Assembly (NCBI GenBank): GCA_026985675.1
Contig: JALSPZ010000158.1
Location: 1-38,261 of the forward strand
DNA: 38,261 nucleotides
From: Flavobacteriales bacterium
GTDB lineage: Bacteria > Bacteroidota > Bacteroidia > Flavobacteriales > Flavobacteriaceae
Direction of reading: 5' to 3'
Shown: positions 1 through 38,261 of the stretch, piece after piece
Numbering within the stretch: position 1 is the first letter of the stretch
Layout: every line of letters begins with the position of its first letter
The notes under the pieces: model-generated
Told to the model about the DNA's origin: nothing
The model's input: only the letters and a program-made list of their open reading frames with translations
Databases searched by the model: none
Made by a program: the position numbers and the translations under genes

Positions 1-3000
1 CTGAACGGCGCCGATATCAATCACGATGGTATCCTCGAAGGAACCCTGGGAACCAACGGACTTATCAATGAATTGGAAACCGTACCCGATAGCGGGGTAA
101 TCAATTATACTATACAAAATACGGACGGCGATTCAAATCCCGATTATCTCGATACGGATGATGACAACGATTTAATCCCAACAACCGACGAACACCCCGA
201 TACCAACGGAAACGGATATCCCGACGATGCATCGGATACCGATAATGATACTATCCCCAATTATTTAGACCCCGACGACGACGGAGATGGTATTTATACA
301 CAATTTGAAGATATTACCTTGCCTAACAACTATCCTCAGGATGGAAATCCCCAAAACGACGATACCGATAATGACGGAATCCCCAATTACTTGGACCCTG
401 ACGATGATAACGATGGTGTATTAACAGTAAATGAACATCCCGATGATAACGGAAACCATGAACCCGAAGATGCATTGGATACCGATGGAGACGGAACCCC
501 TGATTATTTGGATCCTATTGACAATCCTTTTGACCACGATAACGATGGAATTGACGACAATGTAGATATAGATGACGACAACGACGGTATTCCCGATACA
601 GACGAATCCAACGGAATCGATCCTTTAACCGATGCCGATAATGACGGCATCCCGGTTTATTTGGATGACGATGATAATGATAATACGATTGGCGATAATA
701 ATGGACACGTAGAACCCTTGTATGATATTGATAACGACGGACAACCCAACCATTTCGATTTGGACTCCGACGGTGACGGATTATGGGATACAGCCGAATC
801 CGGACGACTTTCTGTCCCCGTAGGTATAGATGCCAATATGAACGGAATTTTAGAAGGAGATGTCGGATCGAACGGATTAATGGATAACGTGGAAACTTCA
901 CCCGATAGTGGAATTATAAACTACACCATACTTAATACAGACAACGACTTTTTTGCGGATTTCCTCGATAGAGACGATGATAATGACCATGTTCTAACAA
1001 CCAACGAACATCCCGATGATAACGGAAACGGCTATCCCGAAGATGCTTTGCATACCGATTTTGATGGAATTCCCAACTATTTAGATAGAGATGATGATGG
1101 AGACGGACTTTATACGGATTTTGAAGACATAGCACTCCCCAATAACTACCCCCAAGACGGAAATCCTATGAATGACGATACCGATTTGGACGGTATCCCC
1201 AATTACTTAGATGATGACGACGACAACGACGGAACACCTACAATCGACGAACACCCCGATGATAACGGAAACCACGAACCCGACGATGCAATAGATGACG
1301 ACAATGATGGAACCCCTAACTATTTGGACCCCTACGATACTAATCCCAACGACCACGACAACGATGGAATTGATGATGATGTAGATATAGATGATGATAA
1401 TGACGGAATTTTAGATACCGACGAATCCAACGGAATCGATCCACTAACGGATGCTGATAATGATGGTGTTCCGGTTTATTTGGATGACAATGATAACGAT
1501 AATACCGTTGGAGACAATAATGGACATATTGAACCCCTATATGATATCGATAATGACGGAATTCCCAATCATTTCGACTTGGATTCCGATAACGATACCA
1601 TCTTTGACGCCGTAGAATCCGGACAAACCACCGGAACCGATGCTAATTCAGACGGAATTTTGGAAGGACCTGTTGGTAATAACGGATTAGTAGATAATGT
1701 GGAAACAGCCGTTGATAGCGGAACCATAAATTATACCCTCCAAAACACCGATGGAGATTTCTTTAACGACTTTTTAGACAGAGATGACGATAATGACCAC
1801 GTCCTCACGCTCAACGAACATCCCGACGATAACACCAACGGATATCCCGACGACGCACTCGATACTGACAACGACGGCATCCCTAACTATCTGGATAATG
1901 ATGACGACGGCGATGGAATACTAACGCAATATGAGGATGTTCAATTACCCAACACCTATCCCGTTGATGGCAACCCTATGAATGATGATACCGATTTGGA
2001 CGGAATTCCCAATTACCTCGATGATGATGACGATAATGACGGTACACCCACTATCAACGAACAACCTGACCCTAACGGAAACCATGAACCAGAAGATGCA
2101 ATTGATGACGACAACGATGGAACCCCAAATTATTTGGATCCCCTTGATAATGTTCCCGATGACCATGATAATGATGGAATAAATGACAGTATAGACTTAG
2201 ATGATGATAACGACGGAATTCCGGATACAGATGAGTCAGGCGGAATTGATCCCTTAACTGATGCAGACAACGATGGCGTTCCTGTTTATTTGGACGATGA
2301 TGACAATGATAACACAATAGGAGATAATAACGGAATCGTTGAACCTGCATTTGATATTGACGGAGACGGAGTGCCCAATCACTTTGATACCGACGCCGAC
2401 GGTGACGGGTTGTTCGATGCTGCAGAATCAGGACAAACAACAGGTGTTGATTCCAATTCCGATGGGATTTTAGAGGGTGGTATTGGAAATAACGGATTGA
2501 TGGATAATGTGGAAACAAGTCCGGATAGTGGAACTATCAATTATACATTAATTAATACGGACAACGATAGCTTTTATAATTTCTTGGATACCGATGATGA
2601 CAATGACCATATTCCCACCGTAAACGAACATCCCGATGATAATCACAACGGATACCCTGACGATGCATTGGATACCGATACCGACGGAAATCCCAATTAT
2701 ATCGATAGAGACGATGACGGCGACGGAATTTTTACCGATTTTGAAGATATAGCTTTACCCAATAACTATCCCCAAGACGGAGACCCGACCAACGATGATA
2801 CCGACAATGACGGAATACCAAACTATTTGGATATAGATGATGATAATGATGGTATCAATACTGCTTTGGAACATGCAGATGATAATGGCAATCATGAACC
2901 GGAAGATGCTTGGGACACGGACAACGACGGTATTCCGGATTATTTAGATGATATAGATGGTATCGATAGTGATAACGACGGTATTCCCGATAGTGTAGAT

Positions 3001-5655
3001 ATAGATGATGACAACGACGGTATCCCCGATATTCGTGAATATAACGGAAATAACCCTATGGCAGATAACGATAATGACGGTGTTCCGGTATATTTGGATG
3101 ATAATGATGCAGACAACAGTATCGGTGATGACAATGGAACTGTTGAAATTGCTTGGGATTTAGATAATGACGGTATTCCCAATCATTTGGATTTGGATTC
3201 TGATGGAGACGGGCTTTTTGATATAGCTGAATCGGGACAAACATTGACAACCGATGCCAACCTAGACGGAAGAGCTGATGATAATGTCGGCACCAACGGA
3301 CTGGTAGATATATTGGAAACCGCTCCAGATAGTGGAAATATCAATTATTCAATTATGGATTGGGATAATGATACTTCTGATGATTTTACAGATTTTGACG
3401 ATGATAATGATCATATCCTTACCCAAAACGAACACCCCGACGACAACGGAAACGGATATCCCGACGATGCATTGGATACCGACAATGACGGTTATCCAAA
3501 CTATCATGATCGCGATGATGACGGAGATGGAATTTATACCGATTATGAAGATGTAGCTTTACCTCATACTTATCCGCAAGACGGAGATCCTACCAATGAC
3601 GATACGGATGCTGACGGAATACCCAATTACTTGGATGATGATGATGATAATGACGGAATTCTGACAATAAATGAACATCCCGACGATAATGGAAACCACG
3701 AGCCCGATGATGCTTGGGACTCCGATAATGATGGTATTCCCGACTATTTGGACGGAAACGACTACGATAACGATGGAATTTTGGATAATGTTGATATCGA
3801 TGATGACAATGACGGAATTCCCGATACAATTGAATCCGGCGGAATTGACCCCCTTACCGATGCCGACGGAGACAATGTCCCAGTATTTACAGATGATGAT
3901 GATAATGATCCGGCAATAGGAAATGATAACGGTATAGTTGAACCTGCTTTTGATTTTGACGGAGATGGACTGGCAAATCATTTAGACTACGATTCCGACG
4001 GAGATGGTTTGTATGACACCGTAGAATCCGGACGTTTAGATATTCCGGTAGGAACAGATACCAATATGGATGGTATGTTGGAAGGAAATGTTGGAACCAA
4101 CGGTCTGATGGATGATTTGGAAAATCCTGTGGATAGCGGCACACTCGTATTTACCATTCAAGATACTGATGGAGACGGAAATCCCGATTTCTTGGATTTG
4201 GATGATGATGAAGACCACGTCCCTACAACTGCCGAACATCCCGATGATAATAACAACGGATATCCCGACGATGCTTTGGATACGGATAATGATGGAATAC
4301 CTAATTATTTGGACAGAGATGATGACGGTGACGGAATTTATACCGATTTTGAAGATATAGAATTACCCAATAACTACCCGCAAGACGGTGACCCTACCAA
4401 CGATGATACTGACAATGACGGAATTCCCAACTATTTGGATAACGACGATGATAATGACGGAATCCTGACCATTGATGAACATCCCGATGATAATGGAAAT
4501 CATGAACCCGAAGATGCACTGGACTCAGATATGGACGGCATACCCGATTATTTGGATGACCAACTCAATGATAATGACGAAGATGGAATTTCGGATTATT
4601 ATGACCTTGACGATGATAACGACGGTATACCCGATACTGATGAATGCGGAGGTATAAATCCTTCCGCCGATAACGATAACGACTTCGTTCCGGCTTATTT
4701 GGATGACGACGATAATGACAATACTATTGGGGATGACAATGGTCAAATAGAACCTGGTTTTGATACCGATGGAGACGGCATTCCTAATCACTTCGACTTG
4801 GATGCAGACGGAGACGATTTATTTGATTTGGTAGAATCCGGGCAAACAACAGCAACTGATGCCAATATGGACGGTATGGACGATGGTAGTGTCGGAACCA
4901 ACGGTTTACCCGATGCTGTTGAAACCACACCGGATAGTGGAACAATCAATTATACTTTTCAAGATTCTGATACAGATACTATCTTTGATTATTTGGATAG
5001 TGATGACGACAACGACAATGTTCCTACTTTGATAGAACATCCCGATGATAATACCAATGGATATCCCGATGATGCTTTGGATACGGACGACGACGGTACA
5101 CCCGATTATTTAGATATAGATGATGATGGCGACGGCTTATATACAATATATGAAGATGTGGATATTCACAACAATTACCCACAAGATGGCGACCCGACTA
5201 ATGATGATACTGACGGAGATGGAACACCAAATTATTTAGATGATGATGATGACAATGACAATATTTTAACTATTGATGAACATGCAGATGATAATGGAAA
5301 TCATGAACCGGACGATGCCATAGATACAGATATGGACGGTATCCCAGATTATTTAGATGATAAAGATGATAGAGAATTAATTTTCTATAATGCTATTTCA
5401 CCCAATGGAAATGGAAAAAATGATTTTATGTTTATAGAAAATGTAGAAAAATATCCTGAAAATAAAATGATTATTGTTGATCGTTGGCAATATAAAGTTT
5501 GGGAAGGTAAAAACTATGATAATAATAATGTGAAATTTACAGGATTTGGAACTAATGGGAGAAAATTACCTTCAGGAACTTATTATTATATGTTCGAATA
5601 TAAAGAGGATGGTAAATGGAAAAACAAAGCCGGTTATTTATATATTTTAAAATAA
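1..5655 (+). CDS. Giant Asp-rich (TSP3-like) repeat surface protein with T9SS type B sorting domain, 5' partial
   Basis: The frame is open from base 1 (L-N-G-A-D-I-N...) with no start, so the gene begins outside the window; 1884 residues are visible. Almost the whole protein is calcium-binding thrombospondin type-3-like sequence, D-x-D-x-D-G-x-P-x-x-D, arranged in modules of about 270 residues. The last ~92 residues (from about residue 1792, E-L-I-F-Y-N-A-I-S-P-N-G-N-G-K-N-D) match the gliding-motility-associated C-terminal domain, the type B T9SS sorting signal found on SprB-like adhesins. Only one Cys is visible, in the sixth module. Known for the family: such proteins cross the outer membrane through T9SS with help of an SprF/PorP protein, and the next gene is one. 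Inference: a long, Ca2+-stiffened surface filament or adhesin. Ligand and total length cannot be told from this window. Confidence 0.9.
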   Translation: MNGADINHDGILEGTLGTNGLINELETVPDSGVINYTIQNTDGDSNPDYLDTDDDNDLIPTTDEHPDTNGNGYPDDASDTDNDTIPNYLDPDDDGDGIYTQFEDITLPNNYPQDGNPQNDDTDNDGIPNYLDPDDDNDGVLTVNEHPDDNGNHEPEDALDTDGDGTPDYLDPIDNPFDHDNDGIDDNVDIDDDNDGIPDTDESNGIDPLTDADNDGIPVYLDDDDNDNTIGDNNGHVEPLYDIDNDGQPNHFDLDSDGDGLWDTAESGRLSVPVGIDANMNGILEGDVGSNGLMDNVETSPDSGIINYTILNTDNDFFADFLDRDDDNDHVLTTNEHPDDNGNGYPEDALHTDFDGIPNYLDRDDDGDGLYTDFEDIALPNNYPQDGNPMNDDTDLDGIPNYLDDDDDNDGTPTIDEHPDDNGNHEPDDAIDDDNDGTPNYLDPYDTNPNDHDNDGIDDDVDIDDDNDGILDTDESNGIDPLTDADNDGVPVYLDDNDNDNTVGDNNGHIEPLYDIDNDGIPNHFDLDSDNDTIFDAVESGQTTGTDANSDGILEGPVGNNGLVDNVETAVDSGTINYTLQNTDGDFFNDFLDRDDDNDHVLTLNEHPDDNTNGYPDDALDTDNDGIPNYLDNDDDGDGILTQYEDVQLPNTYPVDGNPMNDDTDLDGIPNYLDDDDDNDGTPTINEQPDPNGNHEPEDAIDDDNDGTPNYLDPLDNVPDDHDNDGINDSIDLDDDNDGIPDTDESGGIDPLTDADNDGVPVYLDDDDNDNTIGDNNGIVEPAFDIDGDGVPNHFDTDADGDGLFDAAESGQTTGVDSNSDGILEGGIGNNGLMDNVETSPDSGTINYTLINTDNDSFYNFLDTDDDNDHIPTVNEHPDDNHNGYPDDALDTDTDGNPNYIDRDDDGDGIFTDFEDIALPNNYPQDGDPTNDDTDNDGIPNYLDIDDDNDGINTALEHADDNGNHEPEDAWDTDNDGIPDYLDDIDGIDSDNDGIPDSVDIDDDNDGIPDIREYNGNNPMADNDNDGVPVYLDDNDADNSIGDDNGTVEIAWDLDNDGIPNHLDLDSDGDGLFDIAESGQTLTTDANLDGRADDNVGTNGLVDILETAPDSGNINYSIMDWDNDTSDDFTDFDDDNDHILTQNEHPDDNGNGYPDDALDTDNDGYPNYHDRDDDGDGIYTDYEDVALPHTYPQDGDPTNDDTDADGIPNYLDDDDDNDGILTINEHPDDNGNHEPDDAWDSDNDGIPDYLDGNDYDNDGILDNVDIDDDNDGIPDTIESGGIDPLTDADGDNVPVFTDDDDNDPAIGNDNGIVEPAFDFDGDGLANHLDYDSDGDGLYDTVESGRLDIPVGTDTNMDGMLEGNVGTNGLMDDLENPVDSGTLVFTIQDTDGDGNPDFLDLDDDEDHVPTTAEHPDDNNNGYPDDALDTDNDGIPNYLDRDDDGDGIYTDFEDIELPNNYPQDGDPTNDDTDNDGIPNYLDNDDDNDGILTIDEHPDDNGNHEPEDALDSDMDGIPDYLDDQLNDNDEDGISDYYDLDDDNDGIPDTDECGGINPSADNDNDFVPAYLDDDDNDNTIGDDNGQIEPGFDTDGDGIPNHFDLDADGDDLFDLVESGQTTATDANMDGMDDGSVGTNGLPDAVETTPDSGTINYTFQDSDTDTIFDYLDSDDDNDNVPTLIEHPDDNTNGYPDDALDTDDDGTPDYLDIDDDGDGLYTIYEDVDIHNNYPQDGDPTNDDTDGDGTPNYLDDDDDNDNILTIDEHADDNGNHEPDDAIDTDMDGIPDYLDDKDDRELIFYNAISPNGNGKNDFMFIENVEKYPENKMIIVDRWQYKVWEGKNYDNNNVKFTGFGTNGRKLPSGTYYYMFEYKEDGKWKNKAGYLYILK
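88..5365 (+). repeat. Seven tandem ~810-bp modules (six full, one truncated) inside the surface-protein gene
   Basis: The anchor phrase D-S-G-x-I-N-Y-T recurs near bases 88, 904, 1714, 2524, 3331, 4132 and 4934, so the spacing is about 800-816 bases (267-272 residues). Bases 1-87 are the tail of a further module, showing that the array continues upstream. Within a module two related halves carry E-H-P-D-D-N-G-N, and one ends in V-Y-L-D-D-x-D-x-D-N. The seventh module is cut short where the sorting domain begins. Third codon positions differ between copies. Confidence 0.9.
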
Positions 5656-6569
5656 TGAATAAAAAACATTTCATAACATTGCTAATCATTATGCTTAGCA
5701 CACTAAGCATACAAGCACAAGATTTTCCTCTGTTTACTCAATATATGTATAACAAAGGTGGAATCAATCCCGGCTATGTAGGGGTTGATGGTAGAATATC
5801 CGTAGCTGTTTTGCATCGGTCTCAATGGGTTGGAGTATCCGGAGCTCCCACTACATCCAATCTTTCTTTTCAATATCCTTTTGAGAAGGCAGCACTTGGA
5901 ATAGAACTTTCAAAAGATGATGCTGGACCTGTTTCCAAAATAATTGGAAAATTACAATTCGCCTATAATCTGGAATTAGACTATTTTACCTTTTTATCAT
6001 TAGGTGTCAGTGCAGGAATTTATAATCATGCTTTTGATTTAAATAAACTTACCATTAGAGACAATGAAAATATATTTACGGAAGATTATAATGCTATTAA
6101 TTTTGATGTAGGCATCGGAGCGTTTTTATATGCGGAAAATTGGTATTTGGGTGTTTCAACCCCTAATTTAAATTTACAAAAAGTGCATCCTAATAATGAA
6201 TATCAATTAGATAAAAGACTATTGCATGCTTATCTTATGGGAGGCTATAATATTGATATTTCACAACGAAGTGTCCTTCAACCTTCTTTTCTTATTAGAT
6301 ATGCTGACCAATTGCCAATTTCCGCTGAACTAAGTATAAATATGAAATGGAGCGAAACTTTAACCACTGGATTGGCATACAGATTCAATTCGGCATACAG
6401 TTTGCTTATAGGTATAAATGTAACTAGAAAATTACATATGGGATACGCTTTCGATTGGGATCAAAGTCGCTTTTACAAAACCAATTACGGTTCACACGAA
6501 GCTTTTATTAGATACTATTTATCCACCGAAGAAAATAGTGCAAGATTCCAATCACCCAGATTCTTTTAA
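5655..6569 (+). CDS. PorP/SprF family type IX secretion outer-membrane protein
   Basis: A 304-residue protein with a signal peptide (M-N-K-K-H-F-I-T-L-L..., cleavage after about residue 22, Q-A-Q) and the family opening Q-D-F-P-L-F-T-Q-Y-M-Y-N-K-G-G-I-N-P-G-Y, followed by alternating beta-strand sequence ending S-H-E-A-F-I-R-Y-Y-L. The ATG at 5655 was chosen because it shares its A with the stop of the upstream adhesin (TAATG), which suggests translational coupling; an upstream in-frame start at 5616 would lie inside the adhesin gene. In Flavobacterium, SprF is needed for surface delivery of SprB, a type B sorting-domain protein. Inference: this is the dedicated partner of the adhesin just upstream. 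The precise orthology (sprF itself or a paralogue) cannot be decided here. Confidence 0.9.
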   Translation: MNKKHFITLLIIMLSTLSIQAQDFPLFTQYMYNKGGINPGYVGVDGRISVAVLHRSQWVGVSGAPTTSNLSFQYPFEKAALGIELSKDDAGPVSKIIGKLQFAYNLELDYFTFLSLGVSAGIYNHAFDLNKLTIRDNENIFTEDYNAINFDVGIGAFLYAENWYLGVSTPNLNLQKVHPNNEYQLDKRLLHAYLMGGYNIDISQRSVLQPSFLIRYADQLPISAELSINMKWSETLTTGLAYRFNSAYSLLIGINVTRKLHMGYAFDWDQSRFYKTNYGSHEAFIRYYLSTEENSARFQSPRFF

Positions 6570-6579
6570 ACTTAAATTT

Positions 6580-8313
6580 ATGAATAAAAAAATATTTTAC
6601 ATATTAATAATCCTGCTACCCATAATGAGTTTTGGTCAGAAAGAAGTAAAAAAAGCCGATGAACTCTATGAAGGTTATGAGTATATCAAAGCACGGGATA
6701 TTTATTTAAAAGTTGCTAAAAGAGGATATGTATCAGGGTATTTATATAAAAAATTGGGAGATTCTTATTTTAAAACCGCTGATTACAAAGAGGCATTAAA
6801 ATGGTATGAAAAATTATTTAAATTAGGTGAAAACCCTGAACCTGAATACTATTTCCGTTATGCACAATGTTTAAAAGCTTCCGGCAAAAAAGAAAAAGGA
6901 AATGAATATTTACAAAAATATTATTCTTTGGTAGATGATAAATTCCGTTCCAACCAAATACAAAAAAAATCTTATATATTATATGATAATGATATTCCTT
7001 TGGAATACAGCAGTTATAAAATAGACAGTTTAAAAAATGTCAATACCGAATATTCAGATTTTGCACCGGTTATTTTCGGTAAAAAATTCATTTTTACTTC
7101 CGCAGGGCACTCACCTGTTGGATATAAAAAAAATTGGCAAAACGGACAACCTTATTTCGATTTATTTGAAGCTACCATAAATGCTCCGGACGACATCACC
7201 GGTATCAAACCCATAGGTGGAGATATAAATACCGAATACCACGAATCTTCTGCAACCTTTACTCCCGATGGAAAGACTATGTATTTTTCGCGCAATAGTT
7301 ATAAAAAAGCTGAATATTCGGATGCCAATCTAAGTAAATTAAAAATTTACAGAGCTGAAAAAATTGATGGCAAATGGAAAACAGTAGAAGAATTACCTTT
7401 TAACAGCGAAAATTATACTTTTACAAGTCCGGCGCTTAGCCCTGATGGAAAACGCTTGTATTTTGTATCGGATATGCCCGGAACCTTTGGAAATTCGGAT
7501 ATTTGGTATGTTGAAATTTATGATGATAACTCGTATAGTTATCCCCAAAATCTTGGACCTAAAATCAACACGACTGAAAGAGAAAATTTTCCTTTTGTTA
7601 CCAAAGACAAAATATATTTTACATCGGACGGACAATTGGGATACGGAGGTTTGGATATATTTGTCGCCGATTTGGATGAAAATGGTATGGTGGGAGATAT
7701 TTTAAATCTTGGCAAACCGATTAACTCACCTCAAGACGATTTCTCTTTTGCCATTACACCGGATGAAAAATATGGGTATTTTGCCTCCAACCGTAATAAA
7801 GACAAAACAAGAGACGATATTTATGTTTTCTACAAATCCAATGAAATTAAAAAAGGAGATGTTAAAGACCTTTTCTCTAAGATGCAAGAGAAAATTAAAG
7901 TTGCTATTCCTAAAAAAGAAGTTATTGTAGAAGGAAAAGATTTAGGTAAAATATTAAAACTTAAACCCATCTATTTTGAATACGGAAAATATGATATAGG
8001 TCCCAGAGCGGCAATTGAATTGGAAAAAGTTATAACCGTCCTTAGAAAATATCCTTATTTAAAACTGGATATTCGCTCACACACCGATTCCAGGAGTAGT
8101 GCCGAATTTAATTTAAAACTTTCCGAAAAAAGAGCACAAGCTACCAAAAAATATATCATTGATAGTGGAATTGACCCATCCAGAATAACAGCAAAAGGAT
8201 ACGGAGAAACCCAATTAGTTAACAAATGTAAAGACGGTGTTAAATGTACGGAAATGGAACACCGACAAAACCGAAGATCTGAATTTATTATAATAGATAC
8301 ATCTAAAAAATAA
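6580..8313 (+). CDS. PorE-like TPR / PD40 propeller / OmpA peptidoglycan-binding protein
   Basis: A 577-residue protein. Signal peptide M-N-K-K-I-F-Y-I-L-I...F-G-Q (about 20 residues). Residues ~20-130 are helical TPR-like (Y-E-G-Y-E-Y-I-K-A-R-D-I-Y). Residues ~165-415 hold PD40/WD40-like blades (A-T-F-T-P-D-G-K-T-M-Y-F; P-A-L-S-P-D-G-K-R-L-Y-F). From ~455 there is an OmpA C-terminal domain with the peptidoglycan-binding pattern H-T-D-S-R...L-S-E-K-R-A. The order matches P. gingivalis PorE, although no separate carboxypeptidase-regulatory-like domain is obvious. ATG 6580 lies 10 bases after the PorP/SprF stop and heads the signal peptide; the in-frame extension to 6538 would overlap that gene. 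Inference: a periplasmic anchor linking the exported adhesin system to peptidoglycan, co-transcribed with the two genes before it. Confidence 0.88.
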   Translation: MNKKIFYILIILLPIMSFGQKEVKKADELYEGYEYIKARDIYLKVAKRGYVSGYLYKKLGDSYFKTADYKEALKWYEKLFKLGENPEPEYYFRYAQCLKASGKKEKGNEYLQKYYSLVDDKFRSNQIQKKSYILYDNDIPLEYSSYKIDSLKNVNTEYSDFAPVIFGKKFIFTSAGHSPVGYKKNWQNGQPYFDLFEATINAPDDITGIKPIGGDINTEYHESSATFTPDGKTMYFSRNSYKKAEYSDANLSKLKIYRAEKIDGKWKTVEELPFNSENYTFTSPALSPDGKRLYFVSDMPGTFGNSDIWYVEIYDDNSYSYPQNLGPKINTTERENFPFVTKDKIYFTSDGQLGYGGLDIFVADLDENGMVGDILNLGKPINSPQDDFSFAITPDEKYGYFASNRNKDKTRDDIYVFYKSNEIKKGDVKDLFSKMQEKIKVAIPKKEVIVEGKDLGKILKLKPIYFEYGKYDIGPRAAIELEKVITVLRKYPYLKLDIRSHTDSRSSAEFNLKLSEKRAQATKKYIIDSGIDPSRITAKGYGETQLVNKCKDGVKCTEMEHRQNRRSEFIIIDTSKK

Positions 8314-8344
8314 CAATTTTATATAAAAAATAACAATTTTATAT
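8305..8344 (+). repeat. Perfect 20-bp tandem duplication spanning the stop codon
   Basis: AAAAAATAACAATTTTATAT occurs twice back to back (8305-8324 and 8325-8344). The first copy includes the stop codon of the OmpA gene (8311-8313), so the second copy carries a duplicate stop-like TAA outside the gene. The rest of the 121-base gap to the next start is AT-rich and holds no recognisable hairpin terminator. Confidence 0.85.
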
Positions 8345-8434
8345 TTTTTTAAAAAATAAATACAATAAATTGATTTGTGCTTATTTTTTTATTACATTTA
8401 TTATATTATTAATAATCCTATAGACTCATCAATC

Positions 8435-10840
8435 ATGAAAAAATTTATTCTATTATTTCTTATCTTATTATCGATTAATTTCGTACAGGCACAAGTAGCC
8501 ATAAACAATTCAGGAAATGCAGCCAACACTCATGCTATGTTGGATATTTCTTCTAATACCAAGGGAATATTAATTCCCAGATTTACTACGACAGAACGGA
8601 CAAATTTAGCAGGTTCTTTGACAATAACGGAAGATGGACTTACAGTATATGACACAGACACTAAAAGCTTTTGGTATTGGGATGGAACACAATGGGTACA
8701 ATTAGGAGCAGGTATCAATACTACCGAAGATAAAGATTGGTTTAAAGTCGGAACAACAAATGCGCCAACAGATATCAACGATGCCATGTATCATATAGGT
8801 AATACCGCTATTGGTAAAAACACTGCTGATTATAAATTGGATATTTATGAAAATGCTTCAAATAATGTAATATTTGTAAATCAAGATAATCCTGATGAAA
8901 CTCAAACACTACGAATTGCAGGTACTTTTATGAGTGAAGGACCTACACCAACTTCAACCGGAAAAATTGGTGTTTATACCGGATTAGGAGGTAATGTGGG
9001 TAATGGAACCGGATATGCTTCTTTAACCGGATATGAAACTGATATTAATATAAGCGGTGATACCAATAAACATGCATACGGTTTTGTTTCCGATATCACC
9101 GGTGATAATGATGGAACCCAAATAGGCGTTTACAATTATCTACACGATACCGGAGGAAATGGAGCAAGATATGGAATTAACAATTATATGATGGGAAGTT
9201 CAAATGGTATTATATTTGGATATTATAACTTATTAAATTATAGTGGAGACGGTATTAATTTTGGACATTACTATCGTATAGCAGGATCTGGAAATGGAGT
9301 ACAATATGGAGGTTTTAATAGAATTCTAAATTCCGGTAATGGCAAACAAGTTGGAACAGTAAATGAAATCAAAACAATCGGTGCTTCTGCCCATGTTGGC
9401 ACAATTAACTCATTAGGAGCGGGGATTACAGAATCAAATCCTTCAGAAATAGTTCCCGTTCAAGGAGATAGTGATGGCAAAAGAGTAGCAAACATTAATC
9501 TTATAGCAGGAGATGGAGATGGTTTGCATTTAGGAGAAACCAATTTGGTAATAAGTTCAGGAAGTGGCAATCATGCCGGGAGTATAAATCTTTTGGGATA
9601 TGAACCGGTATCCGGAAATTCTACTAATACTACCGGAATACATGTTGGTATTATCAACAACCTGGCTGATATCGGCAATAGAATACGAACCGGTTCTATT
9701 AATTTAATTGGAGCTAAAATAGATTTAGCTAACCCTACCCAACCTATACCTGTAAGTGGAGATAGTGATGCTAAAAGAATCGGGACTGCTAATACCATTA
9801 TGGGAGATGGAAACGGAATACATTTGACCGAGTCCAATGTAATTCTTAGTACAGGAGATGGAAAACACATGGGAATTTTAAATGTTATCGGTTATGACTA
9901 TATCAATCACGTAGCTACAAATACTGCCGGTGATCATTTTGGAACTGTAAATAACCTGAATGATTCAGGTCCCGGTATACACAATGGAACTTTTAATGTT
10001 CTAGGATATGATTTATCAAATAATACGGAAGTCAACAGTGATGGAATTCATATCGGTTCCAATAACTTTTTAGCCGGAGGTCAAACGGGAAATATGCTTC
10101 AAGGTTTGCAAATAGCCAATTTAAATACCATTATTGCTAAATCTGATGCTTCAAATTTAATCTATGGAGGCAGACAATACGGAAATTTAAATATTATCGG
10201 AAGAGATTTATTAAATAACCCAGCCACTTTCCTTAATAACGGAGATGGTGACCATTTCGGAACCTATAATGAAGTTTCGGATTTAGGAAACGGAACACAT
10301 GTAGGTTCATACAATGTTGTTAATAATAATGGTGACGGAAGACATATAGCAGTTTATGGTGAAGTGGATGATGATGATAATACAGCTTGGGCAGGAATGT
10401 TTAAAGGATATACCACTTCAAAAAACCAAGTGTCCACAATAAATCTATGGAGTTCTAACGAATATAATGTTTGGTCAAATAATAATGATGATTTAAACCT
10501 TGTGGAAGCCGGTTTTAATCCTGTTAACTACCAATTGGATGGTCTTGTGGAAGTTAAAGTTATTGTTCGAGTTTCCAGTGCTTCCGGATCAGGAAACAAA
10601 TTTAAATTACATGCCATCAAAAACGGCAGTGATGTAACTCCTATAACTGATGCAGATAATTGGACTTGGACTGAAACCAGTACGGGAAAAAATATAGTTG
10701 AGTCTGAATGGAAAGCTTGGAATGCCGGAACGGATGTTTGGGAATTACATCTAACTGGTATTACTGATAATACTTCTTCAATGAAAATTACAAATGTATA
10801 TGTTATGATCAGACCCTTTCAATTGATAGGGAAACCTTAG
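8435..10840 (+). CDS. Secreted G-D-G-x-H-x-G repeat protein, function unknown
   Basis: 801 residues. ATG 8435 begins a clean signal peptide (M-K-K-F-I-L-L-F-L-I-L-L...V-Q-A-Q); the longer frame from 8375 adds a poor hydrophobic leader and is rejected. After the signal comes a segment common at the N-terminus of Bacteroidetes surface proteins (A-M-L-D-I-S-S-N-T-K-G-I-L-I-P-R-F; W-Y-W-D-G-T-Q-W). Residues ~210-645 are short repeats of the type G-D-G-x-H-x-G-x-x-N-x-I/L, with a spacing of roughly 15-25 residues, likely a beta-solenoid or beta-roll. The last ~130 residues look like a separate Trp-rich beta-sandwich. No type A or type B T9SS sorting signal is recognisable at the C-terminus. Inference: an exported structural or fibre-like protein. 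Whether it belongs with the adhesin cluster 120 bases upstream is open. Confidence 0.85.
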   Translation: MKKFILLFLILLSINFVQAQVAINNSGNAANTHAMLDISSNTKGILIPRFTTTERTNLAGSLTITEDGLTVYDTDTKSFWYWDGTQWVQLGAGINTTEDKDWFKVGTTNAPTDINDAMYHIGNTAIGKNTADYKLDIYENASNNVIFVNQDNPDETQTLRIAGTFMSEGPTPTSTGKIGVYTGLGGNVGNGTGYASLTGYETDINISGDTNKHAYGFVSDITGDNDGTQIGVYNYLHDTGGNGARYGINNYMMGSSNGIIFGYYNLLNYSGDGINFGHYYRIAGSGNGVQYGGFNRILNSGNGKQVGTVNEIKTIGASAHVGTINSLGAGITESNPSEIVPVQGDSDGKRVANINLIAGDGDGLHLGETNLVISSGSGNHAGSINLLGYEPVSGNSTNTTGIHVGIINNLADIGNRIRTGSINLIGAKIDLANPTQPIPVSGDSDAKRIGTANTIMGDGNGIHLTESNVILSTGDGKHMGILNVIGYDYINHVATNTAGDHFGTVNNLNDSGPGIHNGTFNVLGYDLSNNTEVNSDGIHIGSNNFLAGGQTGNMLQGLQIANLNTIIAKSDASNLIYGGRQYGNLNIIGRDLLNNPATFLNNGDGDHFGTYNEVSDLGNGTHVGSYNVVNNNGDGRHIAVYGEVDDDDNTAWAGMFKGYTTSKNQVSTINLWSSNEYNVWSNNNDDLNLVEAGFNPVNYQLDGLVEVKVIVRVSSASGSGNKFKLHAIKNGSDVTPITDADNWTWTETSTGKNIVESEWKAWNAGTDVWELHLTGITDNTSSMKITNVYVMIRPFQLIGKP
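9416..10009 (+). repeat. Tandem duplication of a ~98-residue block in the G-D-G repeat protein
   Basis: Two consecutive blocks, starting at G-A-G-I-T-E-S (base 9416, residue 328) and G-A-K-I-D-L-A (base 9710, residue 426), align along their length: each has I-V/I-P-V-x-G-D-S-D-x-K-R, then G-D-G-x-H-L-x-E-S/T-N, then I-N-L/I-L-N-V-L/I-G-Y. This is a higher-order duplication on top of the short repeats. Confidence 0.75.
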
Positions 10841-10873
10841 AAATAACAAAAAAATTAATAAATATCGGTTTTT

Positions 10874-11653
10874 TTATAAAAATTTCAAAATCAAAAACCA
10901 AAAGATTGGCAGAGCTTCAATCCAAAATGCCGTATAATAAAAACTTTTATTATTATCGGATCTGAAACAGAGTATTATAGAAATTAAAATCAGCATATTA
11001 CTCAAAACAAAAACTCTTTCCGTATCAAAAATGAAATAATTCATCGTTAGAAATAATGTTAATAAGACTAAATAAATAATTTGTTTCTTGTGAGGATATA
11101 ATTGAGGTAATGTTTTTAAATCGGGCTCATCAATTAAAATATCTCTTTGATCGAAACTTAAAGTCAGCAGTAATATATACAAAAACACATAAATAAAATG
11201 AATGAATAATTTTATTGTTACAAGTTTTGGGTCAAAAGGCAACACCGTTACCAACATTGCCCAAATAAAAGCCACCGTTAATAATTTTATTATACCATTT
11301 TTTCTTAATTGTGTTTGATAAGCAATCGTAATCAGACTCAAAGGAATAAGGATAATTTGTGTAAAATAATCCAATTTAAAATAATAATATAAAGTTGAGA
11401 AAAAACCAAAAATTAAAACCCCATAAAAAAGAAATCGATAATCATAAAAATAACTTTTAAAAGTCTTTCTATTGGATGACAAATCTATCAAACGAATAAA
11501 ACCATAAGAAAAAACGGTAGACCAAAATAAAAATAACAGATAATTATTATTCTTTTTCAAACCAAAAATCAAATAAGTTGCTACTATTGAAAAAGCCACA
11601 TGAAAATTGAGAAAAATATAGAGATTAATTAATTTAATAAAATATTTTTTCAA
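10874..11653 (-). CDS. UbiA-like integral membrane protein
   Basis: 259 residues, almost entirely hydrophobic, with about eight likely membrane spans. The start is ATG on the minus strand at 11653. The segment L-S-F-D-Q-R-D-I-L-I-D-E-P-D-L-K-T-L-P-Q resembles the second Asp-rich region of UbiA-superfamily prenyltransferases and matches flavobacterial membrane proteins of unknown role that I remember next to RsmB genes; the first Asp-rich motif is not evident (S-Y-G-F-I-R-L-I-D). The gene is divergent from the rRNA methyltransferase, with their promoters back to back. A true prenyltransferase activity is uncertain because only one acidic motif is seen. Confidence 0.7.
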   Translation of the reverse strand: MKKYFIKLINLYIFLNFHVAFSIVATYLIFGLKKNNNYLLFLFWSTVFSYGFIRLIDLSSNRKTFKSYFYDYRFLFYGVLIFGFFSTLYYYFKLDYFTQIILIPLSLITIAYQTQLRKNGIIKLLTVAFIWAMLVTVLPFDPKLVTIKLFIHFIYVFLYILLLTLSFDQRDILIDEPDLKTLPQLYPHKKQIIYLVLLTLFLTMNYFIFDTERVFVLSNMLILISIILCFRSDNNKSFYYTAFWIEALPIFWFLILKFL

Positions 11654-11667
11654 ACCGAATAAATTCT

Positions 11668-11675
11668 ATTTTTGC
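11668..11675 (+). promoter_or_regulatory. -7 element (TATTTTTG) for the rRNA methyltransferase gene
   Basis: TATTTTTG fits the Bacteroidetes -7 consensus TAnnTTTG and sits 17 bases before the ATG at 11693. No TTG is found at the expected -33 distance. It abuts the opposite-strand element at 11676-11683. Confidence 0.5.
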
Positions 11676-11683
11676 AAATATAT
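11676..11683 (-). promoter_or_regulatory. -7 element (TATATTTG, minus strand) for the UbiA-like gene
   Basis: On the minus strand this reads TATATTTG, a full TAnnTTTG match, 22 bases before the minus-strand start at 11653. No -33 TTG is seen at the usual distance. Confidence 0.45.
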
Positions 11684-11692
11684 AGCAATTCA

Positions 11693-12886
11693 ATGAAATG
11701 GTTTAAAAACACATCGGAAGCAGTCATAACAACTTTATATGAAATTTTCAATCAAAAAAATCAAGCCGACAAAAGCATACAAAAATTGCTAAAAACACAA
11801 AAAAAATGGGGCAGTCGCGATAGAAAATTTGTAGCCAAAGTCTTATACGATATCGTTCGTTGGAAAAGATTATATGAATATGTTACAAACTCTGAAATAA
11901 AGACTATTGAAGGAAAATGGAATATCCTGACAGCTTGGAGTAAACAAAATAAAGTCCCTATTCCAAGCTGGTTTCAACATACAATAGATGATAAAAAAAT
12001 TAATTTTTCACAATCACTCCCCTTCTCTATTAAGCAATCTATTCCGGATTGGTTGGAAATATCGGGAAAAAAACAAATGGGGAAAGAAAAATTTGAAAGA
12101 GAAATCAAAGCATTAAACATAGAAGCACCTACTGTAATACGTGTAAATATTTTAAAAACGACAATAAATAAACTACAAAAAAAATTAGCACTTCAAAATA
12201 TAAAAACCATTTTTAAAAAAAAATACCCACATGCCCTTTTTATTGAAGGAAAGCCTAAACTTACCCATTTGGAATGTTACAAAAAAGGCTGGTTTGAAAT
12301 TCAAGATGCCTCTTCACAACAAGTGGCTTTTTTTGTTAATCCCAAACCTGAACAAACAATAATAGATGCCTGCGCAGGTGCCGGCGGCAAAACCCTTCAT
12401 TTGGCAAGTCTTATGAAAAATACAGGAAGAATATTAGCTTACGATATTTATCCTGAAAAAATTGAAGAATTGAAAAAAAGAGCCAAACGAAACGGTATAA
12501 CAAATATTGAAGAAGCACAAGTAATAACCAATAAAATTATAGAGAAAAATAAGAATTTAGCCGATATTTTACTTTTAGATGTTCCTTGCAGCAGTTTAGG
12601 CACTTTGAAACGAAAACCCGGTTTGAAATGGGAGTTAAACCCCAACAAATTAAAAAATATCCAAACCATCCAAAAAAATATATTAAAAATTTATCCGAAA
12701 ATGATAAAAACCGGTGGTTACCTTATATATGTTACCTGTTCTATTTTACCCGAAGAAAATGAAAAAAATATAAAGTCTTTCTTGGAACAGAATAAAAATT
12801 TTATATTTGTCGAACAAAAACACATATCACCGTCAGAATCGGGAAATGATGGTTTTTATATGGCAAAATTGAAAAAAATTAATTAA
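11693..12886 (+). CDS. RsmB/NOP-family rRNA (cytosine-C5) methyltransferase
   Basis: 397 residues from ATG 11693; an in-frame TTG at 11672 would fall inside the promoter and is rejected. An N-terminal NusB-like helical part precedes a class I SAM-dependent methyltransferase domain. Motif I is I-I-D-A-C-A-G-A-G-G-K-T (about residue 223-234), motif IV is L-L-D-V-P-C-S-S-L-G (about 296) and motif VI is Y-V-T-C-S-I-L-P-E-E-N-E (about 349). The two motif cysteines, T-C-S (nucleophile in this family) and P-C-S (helper), are intact. By family knowledge it makes m5C in ribosomal RNA, position 967 of 16S in E. coli RsmB. The exact target here is inferred only. Confidence 0.9.
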   Translation: MKWFKNTSEAVITTLYEIFNQKNQADKSIQKLLKTQKKWGSRDRKFVAKVLYDIVRWKRLYEYVTNSEIKTIEGKWNILTAWSKQNKVPIPSWFQHTIDDKKINFSQSLPFSIKQSIPDWLEISGKKQMGKEKFEREIKALNIEAPTVIRVNILKTTINKLQKKLALQNIKTIFKKKYPHALFIEGKPKLTHLECYKKGWFEIQDASSQQVAFFVNPKPEQTIIDACAGAGGKTLHLASLMKNTGRILAYDIYPEKIEELKKRAKRNGITNIEEAQVITNKIIEKNKNLADILLLDVPCSSLGTLKRKPGLKWELNPNKLKNIQTIQKNILKIYPKMIKTGGYLIYVTCSILPEENEKNIKSFLEQNKNFIFVEQKHISPSESGNDGFYMAKLKKIN

Positions 12887-12903
12887 CACACACTAACTAA
12901 AAG

Positions 12904-14742
12904 ATGAAAAAATTAGCATTACTTTTATTGATAATAGTTTTTCAACTATCAGCACAAATACCAGCAGGATATTATGATAATGCCCAAGGATTAACCGGCT
13001 ATCAATTAAAAACGGCATTAAAAAATATTATTTCCAATGGTCACCAAGACCAAGGATATGATGCACTATATACTTGTTACCAAGACAGTGATACCGATAA
13101 TTATTATGAAAATGACCAAACGGTTTTGGATATGTATTCCGAAAAACCTAATGGACCCGATGCTTACGAATATCAACACATATCCGACAAGTGCGGAAAT
13201 TATAGTGGTGAAGGGGCTTGTTATAATAGAGAACATCTGGTCCCGCAAAGTGTATTCGGTTCGGCTTCACCGATGAAAAGTGATGCTCATTTTGTTGTCC
13301 CTACCGATGGTTATGTAAACAACAGAAGAAGCAGCTACGCTTTTGGAGAAGTATCCAACCCTACTTGGACTTCCACCAATGGATCAAAGTTAGGACCCAA
13401 CAGTACACAAGGTTATACCGGAACTGTTTTTGAACCTATTGATGAATTTAAAGGAGACATTGCGCGTATGCTATTTTATTTTGCTACACGATACGAAGAT
13501 CAAGTTTCTGGTTGGAGTCATGCCATGTTAAATGGCTCTAGCGATCAGGTATTTAGTAATTGGTTTTTAGACATATTACTCTCATGGCACTATAATGATC
13601 CGGTTAGCCAACGTGAAATTGACCGCAACAATGCAGTCTACAACTTTCAACACAACAGAAACCCGTATATAGACCACCCCGAATGGGTAGCACAAATTTG
13701 GGATCCTACGCCAGACACCGTTCCTCCTACTGCACCGACCAATTTAAGTGCACAAAATATTACAGATACTTCAGTAACTTTAAATTGGACTGAAGCTACT
13801 GATAATGTTGGCGTTGAATCTTATCAAATTTTTCAAAATGCTAACCTTATCGGAGATACTAGCTCTACTACATATGATGTTTTTAATCTTCAAGCCAATA
13901 CAACCTATCAATTTTGCATTAAAGCTATTGATGCATCCGGAAATATTTCCAATTGTAGTAATACGATTACTATCACAACCGGTTCAGCTCCTTATTATGT
14001 TATAAATGAGGATTTTACTAACTGTCCCAATATACAATTTTTTACTATTAGTGAAGCCAGTGACAAAGATTGGACATGTATTTCACAATATGGAGAAAAC
14101 AATTCGCCTGCTATACAGATAAATGGATATCAAGAAAACGAGCCCAGCAAAGACTGGTTAATTACCACTCAAAAAATAAATTTTGATAATTATACTAATG
14201 AAAAACTTTCGGTCTTTTTAGTATCCAAATACGGCAGTACCCCATTAGAACTGGTCTATTCATCCGATTATGACGGAGGAATGACTCCTTCTGCTTATAC
14301 ATGGACAAGTGTACCTAATATAAATATACCTTTACCCAATGGAAGCACACAAGTTGAGTCTATCATAACCGATGAGGACATTAGTCCTATTTCTGGAAAT
14401 GTTTATCTGGCATTCAAATATTTTTCTAATGGCTCACCAACTAGATGGACAGTTGATAGTTTTAAGATTAAAGCCGATAATTCTTCTACCATCCAAAACA
14501 TTACAGATAATAAAGTTCATATTTTTCCTAATCCTCTTTATGCTTCTCAAAAACTTCATATAAACCTTCTTAATCATCAAATCATAGAAGAAATAGAAAT
14601 CTTTGATATCTCGGGAAAAGTAATTCTATCAATGAAAACAAATGCTCAACAGATTAATCTATCAAGGCTAAACCCTGGTTTATATCTATTAAAAATCAAA
14701 ACAAATGAAGGCATAGCTTTAAAAAAATTAATAATAAAATAA
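12904..14742 (+). CDS. Secreted endonuclease I family nuclease with FN3 and T9SS type A sorting domain
   Basis: 612 residues. Signal peptide M-K-K-L-A-L-L-L-L-I-I-V-F-Q-L-S-A-Q. Residues ~20-260 are an endonuclease I (EndA/NucM) domain with the catalytic stretch N-R-E-H-L-V-P-Q-S-V-F-G (His near residue 111) followed by D-A-H-F-V-V-P-T-D-G-Y-V-N-N-R-R. Residues ~272-358 are a fibronectin type III domain (P-T-N-L-S-A...V-T-L-N-W-T-E-A). Residues ~361-530 resemble a cleaved-adhesin or choice-of-anchor beta-sandwich (D-W-L-I-T-T-Q-K-I). The C-terminus from ~535 is a type A T9SS sorting domain (H-I-F-P-N-P...L-N-P-G-L-Y-L-L-K-I...K-K-L-I-I-K). Known role: Mg2+-dependent extracellular DNA/RNA degradation. 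Inference: export by T9SS to the cell surface or medium, for nutrient scavenging. Start 17 bases after rsmB-like gene; they may be co-transcribed. Confidence 0.92.
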   Translation: MKKLALLLLIIVFQLSAQIPAGYYDNAQGLTGYQLKTALKNIISNGHQDQGYDALYTCYQDSDTDNYYENDQTVLDMYSEKPNGPDAYEYQHISDKCGNYSGEGACYNREHLVPQSVFGSASPMKSDAHFVVPTDGYVNNRRSSYAFGEVSNPTWTSTNGSKLGPNSTQGYTGTVFEPIDEFKGDIARMLFYFATRYEDQVSGWSHAMLNGSSDQVFSNWFLDILLSWHYNDPVSQREIDRNNAVYNFQHNRNPYIDHPEWVAQIWDPTPDTVPPTAPTNLSAQNITDTSVTLNWTEATDNVGVESYQIFQNANLIGDTSSTTYDVFNLQANTTYQFCIKAIDASGNISNCSNTITITTGSAPYYVINEDFTNCPNIQFFTISEASDKDWTCISQYGENNSPAIQINGYQENEPSKDWLITTQKINFDNYTNEKLSVFLVSKYGSTPLELVYSSDYDGGMTPSAYTWTSVPNINIPLPNGSTQVESIITDEDISPISGNVYLAFKYFSNGSPTRWTVDSFKIKADNSSTIQNITDNKVHIFPNPLYASQKLHINLLNHQIIEEIEIFDISGKVILSMKTNAQQINLSRLNPGLYLLKIKTNEGIALKKLIIK

Positions 14743-14856
14743 GTTTAAATAATTGGAAAATTTTTAAAAAAAATCAATAAAACCAATAGTGAAAATGTTC
14801 AAATCCTTTTTCAATTAATTTTTTTTTCATATATTGTCCTTTAAAATGACAAAACT

Positions 14857-16629
14857 ATGGAATTGAACAAACTATTTGATTTTATCGATTATCAACTTCA
14901 AAATTCACCGCGTGAGGATGCTTTTGTTACAAAAGAAAACGGAAAATGGATTAAAACATCTACTGCTGATTTTAAAAAACAAGTCGATCAATTTAGTAGA
15001 GGCTTATTAAGATTAGGTGTCGAACCGAATGACAAAATAGCTATAATTTCACATAACAATCAAACCAAATGGGATATAACGGATTTGGGTATTTTACAGG
15101 TTGGAGCGCAAGATGTTCCGATTTACCCTACTATCGCAGCTTCCGATTATGAATACATTATGAATCACGCTGAGGTTAAATTAGCCATCGTATCAAATGA
15201 TGAAATCTATCAAAAATTAAAATCCATTGCCAAAAATATTCCTACACTTAAAGAAATATATTCTTTTGATGAAATAAATGGAGTAAAAAATTGGAACGAA
15301 ATCATTGAATTGGGGAAAGACGAAAGTAATCAACCCGAAGTGGAAGCACGTAAAAAAGCTGTAAAACCGGAAGATTTGGCTACGCTGATTTATACTTCGG
15401 GAACAACCGGGCGTCCAAAAGGTGTTATGCTTTCTCATAAAAATATAGCAACGGTGGTAACCTCTGCTTCCAAAAGAATACCTCCGCTTCCGGACAAAGC
15501 CCGAACGATCAGTTTTTTGCCTACTTGTCATATTTTTGAAAGAATTATTCACTATTTATATACTTACAAAGGTTATGGTATCTATTTTGCCGAATCCATT
15601 GACCAAATCGGAGAAAATATTAGAGAAGTAAAACCGCACCTTTTTACTGCCGTTCCGCGTTTATTGGAAAAAGTTTATGACAAAATTGTTGCCAAAGGGC
15701 AAGAACTTACCGGAATTAAAAAAGCTTTGTTTTTTTGGGCAATTAAAGTAGGAGAAGAATTTGATTTTGACAAAGAAAAAAAATTTCCATACAGTTTAAA
15801 ACTAAAGCTAGCCAGAAAACTTATTTTTAGCAAATGGCGTGAAGCACTTGGCGGAGAAATAAAATACATTGTTTCGGGAAGTGCTGCACTACAACCGCGT
15901 TTACAACGAGTTTTTAATGCAGGAGAAATATTTATATTGGAAGGATACGGTTTAACCGAAAGTGCCGGGGTAATATCGGTAAATTCTCCGAATGCATTCT
16001 GGAAAATAGGGACTGTCGGTCCTCCAATTGATGTCAATATTGTTAAAATTGCAGATGACGGAGAAATCCTTGCCAAAGGAGACAATATCATGATGGGATA
16101 TTATAAAGACCCTGAAAAAACCGCTGAAGTTCTAACTGATGGATTTTTACATACGGGAGATATCGGTGAATTGGACGAAGATGGTGTACTAAAAATTACC
16201 GACAGAAAAAAAGAAATGTTCAAGACATCCGGAGGCAAATATGTAGCACCTCAATTATTGGAAAATGCTATGAAACAATCTCCTTTTATTGAACAAATTA
16301 TGGTAGTTGGAGAAGGTCAAAAGTTAGTAGCAGCTATCATTCAACCCAATTTTGACTTTATCAAAGAATGGGGCAAAAGACATGGAATCTCACTATCCGA
16401 TAATCATGAAGAAATATCTAATCACCCGGAAGTTAATAAACGGATTCAAAAAGAAATAGATAAATACAACAAGGATTTTGGAAAATGGGAAAAAATAAAA
16501 CTTTTCAGATTAACTCCTGATGAATGGAGCGTTGAAGCCGGACACCTTACACCCACAATGAAACTCAAAAGGAAAATTATAAAAGAAAAATATATGCACC
16601 TTTACAATGATATCTATGATAATTTATAA
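14857..16629 (+). CDS. Long-chain fatty-acid--CoA ligase (AMP-forming)
   Basis: 590 residues, the normal size for FadD15-like AMP-forming acyl-CoA synthetases. The ATP-binding P-loop Y-T-S-G-T-T-G-R-P-K-G lies near residue 179, L-P-T-C-H-I-F-E-R follows, then G-Y-G-L-T-E-S, the hinge region H-T-G-D-I-G and the C-terminal K-T-S-G-G-K-Y-V-A-P-Q. By family knowledge it activates a long-chain fatty acid to acyl-AMP and then acyl-CoA for beta-oxidation or lipid synthesis, in the cytoplasm or at the inner membrane. It stands alone: a 114-base gap without a clear promoter match precedes it and a strong terminator follows. Confidence 0.92.
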   Translation: MELNKLFDFIDYQLQNSPREDAFVTKENGKWIKTSTADFKKQVDQFSRGLLRLGVEPNDKIAIISHNNQTKWDITDLGILQVGAQDVPIYPTIAASDYEYIMNHAEVKLAIVSNDEIYQKLKSIAKNIPTLKEIYSFDEINGVKNWNEIIELGKDESNQPEVEARKKAVKPEDLATLIYTSGTTGRPKGVMLSHKNIATVVTSASKRIPPLPDKARTISFLPTCHIFERIIHYLYTYKGYGIYFAESIDQIGENIREVKPHLFTAVPRLLEKVYDKIVAKGQELTGIKKALFFWAIKVGEEFDFDKEKKFPYSLKLKLARKLIFSKWREALGGEIKYIVSGSAALQPRLQRVFNAGEIFILEGYGLTESAGVISVNSPNAFWKIGTVGPPIDVNIVKIADDGEILAKGDNIMMGYYKDPEKTAEVLTDGFLHTGDIGELDEDGVLKITDRKKEMFKTSGGKYVAPQLLENAMKQSPFIEQIMVVGEGQKLVAAIIQPNFDFIKEWGKRHGISLSDNHEEISNHPEVNKRIQKEIDKYNKDFGKWEKIKLFRLTPDEWSVEAGHLTPTMKLKRKIIKEKYMHLYNDIYDNL

Positions 16630-16630
16630 A

Positions 16631-16666
16631 AAAACACCCCCCTGCAATTATTTGGGGGGTTTTTAT
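16631..16666 (+). terminator. Rho-independent terminator after the acyl-CoA ligase gene
   Basis: ACCCCCC (16636-16642) pairs with GGGGGGT (16654-16660) around an 11-base loop, followed by TTTTATT. It starts directly after the stop codon. Confidence 0.9.
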
Positions 16667-16724
16667 TAATAAATATGTTAATAACTTTTATAATAACAGA
16701 CTTAAATATCTATTATTTTATCAG

Positions 16725-16732
16725 TAAATTTG
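16725..16732 (+). promoter_or_regulatory. -7 element (TAAATTTG) for the TPR gene and downstream run
   Basis: TAAATTTG is a full TAnnTTTG match 19 bases before ATG 16752, just after the terminator of the previous gene. No TTG is seen at the -33 distance. Confidence 0.5.
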
Positions 16733-16751
16733 TTTTTTTAAACAAAATAAC

Positions 16752-17984
16752 ATGGCCAAGCAAAATTCTCATGATGAGATTATTCAAAGATTCGAAAAAA
16801 TGATTATTACGGGAAAAAATTATTTTTTCGATTTAAATGAATTTTTGGAAATTATAGATCATTATATTTTTGTAGGAAACTATACATTGGCTTGGAAAGC
16901 TATAAATAAAGCGGATGACCAATACCCCGAAAATCAAGAAATAACTCTTTTCAAAGCCGAAGTTTTAGCGCTGGAAAACAAATATGACGAAGCATTGGAA
17001 CTACTAGAAACCATGCAAAAGAAAATAAAAAACAATATTGAAGTTTTTTTATTGGAAGCCGATATTTTCTCACGTACCAATCAACATCAAAAAGCTATAA
17101 AATCTTTACAAAAAGCTTTAAAAATAAACAAAAATGATCCTGAAATCTATGATCTGCTAACCATTGAATTTTTATATTTGGATAATTATGAAAACGCATT
17201 AAAAGCTGCCTTGTTAAGTCTTAAATATGATCCTGAAAATCAAGCTGCTATATACAATGCAGTTTCTTGCTATGATTATTTGGATTTAACAGACCAAAGC
17301 ATCAAATTTCTTGAAAACTATGTAGATCGTATGCCAATGAGTGAAATCGGTTGGAGTTTGTTGGCAAAAAAATATATTGAACATCAAGAATATATAAAGG
17401 CGCTTAAAGCTTTGGATTTTGCTATTGCTATTGATGATAAATTTCTAGGAGCTTACTACGACAAAGCACATGTTTTAACTAAATTGGGAAATTATACCGA
17501 AGCTATTAAATTTTATAAAATTACCCTTGGTATTTCTGACCCTACTCCATTTGCTTATTATCATATTGCCAAAAATTTTGAATTGGATAATCAACCGGAA
17601 CAAGCTATTAAATTTTATCAAAAAGCAATTCATGAAGATCCCGGGCACTATAAATCATGGTTTCGTTTAATCAATATTTTAGCAAAAGAAGGGAAAATAA
17701 AAGAAGCACTAAAAAATAGTGAAAAAGCCGTTCAAACTATTCCTACCCAAGAATTATATGAACAATATGCCCAATTGCTTTATCAAACAGACCAAATTGA
17801 CAAAACCATCAAAGCTTTGGAAATGAGCTTAAAAATGGGTCCTTTAAAAATTCCTATTGTTCTTATGCTTGCCGATTTATATCAATTTACGGGCGATAAA
17901 GAAAAATTTCGTTCCTTACTTTTGGAAGCACGTAAACAATATCCCGATTCTAAAGAAATTCAAAACAAAATGAGTGGCAATTAA
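16752..17984 (+). CDS. Tetratricopeptide repeat protein
   Basis: 410 residues made up of about ten TPR or TPR-like helical pairs (for example A-L-E-L-L-E-T-M-Q; A-I-K-S-L-Q-K-A-L-K-I-N-K-N-D-P; A-I-K-F-Y-Q-K-A-I-H-E-D-P-G-H-Y). There is no signal peptide or membrane span, so it is probably cytoplasmic. TPRs bind partner proteins; no partner can be named. The stop is one base before the start of the DUF368 gene, so the two are very likely co-transcribed. Confidence 0.88.
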   Translation: MAKQNSHDEIIQRFEKMIITGKNYFFDLNEFLEIIDHYIFVGNYTLAWKAINKADDQYPENQEITLFKAEVLALENKYDEALELLETMQKKIKNNIEVFLLEADIFSRTNQHQKAIKSLQKALKINKNDPEIYDLLTIEFLYLDNYENALKAALLSLKYDPENQAAIYNAVSCYDYLDLTDQSIKFLENYVDRMPMSEIGWSLLAKKYIEHQEYIKALKALDFAIAIDDKFLGAYYDKAHVLTKLGNYTEAIKFYKITLGISDPTPFAYYHIAKNFELDNQPEQAIKFYQKAIHEDPGHYKSWFRLINILAKEGKIKEALKNSEKAVQTIPTQELYEQYAQLLYQTDQIDKTIKALEMSLKMGPLKIPIVLMLADLYQFTGDKEKFRSLLLEARKQYPDSKEIQNKMSGN

Positions 17985-17985
17985 A

Positions 17986-18909
17986 ATGAAAAAAATTAAT
18001 CCCAAGCTCATTCTAAAAGCTATGGCAATGGGAGCTGCCAATGTTATACCCGGAGTTTCAGGCGGAACCATAGCATTAATTACCGGAATTTACGAAGATT
18101 TGATAAATTCCTTAAAATCATTTGATTTACATGCTTTTAAATTGCTTATTAAATTTAAATGGAATGACTTTGTAAAATACACAAATTTTTATTTTCTATT
18201 GCAGATCTTTATTGGATTGGGCATAGCTGTAGTCAGTCTTGCCAAACTTTTCAAATTTCTTTTTGACAATTATCCCGTGTATATTTGGGCTTACTTTTTC
18301 GGATTAGTATTGGCTTCAGTATATTTTGTAGGCAAAACCGTTCACAAATGGTCAATGAGTGCTATTTTTGCTTTTATTATAGGTTTGGTAATTGCCGTTG
18401 TTGTTACCGTCTTGCATCCCGCAGGTGAAAATGACAGTCCCATCTATCTTTTTTTGAATGGAATCATTGCAATAATAAGCATGATTTTACCCGGTTTATC
18501 CGGCTCTTTTGTTCTGATTTTATTAGGAAATTACAGATTGGTAGCCATTGATGCCATTAATCATTTGGATTTAAAAATTCTTATTCCTTTTGCTTTGGGA
18601 GCCATCATTGGAATTGTGGCGTTTTCCCATGTTCTTTCTTGGCTTTTTAAAAAATACAAAGATCAAACTATAGCGTTGATGACCGGTTTTATTCTGGGAT
18701 CATTAAGTATTTTATGGCCTTGGAAAAAAGCGGTATATTTAATGGAAAATGGAAAATATCTCACTAAACACGGAAGAAAAATTATTGCTTATTACGAGCA
18801 GGTTTTACCTCAAAATTTTAATCAGGAATTTCTTATAGTTCTAATTTTGATTATTATCGGAATATGGAGCATTTTTATTCTTGAAAAAAAGAGTCAAATC
18901 AAAAACTAA
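17986..18909 (+). CDS. DUF368 (PopT-type) polyprenyl-phosphate transporter
   Basis: 307 residues, about eight to nine membrane spans. The diagnostic N-terminal motif M-G-A-A-N-V-I-P-G-V-S-G-G-T-I-A-L-I-T-G is present, and an echo of it occurs later (I-L-P-G-L-S-G-S-F). ATG 17986 is taken, one base after the TPR stop; the GTG at 17974 overlaps that gene. DUF368 proteins have been shown in other bacteria to recycle undecaprenyl phosphate across the inner membrane for cell-wall and surface-glycan synthesis. The role here is inferred from family. Confidence 0.88.
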   Translation: MKKINPKLILKAMAMGAANVIPGVSGGTIALITGIYEDLINSLKSFDLHAFKLLIKFKWNDFVKYTNFYFLLQIFIGLGIAVVSLAKLFKFLFDNYPVYIWAYFFGLVLASVYFVGKTVHKWSMSAIFAFIIGLVIAVVVTVLHPAGENDSPIYLFLNGIIAIISMILPGLSGSFVLILLGNYRLVAIDAINHLDLKILIPFALGAIIGIVAFSHVLSWLFKKYKDQTIALMTGFILGSLSILWPWKKAVYLMENGKYLTKHGRKIIAYYEQVLPQNFNQEFLIVLILIIIGIWSIFILEKKSQIKN

Positions 18910-18916
18910 TTGAGAT

Positions 18917-19504
18917 ATGTTGGGACTTAAAGCTACTACTCCAACCAGCTGGGCTAAATTGGTAAAAGAAAACTTAGATATTTTTCTTACCGACCACGCA
19001 TATAATGAAATGAAAGCTGCACAATCTGCAATGGCTGTAATCAATCACCAACCCGGCAACGAAGAATTTGTTAAAACTATGTCCGCACTCGCAATTGAAG
19101 AAATGCAACATTTTGAAATGGTATATGAACAAATTCAAAAGCTGAATTTTAAATTGGGCAAAGAACAAATGAACGAATACGCTATGCAATTGAGAAAATT
19201 TTTCCCGAAAACCAAAGATGAAAATCAGCGTTTTTATCAAAAACTGATGCTTTCCTCTTTAATTGAAGCACGCAGTTGCGAGCGATTTAGTGTTTTGGCA
19301 AAAATTTTGGAAAAAGATTATCCCGCATTATCACAATTCTATAAAGATTTGTTTGCTTCGGAAGCTCGTCATTATAGCGTTTTTCTTAATTATGCACGTG
19401 ATTTTGCCGGTAGAGATTTTATCGACCCCATTTGGGAAAAATTATTAACTTACGAAGCACAACTTATCCGAAATTTAGGAAAAAAACCATTGGTTCATGG
19501 CTAA
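18917..19504 (+). CDS. miaE: MiaE-family tRNA 2-methylthio-N6-isopentenyladenosine hydroxylase
   Basis: 195 residues, a ferritin-like four-helix di-iron fold. The carboxylate/His ligand patterns are visible as I-E-E-M-Q-H-F-E-M-V-Y-E, E-A-R-S-C-E-R-F and S-E-A-R-H-Y. By family knowledge it hydroxylates the isopentenyl group of ms2i6A at position 37 of certain tRNAs, using O2. It starts 7 bases after the DUF368 stop and overlaps the next gene by 8 bases. Confidence 0.85.
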   Translation: MLGLKATTPTSWAKLVKENLDIFLTDHAYNEMKAAQSAMAVINHQPGNEEFVKTMSALAIEEMQHFEMVYEQIQKLNFKLGKEQMNEYAMQLRKFFPKTKDENQRFYQKLMLSSLIEARSCERFSVLAKILEKDYPALSQFYKDLFASEARHYSVFLNYARDFAGRDFIDPIWEKLLTYEAQLIRNLGKKPLVHG

Positions 19505-20264
19505 ACCTATAAGTGTCAATATTATCGGTAGTGGAAATGTTGCCACCCATTTGCTAAGAGAATTTCTAAAACATCCGGAGATTCATATCAATCAAATTTT
19601 TGCCCGAAAACTACAAAACCTCAAAGAGTTTGAAGACGTGGCTCCTATGATAAACGATATAGATTTACTAAAACCCGCCGATATTACCATCATATCAATC
19701 ACGGATGATGCCGTAAGCGAATTTTCAAAAAAACTAAAAAATTATCGTGAACTGGTGGTGCATACTTCCGGAAGTTTGGATATTAATGACTTACAAACCG
19801 AACAAAAAGGAGTTTTTTATCCGTTCCAAACCTTTTCCAAATTAAATAAAAATATCAATTTTAAAGAAATTCCCATTCTTATAGAAGCAACAAAAAAAGA
19901 GAATCTGGAAGTATTACAAAAATTAGCAAATATTGTCTCCAATAATGTTTTGGAAATCAACTCTCAACAACGATTTCAACTGCATATTGCAGGAGTTTTG
20001 GTGGCCAATTTTGTCAATCATTTATATTATCAAGCTGGTAAATTACTGGAAAAGAATAATTTATCTTTTGATTTATTAAAACCATTAATTATGGAAACCG
20101 CCCGCAAAGTACAAAACTTATCGCCCGAAAATGCACAAACAGGACCCGCCAAGAGAAATGATAAGCTTATCATCAACAAACACCTGAAAGCTATTGAAGA
20201 TAAAAATCTAAATGAAATTTATAAACTATTGACCCGAAATATAGAAGAAACTTATAAAAAATAA
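19497..20264 (+). CDS. Rossmann-like and DUF2520 domain protein
   Basis: 255 residues. The N-terminus is a dinucleotide-binding fold (S-V-N-I-I-G-S-G-N-V-A-T-H-L), and the C-terminal half is the helical DUF2520 domain (I-A-G-V-L-V-A-N-F-V-N-H-L-Y; N-L-S-P-E-N-A-Q-T-G-P-A-K-R-N-D), which resembles the dimerisation domain of F420-dependent or ketopantoate-type reductases. Its substrate is unknown. The ATG overlaps the end of miaE by 8 bases, and the next gene is kdsC-like, an order I recall as conserved in Flavobacteriia. Confidence 0.85.
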   Translation: MAKPISVNIIGSGNVATHLLREFLKHPEIHINQIFARKLQNLKEFEDVAPMINDIDLLKPADITIISITDDAVSEFSKKLKNYRELVVHTSGSLDINDLQTEQKGVFYPFQTFSKLNKNINFKEIPILIEATKKENLEVLQKLANIVSNNVLEINSQQRFQLHIAGVLVANFVNHLYYQAGKLLEKNNLSFDLLKPLIMETARKVQNLSPENAQTGPAKRNDKLIINKHLKAIEDKNLNEIYKLLTRNIEETYKK

Positions 20265-20319
20265 AATCCATTCATTTCAAATAGAATGCATTGCCCTATC
20301 AATTATTATCTTTTTTCCA

Positions 20320-20327
20320 TATTTTTG
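20320..20327 (+). promoter_or_regulatory. -7 element (TATTTTTG) before the KdsC-like gene
   Basis: TATTTTTG, a TAnnTTTG match 20 bases before ATG 20348, in an 83-base gap. The nearest TTG (20291) is too far upstream (26 bases), so the -33 part is unsupported. Confidence 0.4.
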
Positions 20328-20347
20328 TCAAATAAATCAGTTAATCA

Positions 20348-20899
20348 ATGAAAAAAAACAATCTGGAAAATTCTTATAAAAAAAAACTCAACAATATTAC
20401 TACTTTTATTTTTGATATTGACGGAGTGCTTACCGATGGTAAAGTATATATCACGGATTCGGGAAATCTAATACGTTCGATGCATACCAAAGATGGTTTT
20501 GCAATAAAAACCGCTATCAAAAAAGGTTATCTGGTTGCAATTATTTCCGGCGCACAAGATGAAAATGTGGTCAAAAGGTTATCCTATCTAAAAATTCCCG
20601 AAATCCATATCAAAATTGATAACAAACTGGAAACTTACAAAAAATTAACAAAAAAATACCACCTAAAACCCGAAAATGTTTTATATATGGGCGACGATAT
20701 TCCCGATATTCCCCTACTGAAAAACGTAGGACTTTCGGTTGCTCCCAATGATGCCGTCCAAGAAGTTTTGGATATTGTGGATTATATTTCTCCCAGAAAA
20801 GGCGGAGATACTTGTGTCAGAGATATAATTGAGCAAGTACTTCGTGTGCAAGGAAAATGGAAATTTGATACCGATGACACATCCGTTAGCTCTAATTGA
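20348..20899 (+). CDS. KdsC-like HAD-IIIA phosphatase
   Basis: 183 residues. HAD motif I is F-D-I-D-G-V-L-T-D-G (both Asp present), motif II is I-I-S-G-A, and motif IV is M-G-D-D-I-P-D-I-P-L. The size and the C-terminal S-P-R-K-G-G-D-T-C-V-R-D fit 3-deoxy-D-manno-octulosonate 8-phosphate phosphatase (KdsC), which releases Kdo for lipopolysaccharide. The classical KdsC has G-R after motif II where this has G-A, so another small sugar phosphate is possible. The end overlaps the UbiA gene by 26 bases. Confidence 0.8.
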   Translation: MKKNNLENSYKKKLNNITTFIFDIDGVLTDGKVYITDSGNLIRSMHTKDGFAIKTAIKKGYLVAIISGAQDENVVKRLSYLKIPEIHIKIDNKLETYKKLTKKYHLKPENVLYMGDDIPDIPLLKNVGLSVAPNDAVQEVLDIVDYISPRKGGDTCVRDIIEQVLRVQGKWKFDTDDTSVSSN

Positions 20900-21695
20900 T
20901 TTCCTCAAATTAATTCGTTGGAAAAATATCCTAATATATTGGTTTACAACAGGTTTAATATATTATAAATTTCATAAACCAACTGGCGATAATAATATTT
21001 TCTTTTATTCAATTCTGTTCTTTACGATGTTGGGAATAGCCGGAAATTTACATAATAATTATACCGATTATGACTTGGATAAATTAAAAACCGAATTTGT
21101 AGATTTTGACAAAAAACTTATCAAAAAAATATTTCTCGCTTTATATTTTCTTGATTTTATACTTATATTTTTTATTACCCCTTTTAGCCAAGGTTTATTT
21201 TTTACAATCATATTCTTGATTTTATATAATATTTTACTAAAAAAAATTGCTTTCATAGGAAATTTTACAATAGCTTTAATAACTGCTACAAGTATTCTTA
21301 TTCCGTTTATAAGTCAATCTAATTTCAAAAACAATTTGTGGATTTTCCTCTCTTTGATGATAATTATTATCACGCTGATGCGTGAATTACTTAAAGATTT
21401 TGAAGATAAAGAACCTGATAAAAAGTTCAAATATAAAACGCTTCCGGTCATTAGTTTCAAATTAAGTTATGTAACTTTGCTTATATATTTTATATTTTTC
21501 TATTGGGTGTTGATAAAATATAAAAGCCTATTTGACATTCGGGCTTATCAAATCTTTTTTATTTTTTCAGTCCTTATTTTCATTGGCACAACATTGAATT
21601 TATTTCGTAATAATTGGGAAAAAACTACACAATATATTAAAATTTTAATGTTAGCCGGAATCATATATTTTGTTTATGGAAATAATATTGGATAA
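20874..21695 (+). CDS. UbiA-family prenyltransferase (geranylgeranylglycerol-phosphate synthase-like)
   Basis: 273 residues with about eight or nine membrane spans. It opens I-D-F-L-K-L-I-R-W-K-N-I-L-I, typical of the Bacteroidetes subgroup. The first Asp-rich motif is N-N-Y-T-D-Y-D-L-D-K, the second K-D-F-E-D-K-E-P-D-K. ATG 20874 gives this start; the in-frame TTG 45 bases earlier would overlap KdsC far more. By family it transfers a polyprenyl chain to an acceptor; the geranylgeranylglycerol-phosphate assignment is by similarity only, and quinone or haem substrates are alternatives. It overlaps both neighbours (26 and 20 bases). Confidence 0.8.
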   Translation: MTHPLALIDFLKLIRWKNILIYWFTTGLIYYKFHKPTGDNNIFFYSILFFTMLGIAGNLHNNYTDYDLDKLKTEFVDFDKKLIKKIFLALYFLDFILIFFITPFSQGLFFTIIFLILYNILLKKIAFIGNFTIALITATSILIPFISQSNFKNNLWIFLSLMIIIITLMRELLKDFEDKEPDKKFKYKTLPVISFKLSYVTLLIYFIFFYWVLIKYKSLFDIRAYQIFFIFSVLIFIGTTLNLFRNNWEKTTQYIKILMLAGIIYFVYGNNIG

Positions 21696-22251
21696 AGATT
21701 TTTTTGAACAAAATACCGTAAAAGTTGCACGTTATTTGATAGGGAAATACATCTACCGGAAAACCGAATATGGAATTTTACGCGCAATGATTACCGAAAC
21801 CGAAGCATATCACGGAACAGACGACTTAGCTTGTCATTGTAGTAAGGGAAAAACACCTAGAACCGAAATAATGTTTGACGAAGCAGGAAAAATTTATATC
21901 TATCTAATATACGGAATGTATTATATGCTCAATTTCGTTACTATGCCCAAAGGATTCCCCGCTGCCGTTTTGATTAGAGGTGTTGAAAATATGGAGTTTA
22001 AAAAAACAGGAAAATCGGTTTGGGAAAAACTCCCGAACAAAACCGACGGACCCGGAAAACTTACCCGTCATTTTTCTATTGATAAAAAATTTAATCATTT
22101 ACAATTAAAACCCAAAAACGGACTTTGGGTGATAGACAAAGGCATAACAATCCCCGATAAAAATATACTTGTCTCTCCACGAATCGGTATCGATTATGCC
22201 AAAGAAAGCAAAGACTTGCCTTGGCGATTTAAGCTCAATAAAAAATCGTAA
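21676..22251 (+). CDS. DNA-3-methyladenine glycosylase (AAG/MPG family)
   Basis: 191 residues from ATG 21676; the in-frame TTG two codons earlier is less likely. The AAG pattern is clear: R-Y-L-I-G-K-Y-I, I-T-E-T-E-A-Y-H-G-x-D-D-L-A-C-H (catalytic Glu within T-E-A-Y), G-K-T-P-R-T-E-I-M-F and Y-L-I-Y-G-M-Y-Y-M-L-N-F-V-T, then D-G-P-G-K-L-T-R-H-F and S-P-R-I-G-I-D-Y-A. It removes alkylated purines in base-excision repair. It starts within the end of the UbiA gene (20-base overlap). Confidence 0.9.
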   Translation: MEIILDKDFFEQNTVKVARYLIGKYIYRKTEYGILRAMITETEAYHGTDDLACHCSKGKTPRTEIMFDEAGKIYIYLIYGMYYMLNFVTMPKGFPAAVLIRGVENMEFKKTGKSVWEKLPNKTDGPGKLTRHFSIDKKFNHLQLKPKNGLWVIDKGITIPDKNILVSPRIGIDYAKESKDLPWRFKLNKKS

Positions 22252-22282
22252 ATTAGCAGCATAAAAAAGAGTTGATATTTTA

Positions 22283-22960
22283 ATGAGAATCGTAAGTGTA
22301 AATAAGGATATCAAAATTTCAAATGCAGAAGTTATTGCAGTTGATGAAAAAGCCTTTGACAATATCTCTTTGCAAAATATCGATTATGTAATCATTAGCG
22401 GTGGCGATGGTTTATTACGACGAATCATTGAAAAAATTATAAATAAAGGTAAGAAACGTCCTACCGTTATTATTGATGCACAAGGTTCTTTTAACGTAAT
22501 TGCCAAACGTTATATGATTCCAAAATTGGAAAAAGTTTTACAAAAATTGGAAAACAATGGAGCCCTACAAAAGAGAAATCTGGATGTATATCGCTTAAAC
22601 AATCATATATTTTTATTTTCTGCAGGTAATCTTACCGATGCCTTACACATACATTTATCCGAAATTCTGCGAGTGGGTATTCTCAAAAAAGGTGCCTTGC
22701 GCTATTTAATTTCCGGTATTTTCGTTTTGCCCATTACTATTCTTACTTTTCCTTTTTTAATTTTTTCCAAAAAAAGATTTTTTATTTTTACACCTTTTAA
22801 ACTGATAAATTTCAAAAATCATTATACCAAAATAGAACAATTGCGTTTTGATATCCAAAATGAATACAATATTTTGGAAATAGATGGCGATTTGGTTATC
22901 TTGCAAGAACGTTTCATCGATATAAAAAAACTGGATGAAATTGAAATTGTGGTGAAATAA
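22283..22960 (+). CDS. Diacylglycerol kinase-like (DAGKc) protein
   Basis: 225 residues. The ATP-binding signature is I-I-S-G-G-D-G-L-L-R-R-I-I, followed by G-S-F-N-V-I-A-K in place of the usual G-T-x-N-x-x-A, a D-V-Y-R-L-N-N strand, and a C-terminal L-E-I-D-G-D. At 225 residues it is shorter than the ~290 of typical DAGK/sphingosine-kinase-like enzymes: the N-terminal phosphate-loop strand appears reduced. It probably phosphorylates a lipid, but the changed motifs (G-D-G-L for G-D-G-T) leave activity uncertain. Confidence 0.7.
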   Translation: MRIVSVNKDIKISNAEVIAVDEKAFDNISLQNIDYVIISGGDGLLRRIIEKIINKGKKRPTVIIDAQGSFNVIAKRYMIPKLEKVLQKLENNGALQKRNLDVYRLNNHIFLFSAGNLTDALHIHLSEILRVGILKKGALRYLISGIFVLPITILTFPFLIFSKKRFFIFTPFKLINFKNHYTKIEQLRFDIQNEYNILEIDGDLVILQERFIDIKKLDEIEIVVK

Positions 22961-22997
22961 TTCTTATCTTTATTCCATCTTTTAAACGAATGTTCAA

Positions 22998-23477
22998 ATG
23001 AAAAAGATATTTTTTTTATTAATGGCAATTACTTTTTCCTTTTTTGGATTTAAAGCACATGATACCAAGACTCATCCCATTATTACTACATTGACGGTTA
23101 AAAAACAAATTAACGGAAAACAACTACTAAAACAAAGATGTTTTGTATGTCATTCGGAAACTCCCGGTTATCAGAAAGATATGATGGCTCCGCCTATGAA
23201 AGGAGTTCTGATGCATTACAAAAAAGCTTATCCCAATAAAAAAGACTTTATAAAAGCAATAACCAAATGGGTTCGGAAACCGGATGCTTCCCAAAGTCTT
23301 ATGCCCGATGCAATAAAAAAATTCAAATTAATGCCTCCGCTACCTTATCCTGAAATTGAATTGAAAGCTATTGCCCAATCACTTTACGATTTTCAATTTT
23401 CAATTCCCGGCAAACATAAAATGATGAAAAGAAAAAAACATTCAACAAGATGTGGAAATAATAAATGTGGAAAATAA
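22998..23477 (+). CDS. Small secreted c-type cytochrome
   Basis: 159 residues. Signal peptide M-K-K-I-F-F-L-L-M-A-I-T-F-S-F-F-G-F-K-A. One haem-c site, C48-F-V-C51-H52, with candidate axial methionines in D-M-M-A-P-P-M-K-G and L-M-P-D-A. The C-terminus is basic and contains K-H-S-T-R-C152-G-N-N-K-C157-G-K, two extra cysteines outside the haem site. A periplasmic electron carrier is likely; redox partners are not visible nearby except the quinone-linked genes 7 kb away. The ZIP transporter follows after 35 bases but has its own -7 element. Confidence 0.82.
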   Translation: MKKIFFLLMAITFSFFGFKAHDTKTHPIITTLTVKKQINGKQLLKQRCFVCHSETPGYQKDMMAPPMKGVLMHYKKAYPNKKDFIKAITKWVRKPDASQSLMPDAIKKFKLMPPLPYPEIELKAIAQSLYDFQFSIPGKHKMMKRKKHSTRCGNNKCGK

Positions 23478-23485
23478 TAAATAGT

Positions 23486-23493
23486 TATTTTTG
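23486..23493 (+). promoter_or_regulatory. -7 element (TATTTTTG) before the ZIP transporter gene
   Basis: TATTTTTG, a TAnnTTTG match 19 bases before ATG 23513, in the 35-base gap after the cytochrome gene. No clear -33 TTG. Confidence 0.4.
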
Positions 23494-23512
23494 TTAAATT
23501 AATTCATTTTGT

Positions 23513-24271
23513 ATGAGAGAAGATGTATTACAAGTTTTTTTATATGCACTTATTACAGCGGTAGCGACAGGATTAGGTGCTTTGCCTTTTATATTTATTA
23601 AAAAAATAACTCCCAAAGTAATGGGCTATTCTAATGCAATTGCGGCAGGATTAATGACCGGTGCCAGTATTGGTTTAATTTTAGAAGGAATTGAAAATAG
23701 CTACCCCAAAACTATTTTGGGAATGATAATTGGAGTTATCGCTATAATTATCTCCGGTATTTTTATAGAAAAACTCAACAATTACCCCCAAGAATCACCG
23801 GATTTTTTAATAAATAAAAAAAATTTTTTTAAAGATATCAAAGGAGCTTTATTGATTATCATTGTTATGACTGCACATTCAGCTGCCGAAGGCATTGGTT
23901 TGGGAACTTCTTTCGGGGGGACTTTCAAATTTGGTCTGATGATGACCATTGCCATTGCCATACATAATATTCCGGAAGGTCTTGCTATCAGTGCATCTTT
24001 GGTTGGCAAAGGTGTCCCTTGGTGGAAAGCTTCATTATGGAGTATTTTTACTTCGCTTCCCCAACCTATTTTTGCTGTTCCTGCTTATATGTTTGTTTCT
24101 ACAATGAAATCTTATATGCCCATAGGATTAGGATTTGCCGCCGGTGCCATGTTTTGGGTCGTTTTTTCGGATATAGTTCCCGAATCACAAGAAAATATTT
24201 CCCGAAGTAACGCTGCAACTATAATTGTTTTGGGGATGATTGCCATGTTATATTTGCAATATATTTTATAA
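23513..24271 (+). CDS. ZIP family divalent metal transporter
   Basis: 252 residues, about eight membrane spans. The metal-binding helices are recognisable: M-T-A-H-S-A-A-E-G-I-G-L-G and A-I-H-N-I-P-E-G-L-A-I-S, with the ZIP signature H-N-I-P-E-G. ZIP proteins bring Zn2+, Fe2+ or Mn2+ into the cytoplasm; the metal cannot be chosen from sequence. It starts 35 bases after the cytochrome gene and is followed 15 bases later by the deacetylase-like gene. Confidence 0.9.
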   Translation: MREDVLQVFLYALITAVATGLGALPFIFIKKITPKVMGYSNAIAAGLMTGASIGLILEGIENSYPKTILGMIIGVIAIIISGIFIEKLNNYPQESPDFLINKKNFFKDIKGALLIIIVMTAHSAAEGIGLGTSFGGTFKFGLMMTIAIAIHNIPEGLAISASLVGKGVPWWKASLWSIFTSLPQPIFAVPAYMFVSTMKSYMPIGLGFAAGAMFWVVFSDIVPESQENISRSNAATIIVLGMIAMLYLQYIL

Positions 24272-24286
24272 ATACAATTTTTTAAG

Positions 24287-25597
24287 ATGATTTTGGTCTA
24301 TACAAATAAGGTTACTCCACGTACAAACTATATTTTTCGACATATTTTTAATCATATTTTATTGACGGAATTTAAATTCACAACTAAAATAGAAGAATTC
24401 ATTGCATATAACGGAACAAAATTTTCTTATGCTCCACAAGCTCTTGGAAATGAATTTCATATTACTCCTCATCCGTTACTTTTTCAACAAGGTATCAAAC
24501 CACAGGAAATTAAATTCAATTTCTGGGAAGATTTACCCGTATTTTTTCAAACACACGATTCCGAAATCCCGTTTGATATTTTTGCCGCCATTTTTTTTCT
24601 ACTCTCCCGATATGAAGAATATCTCCCCCATAAAACGGACGAACACGGACGCTATCATTACAACAATAGTATATTGAACTTGCAAGGAATCCTCAATCAA
24701 CCGATTGTTGAATTGTGGGTCGAAAAATTCAAAAAAGCCATTCTGGAAAAATTTCCCGAAACTTCATTCAAAAAAAGAAAATTTGTATTTGAACCGGTTA
24801 TCAATGTCAGTATGGCAAGATTGTTCAAAAACAAATCGTTTTTGCGACATTTTTCAGGGAGTATCCGTGAGTTGTTTACTTTGAAATGGAAATTATTCAG
24901 TTTACGGCAAAAAACTTATTTTGGAAAATCAATCGATACTTATGATACATTTCATAAAATAATCCAATTAAAAAAGCAATATAATCATCCGTTGAGTTTT
25001 TTTCATCTTTTACATAAATATTCACAATTCGATCATAATATCTCGCCCAATAACACAACTTATCAAAACCAAATAAAATGTCTTGCCGATTATGCAGAAA
25101 CCGGTATATTAACTTCCTATTACAGCATGAATGACGAAAAACAAATCAAATCGGAAGTTGATTTATTGGAACAAATTATTCATAAACCCGTAAAAAAAGT
25201 AAGGGCGCATTTTAATCGTATCAGGATTCCCGAAACATATCGCTATTTTATTGAAGCGGGTTTAACACAAGATTATTCTATGGGATATAATCACAAAATC
25301 GGTTTTCGAGCCGGTACTTCCATTCCGTTTTACTTCTATGATATTAAAAATGAAACTTTAACCGACTTGAAAGTATTTCCTACAACAATCTCGGATATTA
25401 TGTTGCGTTACCAATATTATCTTTCCGCTGAAAAAGCTTTAAAAATTATGATTGAACAAGGAAAAATCATAAGAAAAGTCGGAGGAAATTTCCATCCTGT
25501 TTTTCATAATTTTATTCTTTCGGATTTACGACATTGGAAAAATTGGAACAAACTTTATATTGAAACCGTTAAACATTTTGCTACTGATGATCACTAA
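24287..25597 (+). CDS. Polysaccharide deacetylase-like protein (DUF7033-type), possibly inactive
   Basis: 436 residues, overall alike to the Bacteroidetes family with an N-terminal DUF7033 region (D-I-F-A-A-I-F-F-L-L-S-R-Y-E-E-Y) and a C-terminal NodB-like barrel (D-Y-S-M-G-Y...G-F-R-A-G-T-S-I-P-F-Y-F-Y-D). In the barrel's first strand the family usually carries Asp, while here it reads E-P-V-I-N173-V-S-M-A-R. The H-F-N-R segment that may carry a metal-binding His is kept (V-R-A-H-F-N-R). By family it would act on a surface glycan. The Asn substitution suggests loss of, or change in, catalysis; that comparison is from memory, not an alignment. Its end overlaps the next gene by 11 bases. Confidence 0.75.
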   Translation: MILVYTNKVTPRTNYIFRHIFNHILLTEFKFTTKIEEFIAYNGTKFSYAPQALGNEFHITPHPLLFQQGIKPQEIKFNFWEDLPVFFQTHDSEIPFDIFAAIFFLLSRYEEYLPHKTDEHGRYHYNNSILNLQGILNQPIVELWVEKFKKAILEKFPETSFKKRKFVFEPVINVSMARLFKNKSFLRHFSGSIRELFTLKWKLFSLRQKTYFGKSIDTYDTFHKIIQLKKQYNHPLSFFHLLHKYSQFDHNISPNNTTYQNQIKCLADYAETGILTSYYSMNDEKQIKSEVDLLEQIIHKPVKKVRAHFNRIRIPETYRYFIEAGLTQDYSMGYNHKIGFRAGTSIPFYFYDIKNETLTDLKVFPTTISDIMLRYQYYLSAEKALKIMIEQGKIIRKVGGNFHPVFHNFILSDLRHWKNWNKLYIETVKHFATDDH

Positions 25598-26279
25598 AAC
25601 AACCGATATTTTTTTTGATTTGGACCATACACTTTGGGATTTTGACAAAAATTCTAAAAATGCTTTTAAAAAACTTCTAAAAGAAAACAATTTACCCGTT
25701 AGCATTGAAAATTTTTTGACAATTTACGAGCCCATCAACAAAAAATATTGGGAGGAATATTCCCAAGGAATAAAAACCAAAGCAGAAGTAAAAATCAGAC
25801 GTTTGACAGACACCTTCGATGTTTTAAATATTAAAGTAAATCCAAAGTTTATAGAATATTTTGCCGATGCTTATCTGAATTATCTCAAAGAAGAAAAACA
25901 ATTGATGCCCGGAACTATTGAAATTCTCGAATACTTGCAAAATAAGTATCGTTTACACATTTTGACCAACGGATTTATTGAAATTCAAGAAAGAAAAGTT
26001 CATAATTCCGGTTTAAACAAATATTTTAAAAGCATAATTTCGTCTGAAGAAATCAATAAACAAAAGCCACACCCCGAAGTTTTTAATTATGCATTACAAA
26101 AAGCCGGCACTTATGCTCACAAAAGTATAATGATTGGAGACAACCTTAAAAGTGATGTGTTAGGTGCAAGAAATGTAGGGATGCAAGCTATCCATTACGA
26201 CCCCTTCAATATCAATACTATTGACAAAAAAATCATACCGAAAGTCAATCATCTATTGGAATTGAAAGAGATTTTATGA
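25587..26279 (+). CDS. YjjG-family HAD nucleotidase
   Basis: 230 residues from ATG 25587, which lies 11 bases inside the previous gene; the in-frame TTG at 25560 is rejected. HAD motif I is F-F-D-L-D-H-T-L-W-D-F (nucleophile and acid/base Asp), motif II I-L-T-N-G-F, motif III Lys in N-K-Q-K-P-H-P, motif IV I-G-D-N-L-K-S-D-V. The D-H-T-L-W-D-F form is typical of YjjG pyrimidine 5'-nucleotidases, which clear non-canonical nucleotides. It converges with the aminotransferase; the two reading frames overlap by 6 bases at their stops. Confidence 0.88.
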   Translation: MITKTTDIFFDLDHTLWDFDKNSKNAFKKLLKENNLPVSIENFLTIYEPINKKYWEEYSQGIKTKAEVKIRRLTDTFDVLNIKVNPKFIEYFADAYLNYLKEEKQLMPGTIEILEYLQNKYRLHILTNGFIEIQERKVHNSGLNKYFKSIISSEEINKQKPHPEVFNYALQKAGTYAHKSIMIGDNLKSDVLGARNVGMQAIHYDPFNINTIDKKIIPKVNHLLELKEIL

Positions 26280-27482
26280 GCATTTCAACTGCTTATGTAA
26301 ATTTTGTTCAATGGCTTTGGCAATAATTTTAACTCCCATATCAATCTGATTAATATCCATATTTGAATAAGAAAGTCGGATATAATTGTTTCTTTTATTT
26401 TCCGGGTCAAAGGTTTTGCCGGTAACGAAAACCGCTCCGTTTTTAACGGATTCTTTCAAAATTTCTGCACTGTCCATAAATTCAGGCAATTGCAACCAAT
26501 AATAAAATCCTCCTTGGGGTTGATTCCATTGAACTTCTTCGGGCATATATTTTTCCAAAGATTCTTTCATTATCAAACTTCTTTCGGCATAAGCTTCTCT
26601 GATACGTTTAAGATATCGAGACAACAAACCTCTTTGCATAAATTCGTTTGCCAAAACTTGTGTAAAATTCGGACTGCAAGCATCAATTCCTTGCTTGATA
26701 ATCTCTGCTTTTTCATAAATTTCAGGTGACGCCAACATCCAACCCAAACGAAATCCCGGTCCCATAATTTTAGAAAAAGAACCGGTATAAACAACTTCTA
26801 TATTTTTATCATTCACAGCCATTACGGGACGGGTTAATTTTTGAGCTACTTCATTAAAATACAATTCATTATAAGCATCGTCTTCTAATAAAACGATATC
26901 CTTTCCTTCCAAAATTTCCAAGACTTTTCTTCTTTTTTCTTTGGAATATATTATGCCGGCAGGATTATGAAAATTGGGTATAATATACAATAATTTCGGT
27001 TGATATTTTTCAACTGCCAATTCCAATTCTTCCAAATCCAAACCATCGTGCATCAACGGAATTCCCTTGATATCCGCTTGAAAAGCTTTAAAAACAGCCA
27101 ATCCCCCGATAAAACTTGGATTTTCAGTCAATACCACATCGCCGGGATCAATAAATTCCATTCCTAAAATATTGATGGCTTGTAACGAGCCAGTGGTAAT
27201 CATCAGTCTATGTGTATCCACCGGTAATCCTTTTGTCCTTAAATATTCATTCAAGGTGTCAAGCAAAGGCGGATATCCCGATGTAGGTCCGTATTGAAAA
27301 GCCGTTTTTTTCTTTTGAGGGTCTAATGTTAAAAAAATTTCATCAATTTCTTTGACCGGAAACAAATCGTTATTAGGCATTCCCCCGGCAAAAGATATAA
27401 TATCGGGGCGGGTGGCTAATTTCATTAAATCTCTTATTTCCGATGATCTTATATGTTGAACCGTTGTTGAAAAATATGGCAT
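26274..27482 (-). CDS. PLP-dependent class I/II aminotransferase (2-aminoadipate aminotransferase type)
   Basis: 402 residues, fold type I. The Schiff-base lysine is K238 in T-G-S-F-S-K-I-M-G-P-G-F-R-L-G-W; N-F-H-N-P-A-G (about 170-176) and D-D-A-Y-N-E-L-Y-F (about 201-209) complete the PLP site. The opening S-F-A-G-G-M-P-N-N-D-L-F-P is typical of the LysN/ARO8-like (MocR catalytic domain) group, but without a DNA-binding domain. Substrate is likely an aromatic, branched-chain or aminoadipate amino acid; it cannot be fixed by sequence reading. It is transcribed away from the acyl-CoA synthetase gene with a 97-base gap. Confidence 0.88.
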   Translation of the reverse strand: MPYFSTTVQHIRSSEIRDLMKLATRPDIISFAGGMPNNDLFPVKEIDEIFLTLDPQKKKTAFQYGPTSGYPPLLDTLNEYLRTKGLPVDTHRLMITTGSLQAINILGMEFIDPGDVVLTENPSFIGGLAVFKAFQADIKGIPLMHDGLDLEELELAVEKYQPKLLYIIPNFHNPAGIIYSKEKRRKVLEILEGKDIVLLEDDAYNELYFNEVAQKLTRPVMAVNDKNIEVVYTGSFSKIMGPGFRLGWMLASPEIYEKAEIIKQGIDACSPNFTQVLANEFMQRGLLSRYLKRIREAYAERSLIMKESLEKYMPEEVQWNQPQGGFYYWLQLPEFMDSAEILKESVKNGAVFVTGKTFDPENKRNNYIRLSYSNMDINQIDMGVKIIAKAIEQNLHKQLKCS

Positions 27483-27579
27483 AAGTTTTAATTTTAAATC
27501 AAAATACTGATTAATTTCCTTATAAATTTACAATAAATTTTGCATCTTTAAGCAATTAAACATCAATTTTTTTGACCAA

Positions 27580-29610
27580 ATGATAAATCCCAAACTCATT
27601 CATCCAAAATCCATTGCGGTAATTGGCGGTTCTGACAATCCGTCGTCGCCGGGTGGAAAAATCATTGAAAATCTTGTAAACCATAAATATCAAGGGAAAA
27701 TATACATTGTAAATCCCAAAAAAGACAAAATAAAAAATTTTAAAGTTTATAAAAATGTTTCTCTGCTTCCCGAAAATATAGACTTAGCCATTATAGCCAT
27801 ATCCGCCAAATATATTGAAGAAACCGTTAAAATTCTTACCGAAGAAAAAAAAACGCAAGCATTTATTATCATTTCGGCAGGTTTCAGCGATGTTGGAGAA
27901 GCTGGAAAAGCATTGGAAAATCGCATAGTTAAACAAATTGAAAAATATAACGGAAGTTTATTGGGACCAAACAATATAGGATTAATCAATAAAAATTATG
28001 CAGGTGTTTTTACAAGTCCCGTTCCAAAATTGGATAAAAACGGCGTGGATTTAATTTCGGGGTCGGGAGCTACCGCCGTTTTTATTATGGAAGCCGCTAT
28101 GCTACAAGGATTGAGTTTTAATAGTGTTTGGACGGTTGGAAATTCGGCACAAATAGGTGTTGAAGAAGTCTTGGAATATATGGATGAAAATTTTGATTTG
28201 GATTCACCTAAAATCAAACTCCTATATATTGAACACATCAAAAATCCTTCAAAATTTTATAAACACGCTCGTTCGTTAAGTCAAAAAGGAGCTAAAATCA
28301 TCGCTATAAAATCCGGTAATTCTCAATCGGGACAAAGAGCCGCAGGTTCACATACCGGAGCTTTGGCTTCTCCTGACTCTGCTGTGCAAGCACTATTCGA
28401 CAAAGCCGGTATTGTTCGGGTAGAAGGTAGAAACGAAATGATTCAAGCGGCTATTGTTCTCAAATACGGAATTCCCAAAGGAAAAAATATTCTTATCGTT
28501 ACCCATGCCGGTGGTCCGGGGGTTATGCTTACGGATATTTTGGAAAAAAACGGAATGAAAGTTCCCGAGATAAAGGATCCTTCAAAAAAGAAACTTTTAG
28601 CAAAACTTTATCCAGGCTCATCTGTTGATAACCCCATCGATTTTTTGGCCACCGGTACTGCAGAACAACTGGATGCCATTTTGAATTATGCAGAAAAATT
28701 TGATGAAATTGATGCAATTGCCGTTATTTTCGGAAGCCCCGGGTTATTTGAAGTTTTTGATGTTTACGATGTATTAGCTAAACATATCATTAAAAATAAA
28801 AAAATCATTTATCCGATTTTGCCTTCCGTCATCAATGTAAAAAAAGAAATTGAATATTTTCATCAAAAAAAATTAGCTTCATTCTCCGATGAAGTTTTGT
28901 TTGCAAAAGCCTTAACCAAAATATATTTTGCTGCCGGGAATTCTGTTATAACCACGTTGGAAAATCATCATACGCCAAACTTGTCAAATGCCGAATTTAT
29001 CAATCAAACGGAAATAAATGAGCTTTTGAAAAAATATAAATTTCCCTTGGTGCAACAACAAATTTTTAATAATGAAAAACAAGCTTGGGAATTTGCTCGA
29101 AAAATTTTACCCGTAGTGCTAAAACCCGAAGGAATATTGCATAAAACCGAACAAAATGCCGTTCGTTTGAATATTTTAAATGAAAAAGATTTTAACCGAA
29201 ATTTTGATGAATTACAAAAAATAAGTCCAACACATAAAGTTTTGGTTCAACAACAAATAAAAGGCGAAGAATTATTCATTGGAGTAAAATATGAAGAAAA
29301 TTTTGGTCACTTATTAATGTTTGGTGCCGGTGGAATATTTATAGAAATTTTAAAAGACTTTCAAACTCTTTTAATTCCTATTGAAGAAAATGAAATTTTG
29401 GATAAATTGAAAAAACTAAAATCTTATCCATTATTTAAAGGAATCAGAGGTAAAAAATCTATTGATATTAATAATTTCGTTGCTTTAATAAAAAGAACCG
29501 ATCAACTTATAAGAGAAAATCCCGATATTATTGAGTTGGATTTCAATCCTGTTATAGCATCGGGAGAAGATTTTTATTTGGTGGATATAAGAATCAAAAA
29601 AGCCCGCTGA
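27580..29610 (+). CDS. ADP-forming acetate/acyl-CoA synthetase, fused alpha-beta
   Basis: 676 residues. The N-terminal CoA-binding Rossmann domain begins H-P-K-S-I-A-V-I-G-G-S and has L-G-P-N-N-I-G-L. The two succinyl-CoA-ligase-like domains follow, with the phosphohistidine site A-G-S-H-T-G-A-L-A (H258). From about residue 455 there is an ATP-grasp domain (beta subunit; V-L-K-P-E-G-I-L-H-K-T-E; L-M-F-G-A-G-G-I-F-I-E; E-L-D-F-N-P-V). By family it makes acetyl- or acyl-CoA reversibly with ADP/ATP and phosphate. The final codons form part of a hairpin that terminates the opposite gene. Confidence 0.9.
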   Translation: MINPKLIHPKSIAVIGGSDNPSSPGGKIIENLVNHKYQGKIYIVNPKKDKIKNFKVYKNVSLLPENIDLAIIAISAKYIEETVKILTEEKKTQAFIIISAGFSDVGEAGKALENRIVKQIEKYNGSLLGPNNIGLINKNYAGVFTSPVPKLDKNGVDLISGSGATAVFIMEAAMLQGLSFNSVWTVGNSAQIGVEEVLEYMDENFDLDSPKIKLLYIEHIKNPSKFYKHARSLSQKGAKIIAIKSGNSQSGQRAAGSHTGALASPDSAVQALFDKAGIVRVEGRNEMIQAAIVLKYGIPKGKNILIVTHAGGPGVMLTDILEKNGMKVPEIKDPSKKKLLAKLYPGSSVDNPIDFLATGTAEQLDAILNYAEKFDEIDAIAVIFGSPGLFEVFDVYDVLAKHIIKNKKIIYPILPSVINVKKEIEYFHQKKLASFSDEVLFAKALTKIYFAAGNSVITTLENHHTPNLSNAEFINQTEINELLKKYKFPLVQQQIFNNEKQAWEFARKILPVVLKPEGILHKTEQNAVRLNILNEKDFNRNFDELQKISPTHKVLVQQQIKGEELFIGVKYEENFGHLLMFGAGGIFIEILKDFQTLLIPIEENEILDKLKKLKSYPLFKGIRGKKSIDINNFVALIKRTDQLIRENPDIIELDFNPVIASGEDFYLVDIRIKKAR

Positions 29611-29620
29611 TTTTGCGGGC
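29596..29620 (-). terminator. Hairpin terminator for menB lying in the end of the acyl-CoA synthetase gene
   Basis: GCCCGC (29602-29607) pairs with GCGGGC (29615-29620) around a 7-base loop holding the stop TGA (29608-29610) of the plus-strand gene. On the minus strand the hairpin is followed by six T (29601-29596), so it is a textbook terminator for menB. On the plus strand the following T-run is weak (AATATTTTG). Confidence 0.85.
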
Positions 29621-29637
29621 AATATTTTGATAATTTC

Positions 29638-30453
29638 CTACGGAAATTTAGGAAACTGTTTGAAATTAGGTTTACGTTTTTCCAAAAAGGCTCGTTTTCC
29701 TTCTTGTGCTTCTTCCATAAGATAAAACATAAGTGTTGCATCACCTGCAAATTCCATAAGCCCTCGTTGTCCGTCCAATTCTGCATTCATTGCCCGTTTA
29801 ATCATACGAATAGCCATAGGACTTTTTTCTTGAATCATTTGACACCATTCTACAGTTGTATCTTCCAATTGTTCCAAAGGAACCACTTTATTTACCATTC
29901 CCATTTGTTCGGCTTCTTTTGCCGTATATTGTTTACAAAGAAACCATATTTCCCGTGCTTTTTTCTGTCCGACATGACGAGCCAAATACGAAGAACCGAA
30001 TCCACCGTCAAAACTTCCAACTTTGGGACCGGTCTGTCCGAAACGTGCATTTTCTGAAGCAATAGTTAAATCACAAACTACATGCAAAACATGTCCACCG
30101 CCGATAGCATATCCGTTTACCATAGCAATAACAGGTTTGGGCAATTCACGGATACGTTTGTGAATATCCAAAACATTCAATCTGGGCACACCATCTTTTC
30201 CAATATAACCACCTTTACCTTTCACATTTTGATCGCCTCCCGAACAAAATGCCTTGTCTCCCGCACCTGTCAATACCACAACATCTATATCGGGATCTTC
30301 ACGGCATATCTCCAATGCATCTAAAATTTCTTGATTGGTTTCGGGACGAAAAGCATTGTAAACATGAGGTCGATTAATTGTAATTTTAGCAATTCCCTCA
30401 TAAAAATCAAATAAAATATCCTCGTATTTTTTAATAGTTTTCCACTCTCTCAT
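29638..30453 (-). CDS. menB: 1,4-dihydroxy-2-naphthoyl-CoA synthase
   Basis: 271 residues, the usual MenB size. Crotonase-fold landmarks specific to MenB: C-S-G-G-D-Q (residues 70-75) and [19 protein letters not shown], followed by A-R-E-I-W-F-L-C. It closes the second ring of the naphthoquinone from o-succinylbenzoyl-CoA in menaquinone synthesis, so the organism probably uses menaquinone. It is divergent from an SQR-like, quinone-reducing flavoprotein (142-base gap). No other men genes are in the window. Confidence 0.95.
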
Positions 30454-30558
30454 ATTGAAAATTTTTGCTTGTAAAAATACAAAAAAGAAATTTTCCTCAG
30501 AAATTAAAGTAAAAAAGAAATTTTTTTGTAATAAATCTGATATTTATCATTTTTTTGT

Positions 30559-30566
30559 TATATTTG
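30559..30566 (+). promoter_or_regulatory. -7 element (TATATTTG) for the SQR-like gene
   Basis: TATATTTG matches TAnnTTTG and sits 29 bases before ATG 30596. The upstream TTTG at 30525 is 30 bases away, too far for the usual 19-base spacing. Confidence 0.5.
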
Positions 30567-30595
30567 TTGCAATAACAAAATAAAGTAACTCAAAT

Positions 30596-32062
30596 ATGGC
30601 AAAAATTGTAGTTTTGGGATCAGGTATAGCCGGACATACTTCGGCTGCATACTTGAGAAAATGGCTCAACAAAAAACACGAAGTAATTGTTGTGTCTCCC
30701 AATGAGTATTATCAATTTGTACCGTCCAACATATGGGTTGGAGTGGGAAGAATGAAGCCTGAACAAATACGCTTCAAGTTAGAACCCAAATACAAAAAAT
30801 GGGGTATTGATTTCAGACGAGCCAAAGCAACTTCCATTCATCCGGAAGGAGGTAACGGTTCGGATCGTCCTTACGTTACTATTGAATATGTAGGACAGGG
30901 AAAAGAAGGACAAACAGAAACCATAGATTATGATTTCTTGGTAAATGCTACCGGTCCGGCTTTACGTTTTGACAAAACCGAAGGATTAGGTCCTGATAAC
31001 GGCACAACAGTTTCCGTTTGTAATTTTAACCATGCTGCACATGCTTGGGAAGAGTTGCAAAAATCTATTAAAAAAATGGAAAAAGGTGAAAACCAAAATA
31101 TCGTTATTGGAATTGGTCATCCGGGAGCAACTTGTCAAGGAGCCGCATTTGAATATATATTAAATGTATATCATGAAATAGAAAGAAGAGGATTAAATGA
31201 CAAAGCGAACATTACTTTCCTTACCAATGAATATGAAGTTGGTGACTTTGCAATGGGTGGAGCTTATATTAAATACGGAGGTTATATAACCCCTACAAAA
31301 GTATTTACCGAATCATTCTTGGCAGAAAGAGAAATCCGTTGGATCAAAAGAGCCGGTGTTCATAAAGTGGATAAAGAAAAAATTTATTATGAAACTTTGG
31401 ATGGAAATTATCATGAAATAGCATATGATTTTGCAATGCTTATTCCTGCATTTTCAGGTCCCGGCTTAAAAGCTTTTGATAAAAATGGGGAAGATATTAC
31501 TTCCAAACTATTTAAACCCAATGGATTTATGATAGTTGATGCCGATTATACCAAAAAACCATATGAAGAGTGGAAAGCTTCTGATTGGCCGGAAGTAGTA
31601 CAAAATCCGGATTATCCCAATATTTTTGCTCCGGGTATAGCATTTGCTCCGCCGCATACAATTTCCAAACCTTTTACATCTCCAAACGGAACAACTATTG
31701 TACCTGCACCACCCAGAACGGGTATGCCTTCAGGTGTTATGGGTAAAATTGTCGCACAAAACATTCGTGATGTAATCAAAGGTAAAGCTACATTGGATAA
31801 ATTAAAACACCGTGCATCTATGGCTAAAATGGGTGCTGCTTGTATTGTTTCTGCCGGATATGGCATGACCAATGGTATGGCAGCTACAATGACTGTTTTC
31901 CCTATTGTTCAAGACTGGGAAAAATATCCTGAATTCGGACGTTCTTTAACCTATACAATTGGTGAACCCGGATTAGCCGGACACTGGTTAAAGTGGTTTA
32001 TGCATTATATGTTTTTGCATAAAGCCAAAGGATATCCATTCTGGTGGTTATTACCCGAATAG
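30596..32062 (+). CDS. Sulfide:quinone oxidoreductase-like FAD/NAD(P)-binding oxidoreductase
   Basis: 488 residues. The FAD-binding start is I-V-V-L-G-S-G-I-A-G-H-T-S-A-A-Y-L, with N-A-T-G-P near 117-121. Three cysteines, C142 (S-V-C-N-F), C180 (G-A-T-C-Q-G) and one near residue 420 (A-A-C-I-V-S), lie where SQR enzymes hold their redox/polysulfide cysteines. The C-terminus is rich in aromatic residues (H-W-L-K-W-F-M-H-Y-M-F-L...F-W-W-L-L-P-E), suited to docking at the inner membrane. By family it passes electrons from sulfide, or another donor, to the quinone pool. Sulfide as substrate is likely but not proven. Confidence 0.82.
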   Translation: MAKIVVLGSGIAGHTSAAYLRKWLNKKHEVIVVSPNEYYQFVPSNIWVGVGRMKPEQIRFKLEPKYKKWGIDFRRAKATSIHPEGGNGSDRPYVTIEYVGQGKEGQTETIDYDFLVNATGPALRFDKTEGLGPDNGTTVSVCNFNHAAHAWEELQKSIKKMEKGENQNIVIGIGHPGATCQGAAFEYILNVYHEIERRGLNDKANITFLTNEYEVGDFAMGGAYIKYGGYITPTKVFTESFLAEREIRWIKRAGVHKVDKEKIYYETLDGNYHEIAYDFAMLIPAFSGPGLKAFDKNGEDITSKLFKPNGFMIVDADYTKKPYEEWKASDWPEVVQNPDYPNIFAPGIAFAPPHTISKPFTSPNGTTIVPAPPRTGMPSGVMGKIVAQNIRDVIKGKATLDKLKHRASMAKMGAACIVSAGYGMTNGMAATMTVFPIVQDWEKYPEFGRSLTYTIGEPGLAGHWLKWFMHYMFLHKAKGYPFWWLLPE

Positions 32063-32094
32063 TATAATTTATCAATAACTAAAAATTTATAATT

Positions 32095-32268
32095 ATGAAA
32101 CATAAGTCTCATTTAACCAAATATACACGGGGATACAATGAATTCGCATATGCCCCTATTCCAACTAAATTTACCAGATTTTTGCGTAAATGTATTATTT
32201 ATCAAGCTTTTCGTTGGATTGTTCTTAATATCAAAATTTTAAGAATTGTAGCGTTTGGTCACTCCTAA
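32095..32268 (+). CDS. 57-residue basic protein of unknown function downstream of the SQR-like gene
   Basis: ATG 32095 to TAA 32266-32268, starting 32 bases after the SQR-like stop and ending just before a terminator, so it is most simply the second gene of that operon. The protein opens M-K-H-K-S-H-L-T-K-Y-T-R-G-Y-N-E-F-A-Y-A and ends L-R-I-V-A-F-G-H-S. The middle (P-I-P-T-K-F-T-R-F-L-R-K-C-I-I-Y) and the rest are Arg/Lys/aromatic rich with one Cys (residue 33); the final third looks like an amphipathic or membrane-hugging helix. I do not recognise the family. Codon use looks normal and the operon position supports a real gene; no homologue was checked. Confidence 0.65.
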   Translation: MKHKSHLTKYTRGYNEFAYAPIPTKFTRFLRKCIIYQAFRWIVLNIKILRIVAFGHS

Positions 32269-32283
32269 AATATAATATTTACA

Positions 32284-32320
32284 GACAAAAAAGCGGGCAA
32301 TTTGCCCGCTTTTTTGTCTT
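32284..32320. terminator. Bidirectional terminator between the SQR operon and pnp
   Basis: GACAAAAAAGCGGGC (32284-32298) pairs perfectly with GCCCGCTTTTTTGTC (32304-32318) over 15 bases, loop AATTT. The stem carries A-runs on one side and T-runs on the other, so it works for both converging units: the SQR/57-residue genes on plus and pnp on minus. Confidence 0.93.
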
Positions 32321-32336
32321 TTTAAAATTTATTTAC

Positions 32337-34493
32337 TTATTTACCCTCATTCTTACTTTTGGCTTGGTCTCTTCTTTCAGGTTTTGGTAATAAAACTTTT
32401 CGAGAAAGTTTCATTTTACCTCGTTGATCTTTTCCTATTAATTTCACTTTAACTATTTGTCCTTCTTTTAATTCATCTTCAACTTTATTTACACGTTTCC
32501 AATCTATTTCAGAAATATGTAACAAACCTTCTGTTCCAGGAGCTATTTCAACAAAAGCACCAAAATCTTTAATTGAAGTTACTTTCCCTTCATAAACTTC
32601 CCCTATTTCTGGTTCAAAAGTGATAATAGCAATTCTATCAAGTACTTTTTGAATTTTATCCATATCAGTTCCCATAATTTCAATAATTCCTTTACCATCT
32701 ACTTCTTCAATAACAATGGTTGTATCAGTATCTTCTTGCAATTGTTGAATATCTTTTCCTCCTTTTCCAATAACTGCGCCGATATAATCTTTATCTATTT
32801 CAATTTTTACCATTTTTGGTACAAAATCCTTTACTTGCGGACGAGGAGCTGAAATAGATTTTTCCATTTCTCCCATAATATGCATACGCCCTTCTTTGGC
32901 TTGATGCAATGCCTTCTCTAGTATCTCTCTTTTCAAATCTTTAATCTTGATATCCATTTGGCAAGCAGTAATACCATCTTTGGTACCGGTAACTTTAAAA
33001 TCCATATCTCCCAAATGATCTTCATCTCCTAAAATATCCGAAAGAACAGCATATTTTTTGGAATCTTCATCATAAATCAATCCCATAGCAATACCTGAAA
33101 CTGGTTTTTTAAGTTGTATTCCTGCATCCATAAGCGCCATAGAGCCGGCACAAACCGTTGCCATAGATGAAGAACCGTTAGATTCCAAAATATCGGAAAC
33201 TACACGAATAGTATATGGACTATCCTCGGGAATCATAGGTTCCAAAGCTCTTTGAGCCAAGTGTCCATGCCCTATTTCCCGACGTGAAGTTCCACGTAAA
33301 GGTCTGGCTTCACCGGTTGAAAAGGGAGGAAAATTATAGTGTAAATAAAAACGCTCTTCATCTTGTTGAGTAGCACCGTCAATAATATTGACATCTCTTG
33401 AAGTTCCCAAGGTTACAGTTGCCAAGGCTTGGGTTTCTCCTCTGGTAAAAATTGCAGAACCATGAACCGTAGGTAAATAATCTACTTCAGTCCATATGGG
33501 TCTGATTTCAGTAGTTTTTCTACCATCCAGGCGAATTCCCTCCACTAAAACCAAATCTCTAACAGCCTTCTTTTTAACTTTATCAAAATAACTACCTATT
33601 AATTTTCCTTTTTCTTCTATTTCTTCTTCCGAAAAATTCTCCAATAAAGCATCTTTAATTTTAGAAAATTTATCCGAACGTTCTTGTTTGCCTAAACCTT
33701 CTTTTGCTACTTCATATAATTTTGAATAAACTTCTCTCTCAATGGTATCATAAAGTACTTCGTCTTCCTCAATTTTATCATAATCTCTTTTTGTTTTAGA
33801 CTTTTCAATCTTTTCTGCCAATTTTTTTATTCCAGCAATTTGATTTTTAATGGCTTGATGAGCAAATTCAATTGCTTCTATCATTTCTTCTTCCGATACC
33901 TCCTCCATTTGTCCTTCTACCATAGTTACGGAATCATCAGTTCCTCCCACCATTAAATCAATAGTTGCATTCTTCATTTCGGCTAATGCCGGATTTATTT
34001 TTAATTCACCGTTTATTTTTGCAACTCTAACTTCAGATATGGGTCCTTCAAATGGAATATCCGAAACGGCAAGTGCTGCGGATGCTGCCAGCCCTGCCAA
34101 AGAATCTGCTTGAACATTTTCATCAAAAGACATCAATTGTATCATTACTTGTGTCTCTGCATGATAATCTTTTGGAAACAAAGGACGTAGCACTCTGTCA
34201 ACTAATCGCATAACAAGGATTTCTTCTGTTGAAGGACGTCCTTCCCGTTTAAAAAATCCACCGGGAAATTTTCCGGCCGAAGCAAACTTTTCTCTATAAT
34301 CTACCGTTAGCGGTAAAAAGTCAATATCAGGATTGATATCTTTGGAAGCAACTGCTGTTGCCAATAACATGGTATCCCCCATTCTAACTACAACAGATCC
34401 ATCAGCTTGTTTAGCTAATTTTCCTGTCTCTATAATAATTTCTCTTCCATCATCTAATTTGATGATTTCTTGTATAGGTTGTGGTTTATTCAT
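32337..34493 (-). CDS. pnp: Polyribonucleotide nucleotidyltransferase (PNPase)
   Basis: 718 residues, full length. Two RNase PH domains flank an all-helical domain; the first has [16 protein letters not shown], the second [20 protein letters not shown] and [16 protein letters not shown] domain ([12 protein letters not shown]) and an S1 domain ([16 protein letters not shown]) end it. It degrades mRNA 3' to 5' using phosphate, as part of RNA turnover. It follows rpsO, the arrangement common to many bacteria. Confidence 0.97.
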
Positions 34494-34531
34494 AATTTCA
34501 TTTTTTTCTATTAAAAAATAAGTTCAAAAAT

Positions 34532-34605
34532 AAAAAGCTGCCCTGGTTTATAAAGGTTTACATCCTTAAAAGGATATAAAACCAAATTTTCCCGGACAGC
34601 TTTTT
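34532..34605 (-). terminator. Structured rpsO-pnp intergenic hairpin (terminator or processing site)
   Basis: AAAAAGCTG (34532-34540) pairs with CAGCTTTTT (34597-34605). Inside it, ATCCTT (34562-34567) pairs with AAGGAT (34570-34575), and GGTTTATA pairs roughly with TATAAAACC around it. On the minus strand the long hairpin ends in a T-run, so it could terminate rpsO transcripts; in E. coli the rpsO-pnp gap also holds terminator and RNase III processing structures. Whether this one stops or processes is not decidable. Confidence 0.7.
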
Positions 34606-34612
34606 AATAGAC

Positions 34613-34882
34613 TTATTTTCTAAGTCCTAATTCTTTAATAATTTTACGATATCTTTCTATATCGTTGTTTTTCAAGTAGTTTAATAGACTACGTCTTTTT
34701 CCAACTAGTTTAACCAAAGCTTTTTCGGTACTGTAGTCATGTTTGTTCTTTTTCAAATGTTCAGTCAGATGTTTAATTCTAAACGTAAACAATGCAATTT
34801 GTCCTTCGGGAGAACCCGTATCTGTTTCGGATTTTCCGTACTTAGCGAAAATTTCTTTTTTAATTTCTGGTGTTAAATACAT
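34613..34882 (-). CDS. rpsO: 30S ribosomal protein S15
   Basis: 89 residues, the standard length. Family landmarks are [17 protein letters not shown]-x-x-H-L-K-x-x-K-H-D-Y-S-T and [12 protein letters not shown]. It binds 16S rRNA in the central domain early in 30S assembly. The minus-strand promoter at 34925-34954 precedes it by about 42 bases. In many bacteria S15 represses its own mRNA; no such leader structure is clear here. Confidence 0.97.
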
Positions 34883-34924
34883 GCCAATATTGTTTTAATG
34901 ATTATTATGTATGTTTTCAAGCTG

Positions 34925-34954
34925 CAAAAATACTATTTTTATTTTGATTAACAA
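34925..34954 (-). promoter_or_regulatory. Complete Bacteroidetes-type promoter (TTG-N19-TATTTTTG) for rpsO
   Basis: On the minus strand TTG (34954-34952), then 19 bases, then TATTTTTG (34932-34925): the full -33/-7 consensus with correct spacing, 42 bases ahead of the rpsO start. This is the best promoter in the window. Confidence 0.75.
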
Positions 34955-34983
34955 TACTTTGTTAAAAAAAGTTTTAAGAAAAA

Positions 34984-35338
34984 TCAATCCTGTCCTAAAT
35001 AAATTTAATTTTTACTTTTTCCATCGATGAACATTTCGACTTTGCTCAATGGTAACAAAAAATCTAGGCTGACGAGTATTTTTCTAAATTTTTTGTTCAT
35101 TACACTAAACTGTCTGAACTCGGTTGAACATTTTTTCTAAATATAACATTAACATAACCTCAAACAGCAGACAGTTTTACGTTCCATTCACTTCAAATTT
35201 TACGAAAAATCCTCATATGCCAATAAGGATAGAGTCATTAGCCTGTGAATTTAATCCCATAGCGCTTAAAAATAAACTCAATTCGTTATAAATCAAAACA
35301 TTACTTTTGTTTTAAAAAAATATTTAGGACGGAATTAA
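34984..35338. mobile_element. Candidate MITE or insertion-sequence remnant with 18-bp imperfect inverted ends
   Basis: This fills most of the 536-base gene-free gap between rpsO and the gene at 35419. TCAATCCTGTCCTAAATA (34984-35001) is matched at 15 of 18 positions by the reverse complement of 35321-35338, all differences being transitions. GAAAAA lies directly outside both ends (34978-34983 and 35339-35344), a possible target duplication, though in AT-rich DNA this can be chance. Inside, AAACTGTCTG (35107-35116) is inverted at 35168-35177. No protein-coding frame is apparent, so any mobility would depend on a transposase elsewhere. A structured RNA or a decayed gene is the alternative. Confidence 0.4.
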
Positions 35339-35418
35339 GAAAAAATTTTTAAACAAATAATAAGCGTAATTTGTATAATCAATTGTTTTTTTTTAATTTT
35401 AAACAAAAATATTTTTTT

Positions 35419-36120
35419 ATGGAAAAGTCAAGAGAAATTATAGGAAATATTATTAAAGAAGAATCCATCAGTTTAGTCAACCATCACAAATTGCAGGATA
35501 CGGTTGTTATCAATATTGATCGCCCTTTCCCCGGACTTCACGGTTTTGATTTTGATATAATCTCCAAGCCCCGATCCGTGATTATTGCTACTTCGGAACT
35601 ATATTCTTTTGCTAAAATTTTACGAAAAGCTAAAAAAATCAATGCAACTACTGATTTTGATATCAATGCTTCTTTTGCAAAGATAAAATCCGGAAAACAA
35701 ATTATTTATGGTATAAGAATTAAAGGTTTGGATTCTTATGAACAAATTCCGGAATTACAAAAACTACTACAACATTATGGTTTTCAGCTATTAAAAAAGA
35801 AAAAAATATCTACTGATAAGCCTGTTTCCATCAAAATAAGTAAATTTTTCCATATTGAAAAAATAGAAGATAATATTTATAAAGACACCTGCATAAACTC
35901 AATGTATTTTATTGAAATTCCACATTATTTATCTTGGGAGCAATTCAAAGAAATCACCTATAAAATTAAAAACAATATCAGTAATAACAATTATGATGTA
36001 GCCAAAGGTTTATTTTATAAAGACGATACCGTTAAAGATATTGTCAGAATTTACAAACCCAATATATCGAAAGAACTTTTGGAAGAAATAAAAAATAGGT
36101 ATTATAAAGAATTAATATAA
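35419..36120 (+). CDS. Unknown 233-residue protein paired with the LigD-type polymerase
   Basis: ATG 35419 (M-E-K-S-R-E-I-I-G-N-I-I-K-E-E); an in-frame start 48 bases earlier would add a low-complexity Phe/Lys leader and is rejected. No signal peptide, membrane span, Cys cluster or domain that I recognise. It appears as a soluble alpha/beta protein with N-terminal D-T-V-V-I-N-I-D-R-P-F-P-G-L-H-G, an alternating Lys-rich middle (L-L-K-K-K-K-I-S) and a helical C-terminus (E-L-L-E-E-I-K-N-R-Y-Y-K-E-L-I). Its stop is one base ahead of the polymerase ATG, so the pair is surely co-transcribed and probably co-functional. Base use is AT-rich like its neighbours. Inference: a DNA- or polymerase-associated accessory factor; nothing in the sequence proves it. 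Confidence 0.8.
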   Translation: MEKSREIIGNIIKEESISLVNHHKLQDTVVINIDRPFPGLHGFDFDIISKPRSVIIATSELYSFAKILRKAKKINATTDFDINASFAKIKSGKQIIYGIRIKGLDSYEQIPELQKLLQHYGFQLLKKKKISTDKPVSIKISKFFHIEKIEDNIYKDTCINSMYFIEIPHYLSWEQFKEITYKIKNNISNNNYDVAKGLFYKDDTVKDIVRIYKPNISKELLEEIKNRYYKELI

Positions 36121-36121
36121 T

Positions 36122-37033
36122 ATGACAACAAAAAATTACGAATATTTCAGTTATGAAGTGGATGGATTAATAATTGAATCCAAACATCCGGATAAGTTAT
36201 ATTGGCCTGAAGCCGGTGTTACAAAAAAAGATTTAATGGATTACTATAATAAGATTGGGGATTATATGATGCCATTTTTAAAAGAAAGACCGCTTACTTT
36301 ACATTTTTTTCCTTATGGAATACATAAATTTTCTTTTTATAAACGAGATTATGATATAAAAGCTCCCGAAGAATTTATAAAAACATATCTTTATGAGGAA
36401 GCTACACAAGATAAAGTTATGCGTGTGCCTGTAGTGAAAAACAAAGCCGGATTGGTGTATTTAGCCTCACGCGGTTGTCTGGAGATTCATGCTTGGGGGT
36501 CAACTTATCCGGATTTTGAGCTTCCTGATTTAGCTATTTTTGATTTGGATATTGGGGGGCATGTTCCATTTGAAAAAGTTATAGAAACAGCTAACATTTT
36601 GAAACAAGAATTGGATCGTAGAAATATTAAAGCTTTTCCCAAAACTTCCGGTGGAACCGGTATGCATGTATATATCCCTTTAAAAAAAATATACACATTT
36701 GATCAAGTAAGAGAATGGACTTTGGAGGTAGCTTTATTTCTATCAGAAAAATATCCCAATTTAATCACTACCAATAAACAACAAAGAAAAACTCATAGTG
36801 GAGATAAGGTAGTGTTAGATTATTTGCAAAATGCCATCACTAGAAATACGGCTGCTCCATATACTCCAAGAGCTAATCCGGAAGCAAAAGTTTCCACTCC
36901 ACTCCAATGGGAAGAAATTGAAAGAGGTAATTTTACTCCTTCTGATTTTACTATTAAAACTATTCCCGAAAGATTAAAAAACATCGGAAACCCTTTTGAA
37001 TATTTATTTAAAAATCCTCAAGTATTAAACTAA
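36122..37033 (+). CDS. Stand-alone LigD-type polymerase domain (archaeo-eukaryotic primase superfamily)
   Basis: 303 residues, the length of the LigD polymerase module alone, with no ligase or phosphoesterase domain. Catalytic features are intact: F-D-L-D with D141 and D143, K-T-S-G-G-T-G-M-H (SGGTG 176-180, H182) and the third acidic residue D233 in V-V-L-D-Y-L-Q-N. R-P-L-T-L-H-F-F-P and A-S-R-G-C-L-E-I-H-A-W are the family's nucleic-acid-facing strands. By family knowledge it adds ribo- or deoxyribonucleotides in end-joining or gap-filling repair. No Ku or ATP-dependent ligase gene is in the window. Its 3' end overlaps the convergent exonuclease III gene by 26 bases. Confidence 0.9.
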   Translation: MTTKNYEYFSYEVDGLIIESKHPDKLYWPEAGVTKKDLMDYYNKIGDYMMPFLKERPLTLHFFPYGIHKFSFYKRDYDIKAPEEFIKTYLYEEATQDKVMRVPVVKNKAGLVYLASRGCLEIHAWGSTYPDFELPDLAIFDLDIGGHVPFEKVIETANILKQELDRRNIKAFPKTSGGTGMHVYIPLKKIYTFDQVREWTLEVALFLSEKYPNLITTNKQQRKTHSGDKVVLDYLQNAITRNTAAPYTPRANPEAKVSTPLQWEEIERGNFTPSDFTIKTIPERLKNIGNPFEYLFKNPQVLN

Positions 37034-37775
37034 CAGGACAATGATCCGAACCCAAAATATCATCATGAATGATAACGTCTTTTATTTTATCAATTAGTTT
37101 ATTGCTAACCAAAAAATAATCTATACGCCAACCGGCATTCCTTGCACGCGCATTGAAACGATAATTCCAAAATGTATATTGAATTTTATCGGGATATAAA
37201 TATCTGAAAGCATCTGTAAAACCACTTTCCAATAATTCTGTCATAGCGTCAATTTCCAATTGTGTATAGCCTGCTGTCTTGTTATAGTTAGATTTAGGAT
37301 TTTTTAAATCTATGGGCTGATGAGCCACATTAAAATCTCCACATGCAATTACAGGCTTCTGTGCTTCCAAATTCAACAGAAATTCTTTAAAATCTTTATT
37401 CCACTTAGCTCTATAATCCAAACGTTTTAGTTTTTGTCCGGAATTGGGAACATAAACCGATACCAAAAAAAACTTTTCAAATTCAGCAGTTATCATTCTT
37501 CCTTCATTATCATGTTCTTCCATTCCCATACCGTACAAAACGTTTAAAGGTTTTGTTTTGGAAAGCATAGCCGTTCCCGAATAACCTTTTTTTTCTGCTG
37601 AATTGGCAAAAACATAATCAAACTTCAAGTTTTTTAAAAGTTCTTTTACGGTATTTTCATCCGCTTTTGTTTCTTGTAAGCATAATATATCGGGATTTAT
37701 TTGAAATATGTCTCTGATAAAATCTTTTTTTATAATTGCTCTTAAACCATTTATATTCCAAGTAGTTATTTTCAT
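37008..37775 (-). CDS. xth: Exodeoxyribonuclease III / AP endonuclease
   Basis: 255 residues, normal for the ExoIII family. Active-site residues: N7 (T-W-N-I-N-G), E35 (L-Q-E-T-K-A), S-V-Y-V-P-N-S-G, G-D-F-N-V-A-H with D and N, W-R-I-D-Y-F and the final G-S-D-H-C-P-V. It cleaves at abasic sites and trims 3' ends in base-excision repair. It converges on the LigD-type polymerase with a 26-base overlap of coding ends and no intervening terminator. Confidence 0.94.
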   Translation of the reverse strand: MKITTWNINGLRAIIKKDFIRDIFQINPDILCLQETKADENTVKELLKNLKFDYVFANSAEKKGYSGTAMLSKTKPLNVLYGMGMEEHDNEGRMITAEFEKFFLVSVYVPNSGQKLKRLDYRAKWNKDFKEFLLNLEAQKPVIACGDFNVAHQPIDLKNPKSNYNKTAGYTQLEIDAMTELLESGFTDAFRYLYPDKIQYTFWNYRFNARARNAGWRIDYFLVSNKLIDKIKDVIIHDDILGSDHCPVSLILEDF

Positions 37776-37854
37776 TTTTTTATCTTTTTATTCCTTTACA
37801 AAAATAAAGAATAATATGATAAAACGCTATTTTTTTTCTAATATAAAAAAATTA

Positions 37855-37870
37855 TGGCACGTGTTTTGAA
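37855..37870 (+). promoter_or_regulatory. Near-consensus sigma-54 (-24/-12) promoter for the secreted repeat protein
   Basis: TGGCACGTGTTTTGAA matches the sigma-54 consensus TGGCACG-N4-TTGC(A/T) with correct spacing. The only deviation is A for C at the -12 position (37869). The predicted start of transcription is near 37881, about 33 bases before ATG 37914. No TAnnTTTG element is seen at a competing position. Confidence 0.55.
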
Positions 37871-37913
37871 ATATAGTTATTAGAACCGCAGTTTAATTTA
37901 AAATTTTGTAGTT

Positions 37914-38261
37914 ATGAAAAAATTAGTTTATTTATTCGTTTTAGGATTTATGTTTAACAACATGTATGCGGTCTCAACATTCAGACCTGCATGGAAATTC
38001 ATGGATGAACCGGTTAAACTCAGTATTAGAGGGGTCGATTTTTTTATTTTTCCTTCCGGAGACTTTGATTTTAATACACACCAAAGAAATAATCCATATT
38101 ATTATAATCCGGGAGCATACGGAGTGCGTATAGAAAAAGACAGGTATGGAAAAATTCGTAGAGTTGGAAATGTTTTTATCAATTATAACAGATATGGACA
38201 AGTTCGCAGAATAGGGAATGTTTTTATTCAATATAATAACGAAGGATTTGTAAGAAAAATA
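37914..38261 (+). CDS. Secreted protein with 16-residue R-I-G-N-V repeats, 3' partial
   Basis: 116 residues are visible from ATG 37914; the frame is still open at the window end. Signal peptide M-K-K-L-V-Y-L-F-V-L-G-F-M-F-N-N-M-Y-A. The mature part begins with a short segment (L-S-I-R-G-V-D-F-F-I-F-P-S-G-D-F-D-F) and then tandem 16-residue units R-Y-G-K-I-R-R-V-G-N-V-F-I-N-Y-N / R-Y-G-Q-V-R-R-I-G-N-V-F-I-Q-Y-N. I recall similar small secreted proteins in Flavobacteriia but no known function. A sigma-54-like promoter lies just upstream. Confidence 0.8.
   Translation, partial: MKKLVYLFVLGFMFNNMYAVSTFRPAWKFMDEPVKLSIRGVDFFIFPSGDFDFNTHQRNNPYYYNPGAYGVRIEKDRYGKIRRVGNVFINYNRYGQVRRIGNVFIQYNNEGFVRKI

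Follow-up and report, generated by a model that had tools for sequence, protein, structure and literature searches.

What is the non-coding DNA that separates rpsO from a primase-polymerase gene pair in the window (the whole 38,261-nucleotide stretch of a Flavobacteriales contig that was analysed)? The initial annotation had described a segment with 18-bp inverted ends at this position and had proposed a non-autonomous transposable element or an IS remnant. On one side of the segment lies rpsO (34613-34882, minus strand; PF00312) with its S15-Flavobacteria ribosomal protein leader (34880..34932, minus strand; Rfam match, RF03161) and a putative promoter-like site, TTG-N19-TATTTTTG (34925..34954, minus strand), located by a pattern scan. 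On the other side, a plus-strand gene (35419-36120) encodes a 233-aa protein that has no Pfam match and precedes the gene for a LigD-type primase-polymerase (PF21686, 6.1e-72). rpsO and the 233-aa gene diverge from an AT-rich promoter region, within which the element sits, 30 bp from the promoter-like site of rpsO. Its placement had been described correctly, with the promoter-like site just outside the element and the LigD-type gene beyond the plus-strand gene, and the segment is indeed non-coding, as any ORF in it is shorter than 60 aa.

Comparison of ends and duplications across 16 copies places the whole element at 34985..35337 (353 bp), because in complete copies the duplications sit outside CAAT.../...ATTG. 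The inverted ends are real, but the limits originally drawn, 34984 and 35338, each hold one flank base; the 15 matches in 18 end positions, with transitions as the only differences, had been counted correctly. The left terminal inverted repeat, CAATCCTGTCCTAAATA (34985..35001, plus strand), matches the family motif exactly, and the right one, TAATTCCGTCCTAAATA on the minus strand (35321..35337), departs from it at the outermost base. The GAAAAA reported on both sides is present and belongs to a slightly decayed 9-bp target duplication recognized by flank comparison, with AAGAAAAAT on the left (34976..34984) and AGAAAAAAT on the right (35338..35346). Without a gap these agree at 7/9 positions; alternatively, if the last G of the element was lost, the pair reads AAGAAAAAT and AAGAAAAAAT, with one extra A.

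The search for further copies proposed earlier, run with the segment on the genome that holds the window (G000, a draft of 2.13 Mb in 359 contigs), returned at least 52 matching stretches at no fewer than some 30 loci. The best full-length copies show 88-93% identity among the matches listed, and numerous copies lie close to contig ends, as expected because repeats break assembly. The family ends carry CAATYCYGTCCTAAATA in inverted orientation; allowing up to two mismatches, the genome holds 26 forward and 25 reverse occurrences of this motif, compared with 6 and 1 for a reversed control pattern. A perfect 9-bp target duplication flanks 10 of the 16 copies with both ends assembled (TTTTAAAAT, TTGTCAAAT, CAATTGAAG, TTCCGTTAT, GTTAAATAC, ATTCAAAAA, TTTTTATAA, TTTATAAAC, GTGCCGTAT and GGACGGAAT). 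When the left flank of one copy was compared with the right flank of another, none of 240 pairs matched at 9/9 positions. The copy with GGACGGAAT (L009 754-1104) has apparently landed in the right end of another MITE copy.

We also searched two other genomes of the genus for empty sites, using the joined flanks of four copies from which the element and one 9-mer had been removed. For one copy (L014) the alignment runs through the join without the element in both sister genomes, and for a second (L023) in one of them; a third (L031) gave a gapped alignment around the join and the fourth (L027) an ambiguous one. Uninterrupted alleles consequently exist at the level of the family, for two copies other than that in the window, and neither of the outcomes named beforehand as refuting mobility, a single copy or the lack of an empty-site allele, arose for the family. 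At the window locus itself gene order differs in the sister genome G001, where rpsO adjoins another gene, recognized from its protein and which we take to encode inorganic pyrophosphatase, instead of the LigD-type pair; in the sister genome G002 rpsO gave no match. It could be argued that the segment is ordinary intergenic sequence with inverted repeats that arose by chance, as short inverted pairs do easily in an AT-rich region. However, the multiple copies, precise ends, perfect target duplications and empty sites refute this reading, to which we give practically no credence.

A likely parent for the ends was found outside the genus. Over its first 24 bases the element is identical to IS ends at 17 places in G012, a genome of another genus in the same family, and also to IS ends in G196 and G047. 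In G090, from another genus, these bases differ at one position and make up the left end of an IS of 1.34 kb (L148 1501-2837). The protein that this IS encodes (P0001, of which 405 residues were read) matches both DDE_Tnp_1, a broad model (PF01609, 4.4e-30), and DUF4372 (PF14294, 1.2e-24). IS copies in G090, G143 and G058 are bounded by 9-bp duplications (ATTGATTAT, ATTCAGAAT, ATACAAAAT, ATTAACAAT and GAAATAAAC), the length also seen for the MITE and within the range of about 8-13 bp of the IS4 family (PMC2266710). Duplications in that family are ~10 bp, being 8-10 bp in the subgroup IS4Sa and 9 bp in IS10 (PMC2266710). The DDE_Tnp_1 transposase, ends starting with CA and 9-bp duplications all resemble the IS4 family (PMC2266710), to which the likely parent would belong. 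The check for a transposase with matching ends was successful in so far as the IS in G090 carries one, in another genus, but the own 359-contig draft has no match to the G090 transposase and no PF01609 protein whatsoever. The enzyme is accordingly lost, unassembled or different in this lineage.

The G090 IS and the MITE share sequence at their ends only. Prokaryotic MITEs of type II likewise share little beyond the ends with an IS (PMC10969869). The two alternatives originally offered for the segment fare differently on this point: several copies, defined ends, duplications, empty sites and IS-like ends bear out a non-autonomous element, but the interior is not IS sequence, as an IS remnant would require. 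We regard it as very unlikely that the MITE simply arose from an IS by internal deletion (a type I MITE), with leftover IS sequence inside. Although its ends match an IS4-family element, the interior of the G090 IS is the transposase gene beside different subterminal sequence, and many genomes carry the interior of the MITE without such ends.

Over half of the element is a folded repeat module, hereafter the core (35052..35249, plus strand; 201.8 bits with covariance model R1). R1 was derived by aligning 18 sequences drawn from four genomes. Of 121 family genomes searched with it, 38 hold the module; the own genome gives 20 matches, and no other gives more than 12. With strict filters, a second model (R2, 25 diverse sequences) finds it in 20/297 genomes of the phylum, other families and classes included; one of the phylum matches (L242) resembles coding sequence and is probably false. 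Element positions 69-139 match repeats in G016 that lack IS4-type ends, and within the own genome three core copies (L040, L041 and L042) also lack them, which shows that the module can exist independently of the MITE. The composite of IS4-type ends and core was found in G000 and in G002, of the same genus. An exact scan of a named-genome collection with the left end and first interior bases, which may lack entries for the own genome or its nearest relatives, returned only three contigs, belonging to one Flavobacteriales metagenome-assembled genome. As far as we have seen, the MITE is restricted to its own genus, whereas the module is widespread.

The core had no match above the gathering score in Rfam 15, and permissive Rfam thresholds applied to five copy-bearing loci gave chance matches only, the S15 leader aside. 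Phage and plasmid collections contained no match to the core of the window, nor did viral contigs searched by exact pattern. In the open-access literature we found neither the core nor the MITE described.

A second element of ~150-160 bp, whose ends read TGTCTTGT...ACAAGACA, is nested in several MITE copies at a common core site (L014 962-1113; also L012, L015, L017, L018, L027, L030 and L032). In some copies (L028, L074, L080, L025 and L034) the palindrome CCCGATAGCTATCGGG, or a variant, takes the place of the core stretch AAAAATCTAGG or is added to it. Core copies are clustered in some genomes (L203-L208, L212 and L246-L249), often near polysaccharide or methionine/sulphur genes. A regulatory link to these gene clusters was considered and rejected; since orientation relative to the genes varies and other copies lie elsewhere, we assign no regulatory role to the core.

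Covariation shows that the core contains a conserved long imperfect hairpin, and the signal is strong. In the window sequence this hairpin spans 35067..35221 (plus strand), closed by GGC/GCC (35067-35069 with 35219-35221), and its main arms pair 35073-35084 with 35204-35215, 35086-35091 with 35195-35200, and 35107-35116 with 35168-35177. The inner inverted pair picked out in the initial annotation is one arm pair within this larger structure. Across the 25-sequence alignment, which was built from sequence alone, 92.9% of cells pair, and 23 of the 27 pairs show changes on both sides. Double-changed cells number 127, compared with 34.9 ± 4.5 in shuffles (0/500 reach the observed count). Sliding the partners by 1-3 columns leaves 16-32 such cells against the 127, a comparison in which the structure is somewhat favoured over the slid versions because it came from the same alignment.

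Upstream of the long hairpin, most genomes carry a small hairpin, for example TTACTTTTTTC-CATTGAT-GAAAAAAGTAA, the right arm of which is replaced in the window copy and in many other MITE copies. By eye, its loop reads CTTGAT, CTTGAC or CTTGAA where the downstream sequence reads ATCAAG, GTCAAG or TTCAAG, respectively, which suggests that loop and downstream sequence may pair as a pseudoknot. A hammerhead-like reading of the core motif CTGANGA was dropped, as relatives carry CTTACGA.

Such a structure raises the question of whether the core acts as RNA or as DNA. A non-coding RNA gene or cis-regulatory RNA carried by the MITE is conceivable, and we hold it as a tentative option on the less probable side. 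The strong covariation together with conserved unpaired stretches, the possible loop-to-downstream pseudoknot and a T-rich run after the long hairpin on the minus strand would all fit an RNA. However, a scan of MITE and core copies found no flavobacterial promoter pattern inside them, the copies lie in varying orientation to the genes around them, and the core has no match in Rfam. Nor is there an excess of wobble pairs: of the 627 paired cells, 11 are G-U as read on the plus strand and 19 are A-C, the combination that becomes G-U when the minus strand is read, counts that stand without a known-RNA control for comparison. On the wobble counts and the promoter scan we lean towards a DNA-level role for the core, and our guess is that some protein recognizes the module as folded DNA.

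If the core acts as DNA, a Y1 transposase (REP-associated or IS200-like) might spread it in single-stranded form. This would be in keeping with the small and large hairpins and with the end-free copies, which show no inverted termini. Core-bearing genomes (G000, G001, G062 and G118) nevertheless contain no Y1_Tnp match, and Y1_Tnp is present in some genomes without core matches, so that we consider such spread improbable. The core does resemble REP/RAYT repeats and other palindromic repeats derived from IS200/IS605 in being dispersed, intergenic and hairpin-forming, but it is much longer than these and Y1 transposases do not track it. Another dispersed repeat, in G012 (L096 1400-2618), lies beside truncated ORFs, which by eye we take to resemble REP-associated transposase. 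Integron attC sites are imperfect hairpins in which structure is conserved above sequence and the tip is variable. In these three respects the core is similar to them; by eye, we saw no RYYYAAC/GTTRRRY boxes or cassette arrays in the core clusters of G062, G114, G071, G016, G670 and G611.

The core, taken as the small hairpin with loop-to-downstream pairing plus the long covarying hairpin, could be an undescribed, phylum-wide, self-spreading structured element with a mobilising enzyme of its own, which IS4-type ends have captured to give the composite MITE. We regard this as a serious possibility, though somewhat short of an even chance. No recurrently adjacent protein was seen among the core clusters inspected by eye.

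Taken as a whole, the segment is very probably a MITE that an IS4-family DDE transposase moves in trans, with an interior that represents a resident structured repeat captured between IS4-type ends. A transposase of this type (DDE_Tnp_1 with N-terminal DUF4372) would bind the 17-bp ends, excise the element and insert it through a 9-bp staggered cut; the target in the window would have been the AT-rich promoter region from which rpsO and the gene preceding the LigD-type primase-polymerase diverge. Since the assembly holds no such enzyme, we infer both that the chemistry is cut-and-paste and which enzyme acts in this lineage. As for the origin of the composite, the resident structured repeat, which also spreads without IS4-type ends, would have become flanked by such ends, and the combination of ends and module would then have been amplified. 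We infer capture followed by amplification because core copies without ends exist, and the order would be core first, ends later.

The element has the features listed for prokaryotic MITEs: a length in the range of 50-500 bp, AT-richness, an intergenic position, inverted ends, target duplications, a folded interior and no transposase gene (PMC10969869). It differs from them (PMC10969869) in that its interior is a module that widely exists alone and in that the parent IS is absent from the assembly. The class of IS-derived MITEs is already known; the composite with a phylum-wide module is a variant for which we found no description in Rfam 15 or the open-access literature. As a MITE the element is ordinary, although its ends and the length of its duplication are now defined and a likely parent has been found. 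Its cargo weighs more: a repeat of ~200 nt with strong structural covariation, found in about a third of the sampled genomes of the family and beyond, which can now be searched for by covariance model. Overall, the composite suggests one path by which a structured repeat acquires a second way to spread.
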